Positions 1 through 64,000 of a stretch of DNA of 64,000 bases are shown here, in pieces. The stretch lies in assembly GCF_014202315.1 (NCBI RefSeq), contig NZ_JACHGN010000008.1:167342-231341 (forward strand), in the 5' to 3' direction. This DNA comes from Thermocatellispora tengchongensis. Lineage in GTDB: Bacteria; Actinomycetota; Actinomycetes; Streptosporangiales; Streptosporangiaceae. Position numbers and translations under genes: made by a program. Numbering within the stretch: the first letter of the stretch is position 1; each line of letters opens with the position of its first letter. The notes below the pieces were generated by a model, which saw only the letters and a program-made list of their open reading frames with translations, searched no databases and was not told the origin of the DNA.

Positions 1-676
1 GTTCTTCCACGAGCTGGTCGGCCACCCGATGGAGGCCGACGTGCTGCGCTCGGGCACCGGCTACCTCGCCCCGCTGGCCGGGCGGCGCGTCGCCCCCGAG
101 TGGCTGTCCGTCGTGGACGGCGCCACCCGGGCCGCGGCCGGATACCGCGCCGCCTTCGACGACGAGGGCACCCCCTGCTCGGAGGTCGCCCTGATCGACC
201 GGGGCGTGGTCGGCCGCCCCATGACCGACCTCGCCACCGCCCGCCTGACGGGACAGGCCCCCACCGGGCACGGCCGCCGCCTGGACTACCGCCACCCGGC
301 CATCCCGCGCATGACGCACACCTGCGCGCTGGCCGACGCCACCGCCGAGCCCGCCCCCCACGAGTGGATCGAGCCCTGCGGCCTGCTGCTGGAGTCGATG
401 AACCTGGCCACGGGGGCCTTCGCCTTCCTCGCCCCCGCCCCGCTGCTGCGCCGCCAGGACGGCCCGCCGCTGCGCCTGCCGCCCCTGCGCATCGCGGGCG
501 ACGCGCTGCGCGTGCTGGCCGCGCTCAGCCCGTCCGACCCCGGCGTGGCCGAGTACGCCCGCGCCCGGCGGGGCTGCGGCAAGCTCGGCCAGTTCCCGCT
601 GCTGGTGACCTTCGCCAACTCCGGGGTCCGGCTGCCCGCGCACGCGGTCTCGATCGAGGCGGTCCCCGATGCGTGA
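1..676 (+). CDS. TldD-family zinc metalloprotease, C-terminal part (5' end outside window)
   Basis: The reading frame is open from base 2, so the gene begins upstream of the window. It opens with HELVGH followed by MEAD, the HExxGH zinc motif of the TldD/PmbA (U62) peptidases. Family hallmarks follow: DDEGTP, APTGHGRR, PRMTHT, and a C-terminal GCGKLGQFP resembling the usual GxCGKxGQ. TldD is the catalytic subunit of a TldD/TldE heterodimer that threads and cleaves unfolded peptides, for example in microcin B17 maturation. The stop overlaps the next gene by 8 bases, so the two are translationally coupled. The nearby LanB-like gene suggests it matures or releases a peptide product (inference). 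Family assignment is firm; substrate unknown. Confidence 0.88.
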   Translation, partial: FFHELVGHPMEADVLRSGTGYLAPLAGRRVAPEWLSVVDGATRAAAGYRAAFDDEGTPCSEVALIDRGVVGRPMTDLATARLTGQAPTGHGRRLDYRHPAIPRMTHTCALADATAEPAPHEWIEPCGLLLESMNLATGAFAFLAPAPLLRRQDGPPLRLPPLRIAGDALRVLAALSPSDPGVAEYARARRGCGKLGQFPLLVTFANSGVRLPAHAVSIEAVPDA

Positions 677-1736
677 GGCCGTGGACGACCTCGTCGTACG
701 GGCGCGCGGCACCCTCACGCCCGGACCCGGCACGCCCGGGGTGAGGCTGTCGGCCGAGGCGCTGGCCATGAGCCGCGACGACACGGGCGCGATCCGCGGG
801 TCCCGCCGCCTGCCCGGCGGCCCGCCGCCCGGCCACGGCGCGCCCGCCGCGGTGCGCGCGCTGCTCGACCGCGCGGCGCGGGCCCTGGCGGCGACGCCGT
901 TGCAGAGCGTGCTCGCCGAGGTGCGCGAGCTGCCCGCGCTGCGCTGGCGCTGGGCCCGGGTCCTCGCCCGCGTGGAGACCCCCTCCGGCCCGATGCTCAC
1001 CGGCGTGTCCGCCCCCTCGGCGGCCGGCGCCGCCCTGCCGGACCTGGACGGTCGCCTCCTCCTGCCGCCGTGCGAGCCCCCAGGGCCTCCGCCGCCCGGC
1101 TGGGAGGCCCTGCCGCTGCTGCTCCGCCCCGCCGTCGCCGCGGCGGTGGTGGCCGGCACGAGCCTGGTGCTGACCTCCCCGGCCGCCCGCTCCCGGCACG
1201 GCCGCCGGGTGCTGCCCGCGCTCACCCTCACCGACCTGCCCACCGCGCACCCCGAACCGGCCCGCGACGACGCCGCGCGCCCGGCGTCCGCGATCCCCCT
1301 GGTGGCCGGCGGCGTGCTGTGCCCGCCGCCCCGGGAGCCCGCCACCGGCGCGCTGCCCGGCCGGGCCGTGTGGGACCACGACCTGGGCGCCCTCGTCCCG
1401 GCCCCGCTCGCCCGGGTGCGCCTGTCCGGCCTCGCCGCCGTCCCGGAGCCGGACGGCGGGTTCGCCGAGCTGGTCTGGCCGGTGGAGGGCCTGCGCCGCT
1501 ACCACCCCGGCGGCGGCGTGCGGCTGATCTGCCTGGCCCGGGTGGCGCACCGTCCGCGCGAGTGGTTCGCCGTACGCGTGCGCGCCCGCCCGCAGGCGCT
1601 CCTGCGCGCCGTCTCGGGCGCGGCCGGCGAGCCCGTCACGGCGTGCGCCGACGCCGACGTAACGACCCCCTCACTGCTGTTGCCGAGCGCCCGCGAACTC
1701 GCGGCGGAAGGGAAGGGCACCATTGCAGCGCTATGA
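669..1736 (+). CDS. Divergent TldE/PmbA-like partner of the upstream TldD
   Basis: This 355-residue protein starts at an ATG overlapping the stop of the TldD gene (ATGCGTGA), the arrangement seen for TldD/TldE pairs. It has no HExxH motif, as expected for the non-catalytic TldE subunit. A segment around residues 175-185 (RVLPALTLTDLP) resembles the short strand preceding the domain junction in TldE. Overall similarity is weak and the protein is rich in Ala, Pro and Arg, so the call rests partly on position, length and coupling. The alternative is an unrelated protein specific to this peptide pathway. Its end overlaps the following oxidoreductase gene by 14 bases. Confidence 0.55.
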   Translation: MREAVDDLVVRARGTLTPGPGTPGVRLSAEALAMSRDDTGAIRGSRRLPGGPPPGHGAPAAVRALLDRAARALAATPLQSVLAEVRELPALRWRWARVLARVETPSGPMLTGVSAPSAAGAALPDLDGRLLLPPCEPPGPPPPGWEALPLLLRPAVAAAVVAGTSLVLTSPAARSRHGRRVLPALTLTDLPTAHPEPARDDAARPASAIPLVAGGVLCPPPREPATGALPGRAVWDHDLGALVPAPLARVRLSGLAAVPEPDGGFAELVWPVEGLRRYHPGGGVRLICLARVAHRPREWFAVRVRARPQALLRAVSGAAGEPVTACADADVTTPSLLLPSARELAAEGKGTIAAL

Positions 1737-2874
1737 CTTCGTCCTGGTCGGGGGCGGCATCGTCGGCGCCTGCCTGGCCGAGGAACTGGCCGGCACGGGC
1801 GCGTCGGTGGCCGTGCTCGACGCGGGCGACGAGGCCGGGCACGCCAGCGTGCGGGCCGCCGGGGTGGCGGTGCCGTCGCTGCGCTACGTCACCGACCTGG
1901 AGTTCTACCGCTGGCTGCAACGGGCCCGGCTGCGCCTGGACACCGACATCGAGCGGCTGGAGCCGCGCTATGGGGCCTTCAGCCTGACCCGGCCCATCCT
2001 GCGGATGCTGCGCCTGGCCGAGGTGCACCAGTACGCCGCCGCGCTGGAGGCCGCGGGCGTCACCGGCTGGCTGGACCCGGGCGCCCTCGCCGGCGACCTC
2101 GCCCGCGGCCTGGCCGACGGGCTCGCGCAGGGCCTGACCGCGGGGCTGCGCCTGTCGTACGAGCGCCGCCGCTTCCTGTACGACGAGAACGGCCTCATGG
2201 TGGACGGTGCCCGCTACCTCGCCGCCGTGCGCCGGCGCTGCCTGGACCTGGGCGTGGCGTGGCGGCAGCGTACGACGGTGCTGGAGGTGGGCGACGGCGC
2301 GGCGCTGGTCACCTCCGCGGGCACGGTGCGGGCCGACCGCACCGTGATCACCGCCGGCGCCTGGTCCGGCACCGCCGGGCTCGCCGGCAAGGGCGTGCCG
2401 GTGTACCCGCAACGCGGCCAGCTCGTCACGATCGCGAGCGAGGAGACACTGCCGTTGATCTTCTCCTCGATCTGCTACCTCGCCCCCGGCGTGGACGGCG
2501 AGATCATCGCGGGGGCGACCGAGGAGGACGCCGGCTTCGACGACCGGTGCGACGTCTCCGGCATCACCCGGCTGCTGCGCTTCGCCGCGGCCACGATGCC
2601 CTCGTTGCTCTCGGCCACCCCGACCGCGCTGCGCTCCGGACTGCGGCCCGTGTCGGCGACCGGCCGCCCGCTGATCGGCCGCGTCCCCGGAGAGGCCGGG
2701 CGCGGCGGCCGGCTCTGGGTGGCCTCCGGGCACGCCGGCCACGGGCTGATCTCGGCCCGGCTCACCGCCGAGAGCGTGGCCGCGGCCCTGACCACCGGCA
2801 CCTGGTTCGACCTGCCCGCGAGCATGTGCCCGAGCCGGGCGGCGGAGGCGAGGGCATGCGCATCGACCACGTGA
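1723..2874 (+). CDS. FAD-dependent oxidoreductase, D-amino-acid/glycine oxidase (DAO) family
   Basis: The 383-residue protein starts with the Rossmann motif GGGIVG (residues 10-15), then LDAGDEAG at the end of the second strand where FAD ribose is bound. A DAO-type C-terminal segment carries SGLRPVSATGRPLIG and ASGHAGHG. Such enzymes oxidise amines or amino acids to imines with O2. The chosen start is a TTG at 1723 with a GGAAGGG ribosome site just upstream; it begins inside the end of the TldE-like gene. Together with the LanB-like gene, FMN reductase and VOC protein it probably tailors a peptide- or amino-acid-derived product (inference). The family call is strong; the substrate is not. Confidence 0.8.
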   Translation: MQRYDFVLVGGGIVGACLAEELAGTGASVAVLDAGDEAGHASVRAAGVAVPSLRYVTDLEFYRWLQRARLRLDTDIERLEPRYGAFSLTRPILRMLRLAEVHQYAAALEAAGVTGWLDPGALAGDLARGLADGLAQGLTAGLRLSYERRRFLYDENGLMVDGARYLAAVRRRCLDLGVAWRQRTTVLEVGDGAALVTSAGTVRADRTVITAGAWSGTAGLAGKGVPVYPQRGQLVTIASEETLPLIFSSICYLAPGVDGEIIAGATEEDAGFDDRCDVSGITRLLRFAAATMPSLLSATPTALRSGLRPVSATGRPLIGRVPGEAGRGGRLWVASGHAGHGLISARLTAESVAAALTTGTWFDLPASMCPSRAAEARACASTT

Positions 2875-3533
2875 CCATCGGCGCCCGCGACGTCGGGCAG
2901 GCCCGTGAGCTGCTGTGGGACCGCTACGGGTTCGGCCTGGCCGAGGGCGGCCCGCTGCACGACGGGACCGCCAACTGGGTGGTGCCGTTCGACACGCCGG
3001 ACGTGCAGTACCTGGAGGTCGTCGTGCCCCGCGACGAGGACGCCATGGCCGCCGCCGGCATCCGCGACGGCTTCATGGAGCGCACCGCCGCGGGCCCCGC
3101 CTTCCTGACCTGGGCCGTGCTGGTCGAGGGCATCGAGGAGGCGGCGCGGCGCGTCGCCGGGCTGCTGGGCGAGGACCCCGGCCTGCTCCGCGGCGAGTCG
3201 GTACGCCCCGGCGGCCTGCGCCTGCCCTGGGCCGAGGCGGCGTACACGGCCTCGTGGCGGAAGCCCGCGCGCCCGTTCTTCCTGGAGTACGGCGCCTGGC
3301 CGCTGCGCCGCGCCCGAGTCCCCCGCGACCTGGCCGCGGCCCGGCACCGGACCACCCCCTCGGCGATCTCCGCCCTCGTCGTCGGCACCGGCGGCACCGC
3401 ACCCGCCGACCTGGACGCCTGGCTCGGGGGCGCCGACCTCCCGGTCCTCACCGAGCCGGACGCGCCGTGCGGGGTGCGCGAGGTCGTGGTCGAGACCCAC
3501 GGCGGCGGCCGGATCGCGGTGAGGCTGCCGTGA
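2856..3533 (+). CDS. VOC-superfamily (glyoxalase-like) protein
   Basis: The 225-residue protein begins MRIDHVTIGARDV, the typical first strand of a vicinal-oxygen-chelate module with its metal-binding His at position 4. It continues with the paired beta-alpha-beta-beta-beta layout of the glyoxalase-3-like group (about residues 1-150), including FDTPDVQYLEVV with a possible metal ligand Glu. The ATG at 2856 follows GGCGGAGGCG and overlaps the end of the oxidoreductase gene by 19 bases, so it belongs to the same operon. VOC proteins act as isomerases, dioxygenases or binding proteins; the reaction here cannot be told from sequence. Confidence 0.7.
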   Translation: MRIDHVTIGARDVGQARELLWDRYGFGLAEGGPLHDGTANWVVPFDTPDVQYLEVVVPRDEDAMAAAGIRDGFMERTAAGPAFLTWAVLVEGIEEAARRVAGLLGEDPGLLRGESVRPGGLRLPWAEAAYTASWRKPARPFFLEYGAWPLRRARVPRDLAAARHRTTPSAISALVVGTGGTAPADLDAWLGGADLPVLTEPDAPCGVREVVVETHGGGRIAVRLP

Positions 3534-3569
3534 GGCGTACCAGAACGCACGACAGGAGCAGGTGACGTC

Positions 3570-4263
3570 ATGAGCCCGGTCCCCGCAGTGGTCCTCCTCA
3601 GCGGATCGCTCAACCCCGACTCCAGATCCGAACGCGTGGCGGCGTGGTGCCGACCAGTGCGCCCGCCACGGCGCCACCACCCGCCTGTTCCGCGGCGCCG
3701 ACCTGACGTTCCCGCACTACCACCCGTCCGGCGAGCACGCCGATCCCCGGGTCCGCGAGTACCTGGAGGCCCTGGAGCGCGCCGACGGCGTCGTCCTGGT
3801 CTCGCCCGCCTACCACGGCACCGTCTCCGGCCTGCTCAAGAACGCCCTCGACTACGTCAACGACCTCGCCGCCCCGCAACGCCCCCTCCTGGACGGCCGT
3901 GCCGTGGGCTGCGTCGCGGTCGCCCGCGGCGACCAGGGCGCCACCACCACCCTGGCCACCCTGCGCACCGTCGCCCACGCCCTGCGCGGCTGGCCCACCC
4001 CGCTCGGGATCGCCCTGTCCGGCGAGTCCGCCCGCTTCGCCGACCCACCCCACACCGCCACCATCCCCGCCGCCGCCCCCACCCCCGCCCCCGCCCGCGC
4101 CCCCATCCCCGATCCCCTCCCCGCTGGCGCCCCCATCCCCGATCCCGTCCCCGTCCCCGGGCACGAGCGCGCCCGCGCGCAGACGTGCGTGATGCTGGGC
4201 CAGGTGATCTTCCTGGCCCGCATCGTCGCCCGAAAACGAGCCGCCGAGTTGCAGCGCGCCTGA
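3570..4263 (+). pseudogene. NADPH-dependent FMN reductase, frameshifted near 3650
   Basis: The first 27 residues (starting MSPVPAVVLLSGSLNPDSRS) carry the phosphate-loop start of the flavodoxin-like FMN reductases (GSLNPxSRS). The frame then runs into arginine- and proline-rich nonsense. From about 3650 the coding sequence resumes in the +1 frame with SPAYHGTVSGLLKNALDY, the SPxYxGxxSGxLKNxLD family motif, and continues to the stop at 4261-4263. The junction around WCRP versus ADQC fits loss of two bases (GC) or gain of one, so no single open frame encodes the enzyme. The C-terminal third has a Pro-rich insertion encoded by two 20-base direct repeats at 4097-4116 and 4127-4146. It may be a real mutation or a sequencing error. 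Confidence 0.75.
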
Positions 4264-4312
4264 CCGGCACCCGCCCCACCCCCTCCTCCACACACCGTTG
4301 CGGAAGGAACCC

Positions 4313-6955
4313 ATGCGAATCGCAGAACCCACCCCCACCCCACAGGACACCACCCCCGCTCCCGGGACCCCGCGCACCATGCGCGGGGTCCGGGAGGGCG
4401 GCGACGAGCCGGAGGAGGGCGGCGCGCTCGCGTGGCGGGTGGCGGCGGGCGGCGGAGAGCTGGCCGTGGAACTGTTCCCCTGGTTCCTGCTGCGCACCAC
4501 CGGGATGCCGGTGCGGTTGCTGGACGGGCTGGCGGGGGAAGAGGCGGGGCGGCTCACCGATCGGGTGCTCGCGGCCGAGCGCGACATCGACGACGCGCGG
4601 CGGGCGTTCGAGGCGAACGCGCGGGCCATGCGCGAGGCGGTGGTGCGCATGGAGCCGGTACGCCGCTCGCGCAAGATCGCCCGGCACTGCCTGCGCGCCG
4701 TGCGCGAGGGCGTCCCGCTGGGGGAGGAGGAGATCGGGCTGCTGGCGCAGCTCGGGCAGGCGGAGTGGGTGGCCCGCTGGGAGATCGCGGTCGCCGCCGC
4801 CCGCGAGGCGTACGGCCACGCCGCCCGCGCCCACGCCAGGGCCCTCGCCGCCGCGCGCAGGCGGGTCGCCGAGGCGTACGACGACGACGCGGTGCGGCAC
4901 GCCGTGTTCGTCTCCAACCCCGGCTTCCACCGGGCCGCCGGCGACGGGCCGCTCCCGCGCGAGGAGGACGCCGGCGCCGACCGGCGGTCCCGGCTGCTCA
5001 TCGCCACCGTCCACCGCTACCTGCGCCGCTTCGCCACCCGCTGCGAGACCGTCTCGTTCTTCGGCCCCACCCTGCACGCCCGTCTCGACCCCGGCGAGCC
5101 CGCCGCGCTCCTCGTCGGCGAGCCGGGGCCGGAGCGGGTGGTCGTCGAGGCCAGCGCGTGGCTGGCCGACCACCTCCAGGACGTGCTGAAACGGGCCGCC
5201 GCCCCGGCCGGTCTGCGCGTGTGGCGCAGCCCCGTCTTCCGCGAGCCGCCCCCGGAGCAGGGACCCGCCCCGGGCCTGGAGCGCACCCTGGACGGCAGGC
5301 GGGTGCGGGTGCCCGAGCCCGCGCTGCGGCTGTGGCGGGCGGCCGACGGCCGGCGCACGCTCGGCGAACTGGCCCGGGAGCTGGGCCTGCCGGTCGAGGA
5401 GGCCGTCGCGCTCGCCCGCGCGCTCGGCCCCGCCGTGATCATCTCCTGGCACCGGCTCCCCGCCACCGAGCTGCGGCCCCTCACCGCCCTGTCCCGCGCG
5501 GTCCGCGGCGACACCACGTCCGGTGGCGTGTCCGGCGGGGTGTCCGTGGGCGCATCCGGGGGCGTCTCCGGGGGCGCTTCGGGCGGCGCGGCGGCGGGCG
5601 CGGCCGGTGCGGCGCTGGCCGCGCTGTCGGAGCTGCGCTCCCGGTACGAGAGCGCCCCCTGGCCCGTCCGCGCGGCCCACTTCGAGGCGGCGCAGGCGGT
5701 GGTCGCCGGGCTCGGCGCCCAGCCGAGACAGGGGGCCGGGCGGCACTACGCCGACCGCGAGATCTTCCACGAGGACCGGTCCAGCCCCTACAGCGAGCGG
5801 GTCACCATCGGCGGGGCCGCGCTCGCCCGGCTCCGGGACGCGCTGTCGTCGGTGCTGCCGGTCTGCGCGCTGGCCGCGCTGCTGGCCCGGCAGGACGCCC
5901 GCGACGCGCTCCGCGCCGAGCTGGCCGGACGCGCCGCGCCGCTGGCCCGGCTCGCGGTGGCGAACCTGCGCGCCGACTCCCCCCGGCTGCGGGCCCTCAC
6001 CTCCCTCCTGCGCGACCTCGTGGCCGCCCACGCCGACGGCGCCGCCCCCGGCGCCCGCCAGACCGTACGCCTCAGCGGCCGTGACGTGTCGCTCGCGACC
6101 GCCCCGCTGTGGGCCGCGCTCGCCGAGGAGCCCGCCCCGCCGGACGACATCGACGCCTGCCTGCCCAGCCCCGACATGATGGCCGTGGGCCCCGACCTGG
6201 CGACCGCCACGTGGCTGCTGTCGGAGCTGCACGACGACTGCGGCTCCATCTACGGCGGGCTGGCCGGGCGGCTGCACTCCGACCCCGACGGCCTGTGGCG
6301 GGGCTTCCTCGCCCGCGCGGGCCGGTACGTCCCGCCCGCCGGCGTCGCCACGGTCGTCTCGCGGCGGCGCAACGCCCACGTCACCCCGGAGCTGCCCGGC
6401 CTGTCCATCGAGCTCAGCGGCCTGTCGGGCAAGCCGCGCGGGCAGACCGCGCCCATCGCCGACGCCGTGGTGCCGCCCACGGCCGACGCGGTGGAGGTCG
6501 CCGGGCGGCGCTACCGGCTCTACCCGGGCGACGTGGCCGCGTCCCCGCTGCACCGCGCGCTGTCGCTGCCGGCGCTCGTGCCCGTGCCGGTGGACCTGGG
6601 CGCCCACACTCCCCGGATCATGATCGACGACATGATCTACCAGCGCGAGCGGTGGCGGGTGCGCCTGCCGGAGGAACGCGCCGAGGACCCCTTCGAGCGC
6701 TGGCTGCGGCTGCACCGGCTCAAGGAGGCCCACGGCCTGCCGCGGCACGTCTTCGTCCGCCACCCCGCCGAGGCCAAGCCCTTCCACGTGGACTTCCTCG
6801 ACCCACTCGCCGTGGAGGACCTGGCCCGGCTCGACCCCGCCGAGGTGCTGGTCACCGAGATGCTGCCCACCCCCGGGGAGCTGTGGTGGCGTCCCGGGGG
6901 CGAGCCGCAGTGCGCCGAACTGCGCCTCGGCTGCTTCCTGCGCATGGTGCGCTGA
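4313..6955 (+). CDS. LanB-like tRNA-dependent enzyme (lantibiotic dehydratase N-domain only; possible PEARL)
   Basis: This 880-residue protein resembles the glutamylation domain of class I lanthipeptide dehydratases. A helix with VHRYLRRFATRCETVSFFGP (about residues 225-250) matches the conserved KYLRR...SFFGP region. It ends LVTEMLPTPGELWW where that domain normally ends. No SpaB_C elimination domain follows, and none lies nearby. Stand-alone proteins of this shape are either the first half of split dehydratases or peptide aminoacyl-tRNA ligases (PEARLs), which add an amino acid to a scaffold peptide from aminoacyl-tRNA. The ATG at 4313 is preferred over TTG 4298 because GGAAGGA lies 5 bases upstream of it. 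A Gly/Ser/Ala-rich linker sits near residues 400-430. No precursor peptide is visible in the window. Confidence 0.8.
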   Translation: MRIAEPTPTPQDTTPAPGTPRTMRGVREGGDEPEEGGALAWRVAAGGGELAVELFPWFLLRTTGMPVRLLDGLAGEEAGRLTDRVLAAERDIDDARRAFEANARAMREAVVRMEPVRRSRKIARHCLRAVREGVPLGEEEIGLLAQLGQAEWVARWEIAVAAAREAYGHAARAHARALAAARRRVAEAYDDDAVRHAVFVSNPGFHRAAGDGPLPREEDAGADRRSRLLIATVHRYLRRFATRCETVSFFGPTLHARLDPGEPAALLVGEPGPERVVVEASAWLADHLQDVLKRAAAPAGLRVWRSPVFREPPPEQGPAPGLERTLDGRRVRVPEPALRLWRAADGRRTLGELARELGLPVEEAVALARALGPAVIISWHRLPATELRPLTALSRAVRGDTTSGGVSGGVSVGASGGVSGGASGGAAAGAAGAALAALSELRSRYESAPWPVRAAHFEAAQAVVAGLGAQPRQGAGRHYADREIFHEDRSSPYSERVTIGGAALARLRDALSSVLPVCALAALLARQDARDALRAELAGRAAPLARLAVANLRADSPRLRALTSLLRDLVAAHADGAAPGARQTVRLSGRDVSLATAPLWAALAEEPAPPDDIDACLPSPDMMAVGPDLATATWLLSELHDDCGSIYGGLAGRLHSDPDGLWRGFLARAGRYVPPAGVATVVSRRRNAHVTPELPGLSIELSGLSGKPRGQTAPIADAVVPPTADAVEVAGRRYRLYPGDVAASPLHRALSLPALVPVPVDLGAHTPRIMIDDMIYQRERWRVRLPEERAEDPFERWLRLHRLKEAHGLPRHVFVRHPAEAKPFHVDFLDPLAVEDLARLDPAEVLVTEMLPTPGELWWRPGGEPQCAELRLGCFLRMVR

Positions 6956-7115
6956 GATCCGGGCCGTCACGGCGCGGGGTGCGCTGCGATCCGGGCTGTC
7001 ACCGCGCGTGGTGCGTTGCGATCTCGGCCGTTGCCGCGCGTGGTGCCCGCTGCGATCTCGGCCGTCGCCGCGCGTGGTGCCCGCTGCGATCCCGGCCGTC
7101 GCCGCGCCTGGTGGC
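6953..7115. repeat. Five imperfect tandem repeats of 32-34 bases
   Basis: Units begin at about 6953, 6985, 7017, 7051 and 7085. Each contains a core close to TGCGATCTCGGCCGTCGCC followed by GCGCGTGGTGC. Unit spacing is 32, 32, 34 and 34 bases, so translation in any frame is not periodic and the array is unlikely to encode a repeat peptide. The first unit includes the stop codon of the LanB-like gene, and the last ends about 14 bases before the end of the convergent methyltransferase gene. The units have no long self-complementarity, so this is not a standard terminator. Confidence 0.8.
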
Positions 7116-7128
7116 GGCGAGAGCGGCC

Positions 7129-7929
7129 TCACTCCCGGCGGCGCGCGACGACGACGGTGGCGTACAGCTCCCCGGAGGTCACCACGCACGGCTCCAGGCC
7201 GTGCCCGGCGACCTCGGCGGCGATGCGCGCGGCCTGCCTCTCACCGGTCTCGAACAGCAGGTGGCCGCCGGGGGCCAGCCAGTCCGGCGCGCCCGCGGCC
7301 ACCCGGCGCAGCACGTCCAGGCCGTCGGCGCCGCCGTCGAGCGCCACCAGGGGCTCGTGCTCGCGGGCCTCCGGGGGCAGCAGGCCGACCTCGCCGGTGG
7401 GCACGTAGGGCGCGTTGGCCACCAGGACGCCGACGCGCCCGCGCAGCCCGCCGGGCAGCGCGTCGTACAGGTCGCCCTGGTGGACCCGGCCCCCAAAGGG
7501 GCCGAGGTTGCGGCGCGCGCAGCGTACGGCGGCGGGGTCGAGGTCGGCGGCGTGCAGCTCGATCCCCGGCACGGCCGCGGCCACCGCCGCGCCGACCGGG
7601 CCCGCCCCGCAGCACAGGTCCACCACGACCGCTCCCGGCGTGGTCAGGCCGATCGCCTGCCGCGCCAGGAACTCGGTGCGGCGGCGCGGCACGAACACGC
7701 CCGGCTCGACGGCGACCCGCAGGCCGCAGAAATCGGCCCAGCCGAGGACGTGTTCGAGCGGCAGTCCGGCCGCCCGCCGGTCCACCATGGCGTCCAGCTC
7801 GGCCGGGCCCGCCGCCGAGCCGGCCAGCAGCCGGGCCTCGTCCTCGGCGAACACACAGCCCGCGGCCCGGAGCCTGGCCACGATCGAGGACAGGGGAGAA
7901 GAAGATGACGAAGATGGGGAGATCCGCAC
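7129..7929 (-). CDS. Putative protein N5-glutamine methyltransferase, PrmC/HemK-related
   Basis: The 266-residue protein has a SAM-binding motif VVDLCCGAGPVG (about residues 116-127), an acidic loop HAADLDPAA, and NAPYVP in place of the NPPY catalytic motif of PrmC. NAPY is typical of a PrmC-related actinobacterial family of unknown substrate. The motif predicts methylation of a Gln or similar amide nitrogen. The start is a GTG at 7929 with AAAGG about 8 bases upstream; the first 12 residues are a Ser-rich run, so a slightly later start is possible. It converges on the LanB-like gene; whether it modifies that pathway's product is unknown. Confidence 0.75.
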   Translation of the reverse strand: MRISPSSSSSSPLSSIVARLRAAGCVFAEDEARLLAGSAAGPAELDAMVDRRAAGLPLEHVLGWADFCGLRVAVEPGVFVPRRRTEFLARQAIGLTTPGAVVVDLCCGAGPVGAAVAAAVPGIELHAADLDPAAVRCARRNLGPFGGRVHQGDLYDALPGGLRGRVGVLVANAPYVPTGEVGLLPPEAREHEPLVALDGGADGLDVLRRVAAGAPDWLAPGGHLLFETGERQAARIAAEVAGHGLEPCVVTSGELYATVVVARRRE

Positions 7930-8215
7930 GTGAGCGCCTTTCGCGATGCCGACGGGCGCTCTCGGCGGTCAGCGCGGCGAGCCGCTCGCGGGCGGCCGCG
8001 CGGGCGTGAGGTGAGAGCACCCGGCCTGTACTGGCGTGATGGGTCTCACCTCCTCGGTCCGCAGTGTGCCGGAGAGGAAAATGCTACAGCAGCCCCCGCC
8101 GGGCGTAGGACCGGGTCCGGAACACCCGCCGAAACAACATTTACCTCGGCAAAAGCCGCAGCTTTCACCGTCTCAGTACTGTCAGGTACATGGCCGTATA
8201 CCGAGAGGAGTCGCC
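7930..8215. promoter_or_regulatory. Divergent promoter region, methyltransferase / DUF7144 gene
   Basis: This 286-base stretch separates two divergently transcribed genes. The half near 8090-8200 is clearly richer in A and T than its surroundings (for example around 8125-8165), as expected of a promoter. A ribosome site GAGAGGAG lies at about 8202-8209 for the downstream gene. I could not assign -35/-10 boxes with confidence and saw no long inverted repeat. A GC-rich minus-strand reading frame covers 7930-8020, but it looks like frame noise. Confidence 0.45.
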
Positions 8216-8626
8216 ATGACCTACCAAGCGCGGCGCCACGTCACCGGCTGGGTCGGCTGGGTGTGGTTCGCCGGCCTGATGATGATCATGTCGGGCGTCT
8301 TCAACGCCATCTCCGGCCTCTACGCCATCTTCAAGGGCGATTTCTACATCCAGACGGCCAGGCGGCTGCTGCTGTTCGACCTCACCGCCTGGGGCTGGGT
8401 GCACCTGCTGCTCGGCGTACTCCTGGTCGTGGCGGGTGTCGCGGTCAGCGTCGGCCAGACCTGGGCCCGGGTCGTCGCGGCGGTCCTGGTCATGATCAAC
8501 GCCATCACCCAGCTCATCTGGATCACGATCAATCCGTGGTGGTCGCTGGCCGTCATCGCCCTGGACGTCGTCATCCTGTACGCCCTGATCGTCCACGGCC
8601 GCGAAGCCGCCGAGGCGGGCCGCTGA
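8216..8626 (+). CDS. DUF7144-type four-helix membrane protein
   Basis: The 136-residue protein has four hydrophobic segments, at about residues 13-36, 58-80, 83-105 and 108-128. A Trp-rich first helix follows GWVGWVWFAG, and NAISGLYAIF comes after it. This is the pattern of the small actinobacterial DUF7144 (vitamin K epoxide reductase-neighbour-like) integral membrane proteins, whose function is unknown. The ATG at 8216 has GAGAGGAG about 7 bases upstream; longer in-frame starts reach into the promoter region and are less likely. It appears monocistronic, followed by a hairpin that precedes the exporter gene. Confidence 0.72.
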   Translation: MTYQARRHVTGWVGWVWFAGLMMIMSGVFNAISGLYAIFKGDFYIQTARRLLLFDLTAWGWVHLLLGVLLVVAGVAVSVGQTWARVVAAVLVMINAITQLIWITINPWWSLAVIALDVVILYALIVHGREAAEAGR

Positions 8627-8694
8627 CGGCTCGCTCGCGAGAGGCCCGGAAGATTTCTCCGCCCGGCGTGTAGAGGAGCGCGTGGCGGCTCCGA

Positions 8695-8739
8695 CCTTCC
8701 CGTGACAGGCCCCGCAGGACCCGCGGGGCCACGGGAAGG
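8695..8739 (+). promoter_or_regulatory. Long hairpin that buries the ribosome site of the DHA2 exporter
   Basis: CCTTCCCGT (8695-8703) pairs exactly with ACGGGAAGG (8731-8739). GGCCCCGC (8708-8715) pairs exactly with GCGGGGCC (8723-8730). The loop is AGGACCC, with a 4-base bulge (GACA) on the left side. The right outer arm contains the Shine-Dalgarno sequence GGGAAGGAG (8733-8741) of the ATG at 8752, so folding would occlude ribosome binding. It could act as a translational switch or attenuator for the exporter. The pairing is seen in the sequence; the regulatory role is inferred. Confidence 0.6.
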
Positions 8740-8751
8740 AGTAGGGACGAC

Positions 8752-10311
8752 ATGAGCACCACAACGCTCGCCGGGACGCCGGCGCAGGCGCCCGCGCGGG
8801 CGGGACGGCGGGAGTGGGTCGGGCTGGCCGTGCTGGCGCTGCCCACCCTGCTGGTCTCCATCGACGTGTTCGTGATGCTGCTGGCGCTGCCGTACCTGAG
8901 CGCGGACCTGGGCGCGAGCGCGACCCAGCAGCTCTGGATAACCGACATATACGGATTCATGCTGGCCGGCTTCCTGGTCACCATGGGCGGCCTCGGCGAC
9001 CGCATCGGGCGGCGCCGGCTGCTGCTGATCGGCGCGGCGGCGTTCGGGATCGCCTCGGTGCTGGCCGCGTACTCGGTCAGCGCCGGGATGCTGATCGCGG
9101 CGCGGGCGCTGCTGGGCGTGGCGGGCGCGACGCTGGCGCCGTCCACGCTGGCGCTGATCGGGAACATGTTCCGCGACCCGAGGCAGCGCGGGCTGGCGAT
9201 CGGGGTGTGGATGACGTGCTTCATGGGCGGCGCGGCCATCGGCCCGGTCGTCGGCGGGGCGATGCTGGCGAGCTTCTGGTGGGGCTCGGCGTTCCTGCTC
9301 GGCGTGCCCGCCATGGTGCTGCTGCTCGTGCTCGGCCCGGTGCTGCTGCCGGAGTACCGCGGCGGCGAGGGCGGGCTCGACCTGACCAGCGTGGCGCTCT
9401 CGCTGGCCGCGATCCTGCCCGTCGTGTACGGCCTGAAGGAGCTGGCCAAGGGCGGCTGGGCGCCGGTGCCCCTCGCGGCCCTCGGGGTGGGCGCGGCCGT
9501 CGCCGCCGTCTTCGTACGCCGCCAGCGCCGCCTGGCCGATCCGCTGCTGGACCTGCGCCTGTTCCGCGACGGCGCGTTCAGCACCGCCCTGGGCAGCATG
9601 ATGTTCGGCACCATGCTGATGGGCGCGATGATGCTGTTCATCACCCAGCAGCTCCAGCTCGTGCACGGGCTCTCCCCGCTGTCGGCCGGGCTGTGGATGA
9701 TGCCCGCGGTCGCCACCAACGCGATCAGCTTCCTCTGCTCGCCGCTGCTGGCCCGCCGGTTCCGTCCGGCGTACCTCATCGGCGGCGGGCTCGCGCTCTC
9801 GGTGACCGGCCTGCTGCTGATGACCCAGGTGGACGCGGTGTCCGGCCCGGTGACGCTGGTGACCGGGTTCGCGATCGTCAACCTCGGCGCGGGCCCCCTG
9901 GTCACGCTGAGCATGGACCTGGTGATCGGGTCGGCCCCGCCGAGCCGCGCGGGCTCCGCCGCCGCGCTGAACGAGACCTTCGCGGAGTTCGGCTTCGCCT
10001 TCGGCATCGCCGCGCTGGGCAGCATCGGCACCGCCGTCTACCGCGCGCACGTCGAGACGGCCCTGCCGGCCGGCCTGCCGGAATCCGCCGTCCAGGCCGC
10101 CCGCGACACGCTCATCGGCGCCACCGCCGCCGCCCGCGACCTCCCCGGCACCCTGGCGGCGGCCCTGCTCGGCCCGGCCAGGGACGCCTACACCAGCGGC
10201 CTGCACACGGTGGCCGGCATCAGCGCCGCCCTGCTCGCCGTCGTGGCCGTGCTCGCCACGGTCCTGCTCCGGCACGTGCGGCCCACCGGCGCCCGTCAGG
10301 AACACGGCTGA
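8752..10311 (+). CDS. MFS drug exporter, DHA2 (EmrB/QacA-like) family
   Basis: The 519-residue protein shows the DHA2 layout of about 14 hydrophobic segments. Motif A ([13 protein letters not shown]) lies between helices 2 and 3, and a motif C-like GAxxGPxxGG (AAIGPVVGG) in helix 5. The first helix carries the family signature LLVSIDVFVMLLALP. Such pumps export cationic drugs or antibiotics with proton antiport. The ATG at 8752 has AAGGAG about 10 bases upstream, inside the hairpin described above. The convergent TetR gene downstream is a candidate regulator, although its visible operator lies elsewhere. A second DHA2 exporter lies at 59547-61031. Confidence 0.88.
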   Translation: MSTTTLAGTPAQAPARAGRREWVGLAVLALPTLLVSIDVFVMLLALPYLSADLGASATQQLWITDIYGFMLAGFLVTMGGLGDRIGRRRLLLIGAAAFGIASVLAAYSVSAGMLIAARALLGVAGATLAPSTLALIGNMFRDPRQRGLAIGVWMTCFMGGAAIGPVVGGAMLASFWWGSAFLLGVPAMVLLLVLGPVLLPEYRGGEGGLDLTSVALSLAAILPVVYGLKELAKGGWAPVPLAALGVGAAVAAVFVRRQRRLADPLLDLRLFRDGAFSTALGSMMFGTMLMGAMMLFITQQLQLVHGLSPLSAGLWMMPAVATNAISFLCSPLLARRFRPAYLIGGGLALSVTGLLLMTQVDAVSGPVTLVTGFAIVNLGAGPLVTLSMDLVIGSAPPSRAGSAAALNETFAEFGFAFGIAALGSIGTAVYRAHVETALPAGLPESAVQAARDTLIGATAAARDLPGTLAAALLGPARDAYTSGLHTVAGISAALLAVVAVLATVLLRHVRPTGARQEHG

Positions 10312-10381
10312 CCGCCGCTCCCGGTCGGGAGGCTTCGGGGACCGCCCCGGCTCACGCGACCTCTGGGCCGCCCGGCCCGGC

Positions 10382-10422
10382 AGGCTTCCGGGCTCGTCCG
10401 GCTCAGGAGGCTTCCGGGCTCG
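10382..10422. repeat. Short direct repeats between convergent genes
   Basis: AGGCTTCCGGGCTCG occurs at 10382-10396 and again at 10408-10422. A related GGAGGCTTCGGGG lies near 10328. The second copy includes the last codons of the TetR gene. It may reflect local slippage; no terminator stem was found here. Confidence 0.5.
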
Positions 10423-10969
10423 CGAGCGCGCGCAGGCTCGGGCGGAGCAGCCGGGCGATCTCCTCCTGGGGGACGGCGCGGAGTTCGTCGAGCTCCAGCA
10501 GTTGGTGGCCGACCGTGACACCCAGCATGATCACGGTCATCAGCGCGGCGCGCAGGCGGGCATCCTCGCCCGGGATGGACTCGGCCAGGCGGTCGATCTG
10601 CCGGCCCAGGACCTCGCGGGCCGAGGCGGCGGCCTCGGGGTGGGTGAGCATGGAACGCATCATGGCCAGCGACCCCTGGGGCAGGTCGCCGATCTTCCGG
10701 TCCAGGGTGCCGAGCAGGTGCTCGACCAGTTCGTCCGCGTCCAGGCCCGCCTCGGGCGGCGGGGCCACCTGCGCGGCCCGCCTGAAGAGCTCCTGCTTGC
10801 TGCCGAAGTACTGCATGACCAGGGCGGGATCGACCTCGGCGGTGCGGGCGACGGCCCTGATCGTGGTGCGCTCGAACCCCACCTCCGCGAAGAGCGCCCT
10901 GGCCGCGTCGAGAATCCTCCGCTCGGTCCTGCGCCGCCGCTCGGCCCGGGGAAGCGGTGTGTCGCTCAC
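10403..10969 (-). CDS. TetR/AcrR-family transcriptional regulator
   Basis: The 188-residue protein has an N-terminal TetR helix-turn-helix (about residues 14-58), with ILDAARALFAEVGFERTTIR then AEVDPALVMQYFGSKQELF. The VMQYFGSK recognition-helix end is typical of the actinobacterial group with a TetR_C-type ligand domain. The GTG start at 10969 has GGAG 5 bases upstream. Divergent from it is the SnoaL-like gene, with palindromic CGTTGA elements between, so it probably represses itself and that gene. Control of the convergent exporter is possible but not shown by sequence. Confidence 0.88.
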   Translation of the reverse strand: MSDTPLPRAERRRRTERRILDAARALFAEVGFERTTIRAVARTAEVDPALVMQYFGSKQELFRRAAQVAPPPEAGLDADELVEHLLGTLDRKIGDLPQGSLAMMRSMLTHPEAAASAREVLGRQIDRLAESIPGEDARLRAALMTVIMLGVTVGHQLLELDELRAVPQEEIARLLRPSLRALASPEAS

Positions 10970-10985
10970 GCTCCGACTCTACATG

Positions 10986-11038
10986 CGTTGACCGGCGCGT
11001 CCCTTTCGCTCTACGCTCGTTGAGTCAACGGGCGTTGA
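10986..11038. promoter_or_regulatory. Candidate TetR operator cluster (CGTTGA/TCAACG)
   Basis: A perfect 13-base palindrome CGTTGA-G-TCAACG lies at 11018-11030. Single half-sites CGTTGA lie at 10986-10991 and 11033-11038. All are in the 88-base gap between the divergent TetR gene (start 10969) and the SnoaL-like gene (start 11058), so a bound repressor would cover both promoters. Assignment to this TetR protein is inferred from position. Confidence 0.6.
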
Positions 11039-11057
11039 GCGAATTGGGAGGATGGCC

Positions 11058-11450
11058 ATGTCCATCGAAGAGATCGTCACCGGCTACCACGGCGCGATGC
11101 TGCGCAAGTCGGCCGACGAACTGGCCGATCTGTACGCCGAGGACGCGCTGCACGAGTTCCCGTTCGGCGGCCTGGAGCCGTTCCGGGGGCGGGAGGAGAT
11201 CCGGGCGGGCTACCACGCCATGTGGGACGCGTCGCCGTTCGAGGCCGAGGAGGTACGCAGGCTCGCGCTGCACCGCACCCAGGACCCCGAGGTCGTGGTG
11301 GTGGAACAGGACACGCACGTCCGTGCGGGGGGCAGGCCGATCACGGTCCCCGGCCTGCTCGTGCTCCGGATCAGGGACGGCGAGATCGTCCACACCAGGG
11401 ACTACATGGACGCCGTCGCCGTCGGCCGGGTGCGCGCCGCCGCCGGTTAG
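11058..11450 (+). CDS. SnoaL-like (NTF2 fold) protein
   Basis: The 130-residue protein has the cone-shaped NTF2/SnoaL pattern: an N-terminal helix (IVTGYHGAMLRKSADELADL), YAEDALHEFPFG, FRGREEIRAGYHAM, then strands ending GEIVHTRDYMD. The family covers polyketide cyclases, ketosteroid isomerases and binding proteins, so the activity cannot be fixed. The ATG at 11058 is preferred to 11052 because GGGAGG (11046-11051) then sits 6 bases away. Its stop overlaps the stop of the convergent LuxR remnant by 4 bases. Likely under the adjacent TetR. Confidence 0.78.
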   Translation: MSIEEIVTGYHGAMLRKSADELADLYAEDALHEFPFGGLEPFRGREEIRAGYHAMWDASPFEAEEVRRLALHRTQDPEVVVVEQDTHVRAGGRPITVPGLLVLRIRDGEIVHTRDYMDAVAVGRVRAAAG

Positions 11451-12423
11451 CCACGCTCGCTCCGGGTGAGGTCGCCGAAGAGCCGGGGCAGCTCGGCGCG
11501 TCCGCTGATGCCCAGCTTCTCGTAGCTGCGGTAGAGGTGGTTGCCCACCGTGCGCGGGGCGATGCCCAGGGCGGTGGCGATCTGCGGGTTCGTCTCGCCC
11601 CGGGCCGCGCGCAGCACGATCTGGTACTCGCGCCGGGTCAGCACCCTGGCGTGCTCCAGGTCCAGAGCGGCCGTGCGGGCGCCCTGACAGGCGGCCGTCC
11701 ACTCGGCGGCCCGCCAGGCGCACCTGCGCGCGGAGTCCATCCTGCCGGTCTCGCGGTGGGCCACGCTCGCCTGGGAGACCGCCTCGGCGGCGTGCAGGGT
11801 CGCGCCCAGCGCGGCGAACTCCGCGGCCACGGCCTCCAGGGCCCGGCCGTCGCGCCGGGCCAGGGCGGTGGCGTGGCGCAGGTAGAGGGCGGGCAGCGGC
11901 CCGTCGAGCTCACCAGTCAGCTCGGCGAGCCGCGCCCGCGCCGCGCCGGGCTCGCCCAGGCGTACGACGTCGTGCAGGAAGGCCGGCTCCCACGGCACCG
12001 CGCCCATGCGCCGGGTCCAGCCAGGCGACGTACGTGGGGCCCAGGTCGTCGCGCCAGGGGGAGGCCGGCACCGCGGGGGCGGCCTCGGTCATCATCCGGA
12101 CGGCCTCCTCCGCCCGGTCGAAGCCCCACACCAGGTTGACGGCCCGGATGAAGCCCAGCCGGAGGCGCGCGTGGGCGCTCGCCCAGGCGGGCGGGGCGGC
12201 GCAGAACTCCTCGGCGCGCTCGGGCACGCCGCTGAACAGCAGCAGGTCGCTCCGGGACCGCGGCCTTCTCCCGGACCGCCGCCTGTCCCGAGGCCGCGGC
12301 CTGTCCTGTGACCGCCGCCTGCAGCAGGACCGCGGCCTGGGGCGCCACCGCCACCGTCGCGGCGGCCGTGGCCGTCCCGATGAGCCCCGCGACGACCAGT
12401 CGCGCGAGCACTCCCATCCCCAT
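11447..12423 (-). pseudogene. Decayed LAL-type LuxR regulator (C-terminal half in at least two frames)
   Basis: The segment 11447-12007 encodes the C-terminus of a LuxR regulator: AEAVSQASVAHRETGR helical repeats, then LTRREYQIVLRAARGETNP and RTVGNHLYRSYEKLG, a LuxR helix-turn-helix. Its natural upstream continuation, TPR-like sequence such as RLGFIRAVNLVWGFDRAEEA, lies in a different frame from about 12000 to 12250. A third frame carries an Ala/Gln-rich stretch up to a start at 12423. The large N-terminal ATPase domain of LAL regulators, with Walker motifs, is missing. A frameshifted, truncated gene is the simplest reading, although the 186-residue C-terminal frame could still be made as a short DNA-binding protein. 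Confidence 0.7.
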
Positions 12424-12440
12424 GGTTCCCCCGCCGTGCC

Positions 12441-12516
12441 GAGCCGTGAACGGCTCCGAGTGTGGGCGGGCCGGCCCCGTTCGTCCTGAGTCATCTCCGA
12501 CTCAAAAGGGGCCGGC
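12441..12516. repeat. Palindrome and nested hairpin upstream of the LuxR remnant
   Basis: GAGCCGT (12441-12447) and ACGGCTC (12450-12456) form a near-perfect 16-base palindrome. Next to it, GCCGGCCCC (12470-12478) pairs with GGGGCCGGC (12508-12516), and inside that GAGTC (12488-12492) pairs with GACTC (12499-12503). They lie between the remnant's former start and the promoter of the sugar operon. They could be old regulator sites or a terminator insulating the operon. Confidence 0.55.
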
Positions 12517-12541
12517 GCGTAACGCCAGGGCAAAGAGGGGG

Positions 12542-12643
12542 TTGACTTCGGGAGGTTCGGTTGAGAACCTTCTCTCGATCCGGTGAGAACGTTCTACATC
12601 GCTCTCGCCGTGACAGTGAGAACGTTCTACTTCTGGAGTGCGC
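12542..12643 (+). promoter_or_regulatory. Promoter with three phased LacI-type operators of the sugar-conjugate operon
   Basis: AGAACGTTCT, a perfect palindrome with the central CG typical of LacI operators, occurs at 12586-12595 and 12619-12628. A weaker GAGAACCTTCTC lies at 12563-12574. Centres are 22 and 33 bases apart, close to two and three helical turns, so dimers would sit on one face of the DNA. A possible -35 box TTGACT is at 12542-12547. The ribosome site TGGAG (12634-12638) is 5 bases before the ATG at 12644. The probable ligand is the LacI protein at 21337-22431. Confidence 0.72.
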
Positions 12644-13672
12644 ATGACTGAGAAGCTTCCGTTGCGGCCCGTCGATCCGCGGATCGGTGAGGTCATCGGC
12701 GGGGCGGTGAACCAGCGGGGCGTCGCCGAGAAGGTGGCGGCCGCGGCGGCCGGCCGAGGGGTGACGGATGTGTTCTTCCTGGGGTGCGGCGGGTCGTGGG
12801 CCTCCTCGGTGCCGGCGCACGTCACGCTGTCGGCGCACGCGTCCGGGCTGATCAGCCACAACCTGAACGCGGCCGAGTTCCTGGCGGCGCCCTCGCCGCG
12901 GCTGTCGGAGCGCTCGCTGGTGGTCGCGTCCTCGCACTCGGGCAACACGCCCGAGACGGTGGCCGCGGCGCGGCTGGCGAAGGAGGCGGGGGCGTACGTG
13001 GTGTCGGTGGCGACCGACGCCGACAACGCGCTGGGGGAGCTGGGCGACGTGACGCTCACCTACGGCAGCGAGCGCACGATCACCTCGGCCAAGCACGTGC
13101 TGCTCGGCCAGCTCGCGCAGGAGCTGCTGCGCCTCGACGGCGCCGCGCTCGACTTCGAGGCCGTGCGCCGCGGCTACGAGGCGCTGCCGGACGTGCTCGC
13201 GCGGGTCACCGAGGAGCACGAGGAGACCGCCGCGCGGATCGCCCGCGAGATCGGCGAGGCCGACATGACGTACGTCGTCGGCGGCGGCGCCTCCTACGGC
13301 CTGGCCTTCCTGATGTCGGTCTGCTACCTGACCGAGATGCAGTGGAAGAAGTCCGCCTACGTCTCCACCGGCGACTTCTTCCACGGCGCGTTCGAGATGG
13401 TCGTGGACGACGCCCCGGTGATCCTGTTCCGCGGCGAGGACGCCTCGCGCGCGATGGCCGACCGGGTGTGGGCGTTCCTGCCGCGGTTCACCTCGCGGGC
13501 GTACGCGCTCGACTCGGCCGCCTTCGAGCTGCCCGGCGTGCCCGCCGCCGCGCGCGGGGAGGTGTCGGCGCCGGTGCTGGCCACGCTCACCACCCGCCTG
13601 GCCGACCACTACGAGTCCGTCACGGGCCACTCCCTCGACGAGCGCCGTTACATGCACAAGATGGCCTACTGA
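12644..13672 (+). CDS. SIS-domain sugar-phosphate deglycase/isomerase (FrlB-like)
   Basis: The 342-residue protein has tandem SIS domains with FLGCGGSWASS and SSHSGNTPETV (the SxSGxTxET phosphosugar loop). Later GDFFHGAFEMV and a C-terminal ERRYMHKMAY resemble FrlB, fructoselysine-6-phosphate deglycase, more than glucosamine-6-phosphate synthase. No glutaminase domain is present. With the adjacent FrlD-like kinase the predicted role is to split a phosphorylated Amadori compound into glucose 6-phosphate and an amine or amino acid. The ATG at 12644 is chosen over GTG 12638 by ribosome-site spacing. It is the first gene of an operon running to 21163 and the target of the operators just upstream. 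Confidence 0.75.
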   Translation: MTEKLPLRPVDPRIGEVIGGAVNQRGVAEKVAAAAAGRGVTDVFFLGCGGSWASSVPAHVTLSAHASGLISHNLNAAEFLAAPSPRLSERSLVVASSHSGNTPETVAAARLAKEAGAYVVSVATDADNALGELGDVTLTYGSERTITSAKHVLLGQLAQELLRLDGAALDFEAVRRGYEALPDVLARVTEEHEETAARIAREIGEADMTYVVGGGASYGLAFLMSVCYLTEMQWKKSAYVSTGDFFHGAFEMVVDDAPVILFRGEDASRAMADRVWAFLPRFTSRAYALDSAAFELPGVPAAARGEVSAPVLATLTTRLADHYESVTGHSLDERRYMHKMAY

Positions 13673-13673
13673 G

Positions 13674-14522
13674 ATGCGGCTGTGCGGCGTCGGCGACAAC
13701 GTCGTCGACAGATACCCCGACCTCGGCGTGGTCTATCCGGGCGGCAGCGCGTGCAACGTGGCCGTGCACGCCGGGCGGCTGGGCGCGCGGGCCGGCTATC
13801 TCGGCTCGATCGGGCGCGACGCCCCCGGCGACCTGATCCGGCACTGCCTGGCCAGCGAGGGCGTCGACATCCGGTGGGCGAGGTACGGCGACCACCCCAC
13901 CGCCTGGGCCGACATCAAGCTGGACGCCCAGGGCAACCGGACCTTCACCGACTACCGGGCCTACACCGAGGAGCTGCGGCTGCGGCCGGCGGACCTGGAC
14001 TACCTGGCCTCGTTCGACCTGGCGCACAGCGGCCACACCAGCCTGGTCGAGCGCCAGCTCGCCGAGATCGCCCGGGTCACGCGGGTGTCGTTCGACTTCT
14101 CCTACAAGGACATGTCGTACGCCCGCCCGCTGCTGCCGTCGGTCGGGATCGCGTTCTTCTCCCGCCCGGCGCTGGACCGGGAGGGGTGCGAGGGCCTGGC
14201 CGCCGAGGCGCTGGCCCTCGGCCCCCGCCAGGTGGTCGTGACCTGCGGCGACAGGGGAGCGCTGCTGGCCACGCCGGAGCATAGAGTGTGGCAACCGGCC
14301 GTCTCGACCACCGTCGTGGACACGCTGGGCGCGGGCGACGCCTTCGCCGCCCAGTTACTGGTGGCGCTGCACGCGGGCGCGGCCCCCGAGATCGCGATGG
14401 CGCGCGCCGCCGCGTACGCCGCCGCCGTGTGCCGCCACCCCGGCGGCTACGGCTACCCCGCCGACCTGGCCGCGCTGTACGAGGACCCGATGCCCCCGCC
14501 CACGCAGGAGGAGACCACATGA
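13674..14522 (+). CDS. PfkB-family sugar kinase (FrlD-like, fructosamine 6-kinase)
   Basis: The 282-residue protein starts GDNVVDRYPDLGVVYPGGSACNVAV, close to FrlD (GDNxVDxYP...GGxAxNVAV). It carries the PfkB C-terminal signature VVDTLGAGDAFAAQ, with the catalytic Asp in GAGD. SFDFSYKDMSY in the middle matches the FDFS region of FrlD. Expected reaction: ATP-dependent 6-phosphorylation of a fructosamine before cleavage by the SIS protein. It begins 1 base after the previous stop and its own stop overlaps the next ATG, so it is tightly coupled. It is short of a firm call only because the exact substrate may differ. Confidence 0.78.
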   Translation: MRLCGVGDNVVDRYPDLGVVYPGGSACNVAVHAGRLGARAGYLGSIGRDAPGDLIRHCLASEGVDIRWARYGDHPTAWADIKLDAQGNRTFTDYRAYTEELRLRPADLDYLASFDLAHSGHTSLVERQLAEIARVTRVSFDFSYKDMSYARPLLPSVGIAFFSRPALDREGCEGLAAEALALGPRQVVVTCGDRGALLATPEHRVWQPAVSTTVVDTLGAGDAFAAQLLVALHAGAAPEIAMARAAAYAAAVCRHPGGYGYPADLAALYEDPMPPPTQEETT

Positions 14523-15307
14523 CGACCGGCGCGAGCGACCCCGGCGCGTACGCCGTGCGCGTGCGCGGCGTGCGCAAACGGTACGGCCACGTGGAGGCGC
14601 TGCGCGGCGTGGACCTGGACATCGCCCCCGGCGAGGTGCACGCGCTGCTCGGCGACAACGGGGCCGGCAAGTCCACCCTGGTCAAGGTGCTCGCCGGGGC
14701 CGTGACGCCCGACGAGGGCAGCATCGAGATCGGCGGCAGGCGGCACCGCTTCACCAGCCCCCGAGACGCGCAGCGGGCCGGCATCGAGACCGTCTACCAG
14801 GACCTGGCGCTGGCGCCGACGCTGCCGCCGGACGCCAACCTGTTCCTGGGCCGCGAGCCGGCGCGGCCCGGCCTGCTGGGACGGCTCGGCTTCGTGGACC
14901 GCAAGGCGATGCGCGAGGCGGCCGGCACGCACCTGCGCTCGCTCAACTCCAAGGTGCAGGACCTCGGCGCCGAGGTCGGCTCGATGTCGGGCGGCCAGAA
15001 GCAGGCGGTCGCGGTGGCCCGCGCCGCGATGTGGGGCTCGGCGCTGATCATGATGGACGAGCCCACCGCCGCCCTCGGCGTCGCCCAGACGGAGTCGGTC
15101 CTGGACCTGATCCGGCGCATCCGCGACGAGAAGGGCCTGCCGGTGCTGCTCATCTCGCACAACCTGCCCGACGTGTTCTCCGTCGCCGACCGGGTGACCG
15201 TGCTGCGGCTGGGCCGCAGGGTGCTGACCGCGCCGATCGGCGAGGTCACGGCCACCGGCCTGATCGAGGCGATGACCGGCGCCGACACGCTCAGAGGAGC
15301 ATCATGA
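14519..15307 (+). CDS. Sugar ABC transporter ATPase (single RbsA/FrcA-type domain)
   Basis: The 262-residue protein has Walker A GDNGAGKST (residues 45-53), signature SMSGGQKQAVAVARA, Walker B ALIMMDEPTAALG and switch His in LLISHNLPDV. It has one nucleotide-binding domain, unlike the double-domain RbsA, matching the FrcA type. It energises uptake with the permease and binding protein that follow. ATGA overlaps join it to both neighbours (14519 and 15304). Confidence 0.92.
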   Translation: MTTGASDPGAYAVRVRGVRKRYGHVEALRGVDLDIAPGEVHALLGDNGAGKSTLVKVLAGAVTPDEGSIEIGGRRHRFTSPRDAQRAGIETVYQDLALAPTLPPDANLFLGREPARPGLLGRLGFVDRKAMREAAGTHLRSLNSKVQDLGAEVGSMSGGQKQAVAVARAAMWGSALIMMDEPTAALGVAQTESVLDLIRRIRDEKGLPVLLISHNLPDVFSVADRVTVLRLGRRVLTAPIGEVTATGLIEAMTGADTLRGAS

Positions 15308-16365
15308 CCGATCTCGCCTCCCGGCCGGCGCAGGCCCCCGAGGCCGGGGCTCGCCGCCGCCGCGCCATCGGCGCGCAGCGGCTGTCCGACGCGACCATCC
15401 TGCTGCTCCTGATCGGGATGATCGCCGCGTTCTCCGTGCTGACGCCCGCTGGAACGTTCCTTTCGCTGAGCAACTTCGAATCGGTCCTGCTCACCGCCTC
15501 CCAGCTCCTCATCCTGTCCTGCGGCACGACGTTCCTGCTCATCGCCGGCGGCCTGGACCTGTCCATCGGGGCGGTCACCGTGTTCTCCGCGGTCGTGGTG
15601 GCCAAGGTGATGGGCGCGCTGGCGGGCACCGCGGCGCAGGCCGCCGACTTCCAGTACCCGAACCTGGCCGTGGCGGTCGCCGCGGCCGTCGGGGGCGGTC
15701 TGGCGGTCGGGCTGGGCTGGGGCGTCCTGAACGGCGTCCTGGCCGTGCGCACCCGCATCCCCCCGTTCATCGCCACCCTCGCGACCGGCGGCATCGTCCT
15801 CGGCCTGGCCAGCGTCTGGACCGACGGGCAGAACGTCCAGAACGTGCCGCTGCCGTTCCAGACCGGGTTCGGGCTGGGCAAGCTGTTCGGCGTCGTCCCG
15901 TGGCCGATCGTGATCGCGGCCGTCGTCACCGCCGTGTCCTGGGTGCTGCTCGCCAAGACCCGCTTCGGCCTGCACACCTACGCCATGGGCGCCAACCTGG
16001 AGGCCGCCCGGCGCGCCGGCATCGACGTCGGCCGGCACATGGTCCTGCTGTACGCCGGCATGGGCGCCCTGTGCGGGCTGGTCGCGATCATCGACGTGGG
16101 CCGGTTCGGCACCGCCTCCATCACCAGCCACTCCGGCGACGGGCTGGCGGCCATCGCCGCGGTCGTCATCGGAGGCACGAGCCTGTTCGGCGGGCGCGGG
16201 CGCATCTCCGGCACCATCGTCGGCGCGCTCATCCCCGCGGTCCTGCAGAGCGGGTTCGTGATCATGGACGTCCAGCCGTTCTGGCAGAACGTCGCCGTCG
16301 GCGTCGTGCTCCTCGTCGCCGTCTATGTGGACCAGGTCAAGATCCGTGCCCAGACGCGCGCTTGA
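15304..16365 (+). CDS. Sugar ABC transporter permease (RbsC-like, BPD_transp_2)
   Basis: The 353-residue integral membrane protein has around ten hydrophobic segments and the family signatures LLIAGGLDLSIGAV and VVIGGTSLFGGRGRISGT. It would form the homodimeric channel of the carbohydrate importer encoded by its neighbours. The ATG overlaps the ATPase stop. The N-terminal 25 residues are basic and cytoplasmic, which fits an inside N-terminus. Confidence 0.92.
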   Translation: MTDLASRPAQAPEAGARRRRAIGAQRLSDATILLLLIGMIAAFSVLTPAGTFLSLSNFESVLLTASQLLILSCGTTFLLIAGGLDLSIGAVTVFSAVVVAKVMGALAGTAAQAADFQYPNLAVAVAAAVGGGLAVGLGWGVLNGVLAVRTRIPPFIATLATGGIVLGLASVWTDGQNVQNVPLPFQTGFGLGKLFGVVPWPIVIAAVVTAVSWVLLAKTRFGLHTYAMGANLEAARRAGIDVGRHMVLLYAGMGALCGLVAIIDVGRFGTASITSHSGDGLAAIAAVVIGGTSLFGGRGRISGTIVGALIPAVLQSGFVIMDVQPFWQNVAVGVVLLVAVYVDQVKIRAQTRA

Positions 16366-16419
16366 CCCGCCGCCCCCCAGCCGGCCGCAGCGCCGGTGCA
16401 CCACGGAAAAGGAAGACCG

Positions 16420-17406
16420 ATGAAGCGGATCATCCACACCCTCGCCGCCTGCGTACTCGCCGCCGGCCTCGCCGGATGCGGCTCGGGCTCCACGCAGGAC
16501 GCGGCCTCATCGGGTAGCGGCACCCTGCGGGGCAAGAAGATCGCGATGCTGCTCAACGACCAGTTCGACCCCTACTACCTCACCCTCGTCGAAGGCGCGC
16601 AGGCCGAGGCGAAGAAGCTGGGCATCGAGTTCAGCTGGCAGGCCCCCGCCACCCTGGACGTCGCCTCCCAGACCCAGCTCCTGCAGTCGATCGCCGCCCG
16701 CAAGCCCGACGGCATCATCATGTCCGCCCTCGACGCCAAGGCCATGATCGCCCCGATGAAGCAGGTCATGGCGCAGGGCATTCCGATCGTCACGGTGGAC
16801 GCCGACGTCGCCGACCCCTCCGCGCGCCTGGCCACGATCGCCTCCGACGGCGAGGCCGGGGGCAGGCTGGCCGCCACGACGATGTCGGAGCTGCTGGACG
16901 GCAAGGGCAAGGTGGCCTTCATCGGCTACACGCCCGGCGTGGCGAGCACCGACGCCCGCCTCGCCGGCTGGAAGGCGGGGCTGAAGGAGGCCCCCGGCCT
17001 CACCCCCGTCGCCGAGCGGTACGACGGCGCCGACCTGACCACCATCGCGGGCACCGTCACCGCCGTGCTCAAGCGCACCCCCGACCTGAACGGCATCTTC
17101 GCCAACTGGGGCAACCCCACCCTCGCCGCGGCCCAGGCGGTGCAGGCGGCCGGCAAGTCCGAGCAGGTGAAGATCGTCGGCTTCGACGCCTCGCCCGACC
17201 AGGTGAGCCTGCTCAAGCGGGGCCTGGTCTCCGCGCTGATCATCCAGAAGCCGGGCGAGATGGGCGCCACCGCGGTCGCCGACCTCGCGGCGTACATCAA
17301 GGACGGCACCAAGCCGAAGGACACCACCGTGGACGCGGTCGTGGCCACGCAGTCGAACATGGACGACCCCGAGGTCGCCAAGTACTTCTACAAGGGGAAG
17401 CAATGA
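16420..17406 (+). CDS. Sugar-binding lipoprotein (periplasmic-binding-protein family 4, RbsB-like)
   Basis: The 328-residue protein has a lipoprotein signal peptide ending LAAGLAGC (lipobox Cys at about residue 20), followed by a Ser/Gly linker. The type I binding fold then starts KKIAMLLNDQFDPYYLTLVEGAQAEA. Later DGIIMSALDAKAM and VKIVGFDASPDQV mark the RbsB-like hinge and ligand segments. It is anchored outside the membrane and delivers the sugar conjugate to the transporter. GGAAAAGGAAG lies about 6 bases before the ATG at 16420. Its stop overlaps the HyuA start. Confidence 0.9.
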   Translation: MKRIIHTLAACVLAAGLAGCGSGSTQDAASSGSGTLRGKKIAMLLNDQFDPYYLTLVEGAQAEAKKLGIEFSWQAPATLDVASQTQLLQSIAARKPDGIIMSALDAKAMIAPMKQVMAQGIPIVTVDADVADPSARLATIASDGEAGGRLAATTMSELLDGKGKVAFIGYTPGVASTDARLAGWKAGLKEAPGLTPVAERYDGADLTTIAGTVTAVLKRTPDLNGIFANWGNPTLAAAQAVQAAGKSEQVKIVGFDASPDQVSLLKRGLVSALIIQKPGEMGATAVADLAAYIKDGTKPKDTTVDAVVATQSNMDDPEVAKYFYKGKQ

Positions 17407-19475
17407 GCCGCCGCCTCGGCATCGATGTGGGCGGGACCTTCACCGACGTCGTCGTCATCGACGACGACGGGCGGGTCCTGGTGGAGAAGGTCCCCAGCAC
17501 TCCGGACAACCAGGCCGGCGGCGTGCTGGACGGGGTGCGCGCGGTGCGCCGCACCCACGGCGTGGACCCCGGCGCGCTGAGCATGTTCGCCCACGGGTCC
17601 ACGGTCGCCACCAACGCCCTGCTGGAGTTCAAGCTGCCGCGCACCGCGCTGGTGGTGACCCGCGGGTTCCGCGACGTACTGGAGATCGGCACCCAGCTCA
17701 GGCCGGCCCTGTTCGACCTCGGCGTCACCAAGCCCGAGCCGGTCATCCCGCGCGAGCTGGTCTTCGAGATCGACGAGCGCGTGGACCGGCTCGGCGAGGT
17801 CGTCACCCCGCTGGCCGACGCGGAGATCGACCGGGTGGTGGACCAGGTGGCCGCGAGCGGCGCCGAGGCGTGCGCGGTGGTGCTGCTGTTCTCCTTCCGC
17901 AACCCCGGGCACGAGCGGCGCGTGGCCGCGCGGCTGGCCGAGAGGCTGCCCGGCGTGCACGTGGCGGTCTCGTCCGAGGTCGCCCCGGAGATCAAGGAGT
18001 ACCCGCGCGCCTCGACCACCGCGATCAGCGCGGCGCTGCGCCCGCTGGTGGCGCGCTACCTGTCCGCCGTCGAGGCCGGCCTGGAGGGCGAGCGGGTCAC
18101 CTGCCCGTTCTTCGTGATGCAGTCCTCCGGCGGGGCGCTGTCGGCCGCCGAGGCGTCGGCCGCCGCGCACAAGATGGTGCTGTCGGGGCCGGCGGCGGGC
18201 GTGCTCGCCGCCGCCCGGGTGGCCGAGCGGCCGGAGTACGCCAACCAGATCACCTTCGACATGGGCGGCACCTCCACCGACATCTGCCTGATCCACGAGG
18301 GCAGGCCGCGCCTGGACCGCGCCTCGCAGTTCGAGGGCCGCCCGCTCCAGGTGGCCCAGTTCGACATCCACACCATCGGCTCCGGCGGCGGCTCGCTGGC
18401 CCGGGTGGACGCCGCCGGCATGCTCCGCGTCGGCCCCGAGAGCGCCGGGGCCGTCCCCGGCCCGGCCTGCTACGGCCGCGGCGGCACCCGGCCCACCACC
18501 ACCGACGCGCAGGTCGTGCTCGGCCGGGTGGACCCGGCCCGGTTCCTGGGCGGCGAGATGACCCTGGACGCCGAAGCCGCGCGCGAGGCCGTGCGCGCGC
18601 ACGTCGCCGAACCGCTGGGGCTGAGCGTCGAGGAGGCCGCGCAGGGCATCCTGGACGTCGCCGACGCGATCATGGCGCGCGGTGTGCGGGTGGTCAGCGT
18701 CAACCGCGGCTACGACCCGCGCGACTTCATGCTGCTGCCCTTCGGCGGCGCCGGCCCCATGCACGCCGTCTCGGTCGCCGAGCTGGTGGACATCCGGGCG
18801 GTGCTGGTCCCGCCGAACCCCGGCACCTTCTCCGCCGTGGGCCTGGCCACCTCCGACCTCACCTACGACTTCTCCCGGACCGTGGACGCGCCGGTGGACA
18901 CGCTCACCCCGGAGGGGATCGAGGAGCTGTTCGCCGGCCTGCTCGGCCGCGCCCGCGACCGGCTGGCCCGGGTGGAGCACCTGACCACCGGCCGGATCGA
19001 GAACCGCCTGGCCCGCTTCCGCTACGCCTGGCAGGACAACGACGTGGAGGTGCTGCTGCGGCCCGGCCCGGTGGACGAGGAGAGCCTGGCCGACGCGCTG
19101 GACCGCTTCCACGCCCAGCACGAGTTCGAGTTCGGCCACAGCGACAAGGACGCCCGGGTCGAGCTGGTCGCCGTGGCCGTGGAGGTGCACGGCGTGCTGC
19201 CCCGCCCGTCCCGGCGATCCGCGCCGCCGGCCGGCGCCGCCGCCCCCGCCCCGGTGTCGGTGCGGCAGGTGTTCTTCCGCGGCCCCGGCTGGACCGCCAC
19301 CCCCGTGTACGAGCGCGCCGGCCTGGCCCCCGGCGCGGCCTTCCACGGCCCGGCGATCGTCGAGGAGCGCGAGGCCACCACGGTCGTGCCCCCGGGCACC
19401 CGGGTACGCGTGGACGACGACCTCAACCTCGTCCTCACCCTGGACGCGAACACCACGGAAGGAGGCGCGGCATGA
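17403..19475 (+). CDS. hyuA: Hydantoinase/oxoprolinase A subunit (HyuA-like)
   Basis: The 690-residue protein begins with the ASKHA phosphate loop GIDVGGTFTDVVV (residues 6-18), has DMGGTSTDICLI for the second phosphate loop (about residues 284-295) and DIHTIGSGGGS. This is the full-length HyuA/5-oxoprolinase alpha domain set. With HyuB it hydrolyses cyclic amides (5-oxoproline, N-methylhydantoin) using ATP. It overlaps the binding-protein stop by 4 bases and the HyuB start by 4, so it is part of the same transcript as the Amadori genes. That placement suggests the imported compound carries or releases a lactam or hydantoin-type amino acid (inference). Confidence 0.88.
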   Translation: MSRRLGIDVGGTFTDVVVIDDDGRVLVEKVPSTPDNQAGGVLDGVRAVRRTHGVDPGALSMFAHGSTVATNALLEFKLPRTALVVTRGFRDVLEIGTQLRPALFDLGVTKPEPVIPRELVFEIDERVDRLGEVVTPLADAEIDRVVDQVAASGAEACAVVLLFSFRNPGHERRVAARLAERLPGVHVAVSSEVAPEIKEYPRASTTAISAALRPLVARYLSAVEAGLEGERVTCPFFVMQSSGGALSAAEASAAAHKMVLSGPAAGVLAAARVAERPEYANQITFDMGGTSTDICLIHEGRPRLDRASQFEGRPLQVAQFDIHTIGSGGGSLARVDAAGMLRVGPESAGAVPGPACYGRGGTRPTTTDAQVVLGRVDPARFLGGEMTLDAEAAREAVRAHVAEPLGLSVEEAAQGILDVADAIMARGVRVVSVNRGYDPRDFMLLPFGGAGPMHAVSVAELVDIRAVLVPPNPGTFSAVGLATSDLTYDFSRTVDAPVDTLTPEGIEELFAGLLGRARDRLARVEHLTTGRIENRLARFRYAWQDNDVEVLLRPGPVDEESLADALDRFHAQHEFEFGHSDKDARVELVAVAVEVHGVLPRPSRRSAPPAGAAAPAPVSVRQVFFRGPGWTATPVYERAGLAPGAAFHGPAIVEEREATTVVPPGTRVRVDDDLNLVLTLDANTTEGGAA

Positions 19476-21163
19476 GGCGGACGGACCCGATCACCACCGA
19501 GGTGATCCGCCACGCGCTGGAGACGATCGCCGAGGAGATGGGCACCGCCCTGCGGCGCACCGCGCTGAGCGTCGTGGTCAAGGACATGCGCGACTACAGT
19601 TGCGCCGTCTTCGACCGGACGGGCAGGCTGCTGGCCGCGGCGCTGGACATCCCCACCCTGCTCGCCTCGATGTCCCCGGCGCTGCGGGCGTGCCTGGACA
19701 AGTGGGGCGAGGACATCCACCCCGGCGACGTCTTCCTGAGCAACCACCCCTACCTGGGCGCCTGCCAGACCAACGACCTGAACCTGTTCGTGCCGGTCTT
19801 CGACGGCGAGGAGCGGCTGATCGGCTTCACCGGCGCCATCGCCCACCACGCCGACTGGGGCGGGGTCGTGCCGGGCACGGCCGCCGCGACCAGCCGCAGC
19901 GCCTTCTACGAGGGCGTCATGCTGCCCGCGGTCAAGCTGGAGGTCCGCGGCGTGCCGGAGCCGAACGTCCGCGACATCATCACCGCCAACACCCGCCACC
20001 CCAAGCAGAACCACGGCGACCTGCGGGCCCAGGTCGCCGCGGCCCGCTCCGGCGCGCGCCGCTTCGCCAGGCTGGCCGAGCGGTACGGCGGCGACACGCT
20101 GGTCACCGCGATCGACGACCTCATCGCCTACACCGCCGAGCGCACCCGGGCCGAACTGGCGGCCCTGCCCGACGGCCGCTACGAGGCCGAGGGGTGGCTG
20201 GACGACGACGGCATCAACCCCGGCGCCCGGGTGCGCCTGGCCGCCCGGGTCACCATCGAGGGCGACCGCGCGCACGTGGACTTCTCCGGGTGCGACCCGC
20301 AGATGCCGGGCGGGATGAACATCCCCACCTCGACGACGCGCTCGGTGGTGCACTACGCGATCAAGTGCCTGCTCCCCGGCGACGTGCCGTTCAACGAGGG
20401 CTCGATGGAGCCGGTGACCATCCACGCCCCCGAGGGCTCGGCGGTCAACCCGGTCTTCCCCGCCGCCGTGGGTGACCGGCACCTGGCCTCGCAGCGGCTG
20501 GCGTCGGTGATGACCAGGGCGCTGGCCCCGGCCGCGCCGCACCGCGCCTCGGCGGAGTGGTTCGTCGGCTGGCCGGTGCTGATCTGCGAGTCCACCTCGC
20601 CCAAGACCGGCGACGGCGTGGTGCTGCTGGCCAACGTCGCCGGGGGAGCGGGCGCCACGGCGGCCCACGACGGGGCCGACGCCGTGGACGTGCACATGGC
20701 CAACTGCGCCATCATCCCGGCGGAGATCATCGAGTCCAGCTACCGGCTGCGGGTCGAGCGGTACGAGCTGCAGGCCGACAGCGGCGGCGCGGGACGTACG
20801 CGGGGCGGGGCGGGCATCCGCGCCGACTACCGCAACATCTCCGACGGCCCGATGCCGTTCCTGTCGGAGGCCGAGCAGAGCGACCCCCGCCACGCCCCGC
20901 AGGGGCTCGACGGCGGCAGGCCCGGCACCCCGGCGTCGATCGTGCTCATCCGGGCCGACGGCACCGAGACCCCGCTGCCCGCCAAGGGCCAGCACGTCGC
21001 CGCGCCCGGCGAGGTGATCAGCCTGCGGGCCGGCGGCGGCGCCGGGTTCGGCGACCCCGCCGAGCGCCCGGCCGAGGCGGTGGCGGCCGACGTGCGCGCC
21101 GGGCGCATCACCGCCGGTCACGCAAGTGAACACTACAATTTCGCGATGACGGACGCCCGATAG
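19472..21163 (+). CDS. hyuB: Hydantoinase/oxoprolinase B subunit (HyuB-like)
   Basis: The 563-residue protein has the HyuB hallmarks: DPITTEVIRHALETIAEEMG at the start, SxSxxVKDxRDYSCAVFD, GDVFLSNHPYLG and IAHHADWGG with likely metal ligands. NPVFPAAVGDRHLASQR follows, and near the end GGGAGFGDPAERP. GGAGG sits about 6 bases before the ATG at 19472. It is the last gene of the operon; a 173-base gap follows before the LacI gene. Confidence 0.9.
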   Translation: MRRTDPITTEVIRHALETIAEEMGTALRRTALSVVVKDMRDYSCAVFDRTGRLLAAALDIPTLLASMSPALRACLDKWGEDIHPGDVFLSNHPYLGACQTNDLNLFVPVFDGEERLIGFTGAIAHHADWGGVVPGTAAATSRSAFYEGVMLPAVKLEVRGVPEPNVRDIITANTRHPKQNHGDLRAQVAAARSGARRFARLAERYGGDTLVTAIDDLIAYTAERTRAELAALPDGRYEAEGWLDDDGINPGARVRLAARVTIEGDRAHVDFSGCDPQMPGGMNIPTSTTRSVVHYAIKCLLPGDVPFNEGSMEPVTIHAPEGSAVNPVFPAAVGDRHLASQRLASVMTRALAPAAPHRASAEWFVGWPVLICESTSPKTGDGVVLLANVAGGAGATAAHDGADAVDVHMANCAIIPAEIIESSYRLRVERYELQADSGGAGRTRGGAGIRADYRNISDGPMPFLSEAEQSDPRHAPQGLDGGRPGTPASIVLIRADGTETPLPAKGQHVAAPGEVISLRAGGGAGFGDPAERPAEAVAADVRAGRITAGHASEHYNFAMTDAR

Positions 21164-21336
21164 GCCACCTCATCCCGGTCCGCGCTTTTCAAGCCGCGGC
21201 GGCCGTGCGACCCTGATGGATCACCGGCGGCCGGCCTTGACCCCATGCGCCCCCGCGCGGACTCCCCGCGCGGCGGGACGCACTCCGCGGACCGGGACCG
21301 GCCCATCCGGCGATCCACGGTTGAAGAGGAGAATAC

Positions 21337-22431
21337 GTGCCCGTATCCAGGCAGCGCCGAGCGACATTGCCCGACGTCGCCGCGCTGGCGGGCGTCTCCA
21401 CGGCCGCCGCGGGGCGCGCCCTCGGGGGCTACGGAAGCGTCAGCGAGGACGTCAAGAGGCGGGTCCTCGACGCGGCCGAGAAGCTGAACTACCGGACGAA
21501 CCGGCTCGCGGCGAGCGTACGCACCGGGCGTACCGACACGATCGGGGTCATCTGCGCCGACATAGAGAGCCCGTTCTTCGCCCGCGCGCTGCGCGGGATC
21601 TCCGACGTTGCGCACAGCCACGGTTTCAGCACCCTGGTCACCAACAGCGACGAGGACCTGACCAGCGAGCGCAACGCCGTGCAGCTCCTGCTGGACAAGC
21701 AGGTGGACGGCATCATCTGCGCGCCCGCCGACGTGCGCCAGGTCGCCCATCTCGCCCAGGCGCAGAGCAGCGGCACGCCCGTGGTGCTGTTCGACCGCAT
21801 GAGCGACGAGCTGGACGCCGACGCGGTGATCGTGGACGGCGCCAAGGCCGCCTACCAGGCCGTCAGCCGCCTGATCGCCCTCGGCCACCGCCGCATCGCG
21901 ATCGTCACCGAGCTGCGCCAGCCGCGCGAGCAGGACTGGGCCGCCTACCTCACCCGCGGCTCCGAGCCGTCGCTGGGCACGCTCAGCCCGAGCGAGGCGC
22001 GCCTGCTCGGCTACCTGCGCGCCCACTGGGACGCCGGGGTGCCGGTACGCCGCGAGCTGGTCCGCCGCACCGGCGCGTACGAGGCCGACTCGGCGTACAA
22101 GCAGATGAAGCGGGCCCTGGCCCTCAAGCGGCCCCCGACCGCGGTGTTCCTGGTGGACAACCTGATGACGGTCGGCGCCTACCACGCGATCCGCGACTCC
22201 GGTATCGCGGTGCCGCGCGAGCTGTCCGTGGTCGCCTTCGACGACCTCGACTGGAGCGTGCTGGTCTCCCCGGCCCTGACCGTCATCGCCCAGCCGGTCT
22301 ACGAGATGGGCGCCGAGGCCGCGCGCCGGCTGGTCGCCCGCATCGGCGACCGGGGGGCGCCGGCGCCGGGCCCCACCTTCATGGACGTCACCCTGATCGA
22401 GCGCGAGTCCACCGCCCCGCCCCCGGACTGA
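21337..22431 (+). CDS. LacI-family transcriptional regulator of the sugar-conjugate operon
   Basis: The 364-residue protein has an N-terminal LacI helix-turn-helix (TLPDVAALAGVSTAAAGRAL, residues 9-28), hinge KLNYRTNRLAASVRTGRT, and a sugar-binding core with IGVICADIESPFFARALRGI and VPRELSVVAFDDLDW. The GTG at 21337 has GAAGAGGAG about 6 bases upstream. The 173 bases before it contain no AGAACGTTCT motif, so it may have its own unregulated promoter (a possible -35 TTGACC is near 21237). It most likely represses the operon at the three operators upstream of 12644 until a pathway metabolite binds. Confidence 0.88.
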   Translation: MPVSRQRRATLPDVAALAGVSTAAAGRALGGYGSVSEDVKRRVLDAAEKLNYRTNRLAASVRTGRTDTIGVICADIESPFFARALRGISDVAHSHGFSTLVTNSDEDLTSERNAVQLLLDKQVDGIICAPADVRQVAHLAQAQSSGTPVVLFDRMSDELDADAVIVDGAKAAYQAVSRLIALGHRRIAIVTELRQPREQDWAAYLTRGSEPSLGTLSPSEARLLGYLRAHWDAGVPVRRELVRRTGAYEADSAYKQMKRALALKRPPTAVFLVDNLMTVGAYHAIRDSGIAVPRELSVVAFDDLDWSVLVSPALTVIAQPVYEMGAEAARRLVARIGDRGAPAPGPTFMDVTLIERESTAPPPD

Positions 22432-22525
22432 CCGCGTCCCACGGCGCCGGGGGTCCACCGGGTCGCGCCGGCCGCCGGTCCGCCCGGAATCCGCGGGAGC
22501 CCTGCCCGGCCCGGGGGCGGCGCGT

Positions 22526-22537
22526 CATACTGAGCCG
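22526..22537 (+). promoter_or_regulatory. Probable -10 box placing the next gene on a leaderless mRNA
   Basis: CATACT at 22526-22531 resembles a -10 hexamer and ends 6 bases before the GTG at 22538. That would put the transcription start at or next to the start codon. No Shine-Dalgarno sequence is present, which agrees with a leaderless transcript, common in actinomycetes. The -35 region is not clear. Confidence 0.45.
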
Positions 22538-22678
22538 GTGAGCACAGAGCGGACGCCCGAGCCCAACGAGCTCCGGTTCACCGACGACGACGAGATCGAG
22601 ATCTTCGACGGGCAGAAGTGGGTGCGCTACGAGCGGCTGCCGTCGGAGGGGTACGGCACCCACCGGGGAGAGGAGTGA
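22538..22678 (+). CDS. Small acidic protein, 46 residues
   Basis: The GTG at 22538 opens a 46-codon frame encoding a strongly acidic start (RFTDDDEIEIFDGQKW), then VRYERLPSEGYGT and a stop at 22676-22678. Low Arg content and good codon choice make it look real, and its stop overlaps the next gene's GTG (GTGA). No family is recognised. Coupling to the membrane protein suggests they work together. Confidence 0.6.
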   Translation: MSTERTPEPNELRFTDDDEIEIFDGQKWVRYERLPSEGYGTHRGEE

Positions 22679-23397
22679 CCCAGGCCGCGCCCGAGCCCGG
22701 CGGCGGGGCGGTCGCCGCGGGCGCCACCGCCGACGCCGTCGCCGACCTGCGCGCGACGGCGAAGTGGACCATCGCGGCGATGGGCGCGGTCGGGGCGCTG
22801 CTGCTCGGGGGCGGCCCGATCGCCGCTGCCGGCAAGATCGACGCCGGCTGGGAGGCGGCCCTGGCGTCCGCCGGGCTGCTGCTCGCGCTCGGCGGGGTCG
22901 CCTTCGCGGTCTGGCACACCGGGAACGCGCTGCTGCCCAGGGTCGCGCTGCTCGGCGACCTGGGGCGTCCCGAGCTGGCCTCGCTGCGCGAGGTCGTCGA
23001 GCGCGACCCCGACGCCTTCTACGGCCCGCTCGGCCGCTCGCCGCAGAGCCTGCGCGACGCCCGCGTCTTCCACGAGAAGGCCGCCGCGGCCTTCGCCGCC
23101 GCCCTGGCCCGGGAGACCGGCGAGAAGCGCAGGAGGGTCCTGGAGCAGGCGCTGAAGGACGCCGAGGCCAACGTCGCCCTCGCCGTCCGCCTCGAACGCC
23201 GCCTGGTGGACCTGATCCACGCCTGGCTGGTCGCCGAGGCGGTGCGCGCCGCCCGGATCAGGACCATGGCCGGCGTGGTGGCCGTCGCGCTGGGCGCGGC
23301 CGCCTTCCTCGCGGCCACCGGCGGCGGCGAGGCCGCGCCGGCCCCCTCTCCCACGCCCACCGCCACCCCCACTGCCACCCCCACTGTCTCGGGGTGA
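22675..23397 (+). CDS. Membrane protein of unknown function with Pro/Thr-rich tail
   Basis: The 240-residue protein has two hydrophobic segments (about residues 29-51 and 62-82) and a third near residues 198-214. Between them is a long helical, charged domain with RRVLEQALKDAEANVALAVRLERRLVDL, probably cytoplasmic and coiled. The last 20 residues are a Pro/Thr repeat (PTPTATPTATPT). The GTG overlaps the small acidic gene by 4 bases. No function could be assigned. Confidence 0.65.
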   Translation: MTQAAPEPGGGAVAAGATADAVADLRATAKWTIAAMGAVGALLLGGGPIAAAGKIDAGWEAALASAGLLLALGGVAFAVWHTGNALLPRVALLGDLGRPELASLREVVERDPDAFYGPLGRSPQSLRDARVFHEKAAAAFAAALARETGEKRRRVLEQALKDAEANVALAVRLERRLVDLIHAWLVAEAVRAARIRTMAGVVAVALGAAAFLAATGGGEAAPAPSPTPTATPTATPTVSG

Positions 23398-23400
23398 GCG

Positions 23401-24408
23401 GTGGACTGGACGCCGGCGATCCTGCACCGCCCCCGCGGCTCCCGGGTGCAGTGCCTGCTGTGCCCGATGCGCTGCCTGCTCGCCGACGGCGAGACCGGGC
23501 CGTGCCGGGTGCGCAGGCGCTCCGGCGAGATCCTGGAGACCGCGACCTTCGCCACGTCCGTGCGTCATCTCGACGCCGTCGAACGCAAGCCCCTCTACCA
23601 CTTCCGGCCCGGCACCCACACCCTGACGCTCGCCGCGCCCGGCTGCACCTTCCGCTGCGACTACTGCGTCAACCACCGCATGTCCCAGTACGGCCGGGAG
23701 GAGGACCTGCCCTGGACGGCCACGCCCGCCGACCCGCGCGAGATCGTCGCCGCCGCGGCGGCGGAGGGCGCGTCGGTGGCGCTGTCCTACACCGAGCCGT
23801 CGCTGGCCGTGGAGCTCACGCTGGCGCTGGCCGATGAGGGCGGGCGCGCGGGCGTGCCGGTGGTGTGGAAGTCCAACGGCTTCCTGACCCCCGAGGCCGT
23901 GCGGCTGGTCGCGCCCCGGCTGGCCGCGGTGAACATCGACGTCAAGGCCGTCGAGGAGCGCGCCCACCACCGGCTGACCGGCGCGCCGCTGGCCCCGGTG
24001 CTGCGGACGCTGCGCGCGTTCGCCGCCGCGGGCGTGTGGGTGGAGGTGAGCACCCCGCTCATCCCGGGCGTGATGTCCGAGCCGGGGCAGCTCGCGGCGC
24101 TGGCCGGGCTGCTGGCGGAGATCGACCCCGGCATGCCCTGGCACCTGCTCCGTTTCACCCCCGACTTCCGGATGCGGGAGGAGGCGCCGACCACTCCGGC
24201 GGCGCTGGCCGAGGCGGTGGCGATCGGCCGGGCGGCCGGGCTGCGCCACGTGTACGTCGAGCGGGCGCTCGGCCCCGGCGGCCGCGAGACCCGCTGCCCC
24301 GCCTGCGACGCCGTCGTCGTACGCCGCGGCATCTGGTCGCTGGAGTCGCTGGCGCTCTACGATGGCCGGTGCGAGTACTGCGGCCACCCGATACCCGGAC
24401 GATGGTGA
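23401..24408 (+). CDS. Radical SAM enzyme of the AmmeMemoRadiSam (AmrS-like) type
   Basis: The 335-residue protein has the radical SAM cluster motif CTFRCDYC (Cys 82, 86, 89). Before it is a four-Cys segment CLLCPMRC...C (Cys 18, 21, 25, 35), and a C-terminal zinc ribbon CPAC...CEYC. NIDVKAVEERAHH and VEVSTPLIPGVM match the pyruvate-formate-lyase-activase-like core. The combination resembles the AmmeMemoRadiSam radical SAM protein; its usual MEMO1 and AMMECR1 partners are not in this window. The GTG at 23401 follows the previous stop by 3 bases. Confidence 0.75.
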   Translation: MDWTPAILHRPRGSRVQCLLCPMRCLLADGETGPCRVRRRSGEILETATFATSVRHLDAVERKPLYHFRPGTHTLTLAAPGCTFRCDYCVNHRMSQYGREEDLPWTATPADPREIVAAAAAEGASVALSYTEPSLAVELTLALADEGGRAGVPVVWKSNGFLTPEAVRLVAPRLAAVNIDVKAVEERAHHRLTGAPLAPVLRTLRAFAAAGVWVEVSTPLIPGVMSEPGQLAALAGLLAEIDPGMPWHLLRFTPDFRMREEAPTTPAALAEAVAIGRAAGLRHVYVERALGPGGRETRCPACDAVVVRRGIWSLESLALYDGRCEYCGHPIPGRW

Positions 24409-24410
24409 GC

Positions 24411-24620
24411 ATGGCCCGATACGAGATCGCCGAGCATCTGCCCGACCTGATCCAGCCCGAGGAGTACGCCGAGCATCCCGGCGGCGGGCTGGTCCGGATC
24501 GAGATCTCGGTCAAGGACGGCGCGGTCGAGGTGCTGGGCGACGCGATGCGCCCGGAGGTGCTGGAGCGGCTGCTCGAACTCCTCGGCCCCGACGCGGTCG
24601 AGCAGATGATGTGCGGCTGA
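24411..24620 (+). CDS. Small protein of unknown function, 69 residues
   Basis: The frame encodes a compact acidic protein (ARYEIAEHLPDLIQPEEYAE, then KDGAVEVLGDAMRPEVLERLL) ending MMCG. ATG 24411 is chosen; an in-frame ATG at 24402 overlaps the radical SAM stop and would add three residues. Its coupling to the radical SAM gene suggests a substrate or accessory peptide, but nothing in the sequence proves it. It converges on the WD40-vWA gene 15 bases away. Confidence 0.6.
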   Translation: MARYEIAEHLPDLIQPEEYAEHPGGGLVRIEISVKDGAVEVLGDAMRPEVLERLLELLGPDAVEQMMCG

Positions 24621-24635
24621 GCGCCCGGTCCCGCG

Positions 24636-27600
24636 TCACCCGCCGTCCGAGAGCACGGCGTTGAGCACCCGGCGCAGCTCGCCGGGGTCGGGATCGGGGG
24701 CGAGCACCGCCCCGTCGGCCGCGCGCACCCTCCGGCCCGGGTAGTGCACCCGCAGCACGTGCAGGTCGCCGGGCGCGCCGGTCACCTTCTGGTGGGGGTG
24801 GGTGAGCAGGACGAGCCGGGGCGGCCCGGTGAGGTCGTCGGTCATGCGCGGCGTCAGGGTGCGCACGGTGTCCAGGGCCCGGCCCAGGTCGGCCGGGCGC
24901 AGCGACGTCAGCCGCCACACCTCCACCAGGTCGGCCTTGCGGTCCAGGCGCCGCACCGCCATGGGGTCGCCCAGCGGCACCAGCGCGCACGGGCAGCTCC
25001 GCTCGATCATGGAGGTCGCCAGCAGGTGCGCGCAGATCCGCAGCGTCACGCCGACCTGGCCGTGGGCCGGGGGAGTGTCGTCCAGCAGCAGGATCGTGCC
25101 CCGGTTCCCGGCGGGCAGCCGCCCCCGCCGGGTGCGGTACAGGAGCTGGTCGTGCGCCAGGCGGTACAGGAACACCTCCTCCGGCAGCGCGAGCTGCGAG
25201 GGCAGCAGGTGGGGCAGGTCGCCCTGCCGGGACAGGCCCACCCGGCCGTCGCCGCCGCCCCGGCCCTCGGCCTGTCCCTCCTCGGTCATCGACAGCCGCA
25301 TGCCGAGCAGCCGCCGCTGCCGGGGCGGCAGCGGCGAGAGCCGGTGCCTGATGCCGCGCAGCCGCAGCGGGAGCAGCGGGTCGGCCTGCACCGCCTCGGG
25401 GCCGAGGATGGTGAGCAGGCTGAGCATCCGGTCGTCCAGCCGCTCGGCGGCCCGGGTCAGCTCGGCGACCGGGACGGGCGGCGCGACCGGCGGCACCTGC
25501 GTGGCGGTGAGCACCGCGCCGAGCGCCGCCGCCAGGTCGTAGCGGCCGGTGCCGGCGGGCGCGGCGAAGCGGTCCTCGCCCGGCAGGTCCGCGGTGAGCA
25601 GCGCGACCATGCCGATCCGGGCGTCCAGCGGCCAGCGCAGCGCCCGCAGCGCCTTGACCGCGCGCAGGTCGCACAGCGGCAGCAGCTCGCGGGGCACCGG
25701 GTGGTCCCCGCCCTGCCCGGTCAGCGCGAGCAGCCCGGCCAGCAGCGACAGCGGGGCGCGCGCCCTGGCCTCGCCGCAGATCCCGCCCAGGCGGGCCAGC
25801 AGCTCGGCCGGGAACGGCAGCGGCTCCGGCCGCGACGCGGACGTCACCTCGCCGTGCACGGAGTAGCGCGCGAGCTGGTCGTACAGGACCGCGACCGCGT
25901 CGCCGCGCGGCGACCACGCCGCCTGCCACACCGTGCCGGAACAGGACCGGGGCCGGGCCATCTCACGCACCTTGACGCCGGCGCCGACGTCCCACAGCTC
26001 CATCGCCTCGGCGTCGTGGCCGGGCAGGAGCAGCAGCCGCGAGTCGGGCGACCAGGCCAGCGACCCGGCCCAGGCGAAGCCGCCGGGCGCGCCGAGACGC
26101 GCGTGCGCGGTCCACGTGGCGGTCTCGAACACGGTGACCGGCCCGCGGCCGGCCACCGGCGCCACCGCCAGATAGGCGCCGTCGGGGGACCAGGCGATCT
26201 GCCCCAGGGGCGGTGCCCCGGAGATCTGCCGCGGCCCCGCGACGCGCCGCCAGTCGCCCGCCGACCAGATCACCGGCCGGCCGTCGGCGGCGGCGGCCAG
26301 CCTCGTGCCGTCGGGCGACCAGGCCACCCGGCCGGTTCCGCCCGGCACCGGGCGGCGCGCGACCTCCCGCCCGTCGGCGACGCGGTAGACGAGGACGGCC
26401 CGCGGATCGCCGCCGGGCTCGGGCACCGCGAGCAGCGCCGCAGGCGACAGCGCCGGCGATTGGCCGCCCGGCACCCGGCCGATCGGCCGCCCCTCGGCCG
26501 CGTCGATCAGGTGCACGATCCCGATGTCGTGGTGGGCCGCCGCGGCGATCACGGTGCCGTCGCCCGACACGGCGAGGTCGGCGAGCAGGACCCCGGCGTC
26601 GTAGGTCCACATCACCTCCCCGCCGGGCCCGTGCCGGGTCAGCGTGTCGCCGGAGGCCGCGTACCAGCCGTCGGAGGCGGGCGACCAGGCGAAGGCGTAC
26701 AGCGGCTCGGGCGGATCGGGGGTCGCCTCGGCGATGACCGGGATGCGCGAGGCCGGGCGCGGCGCCGCCGAGCGGCCCACCGTGCGGGCCATGCCCGCCG
26801 CCCACCTGCTGCGCGCCGAGACCTCCCGGTCGCGGCGCAGCAGCCGCGCGGCCCCGGGCGGCTCGTAGACGGTCACCGCGGCCGTCTCGGCGCAGACCGC
26901 GATCAGCCCGCTCGGCGACACCGCGATCCCCGCCCTGGCCCGCACGTGACCCGCGATCACCGTCACCGCGCCGCGCTCGCCGCCCGCGGTCCCGGCGGGC
27001 GGTGGGGTCGTCACCGCCGCCAGCACCGCGGTCTCGTCGGGCGCGTACGCGATGGCGCCCGGCGAGCGCACGTGGCCCACGGTCTCCAGCTCGCCCGCAC
27101 GCGGGTCGGCGAGCACCTGGACGCGGCTCGGGCCGGCCACCGCCAGCCGCGCCTTGCCGGGGGCGTACGACAGCGCGCGGACGCCGTCGCGCACCAGCAG
27201 GGTCCGGATCAGCGTGCGCTGGTCGGCCTTCCAGATCTGCAGGCTCCCGGCCGTGGCCACCGCCAGCGTGGCCGGTCCCAGCCACGCCAGCGCGGTGACC
27301 GGGTCGAAGCCGTGCAGCACCTGGACCTCGCCGGTGGCCCGGTTGAGTATCCGCACCGGCCCGCGCGCCGTGCCGGCGGCCAGCAGCCCGCCGTCGGCCG
27401 ACAGCGCCACCGCGGTGGCGTCGAAGTGCGGGTTGAGCGCCTCGGGCAGCACGCCCTCCTCGCCGGTGTCGGTGTCGAACTCCCGCACCCAGCCGTTCTC
27501 GCAGACGAAGAACCGGTCGCCGGACGGCGGCCAGGCGATCTCGGTCACCGACGGGCCGGGCTCCGGGCGGCGCCACAACATCCTGCCGTCGTCCTCGACG

Positions 27601-27713
27601 AGCATCAGCCCGGCGGCGTCGGCCACCGCGAAGCAGCTCCCGTCGGGGGCGATCCCGACGCCCACGGGCCGGTCGGCCTCGATGGCCCAGGACCGGAACT
27701 CCGCCAGGTTCAC
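24636..27713 (-). CDS. WD40 beta-propeller / vWA protein of a ternary conflict system
   Basis: The 1025-residue protein has WD40-like blades over roughly residues 1-650. Their repeated strand ends read FAWSPASDGWYAAS, VAWSPDGTRLAAAA, IAWSPDGAYLAVAP and AAWSPRGDAVAVL. A helical region follows, then a C-terminal vWA-like domain (about residues 870-1025) starting ILLLDDTPPAHGQVG. The MIDAS DxSxS is altered to DDTPP, so metal binding may be weakened. FtsH-like AAA+, MoxR AAA+ and vWA proteins are the three defining parts of the proposed ternary systems, and all are in this operon. The GTG at 27713 overlaps the previous stop. Its role is probably substrate or partner recognition for the ATPases (inference). 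Confidence 0.72.
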   Translation of the reverse strand: MNLAEFRSWAIEADRPVGVGIAPDGSCFAVADAAGLMLVEDDGRMLWRRPEPGPSVTEIAWPPSGDRFFVCENGWVREFDTDTGEEGVLPEALNPHFDATAVALSADGGLLAAGTARGPVRILNRATGEVQVLHGFDPVTALAWLGPATLAVATAGSLQIWKADQRTLIRTLLVRDGVRALSYAPGKARLAVAGPSRVQVLADPRAGELETVGHVRSPGAIAYAPDETAVLAAVTTPPPAGTAGGERGAVTVIAGHVRARAGIAVSPSGLIAVCAETAAVTVYEPPGAARLLRRDREVSARSRWAAGMARTVGRSAAPRPASRIPVIAEATPDPPEPLYAFAWSPASDGWYAASGDTLTRHGPGGEVMWTYDAGVLLADLAVSGDGTVIAAAAHHDIGIVHLIDAAEGRPIGRVPGGQSPALSPAALLAVPEPGGDPRAVLVYRVADGREVARRPVPGGTGRVAWSPDGTRLAAAADGRPVIWSAGDWRRVAGPRQISGAPPLGQIAWSPDGAYLAVAPVAGRGPVTVFETATWTAHARLGAPGGFAWAGSLAWSPDSRLLLLPGHDAEAMELWDVGAGVKVREMARPRSCSGTVWQAAWSPRGDAVAVLYDQLARYSVHGEVTSASRPEPLPFPAELLARLGGICGEARARAPLSLLAGLLALTGQGGDHPVPRELLPLCDLRAVKALRALRWPLDARIGMVALLTADLPGEDRFAAPAGTGRYDLAAALGAVLTATQVPPVAPPVPVAELTRAAERLDDRMLSLLTILGPEAVQADPLLPLRLRGIRHRLSPLPPRQRRLLGMRLSMTEEGQAEGRGGGDGRVGLSRQGDLPHLLPSQLALPEEVFLYRLAHDQLLYRTRRGRLPAGNRGTILLLDDTPPAHGQVGVTLRICAHLLATSMIERSCPCALVPLGDPMAVRRLDRKADLVEVWRLTSLRPADLGRALDTVRTLTPRMTDDLTGPPRLVLLTHPHQKVTGAPGDLHVLRVHYPGRRVRAADGAVLAPDPDPGELRRVLNAVLSDGG

Positions 27714-29311
27714 GCCTCCTCCTCCGCGCGGGCCAGCCGCTCCAGGGCCAGCGCGGCGCGGGCGTAGTCGCCCGCCTCCTCCAGCAGCCGGGCGGCCTCC
27801 TCCGGCTCGTCGGCGAGCTGCGCCTGGATCGCCGCCAGGCGCAGCCGCGCCCGGCGCGCCTCGCTGCCGGGCTCCTGCGCGGCGGTGTCCTCGCGCCCGG
27901 CGCGCGCCCGCTCGATCCGCTCCAGGATCGCACGCCCCCGCTCGGGCAGCCCGCCGCGGAAGGCGGGCAGCTCGTCGGGCAGCCACAGGTGCCACACCGG
28001 CCTGGCCCTCTCGACGTCGAACGCGATGGCCTCGCCGGGGCACACCACCACCGCGCGGCTCGGCGAGACCGCGAACAGGTCCTCCCGCGCGGCCGGCGGC
28101 AGCGGCGGGTCCAGCGCGTAGCCGTGCGCCAGATAGAACCCGAACGGCCCGACGCGGCGCAGCGGGCGGCCCAGCGGCACGCTGTTCAGCAGCCGCGCCG
28201 GCTCGGTCAGCAGGTACGCGTCCTGGCCCGGGATGAGGTACGCCTCCTCCGCCAGCGGCCGGCCGCGCATGTACTCCGCCAGCGCCCCGAGCTGGTCGCG
28301 CTCCAGCAGCACCGCGTCGATCGGGCCGTGGTGCCGGGAGCTGCGCACCAGGCCCACCTCGATCCGCTCCGAGGCCCGGAACCCGCGCGCACCGGGCACC
28401 GCCGGGGCGGGCGTCAGCGGCAGGCCCGGGGCCGTGAGCATCAGGTGGGCCGGCTTCTCGCCCGCCTGCGGATCGACCGCCCACGCCCCCGCGCCGGCCC
28501 GGCCGATCACCCAGCGCGCGCCGGCGGGCACCGCCCCGCACAGGTGGGCGTCCTGCGCCGGCAGCCGGAAGTCCACATCGAGGAGCAGGCTCTCGCCGGG
28601 GTCGGCGTAGCGGCCCACGATGGTGTGGGGGAGCCGGGTCAGCTTGGCGACGAGCCGGCGCGGCACCTCACCCGCCCCCGGCCCGCTCACCCGGATCAGC
28701 ACGGCCGGCTCGGGCTCGCCCGCGTCCACGAAGACCTCGTGCCGCAGCACCGGCCGGTAGGCCACGTTCGCGCCGTCGGCCAGGCACCGCCGGATGATCT
28801 GGTGCGCGAGCTGCCCGGTGGTGAGCACGCCCAGCGCGGGGTACGCCCGCTCGCGGCCGGGGGCGAGGGGCACGCGGGGCACCAGCGACAGCGGGTTCGC
28901 CTCCGGCCAGCGCACCAGCTCCGCCGGCGCGGGCGGCGGATGGCCGGTGCCGCCCAGCGGCACGAACGCGATCTCCTCCGCGGTGGCCTCCACCCGGTAC
29001 GCGTCGCCGCCCGAGGCCCAGATCAGCCCCGCGCCCACCCCCGGGGACAGCCATGCCACCAGCCAGTACGCCCCGCCCGGCTCCCGGTGCAGCACCGGCG
29101 GGTCGTGCTCGTCGGACTCGCCCAGCAGCAGCGACCAGCAGGCCAGGGTCTGCACCGGGCCGGTGAAACGGCCGAGCACGCCCAGGCGCTTCTCGTCGGG
29201 CACCGGCTCGGCCCGCCGCGGCGCCTGCTGGTCGGACGCCGGCTGCGGGAACACCTTGATCCGCGGCCCGGTGGGAGCCCTGCGCTGCGAGCCGCGCCGC
29301 CGTATCGGCAT
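27710..29311 (-). CDS. Unknown protein of the ternary conflict operon (533 residues)
   Basis: No family is recognised with confidence. The N-terminal 40 residues are basic and Pro-rich. The middle alternates predicted strands (for example AYWLVAWLSPGVGAGLIW) and looks like a beta-rich domain. A possible second half carries YLIPGQDAYLLTEPARLL. The last 90 residues are helical and charged (LRLAAIQAQLADEPEEAARL), resembling TPR-like repeats. The ATG at 29311 starts 1 base after the TPR gene ends and its stop overlaps the WD40-vWA gene. It probably corresponds to one of the unnamed 'X' domains reported beside FtsH-vWA-MoxR systems. Confidence 0.6.
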   Translation of the reverse strand: MPIRRRGSQRRAPTGPRIKVFPQPASDQQAPRRAEPVPDEKRLGVLGRFTGPVQTLACWSLLLGESDEHDPPVLHREPGGAYWLVAWLSPGVGAGLIWASGGDAYRVEATAEEIAFVPLGGTGHPPPAPAELVRWPEANPLSLVPRVPLAPGRERAYPALGVLTTGQLAHQIIRRCLADGANVAYRPVLRHEVFVDAGEPEPAVLIRVSGPGAGEVPRRLVAKLTRLPHTIVGRYADPGESLLLDVDFRLPAQDAHLCGAVPAGARWVIGRAGAGAWAVDPQAGEKPAHLMLTAPGLPLTPAPAVPGARGFRASERIEVGLVRSSRHHGPIDAVLLERDQLGALAEYMRGRPLAEEAYLIPGQDAYLLTEPARLLNSVPLGRPLRRVGPFGFYLAHGYALDPPLPPAAREDLFAVSPSRAVVVCPGEAIAFDVERARPVWHLWLPDELPAFRGGLPERGRAILERIERARAGREDTAAQEPGSEARRARLRLAAIQAQLADEPEEAARLLEEAGDYARAALALERLARAEEEA

Positions 29312-29312
29312 C

Positions 29313-29990
29313 TCACGCCTCCTGGTCCGCCGCGTCGGGGCCGTCCGCCTCGGGGACGCCGAACGTGTCGCCCAGGTTCACCATCGCCCAGCTCCGCCAG
29401 CGCCGCGCCGCGTCGCGGGTGCGGCAGGCGTAGGAGGCGGCGAACACCCGCGCCGCCAGGTCGTGCCGCCCCAGCAGGCCCGCCGCCTGCACCGCCCAGG
29501 TCTCCACCAGCTCCCGCTGCCGGTGCCCGCGCACCTCGGCCAGGTCGCGCTCGCAGGCCAGGATCGCGCGCTCCAGCGCGTCGGCGCGCCCGCCGCCCCG
29601 AGCCCGGCACACGCCGAGCGCCAGCTCCCGACGCAGCCGCGCGCCGGTCTCCTCCGCCGGTGCGGCCGTCAGCAGGCGCTCGGCCTGGAGGAACAGGCGG
29701 GTGCCGGTCGCCAGCACCCAGCCCGCGCGCAGCCGGTCGCCCGCCTCCCGCCAGCACTCGGCCGCGTCCTCGGGGCGGCCCAGCGCGAGGTACAGGTCGG
29801 CGGCTCCGGCGAAGTCGTCGCCCGCGCGGTAGCACTCGGCCGCGGTGGCCAGGTCGCCGGCCCGCGCGTACGCCGCGGCGGCCCGCTGCATGTGCCCGGC
29901 GTCGCGGTAGCACCGGGCCGCGTCGGAATACAGGCTCGCCTTCTCGTAGCAGGCGGCGGCCCGGGTGAGCAGGTCGGTGCGCCGGCTCAC
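29313..29990 (-). CDS. TPR/SNAP-like alpha-solenoid protein
   Basis: The 225-residue protein is built of short helical repeats: AAACYEKASLYSDAARCYRD, AAAAYARAGDLATAAECYRA, AADLYLALGRPEDAAECW. Each is about 20-34 residues with the Ala/Tyr pattern of TPR or soluble-NSF-attachment-like solenoids (residues 5-110). The remaining half is helical with less clear periodicity. Such proteins serve as adaptors. The GTG at 29990 overlaps the stop of the 90-residue gene. Confidence 0.7.
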   Translation of the reverse strand: MSRRTDLLTRAAACYEKASLYSDAARCYRDAGHMQRAAAAYARAGDLATAAECYRAGDDFAGAADLYLALGRPEDAAECWREAGDRLRAGWVLATGTRLFLQAERLLTAAPAEETGARLRRELALGVCRARGGGRADALERAILACERDLAEVRGHRQRELVETWAVQAAGLLGRHDLAARVFAASYACRTRDAARRWRSWAMVNLGDTFGVPEADGPDAADQEA

Positions 29991-30259
29991 CGCTCCTGGG
30001 TCTTCGGACGCGCCGGCCGGACGGTCTGCTCCGCCTCGGGCTCCATGCGCGGGATCGCCGCCGCCGACGGGTCGAGCCCGCCGAGCGGGACCTCCTCGAT
30101 CAGCGGCCGGCGCTCGATCAGCCCGCCCAGCTCGGCCGCGGCGGCTTCGTGCGCGGCGTTGTGCCGGGCGCCGGTGCCGCCGGTGGCGATGTCGTCGATC
30201 TGGAACACCTCGAACTCGCCGGTCTCGACGTTGATCTGCACCGTGACGCGGTAGGCCAT
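29987..30259 (-). CDS. Small ternary-system-associated protein, 90 residues
   Basis: The protein starts with two strands (MAYRVTVQINVETGEFEVFQ), then a short Gly/Ala helix and an acidic, Pro-rich tail ending PKTQER. It lies between the coiled-coil gene (1 base gap) and the TPR gene (4-base overlap). Its position in a ternary-system operon suggests a conserved accessory peptide. It has no C-terminal Gly-Gly, so it does not look like a ready-to-conjugate ubiquitin-like protein, though processing cannot be excluded. Confidence 0.55.
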   Translation of the reverse strand: MAYRVTVQINVETGEFEVFQIDDIATGGTGARHNAAHEAAAAELGGLIERRPLIEEVPLGGLDPSAAAIPRMEPEAEQTVRPARPKTQER

Positions 30260-30260
30260 G

Positions 30261-31052
30261 TCACTCCACCTCGAACTGGATCTTGATGACGCCCTCGTCC
30301 TCCACGTAGACCAGGTTGTGCGCGTCGGCGCGGGCCGCCCGCTCCAGCAGCACGTCACGGTAGGCATGGGTCAGCGGGCGGTTGAAGTAGCCGAGGTAGC
30401 CCTGGTGCAGCTCCCTGACCCGGCGCTCGGCGCCCGCGGTCACCTCGTCCTGGCGGGCGGCCCGCGCGCCCGCGAGCGCCTGCTCGGCGTCGGCCCGCGC
30501 CTCGGCCAGCAGCGCCCCCTCCTGCTCGCGCAGCCGCCGCTCCGCGGCCTCGCGCTCGCTGCCGGCCCGCTCGGCGGCCTCCCGGACCGCCTGCTTCTCG
30601 GCCTCGCCCTCCGCCTGCTCGCGGCCCTCGCGCTCGGCGACCCGCTTGGTACGGCCGCGGTAGCCGTCCTCGTAGTAGCCGACCGTCACCTCGACCTGCG
30701 CCTCGGCCTCGGCGACGCCGCCGATTACCCGCCGCGCCTGGCCCTCGGCGGAGACCTCGGCCGCGACCGTCGCCACGATCTCCAGCTCGCCGGTGTCGGG
30801 GTGGTAGAGCAGGTGGCCGCCCGGCACGTCCCGGCGCAGGCCGTCCTCGGTCTTCTCCCAGTCGGGGTCGTCGGCCAGGATCTCGGCCAGCCGGGCCCGC
30901 ACCGGCGGGGCCAGCCCCGCGCCGACCGGCTCGATGATCCTCGCCTCCCCGGTCACGGTCGCGCTCAGCGCGACCGTGCGCTCCAGCTCGGCCTGCCACG
31001 CCTGGGAGAGCCGCTTGCTCGCCCGGACCTTCACTCTGCGCGGGTTGCACAT
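30261..31052 (-). CDS. Coiled-coil protein of the ternary conflict operon (263 residues)
   Basis: The N-terminal part (residues 1-125) has alternating strands (LSATVTGEARIIEP, GELEIVATVAAEVS). Residues 130-205 form a strongly charged Ala/Glu/Arg coiled coil (EAEKQAVREAAERAGSEREA). The C-terminus ends with a small strand pair (NLVYVEDEGVIKIQFEVE). No catalytic motif is seen. It sits directly after the MoxR gene (18-base gap), so it may be the adaptor linking the ATPases to their partners (inference). Confidence 0.6.
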   Translation of the reverse strand: MCNPRRVKVRASKRLSQAWQAELERTVALSATVTGEARIIEPVGAGLAPPVRARLAEILADDPDWEKTEDGLRRDVPGGHLLYHPDTGELEIVATVAAEVSAEGQARRVIGGVAEAEAQVEVTVGYYEDGYRGRTKRVAEREGREQAEGEAEKQAVREAAERAGSEREAAERRLREQEGALLAEARADAEQALAGARAARQDEVTAGAERRVRELHQGYLGYFNRPLTHAYRDVLLERAARADAHNLVYVEDEGVIKIQFEVE

Positions 31053-31070
31053 GGCGATCCCTCCGCTCCC

Positions 31071-32261
31071 TCACGCGTCGCGCATGAGGGAGATCAGCTC
31101 CTTGATCTTCTGGTCGGCGTCGGCGATCTCCTGCTGCGCGCCCGGGTGGTACTGCAGCAGCTTGTTGCGCAGCTCGGTGAGCCGGCTCAGCTCGCCGTCC
31201 ACGATCGCCGGGGTGGCCGTGCCCGCGGACAGGCGCCGCCGCGCCTGCTCGTGGACGGTCTCGATCTCGTTGACGATGTGCGCCACCGAGGGCGCCGGGT
31301 CCAGCGACTCACCGCCGTCGGCCTCGACCCGGCCCTGCACCGCCTCCAGGAACTGGGGCGCGTCGGCCTGGTCGGTCCAGAAGTACGCCAGCGGCCACAG
31401 GTCCTTGGGCTCGGCCACGGTGGAGTTGCGCAGCACCGCCGCGGCGGCCACGAGCTTCTGCCCGCGCACGATCCGCCGGTCGGACAGCGTCATCCGGGCG
31501 GCCAGCAGCTCCTGGACCACGTCGCGGTAGGCGGGCAGCGCCGGCTCCAGATCCACCTCGGCGGTGCGCCGCGACAGCGCCGACAGCGCCGCCAGCGACA
31601 CGATCCGCCGCTCCTTCGGCTCGGCCTGGCCGCGCAGGCCGAGCTGCTCGCGGTCCCAGCCGAGCCGCAGCAGGTCGTACAGGCGCTCGTCGGCCACCGG
31701 CGTCAGCTCGATGCGCAGCAGGAAACGGTCGGCGAACGCGCGCAGCACCGGATCGTCGGGCAGGTCGTTGGACGCCCCGATCAGCGTCACCAGCGGCGTG
31801 TCCTGCGGCTGGGCCCCGTTGTAGAACCGCCTCTCGTTGATCAGCGTGAGCAGCGAGTTCAGGATCGCGCTGCTGCCCTGGAACACCTCGTCCAGGAAGG
31901 CGATCTCCGCCTCGGGCAGCATCCCGGCCGTGCGCACCCGGTAGACGCTGTTGCGGAACTCCTCCACGTCCAGCGGGCCGAAGATCTCCGACGGCTCGGT
32001 GAACCGGGTGAGCTGGTAGGTGAAGGTCCGCTGGACGTCGATCAGCTCCGAGAAGCGCAGCACCAGGTCGGTCTTGGCGGTCCCCGGCGGGCCGAGCAGC
32101 AGCAGGTGCTCGCGGCTCAGCACCGCGATCTGCAACAGCCTGATCGCCCGGTCGCGCCCGACGTACCGGCGCGACAGCCGCCGGTAGACCGCGTCGAGCC
32201 GGTTGATCGTGGCGGCGTCCTCCTGGCCCCACTCCGCGGGCACGCCGGTGCGCATCGTCAT
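31071..32261 (-). CDS. MoxR-family AAA+ ATPase (RavA-like)
   Basis: The 396-residue protein has Walker A GPPGTAKT (residues 57-64), Walker B EIAFLDE (about 119-125), GSSAILNSLLTLINER and sensor GASNDLP, all classical MoxR/RavA features. A C-terminal helical part carries HEQARRRLS. MoxR ATPases act with vWA proteins as chaperone-like remodellers, and a vWA protein is encoded in the same operon. The ATG at 32261 lies 28 bases after the FtsH-like stop with GAGGGAG upstream; an alternative ATG is two codons later. Confidence 0.9.
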   Translation of the reverse strand: MTMRTGVPAEWGQEDAATINRLDAVYRRLSRRYVGRDRAIRLLQIAVLSREHLLLLGPPGTAKTDLVLRFSELIDVQRTFTYQLTRFTEPSEIFGPLDVEEFRNSVYRVRTAGMLPEAEIAFLDEVFQGSSAILNSLLTLINERRFYNGAQPQDTPLVTLIGASNDLPDDPVLRAFADRFLLRIELTPVADERLYDLLRLGWDREQLGLRGQAEPKERRIVSLAALSALSRRTAEVDLEPALPAYRDVVQELLAARMTLSDRRIVRGQKLVAAAAVLRNSTVAEPKDLWPLAYFWTDQADAPQFLEAVQGRVEADGGESLDPAPSVAHIVNEIETVHEQARRRLSAGTATPAIVDGELSRLTELRNKLLQYHPGAQQEIADADQKIKELISLMRDA

Positions 32262-32289
32262 GGGCGCTCCCTCGCCGTTCTCCTCGCCC

Positions 32290-34136
<1,847 letters not shown>

Positions 34137-34140
<4 letters not shown>

Positions 34141-34979
34141 CCCAGCACCCCCAGCCGGAACATCTGCCAGTACAGGTCGAGGCCGGGCCGGTGGCCGCTC
34201 AGCCCGTAGCGCGAGCGCAGCCCCTCGCCCTCGGTGCGGTCCAGCCGGGCCAGGGCCTGCCACCAGCGGGCCGTCGCCGCGGCCGGGGCCAGGTCGCTCG
34301 GCGGTCGCAGGCGGCGCGCCGCCGCGCCGACCCGCTCCAGGTGGGCCGGGCCCGCCTGGGGCATCGCGGTCTCGTACACGTCCAGGACCAGCTCCTTCTC
34401 GGCGGGCAGCAGCCCGGCCAGCACCTCCCCGCGCCACGCGCTCTGCCCGTCGGTCGCGGGCGGCGCGGCGAACGCCAGCGTGAACAGGTTGCGGCCCTCG
34501 GGGTCGGCCAGCAGCTCGTCCAGGACCAGCTCGCAACGGGCCGGGCCCCCCGGCCCCGGCTCGTCCAGCAGCGCGGTCAGCGGGGAGAAGTCGCGCAGCG
34601 CGCCGCCCAGGGCCGGATCGCAGCCCGCCGCGAGCAGCGCCTCGGCCAGCCCGTGCCGGGCCAGCAGCTCGTACGCCGAGCAGCTTCGCGCCACCGCGCC
34701 CAGCAGGTCGGCCGCGGCCCCGCCGCCGGGCCACGCGCCCGCCGCGGCGGCCAGCAGCACCACCCCGCAGGTCACCGGGCGGCCGTCGCCCAGCGGCGGC
34801 GCGCTCAGCCGCAGCCGCGCCGCGGTGCGGGCCGCCAGGCCCACGGCGGCCTGCCGGACCTCCGGCGGCGGCTCGGCGAGGGCGCCCACGTCGGACAGGT
34901 CGCCCGCCGGCGGGGGCTCGGGGCCGGAGCGGTCAGTGGCCCACAGGAGGAGACGCAAGGCGGTATCCGTCGCGCTCAT
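34137..34979 (-). CDS. Unknown helical protein of the conflict operon (280 residues)
   Basis: The protein is almost entirely predicted helix, with Leu/Ala-rich segments such as ALRLLLWATDRSG, CGVVLLAAAAGAWPGG and ELLARHGLAEALLAAG. It resembles a HEAT-like solenoid, with no enzymatic motif. Its start lies inside the last 47 bases of the JAB gene and its stop overlaps the AAA+ start, so expression is tightly linked to both. Function not recognised. Confidence 0.6.
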
Positions 34980-36126
34980 CGATCGTCCATAACGCGCATT
35001 CCTCCATGGCGTCGGCGGTGGCGGCGTAGAAGCGCAGCGCGCGCCCCCGCCTGCCGAGGTTGATCAGGCCCGCGACCTGCCACGGCTGGCGGAACGTGCC
35101 GTGGTGCAGGATCACGTCGGTCTCGGACAGCCCCATCTCCACGTCGATGCCGAGCAGGTGGGTGTGCCACCAGCCGACCAGCCGCTCGCCCTCGCCGCCC
35201 GCGCGGAGGGCCTGGGTGAGCGCCTGGAAGGAGTCGCTGGTGAAGGTGAAGTGGATGAAGGACGCCCCGGTGTGCTCGGCTGACAGCACCCGCTCCACCC
35301 GCACCAGGTGACGTTCGGGGCCGAGCGCGAACACCCGCCCGGCCAGGAAACCGCCCTCCTCCACCCGCCCGCTCAGCTCCAGCCCGCTGTCGAGCAGTTC
35401 GTGCACCTCGGGGGTCAGCGCCACGTTGATCCGGGTGAGATGCTCCGGCGCCATGCCCATCGCCGCCGGATCGAGCTCCGGCAGCTCCGGCTCCTCCATC
35501 TTGCGGATGCTGAAGTTGCGCCGGGGCCGCTTGGGATCCACCACGACGCTGCCCTCGACCTGCGGCGTGGGCCGGATCGTGCCCATGCGCTCGGCGAGCC
35601 TGCCCGCGATGGCGGTGAGATCGACGACGACCATGACCCGCTGCCCGGCCTGGATCGGCCGGATGGCCACCTGGAGCAGCGTCTCGTCCTTCACCCGCAG
35701 GGCCGGGGCCCGGAACACCAGCGGCCGGTCGCGGCCCACGTTGACCAGGCGGTAGCCCCACCTGGCGTCGGGGTCGCGCATGCGCGCGGCCAGCTCGGTC
35801 ATCACCTTGCCGAACAGCTCGCGGACGAGGTAGGCGCCGGAGTGCAGGGTCGCGTCCTTGTGGGTGACCTGCACCTCGACCCGGGACGGCTCGGTGTCGA
35901 GGTAGGGGATGTGCGCCGGCTCGTGCGCGGTGCCCGCGGCCTGCCGGCCGCCCGCCCCGCCGAAGCGCAGCTCGATGTCCACCTCGTGGTCCTCGGCGAG
36001 GTGCCGCGCCAGGGCCCGGCGCACGAGCGGCATCATCGGGGCCACGTCGAAGACCCGCCCGTCGCTGGTGTCCTCCAGGTGGAAGTGCGGCTGCCCGCTC
36101 GGCTGGCCGCCGGGCTCGGCGTTCAC
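34933..36126 (-). CDS. JAB/JAMM-domain metallopeptidase (deubiquitinase-like)
   Basis: The 397-residue protein has a C-terminal MPN/JAMM domain (about residues 230-375): Glu in EEGGFLAGRV (256-265), then WWHTHL with His 321 and His 323, and LSETD giving Ser 334 and Asp 337. That is the full E...HxH...SxxD zinc site, so activity is expected. The N-terminal 220 residues are of unknown fold, with KDETLLQVAIRPIQAGQ near the middle. JAB enzymes cleave ubiquitin-like tails or conjugates, and here the gene follows E1 and E2. The GTG at 36126 overlaps the E2 stop by 4 bases. Confidence 0.88.
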   Translation of the reverse strand: MNAEPGGQPSGQPHFHLEDTSDGRVFDVAPMMPLVRRALARHLAEDHEVDIELRFGGAGGRQAAGTAHEPAHIPYLDTEPSRVEVQVTHKDATLHSGAYLVRELFGKVMTELAARMRDPDARWGYRLVNVGRDRPLVFRAPALRVKDETLLQVAIRPIQAGQRVMVVVDLTAIAGRLAERMGTIRPTPQVEGSVVVDPKRPRRNFSIRKMEEPELPELDPAAMGMAPEHLTRINVALTPEVHELLDSGLELSGRVEEGGFLAGRVFALGPERHLVRVERVLSAEHTGASFIHFTFTSDSFQALTQALRAGGEGERLVGWWHTHLLGIDVEMGLSETDVILHHGTFRQPWQVAGLINLGRRGRALRFYAATADAMEECALWTIDERDGYRLASPPVGH

Positions 36127-37646
36127 CGGCCGGTTCCCGCCGCGTCTCCGGGGCGGGGCGCGTGCGCGCCCCGGATGCGGATCGGCTTGGGTGGCGGTGT
36201 CTCCTCGATGCCGATCATCGGCAGCAGGGGCCGGCCGCCCCGGCGCACGATCATCTCCTGGCCCTGCTCGCTGACCGCCCACAGCGCCGCCTCGCTGTTC
36301 AGGAAGCCGTGCGCGTCGAGGAACCCGTGGGGGAGCGCGCCGTAGTTGCGGTAGGCCGCGATGTCCATGATCAGCGCGCAGAGCACGTGGAAGTCGAGGT
36401 CGGTGCGGTAGGCGTCGTCGCCCAGCGCCCCGATGCACACCCACCCCATGGGCCGGGAGTCGGTGCCGCGGGGCTCGACGTTGGGGTGGAAGATCGGCGT
36501 GGTGAACATCACCGCCGGCGCCTTGATCGGGAACAGGTCGTACAGCACGATGAGTGCCTTGTGCACGTCGCGCGGCACCGGGCGCAGGTCGGCCGGGTCG
36601 GCCGCCTGCTCGCGCGGCGGCTCGAAGCCCGCCGCCCGGAACTGGACCTCGTAGCAGGTGGGCAGGAACTCGTCGTCGGTGTAGACGATCTCGAAGCCCG
36701 GGTTGGCCCGCTCGTAGTCGCGGATCTCGTTGCGCACCCGCGCCAGGGCGGCGCGGCGCAGCCGGGGGTTGATCGCGCCCGCGGTGCTCTCGGGCCTGAT
36801 GTGCAGCTCGTCGCCCTCGCGCACCCCGGCCTGCTGCAGTGTCAGGTCGGGGTCGAGCCGCTGCTCCTGCGGCGGATCCTGCGGGGTTGCCCCCGGCACC
36901 ACCCGGTCCACGACCGTGCGCCGGGCGCGGCCGAAACGGTCCTGGCGGGTCTCCTCGCCGTACTGGAACAGCACCGCGTGCGGGATGTCGCGCACCGGCG
37001 TGGTGTTGGGCACGTTCTCGGCGTAGAAGACCTGCTGGTCGGGCCCCACCAGGCGCAGCTGCTCGAACAGGTGGGGCTGGAAGGGGTAGACCTCGAACAG
37101 CACCTCGACGTTCTCGCCCAGGCCCAGGTCGGCGACCTCGCGCCGGAGCCGGCCCAGGCGCGCCTCGTCCAGCCCGCCCGGGACGTACAGCGCGGCCTCC
37201 TCGGCCCCGGTGTAGAGCAACTGGGTGTCGGGGCCGATCACCTGACGGGCCAGCCGCACGAACTCCTCGTAGTGCTCGCTGCCCCGGAACGTCAGGGTCG
37301 GCCACTCCTCCGGGGTCTCGGCCGCCCGGCCGCCCTCTCGAGGGGTCACCCTGACCTGGGCGTCGGGCAGCGGCTCGGGCACCTCCTCCGCGGCGCGGCG
37401 GAAGATGGCGTTGCCGCGGTACTGCCGGTGCGCGGCCACGGCCAGCGCCTCGGGGCCGTGGCCGTCGATGCGGCCGTTCTCGATCTCGCGCAGCACCTGT
37501 CCCCAGTACAGGGCGGCGGTGCGGAAGCCCTCCCAGTTGGGGCGCTCGCCCCGCGGGAAGCCGATCGCCTCCAGCAGCGCCTCCGCCTCGGCCTGCTGGT
37601 CGAAGACCCTGGCCAGCTCTTCGAGGAACTCGGTCCGGTTCTTCAT
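36123..37646 (-). CDS. E2-like (UBC fold) enzyme with N-terminal effector-associated and ubiquitin-like domains
   Basis: The 507-residue protein has three recognisable parts. Residues 1-90 resemble effector-associated domain 1: FLEELARVFDQQAEAEALLE, LYWGQVLREIENGRI, YRGNAIF. Residues about 222-285 look like a beta-grasp ubiquitin-like domain: HAVLFQYGEE, LTLQQAGVREGDELHI. Residues about 295-445 are a UBC domain with PAVMFTTPIFHPNV (HPN at 387-389) and WVCIGAL (candidate catalytic Cys 404). The layout fits an E2 that receives a ubiquitin-like modifier from the adjacent E1 and is recruited through homotypic EAD contacts. The ATG at 37646 overlaps the E1 stop. Confidence 0.85.
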   Translation of the reverse strand: MKNRTEFLEELARVFDQQAEAEALLEAIGFPRGERPNWEGFRTAALYWGQVLREIENGRIDGHGPEALAVAAHRQYRGNAIFRRAAEEVPEPLPDAQVRVTPREGGRAAETPEEWPTLTFRGSEHYEEFVRLARQVIGPDTQLLYTGAEEAALYVPGGLDEARLGRLRREVADLGLGENVEVLFEVYPFQPHLFEQLRLVGPDQQVFYAENVPNTTPVRDIPHAVLFQYGEETRQDRFGRARRTVVDRVVPGATPQDPPQEQRLDPDLTLQQAGVREGDELHIRPESTAGAINPRLRRAALARVRNEIRDYERANPGFEIVYTDDEFLPTCYEVQFRAAGFEPPREQAADPADLRPVPRDVHKALIVLYDLFPIKAPAVMFTTPIFHPNVEPRGTDSRPMGWVCIGALGDDAYRTDLDFHVLCALIMDIAAYRNYGALPHGFLDAHGFLNSEAALWAVSEQGQEMIVRRGGRPLLPMIGIEETPPPKPIRIRGAHAPRPGDAAGTGR

Positions 37647-38713
37647 CGGGCCCTCACTCCCTGTCGGTCGGCCTGCGGCGCCGCGCCCGCCCCGTCCTCC
37701 TCCGGGCCGGGCGCGAGCTCGATGTAGCGGATGTCGCCGAGGCCGTCGCGGCGGGCCACCGGCAGGATCTCCCGGGGGGCGACCCCCAGCGAGCGCAGCG
37801 TCGCGCGCGGGTCGGCCGCGCCGAGCCGGGTCACGACCCGGCCCGCCCGCCCCGGCATGGGCCCGGCGCCGAAGCCGTTCCAGGTGAGCACGTCCTCACC
37901 CGGGCCGGCCGCCGCGGCCAGCACCTCGCCCGCGGTCGCGGCGCGGCTCAGCCCGATCGGGGTGACCGACCCGGCGGGTATCGGCTCGTGCAGCGGGCAG
38001 TCGGCGGAGCGGCGCACCCCGACCGGGCGGGCGCCGGTCTCGGCGTCGAAGACGACGACCTCGGGCCCCGGCGGCAGCCCGCACAGCAGGCGTACGCCCT
38101 CGGTGGCCAGCCAGGCGCCCACCAGCGCGGTGACCGGCGCCGACGCGCCCGCCGGCGCCTGGACGGCCAGGGCGCCGCAGCCGACCGGGTCGTCCAGCAC
38201 GGCCCGCCCGGCGTGCCCGGCCAGGCAGCCGTAGCAGGCGCCGCCGGGCGTGAACCGCCGCGCCTCGCCGCCCCACGGCCCGGTGCCGCCGTCGAGCCAG
38301 CCCACGCCGGCCAGCCCGCAGCGGCCGGCGAGCTGCACCCGGGCGGCCACCGAGTCGAGGCAGCCGACGACCAGCGAGGCGTCACGCAGCTCGGCCAGCC
38401 CGACCCCGGTGTCGAGCGCCGCCCGCCTGGGCGTGACCCGGGTGCCGGGCGCCAGCCCGGCCAGGCCGCGCCGCGCCGCCTCCACCTTCGGCGCGCCCAC
38501 GTCGCCGGCCCGGAACAGGGCGCACCTGCTCAGGTTGGAGGCGGACACGACGTCGGGGTCGCACAGCACCAGGCCGCCGACCCCGGCCATGGCCAGCAGC
38601 CGGGCGGTCTCGTTGCCCAGCGCCCCGACGCCGAGGACGACGACGGTGGCCCCGGCCAGGGCGTCCTGCCGCCAGCCGGGGATCAGCTCGTGCCGCGCGA
38701 ACCGGTCGTTCAT
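37643..38713 (-). CDS. ThiF/E1-like adenylating enzyme
   Basis: The 356-residue protein has the nucleotide loop VVVLGVGALGNETA (residues 24-37), Asp 52 and SASNLSRCALF, the ThiF/MoeB adenylation core. A CYGC motif (Cys 160, 163) plus a later CPLH Cys 239 probably bind zinc, and Cys 179 (PVGCGALA) is the candidate thioester Cys. It would adenylate the C-terminus of a ubiquitin-like protein and pass it to the E2. The C-terminal 100 residues resemble no family I know. The ATG at 38713 and stop at 37643 overlap both neighbours by 3-4 bases. Confidence 0.88.
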   Translation of the reverse strand: MNDRFARHELIPGWRQDALAGATVVVLGVGALGNETARLLAMAGVGGLVLCDPDVVSASNLSRCALFRAGDVGAPKVEAARRGLAGLAPGTRVTPRRAALDTGVGLAELRDASLVVGCLDSVAARVQLAGRCGLAGVGWLDGGTGPWGGEARRFTPGGACYGCLAGHAGRAVLDDPVGCGALAVQAPAGASAPVTALVGAWLATEGVRLLCGLPPGPEVVVFDAETGARPVGVRRSADCPLHEPIPAGSVTPIGLSRAATAGEVLAAAAGPGEDVLTWNGFGAGPMPGRAGRVVTRLGAADPRATLRSLGVAPREILPVARRDGLGDIRYIELAPGPEEDGAGAAPQADRQGVRAR

Positions 38714-39408
38714 GGCCGCTGCTCCTGGGGGAGCACCCGCATGTCCATGGGGCACTGGCGCAGGCCGCTGCGGCTGTCGATGAAGTCCTCGTAGCACAGC
38801 AGGCTGTGCGCGGCGTCGCGGTGGACGGTGAGCGAGCACTGCGGGTCGTCGGGGCGGCACACGCAGGTCACCACGAACTCGTAGGGCCGGAAGGACTCAC
38901 GGCACACGAAGCAGCACTGGCGCCGGTCGCTGGGGCGCACGGTCTCGCGCGGCCGCAGCAGCGGGTCGCCGGGGTGCAGCCGGCGGACGTACCGGACCAA
39001 GGGCGGGTCCATGGCGTCGATCGCCTCGAAGAAGGCGCGGCCCACCGCGGACTCGCCGTGCTCCTCGGCCTCGGCCAGACCGCACCAGGGCAGGTGGGCC
39101 GGGTCGTGGCGCACCTCGGCCAGGCGGCCGTCGTCGCCGATGCGCAGCAGCACCGGGTCGTCCTGGCGGAAGCTGTGGGCGCAGACGGGGCAGTAGCCGC
39201 CCATCCACTCCGACCGCCAGGTGGTGACGGCCGGGCCGTCCTGCACCACCGTGTTGACCGGGTCCTCGCCCAGGCGCACGCCGGCGCGGAACTCCTTGAC
39301 GACGTTGCGCTCGGCCCCGTCGCCCGCCGGCGTCGCGCCTGTTGTGCCGCCTGCGCCCGTCGTGCTGCTTGCGCCTGTCGCGCCGGTCGCGCCCGTCGTG
39401 CCGGTCAT
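38710..39408 (-). CDS. RING-like binuclear zinc protein, candidate E3
   Basis: The 232-residue protein starts with a low-complexity Thr/Gly/Ala run (first 27 residues), encoded by short imperfect DNA repeats. A first zinc cluster is at YCPVC (Cys 73, 76) with HLPWC (Cys 109). The second (residues 165-220) has CCFVC, TCVCRPDDPQC, VHRDAAH, CYEDF and QCPM, the cross-braced Cys/His spacing of RING-type treble clefs. RING proteins have been noted beside prokaryotic E1/E2/JAB genes, so an E3-like or substrate-binding role is plausible. The ATG at 39408 overlaps the CHAT stop and its own stop overlaps the E1 start. Confidence 0.72.
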   Translation of the reverse strand: MTGTTGATGATGASSTTGAGGTTGATPAGDGAERNVVKEFRAGVRLGEDPVNTVVQDGPAVTTWRSEWMGGYCPVCAHSFRQDDPVLLRIGDDGRLAEVRHDPAHLPWCGLAEAEEHGESAVGRAFFEAIDAMDPPLVRYVRRLHPGDPLLRPRETVRPSDRRQCCFVCRESFRPYEFVVTCVCRPDDPQCSLTVHRDAAHSLLCYEDFIDSRSGLRQCPMDMRVLPQEQRP

Positions 39409-40244
39409 GCCGCCTCCTCGATCGCGAACTCGTGGGGCGGGCAGCCCAGGCCGTCGAGCACGGCCGTCGCGGCGGCGAACGCGCGGGCCACCGGCTCGCC
39501 GGCCGCGACGCCGCGGTAGAGGTGGCGGGTGAAGTGCAGGGCGCAGATGTCGTGCAGCGGCCCCGAGGCGCCGACCACCACGTCGCTGACGGCGAGCAGC
39601 GGCCGCGCCGCGGCGGCGGTGTGGCAGGAGCCGAGCACGATCGCGCTCAGCCGGCCGAAGGCGGCCAGGACGCGGGCGAGCGCGGCGGCGCCGAGCGGGT
39701 GGCCGAAGCCGCCGTGGTCCTCCAGCAGGATCTCGCCGCCGGCGGTGCCGTGGCCGCTGAAGTGCAGGATGTGCGGCCTCGCGTCGTACAGGCAGGCGTC
39801 GAGGTCCTCGTACTGGACGGCCTGCCGGATCGTCGGGACCACCCGGCTGCCCCGGGTCTCGCGGACGATCTCGCGGTACTCGGCGCCGAGGCGCAGCCGC
39901 GCCTTGTCGCCCGGCTGGGCGGCCAGGCACAGCACCCGCACCTCGGAGTTCTGCCGGGAGGGCTCGCCGGCCAGCGCGAGCAGGGCCGCGTTGCCGGGGT
40001 AGTGGCGCAGCGCCTCGCGCAGCAGGACCGCGATGCTCGATTCGGGGAACGCGCCGTCGGCGATGGTCCGGCACGCGGCGCGCCAGTACAAATCCCCCCG
40101 AAGGTGACCATAAGGGCGGAGCCTGTGTAATGCCACATTCGCATCTTCGAGTAGCGCGCGCGTGCTCATTTCATCGGGGAACAGGCGTGCGAGCAGCGCG
40201 AAACCGTCGCCGCGCCGCAATCGCTCGTAGTCGTCTTCTGCCAT
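39405..40244 (-). CDS. CHAT caspase-like protease with N-terminal effector-associated domain
   Basis: The 279-residue protein has an EAD1-like N-terminus (GFALLARLFPDEMSTRALLE ... LLREALRHYPGNAAL, residues 13-90). A CHAT domain follows, with catalytic His 165 in HILHFSGHGT and Cys 207 in AIVLGSCHTA. After them, VVVGASGPLHDICALHFT matches the CHAT fold end. CHAT proteases act as death or maturation effectors, gasdermin cleavage being one known role. The start is uncertain: ATG 40244 begins just before the EAD; ATG 40268 or a TTG at 40379 would extend it into A/T-richer DNA. It is the first gene of the 13-gene minus-strand operon. Confidence 0.83.
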   Translation of the reverse strand: MAEDDYERLRRGDGFALLARLFPDEMSTRALLEDANVALHRLRPYGHLRGDLYWRAACRTIADGAFPESSIAVLLREALRHYPGNAALLALAGEPSRQNSEVRVLCLAAQPGDKARLRLGAEYREIVRETRGSRVVPTIRQAVQYEDLDACLYDARPHILHFSGHGTAGGEILLEDHGGFGHPLGAAALARVLAAFGRLSAIVLGSCHTAAAARPLLAVSDVVVGASGPLHDICALHFTRHLYRGVAAGEPVARAFAAATAVLDGLGCPPHEFAIEEAA

Positions 40245-40477
40245 CGGTGCGATCGGACCCCCGTGCATTCTCCACGCGCGTCGTGCCGCACAATCTTCGC
40301 ACATCAAGGGCTCGCGTGTACCCCCTGTGGCGACGTGGACACCGGCATTCTCCGCGATATCGGGCCGCATGAATCGCAAATTACGGCCAGCGTCATCCGC
40401 TCAATGGAAAAAGTGCCGGACGGCCGGGAAACGGCGCGCTGAAGTGCGATATTCTCACGGCCCTGGGAGGGGCGAGA
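40245..40477. promoter_or_regulatory. Divergent promoter region of the conflict system
   Basis: This 233-base stretch separates the two divergent operons and is the most A/T-rich part of the system (for example around 40360-40415 and 40446-40454). It should hold promoters for both arms. GGGAGGGG at 40465-40472 is the ribosome site of the pseudokinase TTG start. I saw no strong palindrome. Having both arms share one control region supports treating them as one system. Confidence 0.55.
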
Positions 40478-41506
40478 TTGGCCGAGACTCGCGGTTCGGT
40501 GCAGGTGTTCCGGCCCGGTGGTGAATCCCGTGGCCGGGTGACGCTGGAGACCGCCTTCACCGGTTCGGTGGTCCAGCGCGACGGCCTGATCGCGCGCGCG
40601 TGCAGGCTGGGCGACGGCACGTCCGCCGTGGTGCTCACCCCCGAGCGGCCGGGCTCCGCCGCGCTCGGCCGCGTCGTCGCCATCGGCGCCCGGCTCGCCG
40701 CCCAGTACGCCTTCGGCGCCTACCCGCCGCAGCTCGCCATGCTCGTCGGCCACGACCGCGACCTCGCCGTCCTGGCCCAGGAGGGCCGCCCGCTCGACGA
40801 CATCACGCTGACCGAGGCGCAGAAGGACGCCGCCGCGCTCGACCTGCTCATCGGCCTGCGCGAGCTGGCCGACTCGCGCGTGGTGCACCGCGCGATCTGC
40901 CCGCGCTCGCTGCTGTGGGACGGCGAGAGCCTGCAGATCGCCGACTACTCCCAGGCCGTCGTGGTGGGCGAGGACCGTCCGCCCGGCTCCCCGGTGCCCG
41001 CCGAGTGGCGCTCGCCCGCCGACCTGGCCGGCGGCGGCCGGGCGTCCCTCGCCGACGACCTGCACAGCGCCTGCCAGGTGCTGTTCTGGCTGTACTCCGG
41101 CGAGCCGCCCGAGCCCGAGCCCGCCCGCATGCGCGAACGGCTCGCCCACCACCTGCCCGGCCCTCTCGACCGCCTCGCCGGCGCCTACGACGGCCCCGCC
41201 GCCCCCGACCTGCGCGAGCTGCTGCGCCGCTGGTCGCCGCCGCCCCCGCCCCGCCCGCCCGCGCACCTGGCCCGCGCCGCCGAGGCCGACCGGCGCTTCG
41301 CGGCCATGCGCGCGGCCCAGCTCGCCGACCGGGCGCCGCTGATCGATCCGGCCACCGTGCGCGTGGAGGAGTCGCACCTGTTCCGCCCGTTCGCGCCGCC
41401 GCCGATGGTCCTGCGCCGCTTCCGCTCCGGCTGCCTGCTCGCGGCCGCCGCGGTCGTGGCACTGTGCGTCGCCCTGGTGTCGCTGATCCTCGGGTGGGTG
41501 AGGTGA
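40478..41506 (+). CDS. Membrane-anchored protein kinase-like protein, probable pseudokinase
   Basis: The 342-residue protein has a kinase C-lobe pattern: VVHRAICPRSLLWDGESLQI aligned to HRDxKxxN, then IADYSQA at the DFG site and PAEWRSPADL at the APE region. The catalytic Asp, Lys and Asn of HRDIKPSN are Ala, Cys and Ser, so phosphotransfer is unlikely. A single hydrophobic segment at about residues 317-339 (CLLAAAAVVALCVALVSLIL) anchors it at the C-terminus, so the kinase-like fold faces the cytoplasm. The start is TTG 40478, chosen for GGGAGGGG 5 bases upstream. Its stop overlaps the next ATG. Confidence 0.7.
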   Translation: MAETRGSVQVFRPGGESRGRVTLETAFTGSVVQRDGLIARACRLGDGTSAVVLTPERPGSAALGRVVAIGARLAAQYAFGAYPPQLAMLVGHDRDLAVLAQEGRPLDDITLTEAQKDAAALDLLIGLRELADSRVVHRAICPRSLLWDGESLQIADYSQAVVVGEDRPPGSPVPAEWRSPADLAGGGRASLADDLHSACQVLFWLYSGEPPEPEPARMRERLAHHLPGPLDRLAGAYDGPAAPDLRELLRRWSPPPPPRPPAHLARAAEADRRFAAMRAAQLADRAPLIDPATVRVEESHLFRPFAPPPMVLRRFRSGCLLAAAAVVALCVALVSLILGWVR

Positions 41507-42561
41507 TGCGCATCCGCTGCCCCCTGTGCGCCCGGAGCCTGACCTGGGAGACCGCCCGGGTGGTGGTGATCGGCGACGACGGGCGGACCTCCCCGTACGT
41601 CCCGGGGCAGAGCCGCGACCCCGCCGACCGCAGGGCCGAGGAGGAACGGCTCGCCCGGGTCTGCGCGGGCGGCGGGCTCGGCGAGCACTTCCTGCCCTAC
41701 GGCTACGGCCACTACGGCCCGCCGGTCGTGATCGGCGTCGTCGGCCAGGGCTCGGCCGGCAAGACCCACCTGCTCGCGGCCATGGTCCGCTCGTTCATGC
41801 ACGCCGGCCGCACCGGCGCGCTGCCCCTCCGCGTCGATCCGCTCGACCTGCGCATCCACCGCCGCTTCGAGCAGCGGGCCATCGTGCCGTTCCTGGAGGA
41901 GCGCCGCGTCCTGCCGATCACCCCCGCCACCGCCACGATCGAGCTCACCGACGCGCTGCGGGTCTACAACCCGCGCACCCGCGGCTACCACGCGGTGGTC
42001 TTCTTCGACGTCGGCGGCGAGCGACTGGAGGCCGACCGCGACAACCACTTCCTGCGGGCGCTGAACGCGCTGCTGTTCGTGGTCGACGGCGAACTGCTGC
42101 TCGGCAGGCGCGGCGCGCGGGGCGGCGACCGGGTGTTCGGCACCGTGATCAGCAGGCTCACCTCGCTGCACGGCTACACCAGGGCCGGCCACCTCGCGCT
42201 GCCCGCCGCGCTCGTGGTCGCCAAGGCCGACCGGCTGCGCTTCCTGGACGAGCCCGACGTCAACCGGTGGTTCGCCCACCCCGACTCCGAGCAGTTCGAC
42301 CTGGACACCGTGGAGGACGAGAGCCGCGACGTCCACCGCCTGCTCAGCCTGCGCGGCCCCGGCTTCCTCGGCCCCGCCTCGGTCTTCCTGCGGTCGAGCC
42401 TGCACCTCGCCTCGGCGGCCGGCGCCTCGCCCATGGAGGCGGGCGAGCGCTTCCGCCAGCGCGGCTTCGGGCCCCGCCGCACCGTCAAGCCGCTGCTCTG
42501 GCTCCTGGCGCAGCGGCAGGTCCTGGGCCCGGCCGGCGGCGGGCAGAGGGGAACGCGATGA
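41506..42561 (+). CDS. Zinc-ribbon P-loop GTPase (resembles the double-GTPase 2 family)
   Basis: The 351-residue protein begins with CPLC (Cys 5, 8) of a partial zinc ribbon. A P-loop NTPase follows: GQGSAGKT (residues 80-87), Walker B with DVGGE (FFDVGGERLEAD), and a VVAKAD motif equivalent to NKxD for guanine recognition. This order is that of TRAFAC-like GTPases found in conflict systems beside GAP1 proteins. It may act as a switch that senses infection or damage and triggers the membrane proteins downstream (inference). ATGA-type overlaps couple it to both neighbours. Confidence 0.75.
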   Translation: MRIRCPLCARSLTWETARVVVIGDDGRTSPYVPGQSRDPADRRAEEERLARVCAGGGLGEHFLPYGYGHYGPPVVIGVVGQGSAGKTHLLAAMVRSFMHAGRTGALPLRVDPLDLRIHRRFEQRAIVPFLEERRVLPITPATATIELTDALRVYNPRTRGYHAVVFFDVGGERLEADRDNHFLRALNALLFVVDGELLLGRRGARGGDRVFGTVISRLTSLHGYTRAGHLALPAALVVAKADRLRFLDEPDVNRWFAHPDSEQFDLDTVEDESRDVHRLLSLRGPGFLGPASVFLRSSLHLASAAGASPMEAGERFRQRGFGPRRTVKPLLWLLAQRQVLGPAGGGQRGTR

Positions 42562-43766
42562 CCGCGCACACCGGCGCCTACCTCGACCAGATCGTCTTCC
42601 AGTGGTCGGCCACCAGCCTGCTCGGCACCCGCGGGGTCGGGCCGGTCGCCACGTCGCTGCCGTACGACGGGCTGCGGCACTGGGCCGATCTGCTGCGCAC
42701 CGAGATCTGGGCCGCGGCCGAGCCGCCCGGCAGCCCGCCCGGCATCGCCTACCTCCGGTACGCCGAGGAGGCCGCGGTCCTGCGCAAGTGGCCGGTACAG
42801 GACGCCACGGGCCGTCCCGGCTCCACCTTCACCCACGCCCTGGTCGGGCCCGCGGCGGCGCTCACCCCCGAGGCGGCGCTGGCGTACGCCCACTGGGAGG
42901 GCTGGCTCGACCCCGGCGACCCCCTGCCCGCCGGCGGCGCGCTGGAGGCGTTCCGCTGGAGCCCCACCCTGCGCGCGCCGCTGCCCCGGCCCGATCCCGT
43001 CCTGGCCGCCGAGGCGGCGGCGGTGGTCGATCGGGTGCTGCGCTGCCCGTCGGCCCGCTACACCGTGGTCGCCCCCGCGTCCGACCCGCTCGGCCTGGCC
43101 CAGGTCGTGCTGGGGGTGGCGCGCGGTTTCGGCGCCGATCCGTGGACCTTCGCCACCCGCGAGTCCGACGACGCCGGGCGCGAGGCCACCCGGCTGATCA
43201 TCCTCACCGCCGAGCCCGAGTTCTCCTCCCACGGCGTGCCGCGCGAGCGGATCGCGCCCGCGGGCGCCCCGGCGGCGCCGCTGGCCGAGACCCTGGTGGC
43301 GGCCTACCTGCGCTCGGGGAGCGAGGGCATGGAGCGCATCCGCCCGTCCCGGCCGCTCACCGACCCCGCGCGGGTGCGGCGGTGGGCCAAGGCCGTGCAG
43401 CGCGCGCCCGGGGTGCTCGACGACGCCTTCCTGCTGGCCACGGCCGCCGCACGCGGCCGGCTGTCGCCCCGCGAGCGCGACTACCTCGCCTCCGCCGAGG
43501 GCCGCGGCCAGGTCGCCGCCATGATCGCCCGCTTCCCCGACGCCGAGTTGGTCGAGCTGGTGCGGTTGTGGGCCGAGGGACGCACCGACCCGGTCACCGA
43601 GGCCGTGAGCGCCGAGCTGGAGCGCAGGCTGGCCCGCGCCGGCGGGCGCCGCTCCCGGGGCGTTCTGGCGCGGTGGCGGCACGCCATCCCGGTGCTCGTC
43701 GCGGTGGTGGTCCTGGCGGTCGCCGCCGGTTTCGTCCTGTTCGCCACGGCCCGGCTCTGGAGGTGA
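42558..43766 (+). CDS. GTPase-associated protein 1 (GAP1)-like membrane protein
   Basis: The 402-residue protein starts with YLDQIVFQWSATSLLGTRGVGPVATS, recalling the N-terminal signature of proteins named GTPase-associated protein 1 (QxxFxWSxxGLxGxxGxxxVAxS). The middle contains RYTVVAPASDPLGLAQVVLG and a long helical region. A C-terminal transmembrane helix (about residues 377-398: AIPVLVAVVVLAVAAGFVLF) follows an Arg-rich stretch. The neighbouring GTPase supports the name. Molecular role unknown. Confidence 0.68.
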   Translation: MTAHTGAYLDQIVFQWSATSLLGTRGVGPVATSLPYDGLRHWADLLRTEIWAAAEPPGSPPGIAYLRYAEEAAVLRKWPVQDATGRPGSTFTHALVGPAAALTPEAALAYAHWEGWLDPGDPLPAGGALEAFRWSPTLRAPLPRPDPVLAAEAAAVVDRVLRCPSARYTVVAPASDPLGLAQVVLGVARGFGADPWTFATRESDDAGREATRLIILTAEPEFSSHGVPRERIAPAGAPAAPLAETLVAAYLRSGSEGMERIRPSRPLTDPARVRRWAKAVQRAPGVLDDAFLLATAAARGRLSPRERDYLASAEGRGQVAAMIARFPDAELVELVRLWAEGRTDPVTEAVSAELERRLARAGGRRSRGVLARWRHAIPVLVAVVVLAVAAGFVLFATARLWR

Positions 43767-43768
43767 GG

Positions 43769-44875
43769 GTGAGCCCTCTGAAGGACTGCGCCGAGCAGGT
43801 GCGCCTGGCCGCGGCCGACGGCGGTCCGGGCGCCGAGACGCTGACCGAGCTGGCCAAGGAGCTCGACGCGGGCGGCTCGCGGGTGGCGGGGGTCGATCTG
43901 CTGGCCGCCTACCCGCCCGACGTGCTGCTGCCCGACCGTCCCAGCGTGTTCACCGGCATCGCCACGGTCTGCGGGACCTTGCGGGACATCGCGGTGTTCG
44001 TACCGATCGCGGCCACGTGGTGGTCGCTGAGCATGGCCCTGATCGCCTGGCAGCGCAGCGACACCGACCTCACCTTCCTGCGCTTCTGGCAGACGGCCCC
44101 GGGCGGCATCGTCGCGCTCAGCACCTCCGCCCTGTGGGTGGTCGGCGCGCTCGGCGCGGTCGTCGTGCTGACCCTCCTCGTCACCCTCTGCGACCGGATC
44201 GGCGCGCGGATCGGCTCCAGGGCCGAGCGGCGCCGGCGGCTGGCCGCGGCGCTCGGGAGGGCCACGCTGCTGATCGCGGTGCCGATGACGCCGAGCCAGG
44301 TCTCCTCGGCCGACCTGACCCGGATCGCGGGCCAGATCCACGAGAGCACCACCAAGCTCGACGCGGCCATGGGCAAGCTGTCGGGCGAGCTGGTCGAGGT
44401 GCTGAACACCAGCCCGGCCGAGTCGATCAAGGCCGCGGTCGGCTCGCTGACGGCCGGGCTGGAGAGCTGGCAGCGTACGGCCGCCTCGCTGACCGAGCTG
44501 GGCGAGAACCTGAGCGCCCCCGCCGACACGCTGCGCGATCTGATCGGGATCTACGAGCGGCACGCCCGCGACCAGGAACGGCTGCGCGACGCGCTCGGCG
44601 GGCTGCTCGGCTCGCTGGAACGCGCCACCCAGCACTCGGCCCAGGAGACCCGCGCGCTGAGCGCCGTCTCGCAGGACGCGCGGCGCACCCTGGAGCGCTG
44701 CGCCGAGAGCCTGGCCATGCTCGCCGAGCACGGCGACGCCATCGGCACGCTGGTCTACCAGCTCCAGGAGCTGTTGCGCATCCTGGACGACGAGACCGGC
44801 AACGGCGGCCCCGCGCCGGTCCGGGGCAACCGGCCGCCCCCGGCCCCGGCCCCGGGCGCGGTGACCGGGCGATGA
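43769..44875 (+). CDS. Membrane protein with long coiled coil, possible MotA/ZorA-like subunit
   Basis: The 368-residue protein has two hydrophobic segments, about residues 72-96 and 113-142. From about 178 to 345 a continuous helical coiled coil follows (ITKLDAAMGKLSGELVEVLN-type heptads, QESAQETRALSAV-type repeats), then a Pro-rich tail. A short membrane bundle with a long cytoplasmic coiled tail, followed at once by a MotB-like gene, recalls ZorA/ZorB of Zorya defence and other MotA/TolQ-type motors. The typical MotA sequence signatures are not clear, so this is a structural guess. GTG 43769 is preferred to 43763 because GGAGG is then 5 bases away. Confidence 0.55.
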   Translation: MSPLKDCAEQVRLAAADGGPGAETLTELAKELDAGGSRVAGVDLLAAYPPDVLLPDRPSVFTGIATVCGTLRDIAVFVPIAATWWSLSMALIAWQRSDTDLTFLRFWQTAPGGIVALSTSALWVVGALGAVVVLTLLVTLCDRIGARIGSRAERRRRLAAALGRATLLIAVPMTPSQVSSADLTRIAGQIHESTTKLDAAMGKLSGELVEVLNTSPAESIKAAVGSLTAGLESWQRTAASLTELGENLSAPADTLRDLIGIYERHARDQERLRDALGGLLGSLERATQHSAQETRALSAVSQDARRTLERCAESLAMLAEHGDAIGTLVYQLQELLRILDDETGNGGPAPVRGNRPPPAPAPGAVTGR

Positions 44876-45405
44876 CCCATCCCGACCGTCCCCGCCGCCG
44901 GGGCTTCGGCTCGCCGATCGCGCTGGCCGGATGGCTGTTCGCCGACCTGTTCCTGGTCCTGCTGGTCACCTCGCTGGGCAGTCAGGGCGTGATGGAGCCG
45001 ATGCCCGAGCCCACCCCGTCGCCCTCGCCGACGGCGAGCCCCACGAGGTCCGACTGCCCCACGTCGTACGAGCTGGAGGGCAGGCGGCTGACGATCCGCG
45101 GGATCTCCTTCCGCGGCCTGCGCGAGCGCGACCCGGCCACCCGGGCCAGGCTGCTCGCCCAGGTAGACGCGGAGGTCAGGCGCGCCGGCATGCGCGGGCG
45201 CCAGGGCGGCCTGATCTACGCCTACGGCCTGGCCCCCAACGCCCAGCGCGTGGCCGCGCGTGACGCCGCCCTGGCGGCGGCGCGCATGATCAAGGACGGC
45301 CGCCCCGCCACCTTCGGCCGGGCCGAGATCGAGAATCTCAACTACGAGACCGGCGGCCTCACCGACCGGCTCTACCTGGACGTCTACTTCCTCGTGGACT
45401 GCTGA
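44872..45405 (+). CDS. MotB/ZorB-like single-span protein with OmpA-like tail
   Basis: The 177-residue protein has one N-terminal membrane helix, PIALAGWLFADLFLVLLVTS, with an Asp at its start in the place of the proton-carrying Asp of MotB, TolR and ZorB. An external Pro/Ser/Thr linker (PEPTPSPSPTASPT) is followed by a C-terminal domain with strands and the stretch AYGLAPNAQRVAARDAAL, reminiscent of the peptidoglycan-binding OmpA motif (GxTxxxGxxxxNxxLSxxRA). Cys residues at about 61 and 177 may form a disulfide. It overlaps the coiled-coil gene by 4 bases and ends the operon. Confidence 0.6.
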   Translation: MTHPDRPRRRGFGSPIALAGWLFADLFLVLLVTSLGSQGVMEPMPEPTPSPSPTASPTRSDCPTSYELEGRRLTIRGISFRGLRERDPATRARLLAQVDAEVRRAGMRGRQGGLIYAYGLAPNAQRVAARDAALAAARMIKDGRPATFGRAEIENLNYETGGLTDRLYLDVYFLVDC

Positions 45406-45477
45406 GATTAGCTCCCGCACCCGGGGTAGGCGGTGCCGGAAGGACGACGCAACCGGCTACTGCACCAGGAGGTCGCC

Positions 45478-45939
45478 ATGACCTACGCCCAGCAGATGCT
45501 GGACGCCTACCCGGCCGAGATCAACCTGGACCGCGGGCGGCTGGCGTCCGTGATCGACGCGCTCAGCACCTGCGCCCAGGCGTGCACGGCCTGTGCCGAC
45601 GCCTGCCTGTCGGAGCGGGCCGAGGAGCTGCCGTCGCTCACCCGCTGCATCCGCGACAACCTCGACTGCGCGGAGATCTGCGCCACGACGGGCGCGGTCC
45701 TGTCCCGGCACACCGGGTACGACGCCCGCCTGACCGTCGCCCAGGTCGAGGCGGCGATCCAGGCCACCCGCACCTGCGGCGACTCGTGCGCCGAGCACGC
45801 GGACAGGCACGAGCACTGCCGCGTGTGCGCTCAGGCGTGCCGCGAGACCGAGAACGCGCTCAAGCAGCTCCTGCCCGAGCTCCAGCCGGCCGGCGCGACC
45901 GGGCCGCCGAGCAAGAGCGTCCCGCAGCAGGGCCGCTGA
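45478..45939 (+). CDS. Four-helix-bundle copper-binding protein (Csp-like, DUF326 Cys-rich repeats)
   Basis: The 153-residue protein is helical and Cys-rich with the repeated CxxxCxxC-type pattern CAQACTACADACLS, CIRDNLDCAEICATT, CGDSCAEHADRHEHCRVCAQAC. Cys lining the bundle interior is how Csp proteins store Cu(I) in the cytosol. There is no signal peptide, so it is the cytosolic (Csp3) type. AGGAGGTCGCC precedes the ATG at 45478; an upstream GTG at 45433 is in frame but lacks a ribosome site. Confidence 0.85.
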   Translation: MTYAQQMLDAYPAEINLDRGRLASVIDALSTCAQACTACADACLSERAEELPSLTRCIRDNLDCAEICATTGAVLSRHTGYDARLTVAQVEAAIQATRTCGDSCAEHADRHEHCRVCAQACRETENALKQLLPELQPAGATGPPSKSVPQQGR

Positions 45940-45991
45940 GCGGGGCCGTCCGGTCGGACGAAGATCGCACGGAGAACAGGGGGGACGACAC

Positions 45992-46198
45992 ATGAACGAC
46001 AAGCCGACGGGCGAGCCGCGCCCGAAGGTCGAGCGCGGCGCGAGCGAGGAGGCCACCGGCGCCCCGCTCACCGAGACGGAGGAGGAGACCTCGAAGCGCC
46101 CCGCCGGCTCCACGCCCGGCGCCCCGGAGCGCACGTCCGCGGCCTCCGGCGACGAACAGGAGCGCCGCGAGGAGCTGAACCCGGACGACCTGGAGTGA
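45992..46198 (+). CDS. Small acidic, disordered protein of unknown function
   Basis: The 68-residue protein is rich in Glu, Pro, Ser and Thr (SEEATGAPLTETEEETSKRP) with no hydrophobic core, so it is probably disordered. GGGGGGACGACAC precedes the ATG at 45992. It lies 52 bases after the copper protein and ends just before a strong terminator. Codon use looks genuine; function unknown. Confidence 0.6.
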   Translation: MNDKPTGEPRPKVERGASEEATGAPLTETEEETSKRPAGSTPGAPERTSAASGDEQERREELNPDDLE

Positions 46199-46204
46199 AC
46201 CCGG

Positions 46205-46240
46205 CGCCCCGGCCCGTGCCGGACGGCACGGGCCGGGGCG
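46205..46240. terminator. Bidirectional terminator hairpin
   Basis: CGCCCCGGCCCGTGCC (46205-46220) pairs perfectly over 16 bases with 46225-46240 around a GGAC loop. It sits exactly between the convergent stops at 46198 and 46249, and no T-run is needed in such GC-rich genomes. Confidence 0.85.
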
Positions 46241-46248
46241 TTGCGGGG

Positions 46249-46695
46249 TCACCGGCGAGTGGCCGCGGCGCGGCGGCCCAGCAGCACGCCCAGGGCGATC
46301 ATCACGACCGCCAGGATCAGGTGCAGCCAGTTGTCCGCGGTGTTCAGCGGGACGAAGTTCGCCGGGCTGCCGTGGTCGATGAGCAACCCGTACAGCCACA
46401 GCAGCGCGTAGATCGCGCCACCGACGATCAGGAAGTTGCGGGCCCCGGCCCAGGAGCGCGCCAGCGCGACGCCGGCGATCCCGAACAGCAGGTGGACGAT
46501 GTTGTGCAGGATCGAGACCTGGAACACGCCGAGCAGGTGCGCGCCCGACTCGTGGCCGGCGAACCGCATGGCGCCGTAGTCGGTGGTGATGCCCGGTATG
46601 AAGCCGAGCACGCCCACGAGCAGGAACACCACTCCCATGACGAGCGCGGCGAGCTGCAGCGGCGACCGGGTGGCGGTGGTGTGCGAGGCGTTCAT
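46249..46695 (-). CDS. DUF4383 membrane protein
   Basis: The 148-residue protein has four hydrophobic helices (about residues 16-34, 56-78, 86-107, 121-141) and the DUF4383 pattern: LGFIPGITTDY, LLGVFQVSILHNIVHLLFG, DNWLHLILAVVM. The conserved His-rich faces in helices 2 and 4 are kept. The family is common in actinomycetes and uncharacterised. GGGGTATCC lies just before the ATG. Confidence 0.85.
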   Translation of the reverse strand: MNASHTTATRSPLQLAALVMGVVFLLVGVLGFIPGITTDYGAMRFAGHESGAHLLGVFQVSILHNIVHLLFGIAGVALARSWAGARNFLIVGGAIYALLWLYGLLIDHGSPANFVPLNTADNWLHLILAVVMIALGVLLGRRAAATRR

Positions 46696-46861
46696 GGATA
46701 CCCCCTAGTGGCAGGCCGATTACCCTGCCGTGCCCCGGCTACCCGGCGCGCGCCCTCTCAATCATGCGGGCGCCGCGCACAGGCCCTGAGCACGGTGCGG
46801 TCTTGCGCGGCGCGTGATTCGTGGTCACGATGACGTGGCGGCCGATCTCAGGGAGTGTTCG

Positions 46862-48883
46862 ATGTCCGACGATCCGTTACTGCCCGAGCCCGTCGCCCGT
46901 GCCCTGGACGGCTACCGGGCCCTGCGCGACGCGTACGGCGTCTGCTGGGGCGAGGAGCGGCTGGCCTACATCGTGCAGGCGTGGGCCACGGTGTTCCTCG
47001 ACCGCCGCCACGACTACTGGAACGCGGCGTTACGGCAGGTCGCCGAGCGCTACCCGGACGCCTCGGGGGAAGACCTCGAAGCCCGCATGGGCGAGGTGGT
47101 GGACGAGGCCAGGGCGGTGCGCGACGCGCTCGGCGGCCAGGTGCTCGCCCATCTGCCCGCGCTGCGCCTGACCCCCGAAGGGCACGCCCTGGAGGCCGAG
47201 CCCCGGGTCGTGCTCGGCGACGGGCCGTACCCCACGGCGCTGCTGCTGGACTCCGCCCGCGACGAGCCGGTCACCGTCGTGGTGGACGGCGGCCCGGTCG
47301 AGGTGCCGCCGCGCGGGGCGAAGGTGGTGCGGGCCGAGCGGGAGGTCCTGGCCGGCGGGCGGCCGGTGGACCTGTCGCCCGTCTTCAGGCGCGCGCCCGC
47401 GGCGACGATCCGGCTGCGTGCCGGGTTCCCCTGCCGGTGGAGCGTGGTGGGCGCGAACGGGCAGGGCTGGTATCCCCACGGCGCCCCGCCCAAGGTGGAC
47501 GCCCACCTGCGGCCGTACTTCCACGGTGACGACCTCGTGGTCGCGGTGCCCGCGGAGCCGATCACGGTGACGGTGACCAGGGGCATGGAGTACGGCGAGT
47601 CCGTCCGGGCCCTGACCCCGGCGGCGGGCGAGGAGACCCTGGTCGCGATGGCGCCCGAGCGGCTCTACGACGCCGCCGCCCGCGGCTGGTACGGCGGCGA
47701 CCTGCACGTCCACCTCAACTGGATGGGCGAGGAGCCGGCCGCGCCCGCGCTGGCGGCGGCGGCCCAGCACGGCGAGGACCTGCACGTGCTCCATCTGGTG
47801 GCGGGCAACGCCGCCGGCGAGCGCGTCTACGACCTGGAGGCGCTGACGCACTGGGCGGGGCGGGACCTGCCGTGGTCCGACGCCACGCACCTGGCCAGGT
47901 TCGGCGTGGAGTACCGCAACGACATGCTGGGGCACCTCACCGCCTTCGGGCTGCGCGGCCTGCCCAAGCGCTACCACACCGGGTTCGCCGGCGCGCCCGA
48001 CTGGCCGCCCAACGCCGCCGCGTGCGAGGAACTGCGCGAACTGGGCGGGCTGCTCGGCTACGGCCACCCCTTCCACGCCTACACCGACGACGACGACCCG
48101 CCCGAGCGGGTCTTCGACCTCAGCCGCGACTGCGCCGCCAGGGAGATCGTCGCCGACGCCGCGCTCGGCCTGATCGACGCCCTCGACGTGCTCAACCACT
48201 CCTCGATGCTCGGCACGGCGCGCGTCTATCGCCGGCTGATCGGCGCCGGCAACCGGCTGGCGGTCACGGCCGGCACCGACGCGGTGCTGTCCTGGTGCCA
48301 CCGCGGCACCGCCTCGGGGCCGCCCGGCTGGGCGCGCGTCTACGCCCACGTCCCGGAAGGGCTCACCGCCGAGTCGTACGCCCGGGCCGTCGCGCTCGGC
48401 CGCACCTTCGCCACCACCGGGCCCTGGCTGGAGCTCACCGTGAACGGCCACAGGCCCGGCGCGACGCTGGACCTGAGCCCCGGCGAGCGCGTGGAGATCA
48501 CGGTGGAGTCGGTCGGCCCGGAGGTCGAGACGCTGGAGATCCGCACCGCGGACGGCGTCCTCGCCAAGGGCCCGCCGGGACGGCTGACCGCGTCGCTGGA
48601 GGCGGGCACGCCGACGTACGTGGTGGCCGTGGCCGCAGGCGGCCCGCACCCGCGCAGCCAGCACCGCCGCGCGTACGCGCACACCAGCCCGGTCTACCTG
48701 GACGTGGCCGACGAGCACGTCGCCAGGGAGGCGGACGTGCGGTGGTGCCTGGCCTGCCTGGACCGGCTGGAGGCGGCACTGGCGAAGTCCGGCCGGTTCG
48801 AGGCGGACGAGCAGCGCCGGGACCACCTGGAGCTGTGCGAACGGGCCCGCCAGGTGTACCGGAGCAGGCTCAGGCCCACGTAG
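46862..48883 (+). CDS. CehA/McbA-family PHP-type metallohydrolase
   Basis: The 673-residue protein has a C-terminal PHP-like domain starting GDLHVHLNW (metal-binding HxH, about residues 280-288). GYGHPFHAY and NHSSMLGTARVYRRL give further ligands, and GTDAVLSW follows. The family includes the carbaryl hydrolase CehA and related esterases or amidases. About 270 N-terminal residues form strand-rich domains of unknown role. GGGAG precedes the ATG at 46862. It is monocistronic, ending 24 bases before the convergent paa operon. Confidence 0.75.
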   Translation: MSDDPLLPEPVARALDGYRALRDAYGVCWGEERLAYIVQAWATVFLDRRHDYWNAALRQVAERYPDASGEDLEARMGEVVDEARAVRDALGGQVLAHLPALRLTPEGHALEAEPRVVLGDGPYPTALLLDSARDEPVTVVVDGGPVEVPPRGAKVVRAEREVLAGGRPVDLSPVFRRAPAATIRLRAGFPCRWSVVGANGQGWYPHGAPPKVDAHLRPYFHGDDLVVAVPAEPITVTVTRGMEYGESVRALTPAAGEETLVAMAPERLYDAAARGWYGGDLHVHLNWMGEEPAAPALAAAAQHGEDLHVLHLVAGNAAGERVYDLEALTHWAGRDLPWSDATHLARFGVEYRNDMLGHLTAFGLRGLPKRYHTGFAGAPDWPPNAAACEELRELGGLLGYGHPFHAYTDDDDPPERVFDLSRDCAAREIVADAALGLIDALDVLNHSSMLGTARVYRRLIGAGNRLAVTAGTDAVLSWCHRGTASGPPGWARVYAHVPEGLTAESYARAVALGRTFATTGPWLELTVNGHRPGATLDLSPGERVEITVESVGPEVETLEIRTADGVLAKGPPGRLTASLEAGTPTYVVAVAAGGPHPRSQHRRAYAHTSPVYLDVADEHVAREADVRWCLACLDRLEAALAKSGRFEADEQRRDHLELCERARQVYRSRLRPT

Positions 48884-48907
48884 CCGGTTCCTCCCCGCCG
48901 CCGTGGG

Positions 48908-49987
48908 TCAGGCGTCGTAGTCCACGGTGAGGGCCTCGGAGGCGGGGAAGCTCTGGCAGGTCAGCACGTATCCGGCCGCCACCTCCGCCGGGTCGAGGGC
49001 GAAGTTGCGCCGCATGTCGGCCTCGCCGGCGGTCACCCGGGCGCGGCAGGTGCCGCAGACGCCGCCCTTGCAGGCGAAGGGCAGGTCGGGGCGGGTGCGC
49101 TGGGCGGCGTCGAGGATGGTGCGGTCGCGGGGGAGCGCGGCGGTCGTGGCGCGGCCGTCCAGGATGACGGTGACCCGGCTGGACGCGCCGCCGGGGGACC
49201 CGTCGTCGGCGGGGCGGGCGGGGCGTACGGGCTCGCCGTCGGCGTAGAACAGCTCCTGGTGCACCCGCTCGGCCGGGACTCCCCGCTCGGCGAGCACCCG
49301 GCGGGCGTCGAGGATCATGCCGTGCGGCCCGCACAGCCACCAGTGGTCGGCGTCCTCCACCAGGGCGTCGATCAGCGCGCCCAGCCGGCCGGCGTCCAGG
49401 CGGCCCGACAGCAGCTCGGCCTCGCGCGGCTCGCGGGACAGGACGTGCGCGATCTGCAGCCGGGCCGGGTAACGGTCCTTCAGGTCGGCCAGCTCGTCGG
49501 CGAACATCACGGTGCCGGAACGCCGGTTGCCGTACAGGACGGTGACCCGGGACTCCGGGCCGGCGGCCAGGACGGACGCGGCGATCGAGAGCATCGGCGT
49601 GATGCCGGAGCCCGCGGCGATCAGCGCGTGGTGGGCCGGCTCGGTCAGGTCGGGGGTGAAGTTCCCGGTGGGCGCCATGACCTCGACCGTGTCGCCGGGG
49701 CGCACCTCGCGCACCAGCCAGGTCGAGAACAGGCCGCCGGGGACCGCGCGCACCCCGATGCGCGGCGGGGAGCCGGCGGGGGCGCAGATGGAGTAGGTGC
49801 GGCGCTCGTCGCGGCCGTCGATCTCGCGGCGCAGGGTGAGGTTCTGCCCCGGCGCGAAGGCGAACTCCCCGGCCAGCTCGGCGGGCACGTCGAAGGTGAC
49901 GGCCGCGGCGTCCTCGCACAACGGCTCGACCGCGGCGACCCGCAGCGAGTGGAAGGCCGGGCGGCGTACCCGGGCGGCAGTGGTCAT
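48908..49987 (-). CDS. paaE: Phenylacetyl-CoA epoxidase, reductase subunit PaaE
   Basis: The 359-residue protein has an FAD domain with RRTYSICAP, an NADP-binding part with LIAAGSGITPMLS and the C-terminal plant-type 2Fe-2S site CKGGVCGTC...C. It passes electrons from NADPH to the di-iron PaaAC complex. It is the last gene of paaABCDE; the ATG at 49987 shares one base with the paaD stop. Confidence 0.93.
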   Translation of the reverse strand: MTTAARVRRPAFHSLRVAAVEPLCEDAAAVTFDVPAELAGEFAFAPGQNLTLRREIDGRDERRTYSICAPAGSPPRIGVRAVPGGLFSTWLVREVRPGDTVEVMAPTGNFTPDLTEPAHHALIAAGSGITPMLSIAASVLAAGPESRVTVLYGNRRSGTVMFADELADLKDRYPARLQIAHVLSREPREAELLSGRLDAGRLGALIDALVEDADHWWLCGPHGMILDARRVLAERGVPAERVHQELFYADGEPVRPARPADDGSPGGASSRVTVILDGRATTAALPRDRTILDAAQRTRPDLPFACKGGVCGTCRARVTAGEADMRRNFALDPAEVAAGYVLTCQSFPASEALTVDYDA

Positions 49988-50505
49988 CAGATGTCCTTGA
50001 CGTGCTCGAAGGGCTCCAGGCAGCTCCGGCAGCGCCGCAGCGCCTTGCAGGCGGTGGCGGAGAAGCGGGAGATCTCCTCGGTGTCGGCGGACCCGCAGCG
50101 CGGGCACGGCACCGTGCGCCTGGTGGGCGACAGCGTCAGCGGCACCGGCCCCTGGGGCCGCCGCGCGGGCGCGGGGCCGGGCGGGGCGATGCCGCAGGCG
50201 GCCAGCTTGCGGCGTCCCTCGGGGGTGATCCAGTCGGTGGTCCACGGCGGGTCCAGCACGGTGGTGACCCGCACCTCGGCGAAGCCCGCCGCGCGCAGCC
50301 GCCGCGCCACGTCGGCGCGCATCTCGGCCATGGCCGGGCAGCCGGTGTAGGTGGGGGTGAGCGCCACGGTGACCGCGCCGTCCTCGCCGACCTCGACGCC
50401 GCGCAGCACGCCGAGGTCGGCCAGGGTGAGCATGGGCAGCTCGGGGTCGGCGACCTCCTCGGCCGCCCGCCGCGCCCGCTCCAGCAGGTCCGTCGCGGTC
50501 ACCAT
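49987..50505 (-). CDS. paaD: Phenylacetyl-CoA epoxidase maturation protein PaaD
   Basis: The 172-residue protein has an MIP18/DUF59 domain (DPELPMLTLADLGVLRGV, TPTYTGCPAM with a conserved Cys) and a C-terminal zinc ribbon CPRCGS...CRSCLEPF. This is the normal PaaD architecture, and it assists iron assembly of the epoxidase. It overlaps paaC by 7 bases. Confidence 0.93.
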   Translation of the reverse strand: MVTATDLLERARRAAEEVADPELPMLTLADLGVLRGVEVGEDGAVTVALTPTYTGCPAMAEMRADVARRLRAAGFAEVRVTTVLDPPWTTDWITPEGRRKLAACGIAPPGPAPARRPQGPVPLTLSPTRRTVPCPRCGSADTEEISRFSATACKALRRCRSCLEPFEHVKDI

Positions 50506-51335
50506 GCCGCCCCCGGGAACGCGCGGGCGGTGCCCTGCAGCTCGGCCAGCAGCGGGGCCAGGTGCTCGGTGTGCCCGCCGTCGCGACCGGAGCCGGGCAG
50601 CGGGCGGACCCGCGGCCAGGCGAGCCCGGCCTCGCCGGCGACCTGGCGCAGCACCGCCTCCACCTCCTCGCCGATCGTCGTGCACGTCTCGGCCGCGTAC
50701 AGTTCCTCCAGGTACGGCGCGACCTCCTCCATGGCCCGGACCATGCGGCGGCGGGACTCCTCGGTGCCGTCGCCCAGCCGCACCGCCCACTCGGCGGCGT
50801 ACTGGCGGTGGTAGGCCAGCTCCTTGACCCCCTTGGCCGCGACGGCGGCCAGCACCGGGTCGGGGGAGGCGGTCAGCCGGGTGAAGACCGCCAGCCGCCA
50901 CGCCGACAGCGCCAGCAGCCGTACGATCGTGAACGCGAAGTCGCCGTTGGGCAGCTCGGCGAGCCGCACGTTGCGGAACTCGGCCGGGTCGCGGAAGTAG
51001 GCGAGGTCGTCCTCGTCGCGCCCGCTGCCGTCGGCCTGGCCGGCGCGGGTGTAGAGCATGCGGGCCTGGCCGAGCAGGTCCAGGCCGATGTTGGCCAGGG
51101 CCATCTCCTCCTCCAGGTCGGGGGCGCGGGCGCACCACTCGGCCAGCCGCTGTGCTGAGATCAGCGCGTCGTCGCCGAGCGCCAGGCAGTACGCGCCCAG
51201 CTCGGCGCCGTCCACCCCCTCGGGCACCGTGGTGTCGATGCCGTGCAGCGGGTCGTGGAACCCGGTCCCGTAGGCCCACCGGGCGTCGTCCTCGTGCTCC
51301 TCGGAGAGGGCCGAGTAGGCGGTGTCGTCGTGCAC
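50499..51335 (-). CDS. paaC: Phenylacetyl-CoA epoxidase structural subunit PaaC
   Basis: The 278-residue ferritin-like helical protein has LGDDALISAQRLAEW, IGLDLLGQAR and KELAYHRQYAAEW, as in PaaC, the partner that stabilises the catalytic subunit and binds CoA. The GTG at 51335 has GGGAGGA about 8 bases upstream. It lies between paaB and paaD. Confidence 0.92.
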   Translation of the reverse strand: MHDDTAYSALSEEHEDDARWAYGTGFHDPLHGIDTTVPEGVDGAELGAYCLALGDDALISAQRLAEWCARAPDLEEEMALANIGLDLLGQARMLYTRAGQADGSGRDEDDLAYFRDPAEFRNVRLAELPNGDFAFTIVRLLALSAWRLAVFTRLTASPDPVLAAVAAKGVKELAYHRQYAAEWAVRLGDGTEESRRRMVRAMEEVAPYLEELYAAETCTTIGEEVEAVLRQVAGEAGLAWPRVRPLPGSGRDGGHTEHLAPLLAELQGTARAFPGAAW

Positions 51336-51353
51336 GATGGCCGTCCTCCCGCC

Positions 51354-51641
51354 TCAGATGTGGGGTACGTCGTCGGGGATGGCGTAGAAGGTGGGGTGGC
51401 GGTAGACCTTGTCGCCGCTGGGGGCGAAGAACGGGTCCTTCTCGTCCGGGGTGGACGCGGTGATGTCCGCCGAGCGCACCACCCAGATGCTCACCCCCTC
51501 GTTGCGCCGGGTGTACAGGTCGCGGGCGCGGGTGAGCGCCATGCGCGGGTCGGCCGCGCGCAGCGACCCGACGTGGACGTGGTTCAGGCCGCGCTTGCCG
51601 CGCACGAACACCTCGTACAGCTCGGTGCCGGCGTCGCTCAT
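51354..51641 (-). CDS. paaB: Phenylacetyl-CoA epoxidase subunit PaaB
   Basis: The 95-residue protein starts [20 protein letters not shown] and ends [18 protein letters not shown], both diagnostic of PaaB. It bridges PaaAC units and is needed for activity. The ATG overlaps the paaA stop by 4 bases. Confidence 0.95.
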
Positions 51642-52606
51642 GCCGCCGCCCTCCTCCCGGCCGCCCGCTTGGCCGCGTACGCGGCGGCGGCCTCGCGTAC
51701 CCAGGCGCCCTCCTCGTGGGCGGCGCGGCGGCGCGCGATGCGCTCGGCGTTGCACGGGCCGTCGCCGGAGATCACCCGCCGCAGCTCGTCCCAGTCGGGG
51801 GCGCCGAAGTCGTAGTGGCCGCGCTCGTCGTTCCAGCGCAGCTCGGGGTCGGGCAGGGTGACGCCCAGCTTCTCGGCCTGCGGCACGGTCATGTCCACGA
51901 ACCGCTGGCGCAGCTCGTCGTTGGAGTGCCGTTTGATCTTCCAGGCCATGGACCGGGCCGAGTTGGGCGAGGCGTCGTCGGGCGGGCCGAACATCATCAG
52001 CGACGGCCACCACCACCGGTTCACCGCGTCCTGCACCATCTCCCGCTGGGCGTCGGTGCCGCGCATCATGGTCAGCAGCAGCTCGTAGCCCTGCCGCTGG
52101 TGGAAGGACTCCTCCTTGCAGATGCGGATCATGGCGCGGGCGTAGGGGCCGTAGGAGCTGCGGCACAGCGGCACCTGGTTGCAGATGGCGGCGCCGTCCA
52201 CCAGCCAGCCGATCACGCCCACGTCGGCGAAGGTGAGGGTGGGGTAGTTGAAGATCGAGGAGTACTTCTGCCTGCCGTCGATCAGCATCTCGGTGAGCTC
52301 GGCGCGGTCGGCGCCCAGGGTCTCGGCGGCGGAGTACAGGTAGAGCCCGTGCCCGGCCTCGTCCTGCACCTTGGCCAGCAGGATCGCCTTGCGGCGCAGC
52401 GAGGGCGCGCGGGTGATCCACTGGCCCTCGGGCTGCATGCCGATGATCTCGGAGTGGGCGTGCTGCGCGATCTGCCGGATCAGCGTCCTGCGGTAGCCGT
52501 CGGGCATCCAGTCACGCGGCTCGATGCGCTGGTCGCGGCCGATCGTGGCGTCGAAGTGCTCCTGAAGGCGTGCCTCGGCATCGCCGGTGGTGGCCTGTGT
52601 CGTCAT
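51638..52606 (-). CDS. paaA: Phenylacetyl-CoA epoxidase catalytic subunit PaaA
   Basis: This di-iron protein of about 322 residues has [17 protein letters not shown] and [15 protein letters not shown], the two ExxH-type iron sites, plus [14 protein letters not shown] near the start. It epoxidises the ring of phenylacetyl-CoA. Start ATG 52606 gives the usual MTTQ N-terminus; ATG 52615 three codons earlier is also possible. An operator for a TetR-type regulator lies 16-46 bases upstream. Confidence 0.94.
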
Positions 52607-52630
52607 GGGTCCCATCGATCCACGTTTTCC

Positions 52631-52652
52631 TAACCGACCATTCGTTCAGTTA
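52631..52652. promoter_or_regulatory. Candidate PaaR operator upstream of paaA
   Basis: TAACCGA-CCA-TTCGTTCAGT plus TA is an imperfect inverted repeat. It matches the site at 55314-55335 at 17 of 22 positions (shared TAACCGA, TTCG, TCAGT). It lies directly upstream of paaA, in the A/T-richest part of the gap. The TetR protein at 56755 is the likely binder. Confidence 0.65.
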
Positions 52653-52717
52653 ATAGTGTCGCGCATCTCGCCGCTCCAGGCAAGACGCGATGTCAGCGGC
52701 GGTCAGCGGCGTTGGCG

Positions 52718-53509
52718 TCAGCGGCCGTGGAAGACCGGCTTCTCGCGGGCCAGGAAGGCGCGCACCGCGCCCCGGTGGTCCTCGCTCGCGCCCAGCAGCT
52801 CCTGCGCCGCCGCCTCGCGCTCCAGCGCCGCGGCCAGGTCGGCCTCGGCCACGTCCCGCAGCAGCGCCTTGACCTCCCGGTACGCCAGCGCGGGCCCGGC
52901 CGCCAGCCGCCGCGCCAGCGCCAGCCCCTCGGCGTGCGCCTCGCCGTCGGGGACCACCCGGTGCACCAGCCCCCACGCCGCCGCCTCGGCCGCGGAGAAC
53001 CGGTCGCCGAGCAGCAGCAGGCCCGCGGCCCGCGAGGGGCCCACCGCCCGGAGCAGCGCCCGGCTGACGCCGGTGTCGACGGCCAGGCCGATCCCGGTGA
53101 AGGCGGTGGCGAACTTCGCGCCCTCGGCGGCCACCCGCAGGTCGGCGCAGAGCGCCAGCCCCAGCCCGGCCCCGACGCAGGCGCCCTCCACGGCCGCGAC
53201 CACCGGCTGCCGCAGCGCGTGCAGCGCCTCCACCAGCGGGTTGTACTCCTCGCGCACCGTCGCGAACGCCGCGGCCGGATCGCGCTCCAGCGCCTCGGCG
53301 TGCTCCTTGAGGTCCTGCCCAACGCAGAAGTTGCGGCCCCGCGCGGTCAGCAGCACCGCCCGTACGCCCTCGCCGCCCGCCTCGCGCACGGCCTCCAGCA
53401 GGCCCCGCTTCACGTCGCGGTCCAGGGCGTTGCCCGCCTCCGGACGGGCCAGCTCGATCACCGCGACCCCGTCGCGCACCTCGTAGGTGACGCCCGCAGT
53501 AGTGCTCAC
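52718..53509 (-). CDS. paaG: 1,2-epoxyphenylacetyl-CoA isomerase-type enoyl-CoA hydratase (PaaG)
   Basis: The 263-residue crotonase-fold protein has NFCVGQDLKEH (oxyanion loop), EGACVGAGLGLALCADL and GIGLAVDTGVSRAL, with the catalytic-type Asp of PaaG. The FCxGQDL loop separates it from ordinary hydratases. It converts the epoxide to the seven-membered oxepin-CoA. The GTG at 53509 lies 44 bases after paaH ends, in the same direction. Confidence 0.85.
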   Translation of the reverse strand: MSTTAGVTYEVRDGVAVIELARPEAGNALDRDVKRGLLEAVREAGGEGVRAVLLTARGRNFCVGQDLKEHAEALERDPAAAFATVREEYNPLVEALHALRQPVVAAVEGACVGAGLGLALCADLRVAAEGAKFATAFTGIGLAVDTGVSRALLRAVGPSRAAGLLLLGDRFSAAEAAAWGLVHRVVPDGEAHAEGLALARRLAAGPALAYREVKALLRDVAEADLAAALEREAAAQELLGASEDHRGAVRAFLAREKPVFHGR

Positions 53510-53553
53510 CGGTCGCTCACCCTCCTCACTCGCTCCGCTCGCCGCGCCCGGGT

Positions 53554-54408
53554 TCACGCCCACGTGTAGAACCCCTTTCCGCTCTTGCGGCCCAGCTCGC
53601 CCCGGGCGACCTTCTCGCGCAGCAGCGCGGGCGGGGCGAAGCGCTCGCCCAGCGTGGCGTGCAGGTGCTCGGCGATGGCCAGCCGCACGTCCAGGCCCAC
53701 GAGGTCGGTCAGGCGCAGCGGGCCCATCGGGTGCTTGTAGCCCAGCGTCATCGCGTCGTCGATGGCCTCGGGCTCGGCCACGCCCTCCTCCACCATCCGG
53801 ATCGCCTCCAGGCCGAGGGCGACGCCGAGCCGGCTGCTGGCGAAGCCGGGGGAGTCCTTGACCACCACGTCCTTCTTGCCCAGGCCGTGGGTCCACTCCA
53901 GCGCGGCCCGCACCGTCTCGGGCCCGGTCTGCGGGGCGACGACCAGCTCGACCAGCTCCGAGGCCGGCACCGGGTTGAAGAAGTGCATGCCCAGGAACCG
54001 GCCGGGGACGGCCAGCGCCGCGGCCAGCTCGGTGACCGGCAGGGAGCTGGTGTTGGTGGCCAGCACCGTCCGCTCGCCCACGGCCTTTTCCGCCGCCGCC
54101 AGCACCCGCGCCTTCAGCGCGGCGTCCTCGGGCACGGCCTCCACGACCAGCTCGGCGTCCGCGGGCAGGGCCTCCACCGCCTCGGCGATGGTGACCCGGG
54201 CCAGCACCGCCTCGGCGGGCTCGGCCAGTCTGCCGCGCTCGGCGGCCCGCTCCAGCCCGGCCGCGATCCGCTCCACCGCGGCCCGCGCCGCCTCCTCGCC
54301 GGCCTCCACCACCACGACCGACGCCCCGGCCGTGGCGAAGGACTGCGCGATGCCGGCCCCCATCCGGCCGCCGCCGATCACCCCGACGAGCGCAGGAACG
54401 GTGCTCAT
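53554..54408 (-). CDS. paaH: 3-hydroxyadipyl-CoA dehydrogenase (PaaH)
   Basis: The 284-residue protein has the NAD motif GVIGGGRMGAGIA (about residues 9-21), TNTSSLPVTELA, GMHFFNPVP (catalytic His) and VKDSPGFASSRLG. This is the short, single-module 3-hydroxyacyl-CoA dehydrogenase. Its place between two crotonase genes points to the late beta-oxidation step of phenylacetate breakdown. The start overlaps the paaF stop by 4 bases. Confidence 0.88.
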   Translation of the reverse strand: MSTVPALVGVIGGGRMGAGIAQSFATAGASVVVVEAGEEAARAAVERIAAGLERAAERGRLAEPAEAVLARVTIAEAVEALPADAELVVEAVPEDAALKARVLAAAEKAVGERTVLATNTSSLPVTELAAALAVPGRFLGMHFFNPVPASELVELVVAPQTGPETVRAALEWTHGLGKKDVVVKDSPGFASSRLGVALGLEAIRMVEEGVAEPEAIDDAMTLGYKHPMGPLRLTDLVGLDVRLAIAEHLHATLGERFAPPALLREKVARGELGRKSGKGFYTWA

Positions 54409-55205
54409 GTCGTGCTCCCTCTCTTGTTCAGGAACCGGGTCATCCGGTCCTTCTTGTCCGGTCCCTCGAACAGCACGGCCTGGGCCAGGTCGTCGGCGAC
54501 CGGGTGGGCGCCGGGGGCGTCCAGTACCAGTTTGGTCAGCCGCAGCGCCAGGGCGGAGGAGCGCGTCATCCGGTCGATCAGCGCGTGCGCCTCCTCCAGC
54601 AGCCTGTCCCCGGGAACGACGTCGATCACCAGGCCGCAGGCCAGCGCCGCGCCGGCGTCCAGGGTTCGCCCGGCCAGCAGCACCTGCTTGGCGACCGACT
54701 CGCCGACCAGCTCGGCCAGCCGCCAGCAGGCCCCGGCCGCGGCCAGGATGCCCAGGCCGGGCTCGGGGTTGCCGAAGACCGCGCCGGGCCCGGCGATGCG
54801 GATGTCGCACGCGTACGCCAGCTCCGCCCCGCCGCCCAGCGCCCAGCCCTCGACGGCGGCCACGGTCGGCATGGGCAGGCGGCGCACCCGCTCGAACAGG
54901 CGGCTGTTGATCCCCTGCAGCGCCTCCTCGCGGCCCCGCCGCAGCAGCTCGCCGATGTCGGCGCCGCCGGCGAACACGCCGCCGTGCCCGGTGAGCAGCA
55001 GCGGCCTCGGCTCGCGCTCCAGCAGGCCGCACACCTCGTGCAGCTCGGCGACCATCCGGCCGCTGATCGCGTTGCGCGCCTCGGGGCGGCGCAGCGTGAC
55101 CACGACCCGGTCCTGCCGTTCCTCCACCGCCAGGGTTTCGTACGGACCTGTGGCGGGGGCCGCGTCGGGCGGGAGATCATCCGGTTGTGGTGGTGTTTCG
55201 GGCAT
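54405..55205 (-). CDS. paaF: Enoyl-CoA hydratase (PaaF, 2,3-dehydroadipyl-CoA hydratase)
   Basis: The 266-residue crotonase-fold protein has GGVFAGGADIGELL (oxyanion loop), EGWALGGGAELAYACD with the first catalytic Glu and NPEPGLGILAAAG with the second. It has an extra 30-residue N-terminus. ATG 55205 is chosen for GAGGTGG 5 bases upstream; further starts lie at about 55229 and 55262. First gene of the leftward paaF-H-G group, divergent from paaK. Confidence 0.82.
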   Translation of the reverse strand: MPETPPQPDDLPPDAAPATGPYETLAVEERQDRVVVTLRRPEARNAISGRMVAELHEVCGLLEREPRPLLLTGHGGVFAGGADIGELLRRGREEALQGINSRLFERVRRLPMPTVAAVEGWALGGGAELAYACDIRIAGPGAVFGNPEPGLGILAAAGACWRLAELVGESVAKQVLLAGRTLDAGAALACGLVIDVVPGDRLLEEAHALIDRMTRSSALALRLTKLVLDAPGAHPVADDLAQAVLFEGPDKKDRMTRFLNKRGSTT

Positions 55206-55313
55206 GCGTCCACCTCTTCGCAGGCTCATCGAAGGCGGGTCCTGACAAGCAGGTCTTGACATGGAGGTCTTGACACGGGGATCGGAAGCGGAATACTGGA
55301 CCGCAGCGAAACA

Positions 55314-55335
55314 TAACCGAATGTTCGGTCAGTAT
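55314..55335. promoter_or_regulatory. Candidate PaaR operator between paaF and paaK
   Basis: TAACCGA-ATG-TTCGGTCAGT, with ACCGAA/TTCGGT arms around two bases, lies in the 177-base divergent gap. It could control both paaFHG and paaK. It matches the paaA site at 52631-52652, which supports a common regulator. Confidence 0.7.
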
Positions 55336-55382
55336 ACAAGCGTGGACCGCGCTCGTCACGAGGTGCGCAGGAGGCAGCCCGC

Positions 55383-56723
55383 ATGAGCAGTGACGCGACC
55401 GCCCCCCAGGCCCGGCGGCTGGGCGATCCGCCACCCGCCGGACTGCTCGACCCCGCCGAGCGGATGGGCCCGGACGAGCTGCGCGAGCTCCAGCTCCGCC
55501 GCCTGCGGGCGACGCTGCGCCACGCGTACGACAACGTCGGCCACTACCGCAAGAAGTTCGACGAGGCCGGGGTCGCGCCCGAGGACTGCCGCACCCTGGA
55601 GGACCTGGCCCGCTTCCCGTTCACCACCAAGGCCGACCTGCGCGAGACCTACCCCTTCGGCATGTTCGCCGTGCCGATGGAGCAGGTGCGCCGGGTGCAC
55701 GCCTCCAGCGGCACCACCGGCCGGCCCACGGTGGTCGGCTACACCGAGGACGACCTGTCGATGTGGGCGGGTGTGATGGCCCGCTCGATCCGGGCGGCGG
55801 GCGGCAGGCCCGGCCACAAGGTGCACGTCAGCTACGGCTACGGCCTGTTCACCGGCGGCCTCGGCGCCCACTACGGGGCCGAGCGGGCGGGCTGCACCGT
55901 CATCCCGGCCTCCGGCGGCATGACCGCGCGCCAGGTGCAGATCATCCAGGACTTCCGGCCCGAGATCATCATGATCACGCCGACGTACATGCTCACGCTG
56001 CTGGACGAGTTCGAGCGGCAGGGCATCGACCCGCGCACCACCTCGCTGCGCGTGGGCATCTTCGGCGCCGAGCCGTGGACGGAGGAGATGCGCCGCGAGA
56101 TCGAGGAGCGGCTGGACCTGCACGCCGTGGACATCTACGGCCTGTCGGAGGTGATCGGCCCCGGCGTGGCCCAGGAGTGCGTGGAGACCAAGGACGGCCT
56201 GCACGTCTGGGAGGACCACTTCTACCCCGAGGTGGTCGATCCGTTCACCGGCGAGGTGCTGCCGGAGGGGGAGCGGGGCGAGCTGGTGTTCACCTCGCTC
56301 ACCAAGCAGGCGCTCCCCGTCGTCCGCTACCGCACCCGCGACCTGACCCGGCTGCTGCCGGGCACCGCCCGCCCGGCGTTCCGGCGCATGGAGAAGGTGA
56401 CCGGGCGCAGCGACGACATGATCATCCTGCGCGGGGTGAACGTCTTCCCCACCCAGATCGAGGAGATCGTGCTGCGCACGCCGGGCGTCTCGCCGCACTT
56501 CCAGCTCCTCCTCACCCGCCGGGGCCGGATGGACCACATGACCGTGCGCGCCGAGGCCCGGCCCGGCGCGGGCGCCGCCGAGCGCGAGTCGGCCGCCGCG
56601 GCCATCGCCCGCGCGGTCAAGGACGGCGTGGGCGTCAGCGCCGAGGTCGAGATCGTCGATCCGGAGACCCTGGAGCGCTCGGTCGGCAAGCTGCGCCGGG
56701 TCGTGGACCGGCGTGCGGACTGA
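55383..56723 (+). CDS. paaK: Phenylacetate-CoA ligase PaaK
   Basis: The 446-residue AMP-forming ligase has HASSGTTGRPTVVGYT (phosphate loop), GYGLFTGGLGAHYGAER, DIYGLSEVIGPGVAQEC and a C-terminal KLRRVVDRR lysine region. It starts the pathway by making phenylacetyl-CoA. GCAGGAGG lies about 8 bases before the ATG at 55383. It is followed 31 bases later by the TetR gene, probably in one transcript. Confidence 0.94.
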   Translation: MSSDATAPQARRLGDPPPAGLLDPAERMGPDELRELQLRRLRATLRHAYDNVGHYRKKFDEAGVAPEDCRTLEDLARFPFTTKADLRETYPFGMFAVPMEQVRRVHASSGTTGRPTVVGYTEDDLSMWAGVMARSIRAAGGRPGHKVHVSYGYGLFTGGLGAHYGAERAGCTVIPASGGMTARQVQIIQDFRPEIIMITPTYMLTLLDEFERQGIDPRTTSLRVGIFGAEPWTEEMRREIEERLDLHAVDIYGLSEVIGPGVAQECVETKDGLHVWEDHFYPEVVDPFTGEVLPEGERGELVFTSLTKQALPVVRYRTRDLTRLLPGTARPAFRRMEKVTGRSDDMIILRGVNVFPTQIEEIVLRTPGVSPHFQLLLTRRGRMDHMTVRAEARPGAGAAERESAAAAIARAVKDGVGVSAEVEIVDPETLERSVGKLRRVVDRRAD

Positions 56724-56754
56724 CCAGGTCCCCGGCTGTGCCAAAGTGGCGGAC

Positions 56755-57381
56755 ATGACCACACCTGTGCGCGCCGCGCGGACCGGGCGCCGCGGCCGTC
56801 CCGGCTACGACCGCGAATCGCTGCTGGAGGTCGCGGTCGCGGTCTTCAACGAGCGCGGCTACGACGGCACCGGCATGGAGGAGCTGGCCAAGCGCCTCGG
56901 CATCACCAAGTCCGCCATCTACCACCACGTCTCGGGCAAGGACGAGCTGCTGGAGCTGGCGGTGAGCCGGGCGCTGGACGCGCTGTTCGCCGTCCTGGAC
57001 GACGAGAACGCCGCCGGGTCGTCGGCCACCGAACGCCTGGAGCGCACGGTGCGGCGCGCGGTCCACGTGCTCGCCCGCGAGCTGCCGTACGTGACCCTGC
57101 TGCTGCGGGTGCGCGGCAACAGCGCGGTGGAGCGGCGGGCGCTGGAGCGCCGCCGCGAGTTCGACCACCGCGTGGCCGACCTGGTCGCGCGGGCCGCGGC
57201 CGAGGGCGGCGTACGCGACGACATCGACCCCCGCCTGACCAGCAGGCTGCTGTTCGGCACGGTCAACTCCCTGATCGAGTGGTACCGGCCGGGCGGCGAC
57301 CTGTCCCCGGCGGCCCTGGCCGACGCCCTGGCCACGATCCTGTTCGACGGCCTGCGCGCCGCCCCGCCCGCCGGCGCCTAG
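56755..57381 (+). CDS. TetR-family regulator of phenylacetate genes (PaaR-like)
   Basis: The 208-residue protein has a TetR helix-turn-helix (LLEVAVAVFNERGYDGTGME then LGITKSAIYHHVSGKDELL, residues 22-62). Its C-terminal domain has RRALERRREFDHRVADLV, as in actinobacterial PaaR. It lies just downstream of paaK, and two matching palindromes lie upstream of paaA and paaK. Phenylacetyl-CoA is the expected inducer (by analogy). Confidence 0.82.
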   Translation: MTTPVRAARTGRRGRPGYDRESLLEVAVAVFNERGYDGTGMEELAKRLGITKSAIYHHVSGKDELLELAVSRALDALFAVLDDENAAGSSATERLERTVRRAVHVLARELPYVTLLLRVRGNSAVERRALERRREFDHRVADLVARAAAEGGVRDDIDPRLTSRLLFGTVNSLIEWYRPGGDLSPAALADALATILFDGLRAAPPAGA

Positions 57382-57424
57382 ACCGCCGTCCCGCGGCGTC
57401 CCGGGCGGTTTGCCGGAACGGCAA
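57382..57424 (+). terminator. Paired hairpins after the regulator gene
   Basis: ACCGCC (57382-57387) pairs with GGCGGT (57404-57409), with a GC-rich loop. Immediately after, TTGCCG (57410-57415) pairs with CGGCAA (57419-57424) around GAA. They follow the stop codon directly and probably terminate the paaK transcript. Confidence 0.5.
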
Positions 57425-57513
57425 CACGACTGGCGGCGGCCTCGCCCGCTCCCGGATGATGCGTCGGCCGGTGCCGCGAACCCGGCACGACGATCGACAG
57501 TTCTGGAGGTTCG

Positions 57514-58488
57514 ATGGCGCGGCTCGTGGTCGCACATCGCCTGGTCCCGTCCCCCGCCGGCCGCGTCCACCTGGTGGAGCAGGGCACCGGGCCGCTGGTG
57601 CTGCTGGTGCACGGGTTCCCCGAGTTCTGGTACTCCTGGCGTCGGCAACTGCCGGTGCTGGCCGCGGCCGGTCACCGGGCCGTCGCGGTGGACGTCCGCG
57701 GCTACGGGCGCTCCTCCAAGCCCGGGGCCGTGGCCGCGTACCGGATGCTCGACCTGATCGAGGACCAGGTCGCCGTGGTGCGCGCCCTGGGCGAGCGGAC
57801 GGCGGTGATCGTGGGGCACGACTGGGGCGCGAGCATCGCCGCCGCCTGCGGCCTGGTCCGGCCCGACGTCTTCCGCGCGGTCGGCCTGCTGGGCGTGCCC
57901 TACTCCCCGCCCGGCGGGGAGCGGCCCAGCGAGGTCTTCGCCCGCATGGGCGGCGAGGAGGAGTTCTACACCGCGTACTTCCAGGAGCCCGGCCGGGCCG
58001 AGGCCGAGATCGAGCCGGACGTGCGCGGCTGGCTCGCCGGCTTCTACGCCGCCCTGTCGGCCGGCACCATGCCGCCCCTCGGCGCCCCCAGCCCGCACTT
58101 CGTCTCCCGCGGCGGGACGCTGCGCGACCGGTTCCCCACCGGCCGCCCGCCCGCCTGGCTCGGTGATGACGATCTCGACGTCTACGCCGCGGAGTTCGAG
58201 CGCACCGGCATGACGGGCGCGCTGAACCGCTACCGGAACATGGACCGCGACTGGGAGGACCTGGCCGCCTTCAACGGGCTGCCCGTCACCCAGCCGTCGC
58301 TGTTCCTCGGCGGCGCGCTGGACGCCTCGACGACCTGGATGGCCGGCGCCATCGCGGCCCATCCGGTCACCCTGCCGGGCCTGATCTCCTCGCACATCCT
58401 CGACGGCTGCGGCCACTGGGTGCAGCAGGAGCGCCCCGAGGAGGTCAACGAGATCCTGACCGGCTGGCTCGCCTCCCTGCCCGCTTGA
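57514..58488 (+). CDS. Alpha/beta hydrolase, epoxide hydrolase-like
   Basis: The 324-residue protein has HGFPEFWYSWR (oxyanion HGxP), nucleophile Asp in VGHDWGAS and a lid segment FERTGMTGALNRYRNMDRDW with an epoxide-polarising Tyr. The final His is in DGCGHWVQQERPEEV. These are the residues of soluble epoxide hydrolases. GGAGG precedes the ATG at 57514. It is separated from the paa genes by hairpins, so joint regulation is doubtful, although the paa pathway does make an epoxide. Confidence 0.85.
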   Translation: MARLVVAHRLVPSPAGRVHLVEQGTGPLVLLVHGFPEFWYSWRRQLPVLAAAGHRAVAVDVRGYGRSSKPGAVAAYRMLDLIEDQVAVVRALGERTAVIVGHDWGASIAAACGLVRPDVFRAVGLLGVPYSPPGGERPSEVFARMGGEEEFYTAYFQEPGRAEAEIEPDVRGWLAGFYAALSAGTMPPLGAPSPHFVSRGGTLRDRFPTGRPPAWLGDDDLDVYAAEFERTGMTGALNRYRNMDRDWEDLAAFNGLPVTQPSLFLGGALDASTTWMAGAIAAHPVTLPGLISSHILDGCGHWVQQERPEEVNEILTGWLASLPA

Positions 58489-58494
58489 AGGGCC

Positions 58495-58532
58495 TGCCCG
58501 GGGGACCTGCCTGGGGGACCTTGCCCGGGGGA
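58495..58532. repeat. Three short GC-rich tandem repeats
   Basis: TGCCCGGGGGACC (58495-58507), TGCCTGGGGGACC (58508-58520) and TGCCCGGGGGA (58522-58532) follow the epoxide hydrolase stop. The CCCGGG cores are self-complementary, so they may help end transcription. Confidence 0.5.
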
Positions 58533-58637
58533 AATGTCCGGTCATCTGTTTATCTGCGTTCATCCGTGCGACGCGAGGAGGGCGACGGGGCCGGTGCATG
58601 ATCGTGCCCATCGAGCCACGATCCTGGAGCATGCACG

Positions 58638-59246
58638 GTGAGACCGACCGGACCCGTCGCCGAACCCGCCCCCACCTCGCTGCTGCGGGAGTTCCTGCGC
58701 GCGCCGTGGCTGACGGCCACGGTCGCGCCGAGCTCGCGGTGGCTCGGCGCGCAGATGGTGGTGCCGATCCCGGAGCGGGGGGAGCCCGTCGTCGTCGAGC
58801 TGGGGCCCGGGACGGGCGCGTTCACCGGGCTCATCCAGGACCGGCTCGCGGGGCGTGGCCGCCACCTGGCGATCGAGCTCAACCCCCGGCTCGCCGCCCA
58901 GCTCTCCCGGCGGTTCCCCGGCGTCGAGGTCGTGCACGCCGACGCCGTACGCCTCCCGGAGCTGATGGCCGGGCGCGGCCTGCACACCGCCGACGTGGTG
59001 GTCAGCGGCCTGCCCTGGGTGGCCTACCGCCCCGACGGGGACCCGCCCCTGCTGTCCGTGGTGGCGCGGGCGCTGGCGTACGACGGGGTGTTCACGCAGT
59101 TCGCGTACGGCTGGACCCGCTGGGCGCCCCCGGCCCGCCGCTACCTGCGCGACCTGCGCGCCGCCTTCGAGGAGGTGACCCTGTCGCGCACGGTCTGGCG
59201 CAACCTCCCCCCGGCCCTGGTCTACCTGGCCCGCCGCGCCCGCTGA
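58638..59246 (+). CDS. SAM-dependent methyltransferase (phospholipid/rRNA-dimethylase-like)
   Basis: The 202-residue protein has the SAM loop VVELGPGTGAFTGLI (about residues 51-65), acidic IELNP, HADAVRLPE and a short post-motif VVSGLPW. This pattern is seen in PmtA-type phospholipid N-methyltransferases and KsgA-related enzymes. TGGAG lies about 9 bases before the GTG at 58638. Substrate not determinable. Confidence 0.75.
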   Translation: MRPTGPVAEPAPTSLLREFLRAPWLTATVAPSSRWLGAQMVVPIPERGEPVVVELGPGTGAFTGLIQDRLAGRGRHLAIELNPRLAAQLSRRFPGVEVVHADAVRLPELMAGRGLHTADVVVSGLPWVAYRPDGDPPLLSVVARALAYDGVFTQFAYGWTRWAPPARRYLRDLRAAFEEVTLSRTVWRNLPPALVYLARRAR

Positions 59247-59262
59247 GGCGGCGGTGCGGCGG

Positions 59263-61195
<1,933 letters not shown>

Positions 61196-64000
61196 GTGCT
61201 CCTTCGCGTCCTCGCCTGCTTACTCGCCCTCCTCGCGCCCCTCCTCACGCCGCTCACCCTGCCGCCGCCCGCCGCGGCGGTCACGGCCGCCGCCCCCGCG
61301 CCCACGACCGTGAGCCTCGACGGCGACGGGTGGCGGCTGAAGGACTACGCCCTGGACGCCGGGCTCGCCGCCGGTGCAGCCGACCCGGCGACCGACGACA
61401 GCGGCTGGCTGCGGGCCACCGTGCCGGGCACCGCCAACGGCACGCTCGCCGACCAGAACCTCACCCCCGACCCGCTCGACCTGGGCAGCACCGGCTGGGA
61501 CTGGGTGGACGACCGCGAATGGTGGTACCGCACCACGTTCACCGTCGAGTCCACCTGGGGCGGTGTCCGGCTCCGCCTGAACGGCGCGATGGACCTGGCC
61601 GACGTCTACGTCAACGGCGTCAAGGTGGGCTCCACCGACGGCATCTACGACGAGGAGCTGTTCGACCTCGACGCCGCGAGCCTGCGCGGCAGGACCAACG
61701 TGCTGGCGATCAGGACCAGGATCGACCCGCGCGGCGTGGAGGCCCGGCCGGCCATCCGCAACAGCGTCTCAAGCTGGCGCGGCCTGCAGTACCGCAAGAA
61801 CATCCGCACCGTCGGGCTGTGGCGCGGGGTGGACCTGATCGCCACCGCCGGCGATGAGCTGATCCTCGACGGACGGCCCAAGGTGACGATCGGCGCCGGG
61901 CTGACGGCCGAGTCCACCTCGGCGACCGTCAGGGTGAGCCAGAGCGTGCTGAACACCACCTCCGCGGCCCGGCCCGTCACCGTGAAGTGGTCGCTGGCGG
62001 GGGAGAACTTCACCATCACCCCCATCACCGGGCAGAAGAGCGTCACCGCCGCCCCCGGCCGCACCGAGGTCGCCTACGACATCACGGTGCCGTACGACCG
62101 GCTGAAGCTGTGGTGGCCGAACGGCTACGGCTACACCCTGCCCGACGGCAGCCGCTACCTGTACAAGCTGCGCGCCGAGCTGACCGAGGGCGCCACCGTG
62201 CTGGACGCCGCCGAGGTGGGCACGATCGGGATCAGGTCGCTGAGCTTCCGCCGCAACACCTCGGCCGGGGCCGACCACTACGACCTCACCTACGTCGTCA
62301 ACGGCGAGCCCATCTACATGCAGGGCGGCAACTGGGTGCCCGCCGACCCGCTCTACCGCTCCCAGACGATGTCCCGCAACTACCGCCGTGACCTGCGCCT
62401 GGCGTATGAGGCGGGGCTGCGCATGCTGCGCGTCAACGGCGGCAGCGCCGAGGAGCTGCCCGAGTTCTACGAGCTGGCCAGCCGTTACGGCATCATGATC
62501 ATGCAGGAGTTCTTCCACGGCAACCAGACCTACACGGTGGACGCCGCGCTCTGGGACGACAACGCGGGCGACATGGTGCTGCGGCTGCGCAACTACCCGG
62601 CGCTGGCGAGCTGGTCCGGCGGCAACGAGCTGACCGGGGCCGCCGACGGGAACCGGGCGCAGGCCGAGGCGTTCGACTTCGTGCAGCAGGTGAAGAAGTC
62701 CTACGACACCCACGACGGCACCCGGCAGTTCTTCGCCACCTCGCCCGCCGGCGGGATGTGCCACCGCTGGGGACACGTGCACATGATCGGCTCGGAGGGC
62801 TACCAGGACGCGCACGGCAGCAACACCTGCGGCTTCATGTCCGAGCTCGGCATGGCCAGCGCCGCCGACCCCTCCACCATGGCCACCTACGAGGGCGAGC
62901 GGCTGGAGCGGGCGTACCGGGCGATGAACGAGGTGGAGTACCTGCGGCCCAACGAGTTCGGCACCTATCGCTCCAACGCCGACCTGGCCGCCAAGACCCA
63001 GCTCGCCCAGGGCATCGCGATGTCGTACAACACCGGCTACGTCAAGGCGAACAAGTGGCGCAGCTCCGGCGCCCTGGTGTGGGCCTACAACGAGATGGCG
63101 CCCATGGCCGGCTGGGCGGTGGTGGACTTCGAGGGCGTGCCCAAGGTGAGCTACTACCAGCTCAAGCGGGTCTGGCAGAAGGTCGCCGTGCGCGCGGACT
63201 ACGCCAAGTACTGGTTCACGCCCGGCGAGTCCTTCACCGCCAACGTGGACGTGCTCAACGACAACCGCGCCGCCCTGACCGGGCACTCGCTCACCACGGT
63301 CCTGGCCACGCTGGACGGCCAGGAGCTGGCCCGGCGCACCCAGGCCGTGGACGTGCCGGCCAACGCCGACGGCGGGCGGACCCGGGTGGCGCAGCAGTTC
63401 ACCGCGCCCGACACGCGGGGCGCGTTCGTGCTGGTCATGGAGGTCAAGGACGCCTCCGGGCGGCGGGTGGCGCGCAACGACGCGCTGTTCACCACCGAGC
63501 CCAACCGGTCGATGTACACCGTCGCGGCCGCCGCCGACCCGGCCAAGCTGCGGCTGAGCGGCGGCTCGGGCACGTACACGGTGACCAACACCGGCCAGGC
63601 GGCCATGTACGGCGTGCAGATCGTCACCCGGCCCGACGAGCACGCCTCCGACAACTACTTCACCCTGCTGCCGGGCGAGTCGGCGACGGTGAAGGTGACC
63701 GGCTTCGACGGCCAGCCGGGCACCGGCCCGGTCTCGGTCTCCCAGATCGGCGCGTCCGCGGTCTCCTCGCCGAACCTCGCGCTGGGCAAGCCGTCGTACG
63801 GCAGCGTCGGCGACTACACCTACAACCCCGGGCTCGGCAAGCACTCCCGGCGCAACGCGCTGTACGCCACCGACGGCGACCTCGCCTACACCTCCATCTC
63901 CAACTACTCCACCTACCGCATGCCCACCGCCGGCGCGGCCTCCCTGACCGTGGACCTGTGGAAGCCGGCGCAGGTCGCCCAGGCGAGCGTGCTGTGGGGC
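61196..64000 (+). CDS. Secreted GH2 glycosidase (exo-beta-glucosaminidase/mannosidase-like), 3' end outside window
   Basis: A signal peptide covers about residues 1-35 (LLRVLACLLALLAPLL, ending near AAA). It is followed by the GH2 sugar-binding fold (GDGWRLKDYAL, WWYRTTFTV, LNGAMDLADVYVNG), the immunoglobulin-like domain and a TIM barrel with MQGGNWVPAD and LRMLRVNGG. Catalytic Glu are in WSGGNEL (acid/base) and FMSELGM (nucleophile). Similarity is closest to exo-beta-D-glucosaminidases (chitosan breakdown). After two further beta domains, NLALGKPSYGS starts a discoidin/F5-8-type carbohydrate-binding module that runs off the window. The GTG at 61196 has GGGAGG 7 bases upstream. Confidence 0.85.
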   Translation, partial: MLLRVLACLLALLAPLLTPLTLPPPAAAVTAAAPAPTTVSLDGDGWRLKDYALDAGLAAGAADPATDDSGWLRATVPGTANGTLADQNLTPDPLDLGSTGWDWVDDREWWYRTTFTVESTWGGVRLRLNGAMDLADVYVNGVKVGSTDGIYDEELFDLDAASLRGRTNVLAIRTRIDPRGVEARPAIRNSVSSWRGLQYRKNIRTVGLWRGVDLIATAGDELILDGRPKVTIGAGLTAESTSATVRVSQSVLNTTSAARPVTVKWSLAGENFTITPITGQKSVTAAPGRTEVAYDITVPYDRLKLWWPNGYGYTLPDGSRYLYKLRAELTEGATVLDAAEVGTIGIRSLSFRRNTSAGADHYDLTYVVNGEPIYMQGGNWVPADPLYRSQTMSRNYRRDLRLAYEAGLRMLRVNGGSAEELPEFYELASRYGIMIMQEFFHGNQTYTVDAALWDDNAGDMVLRLRNYPALASWSGGNELTGAADGNRAQAEAFDFVQQVKKSYDTHDGTRQFFATSPAGGMCHRWGHVHMIGSEGYQDAHGSNTCGFMSELGMASAADPSTMATYEGERLERAYRAMNEVEYLRPNEFGTYRSNADLAAKTQLAQGIAMSYNTGYVKANKWRSSGALVWAYNEMAPMAGWAVVDFEGVPKVSYYQLKRVWQKVAVRADYAKYWFTPGESFTANVDVLNDNRAALTGHSLTTVLATLDGQELARRTQAVDVPANADGGRTRVAQQFTAPDTRGAFVLVMEVKDASGRRVARNDALFTTEPNRSMYTVAAAADPAKLRLSGGSGTYTVTNTGQAAMYGVQIVTRPDEHASDNYFTLLPGESATVKVTGFDGQPGTGPVSVSQIGASAVSSPNLALGKPSYGSVGDYTYNPGLGKHSRRNALYATDGDLAYTSISNYSTYRMPTAGAASLTVDLWKPAQVAQASVLWG

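Follow-up and report, generated by a model that had tools for sequence, protein, structure and literature searches.

The window analysed here (the whole stretch of 64,000 nucleotides, bases 167342-231341 of contig C8 in a draft genome of 11.65 Mb) opens within an operon of 12 co-directional genes on the + strand, mostly with overlapping stops and starts. The window edge cuts this operon, so that the last five and a half genes lie inside (first ~7 kb) and the rest lie in the 11 kb upstream. For the upstream portion 32 kb was added, the overlap of which with the window was identical; a C8 coordinate equals the window coordinate plus 167341, and negative coordinates lie upstream of the window. 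On the same contig, the upstream portion holds the genes for a scaffold peptide, an AmmC1-like TPR protein, three LanB-like proteins and an Amm10-like protein, and the start of the TldD gene. The features are as follows.

C8:155694-156449, + strand: scaffold peptide; NF033737; 10.9-11.6 kb before window base 1
C8:156446-158239, + strand: AmmC1-like TPR protein, 597 aa; AmmC1 residues at published spacing
C8:158242-160851, + strand: LanB-1; PF04738 5e-17, without SpaB_C
C8:160848-163121, + strand: LanB-2; PF04738 3.4e-18, without SpaB_C
C8:163109-164542, + strand: Amm10-like protein, 477 aa; place between LanB-2 and LanB-3
C8:164539-166779, + strand: LanB-3; PF04738 2.2e-9, without SpaB_C
C8:166776-168017 (window -565 to 676, 1 to 676 inside), + strand: TldD-like metalloprotease (Amm12-like); PF19289, HELVGH
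window 669-1736, + strand: TldE-like partner (Amm13-like by position); directly after TldD, orthologues in six relatives
window 1723-2874, + strand: glycine-oxidase-like FAD oxidoreductase (DAO, Amm14-like); PF01266, PDB glycine oxidases
window 2856-3533, + strand: glyoxalase-like (VOC) protein (Amm15-like); PF13468 3.7e-21
window 3570-4263, + strand: NADPH-dependent FMN reductase / quinone reductase (Amm17-like); PF03358 1.5e-21, frame interrupted near 3650
window about 4313-6955, + strand: LanB-4 (predicted AmmB4-like), ~880 aa; 27.7 bits to PF04738, clade, position after the reductase

Enzymes encoded beside the LanB-like genes

All of the genes listed for this locus in a first-pass annotation (LanB-like, TldD, its partner, amine oxidase, VOC and FMN reductase) are present, close-packed and on the + strand. 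The TldD with an HExxGH motif that it described is confirmed by the motif HELVGH and by matches to Pfam PF19289 (2.8e-25) and to a solved TldD (1.8e-22). As for the TldD partner, a gene is there and its product is 43-58% identical to the protein at the same place in six relatives, but comparison with TldE/PmbA sequence families gave no convincing match (best 0.073, for one homologue). The protein is called TldE-like because its gene directly follows TldD, as Amm13 does. The 'amine oxidase' proves to be a DAO protein resembling glycine oxidases (PF01266 1.4e-48; glycine oxidases in the PDB), and the VOC protein falls in PF13468, the family reported for Amm15. In the reductase gene, comparison with five orthologues places a one-base frameshift near window position 3650, with the first ~27 codons in the other frame; either a sequencing error or a real mutation could account for it.

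At least 11 of 12 homologues of the TPR protein share its Lys334, Asn416 and Lys585, the spacings of which are 82 and 169. The corresponding residues of AmmC1 are Lys350, Asn432 and Lys602 (spacings 82 and 170), which were predicted to hold the substrate C-terminus and the indole (PMC9850906). By these residues the TPR protein is an AmmC1/BhaC1-like predicted flavoenzyme. An AmmC1-like gene was found in 12 of 347 genomes of the order, the present genome included and all in one family, and a search over 396 genomes of the phylum matched the present genome only. A contig scan with a single AmmC1-like sequence as query returned one named relative, Marinitenerispora sediminis.

LanB-like proteins and the scaffold peptide

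LanB-1, LanB-2 and LanB-3 exceed the Pfam cut-off for Lant_dehydr_N (PF04738), and none of them carries SpaB_C. LanB-4, which had been described at first pass as LanB-like without an elimination domain, does lack SpaB_C; it gave no domain match in the per-protein family scan, and its 27.7 bits against Lant_dehydr_N is 0.3 below the Pfam cut-off of 28. However, it can be aligned with the three upstream LanBs, and its clade includes proteins from two relatives with similar clusters (genomes G020 and G064), from genome G216 and from a Kitasatospora plasmid. As LanB-4 stays below the cut-off, we assign it from this alignment and from its orthologues.

A tree of 42 LanBs assigns each of the four operon proteins to a clade of its own, and every one of these clades also contains orthologues from G020, G064 and the Kitasatospora plasmid. 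Also in the tree are the genome's two ordinary LanB dehydratases. These two stand apart from the operon LanBs, as the first-pass proposal requires, but on very long branches with weak placement and in a tree that contains no characterised PEARL sequence, so that the tree alone is no proof of PEARL function. By position and by their clades among relatives, the operon LanBs would be counterparts of the AmmB proteins, and LanB-4 is predicted to be an AmmB4-like PEARL that adds Arg. The CCA-end binding residues of BhaBC-Trp are Arg197, Gln201, Tyr205 and Arg208. Read by eye from the alignment of the four LanBs, in approximate register, positions 205 (Tyr) and 208 (Arg) in that numbering are present in all four, and Arg197 and Gln201 in LanB-2 and LanB-3 only.

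The upstream peptide is acidic, has the C-terminal end ...DLDFDLDEVENKIAPLALAVDEGIRP, and matches NCBIfam NF033737, the ammosamide/lymphostin leader family, above the curated cut-off (E 1.4e-12). When the same family was searched over 395 genomes of the class, the present genome gave the only match. With the start placed at the codon that has the best ribosome-binding site, the peptide is about 251 aa long, compared with about 48-86 aa in relatives, and its length is inflated by tandem repeats, many of them of 18 bases. Its C-terminus is LALAVDEGIRP, that is, seven residues (VDEGIRP) beyond LALA. The scaffolds of the relatives end exactly in IAPLALA in five of six cases, and that of G020 ends in LALAWAEASR. 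Since LALA is the site where a PEARL would extend the peptide, the five scaffolds that stop there count for the PEARL reading. The published AmmA* scaffold terminates in DLDDIEFDLDEVESKIAPLALA, and Trp is attached after that end (PMC9850906). The extra residues past LALA in the present peptide therefore mean that a trimming step would be needed before Trp could be added there, though it should be noted that the published work used the variant AmmA*, so the amm system may share this problem of tail removal.

A different reading of the same genes is a split-LanB lanthipeptide or thiopeptide cluster, in which Ser/Thr would be glutamylated by the LanBs and the elimination left to a SpaB_C protein of its own. 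The sole relevant solved relative found by profile, 6ec7 (E 3.2e-9), which we take to be TbtB, the half of a split thiopeptide dehydratase that glutamylates, would agree with it. However, all SpaB_C domains of the genome lie on contigs C6, C35 and C41 and none on C8, the precursor is a member of the ammosamide/lymphostin family of scaffolds, and its VDEGIRP tail after the conserved motif contains no Ser, Thr or Cys. Additionally, we know of no lanthipeptide family in which LanBs of this sort occur together with an AmmC1-like enzyme and a glycine oxidase. With no SpaB_C nearby and a precursor of family NF033737, the split-dehydratase reading was rejected as very improbable. Neither a SpaB_C protein on contig C8 nor a lanthipeptide precursor upstream was found, both of which the first-pass annotation had named as evidence against its proposal.

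Likeness to known clusters and to relatives

That proposal was a possible new PEARL pathway with a scaffold peptide upstream of the window. The upstream NF033737 scaffold and the near gene-for-gene likeness to an ammosamide-type operon uphold both the pathway and the position of the peptide, but the likeness removes the novelty, as the amm steps have been assigned experimentally (PMC11117183, PMC12715798). In the amm cluster of Streptomyces sp. CNR-698, amm6 encodes the scaffold, amm8, amm9, amm11 and amm18 encode LanB-like proteins (AmmB2 being Amm9), the role of amm10 is not known, amm12/13 encode TldD/E, amm14 a glycine oxidase, amm15 a PF13468 protein, amm16 a PF02441 protein and amm17 a quinone reductase (PMC8210675, PMC12715798). 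The other LanB-like proteins were presumptively matched to AmmB1, AmmB3 and AmmB4 by gene order, and AmmC1 is taken to lie between amm6 and amm8. On this basis the order of the operon is that of amm6-amm18, minus amm16 only, and the likeness, which is one of families and order, covers the scaffold motif, the AmmC1-like protein, four putative LanB-type PEARLs, the Amm10-like protein, TldD with its TldE-like partner, the glycine oxidase, the PF13468 protein and the quinone reductase. Unlike amm, the operon has no amm16, no nearby homologue of amm3 (halogenase) or amm19 (dipeptidase), a repeat-bearing scaffold of about 251 aa and a frameshifted reductase. For the oxidoreductase Amm16, at least, replacement by other enzymes has been suggested (PMC12715798).

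The lymphostin and ammosester clusters, compared by description, share the scaffold family name NF033737 with the operon. Both are homologous to amm and lack amm15 and amm16, and that of lymphostin has amm10 (PMC12715798); the operon differs from both in having an amm15-like gene. The bha cluster of Bacillus halodurans C-125, also likened by description, has a scaffold ending in APLAL(A), BhaC1, the glycine oxidase BhaG, the reductase BhaH and PEARLs of the same kind, but differs in its PEARL set and their specificities (Ala, Trp, Gly and Asn reported).

Among relatives, G064 (Marinitenerispora sediminis TPS16) and G020 have four putative PEARLs, C1, an Amm10-like protein, TldD with its TldE-like partner, glycine oxidase and VOC proteins that are about 39-59% identical to those of the operon. 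In these two, however, the LanB-4 gene precedes the scaffold gene and has M20 dipeptidase and methyltransferase genes close to it, and the scaffolds are about 48-59 aa; in G020 the reductase gene is also followed by a halogenase-like one. In genus g56, the clusters of four genomes encode LanB-2 and LanB-3 only, together with TldD, a TldE-like protein, glycine oxidase, VOC protein and reductase; after the reductase gene comes one for a methyltransferase of weak similarity. The clusters of G216, G222 and G224 are more distant and have LanBs on both strands, and the Kitasatospora plasmid encodes a TPR protein, seven LanB-like proteins and TldD/E. Six other genomes keep orthologues in much the same order, which rules out a chance grouping of genes.

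Gene content, gene order, the scaffold motif, orthology and the key residues of the flavoenzyme are established by this study. Together with the analogy to amm, they make it very probable that the operon is an ammosamide/lymphostin-type PEARL (pearlin) cluster working by the mechanism proposed below. As in the ammosamide and lymphostin clusters, tryptophan would probably be turned into a small quinone at the end of a carrier peptide that can be used again. The type of pathway is already known, and the operon is a new member of the ammosamide/lymphostin kind that has fewer genes and a scaffold out of the ordinary.

Proposed pathway and end product

For the amm system, assays cover Trp addition by AmmB2, trihydroxylation by AmmC1, Gly addition by AmmB3, Gly oxidation by Amm14 or BhaG, a second amine supplied via AmmB1 from Leu-tRNA, Arg addition by AmmB4, dipeptide release by Amm12/13 and cleavage by the dipeptidase Amm19 (PMC11117183, PMC12715798). 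From homology with these assayed enzymes we infer all chemical steps, each tRNA specificity and the product of the present operon. The acidic scaffold would be trimmed to ...IAPLALA, LanB-2 would add Trp from Trp-tRNA to the trimmed scaffold, and the TPR flavoenzyme would hydroxylate the indole. As nitrogen sources for the quinone, LanB-3 would then attach Gly and LanB-1 Leu, each taken from its tRNA, with the glycine oxidase stripping the glycine carbons and the quinone reductase controlling the redox state. LanB-4 would cap the product with Arg, and TldD/E would release a modified Trp-Arg dipeptide, leaving the scaffold ready for another round. A non-chlorinated ammosamaic-acid-like product may follow through a dipeptidase whose gene lies elsewhere.

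Homologues of the G020 halogenase, M20 dipeptidase and methyltransferase were not found in C8:135000-194999, and a Trp halogenase gave weak partial matches only, none clear, in the whole genome, so chlorination is unlikely. What the operon makes is likely an ammosamaic-acid-like compound without chlorine, or the Arg dipeptide of that compound. Two M20 proteins from other parts of the genome share 50% and 47% identity with the enzyme of the G020 cluster, and it is possible that they act in the pathway. However, M20 proteins that are 50-51% identical also occur in G003 and G014, genomes without an AmmC1-like match, and this comparison therefore decides nothing. One alternative is that the operon is of the same kind but ends at the modified Trp-Arg dipeptide, the M20 dipeptidase being absent from the cluster. 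LanB-4 is present and the M20 gene, which adjoins LanB-4 in G020 and G064, is missing from the region searched, but either of the two M20 proteins could cut the dipeptide, which leaves this alternative possible but rather doubtful.

The missing late genes, the broken reductase and the repeat-expanded scaffold with its altered tail could also be taken to mean that the operon is a decaying remnant of an ammosamide cluster without a product. This is distinctly unlikely. The eleven frames besides the reductase are uninterrupted, and nearly all show the distribution of GC over codon positions that is typical of real genes. The scaffold motif has kept well, sequencing error could account for the frameshift, and it is suggested that at least Amm16 can be replaced (PMC12715798).

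Within the ammosamide/lymphostin-type reading, we tentatively suggest an untailored ammosamide-type pearlin. Its end product, either a diaminoquinone-Trp acid or the Arg dipeptide of that acid, would be new; the scaffold that carries it is repeat-expanded, 3-5x as long as those of relatives, and would have its tail trimmed before Trp addition.

Several observations run against the best reading of the operon: no amm19, halogenase or methyltransferase gene of the G020 kinds lies nearby, the genome shows no clear Trp halogenase, the reductase frame is broken, the scaffold has a tail past LALA, TldE is named by position and orthology, and the LanBs are assigned by position and by their clades among relatives.

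The pathway in which a peptide serves as a reusable workbench and aminoacyl-tRNAs serve as reagents was worked out only recently, and this operon would be a core-only version of it. The 11 other genomes with an AmmC1-like gene among the 347 of the order, all of the same family, indicate how far this cluster type has spread. Relatives with two or four LanBs offer natural tests of the assignment of PEARLs to nitrogens and of whether TldD/E needs the Arg tag of LanB-4, the four g56 clusters having TldD/E without LanB-4.

The scaffold gene and the quinone reductase gene

The gene for the scaffold peptide lies upstream of the window and contains tandem repeats, many of them of 18 bases, at 827-1378 of the upstream DNA L010 (contig NZ_JACHGN010000008.1, 155826-156377). 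Because of these repeats the predicted peptide is about 251 amino acids long, which is three to five times the length in related clusters. Compared with five orthologues, the quinone (FMN) reductase gene (window 3570-4263) has a frame shift past approximately codon 27, and close to its end there is an extra stretch rich in Pro and Ala.

Genes past the operon and LanB loci elsewhere in the genome

Two gene pairs follow in the window, the first starting 1.8 kb beyond the operon, and two separate LanB proteins are encoded on other contigs of the genome:

Window 8752-10311 and 10403-10969: drug-efflux-type MFS transporter (QepA/LfrA-like, below cut-off) and convergent TetR regulator
Window 12638-14522: protein with a SIS domain and kinase of the PfkB type, like fructoselysine-6-phosphate deglycase and fructoselysine 6-kinase, both matches under the equivalog cut-offs
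Contig C35, 39004-44017: LanB protein, SpaB_C domain nearby
Contig C6, 380690-385001: LanB protein, SpaB_C domain nearby

The candidate MFS transporter could export the operon product; nothing links it to the cluster. The C35 and C6 loci are ordinary clusters of the class I lanthipeptide type or a related one.

Related clusters in other genomes

The clusters of genus g56 (L024-L031; genomes G242, G253, G287 and G234) have only LanB-2 and LanB-3 as their LanB proteins, and they keep TldD, TldE and the glycine oxidase. Since LanB-4, the predicted Arg-adding enzyme, is missing from them, release would need to work differently there. A relative on the plasmid of Kitasatospora sp. NBC_00039 (NZ_CP108290.1; locus L045, 19989-41770) encodes seven LanB-like proteins, four of which are annotated solely as hypothetical. 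In the more distant cluster of genome G216 (L039/L038), a large polyketide-synthase-like frame was seen about 12 kb beyond LanB-4; it may be part of that cluster, which would then resemble a lymphostin-like hybrid.

In genome G048, AmmC1-like and Amm10-like genes adjoin each other (contig C74; locus L036, 10713-13868). No LanB was found within the 40 kb read near this pair, and none exceeded the threshold in the whole genome. The AmmC1-like protein of G048 has Arg at the position of the otherwise conserved Lys585, a predicted substrate-binding residue. Possibly, this pair has a role that is independent of PEARLs.
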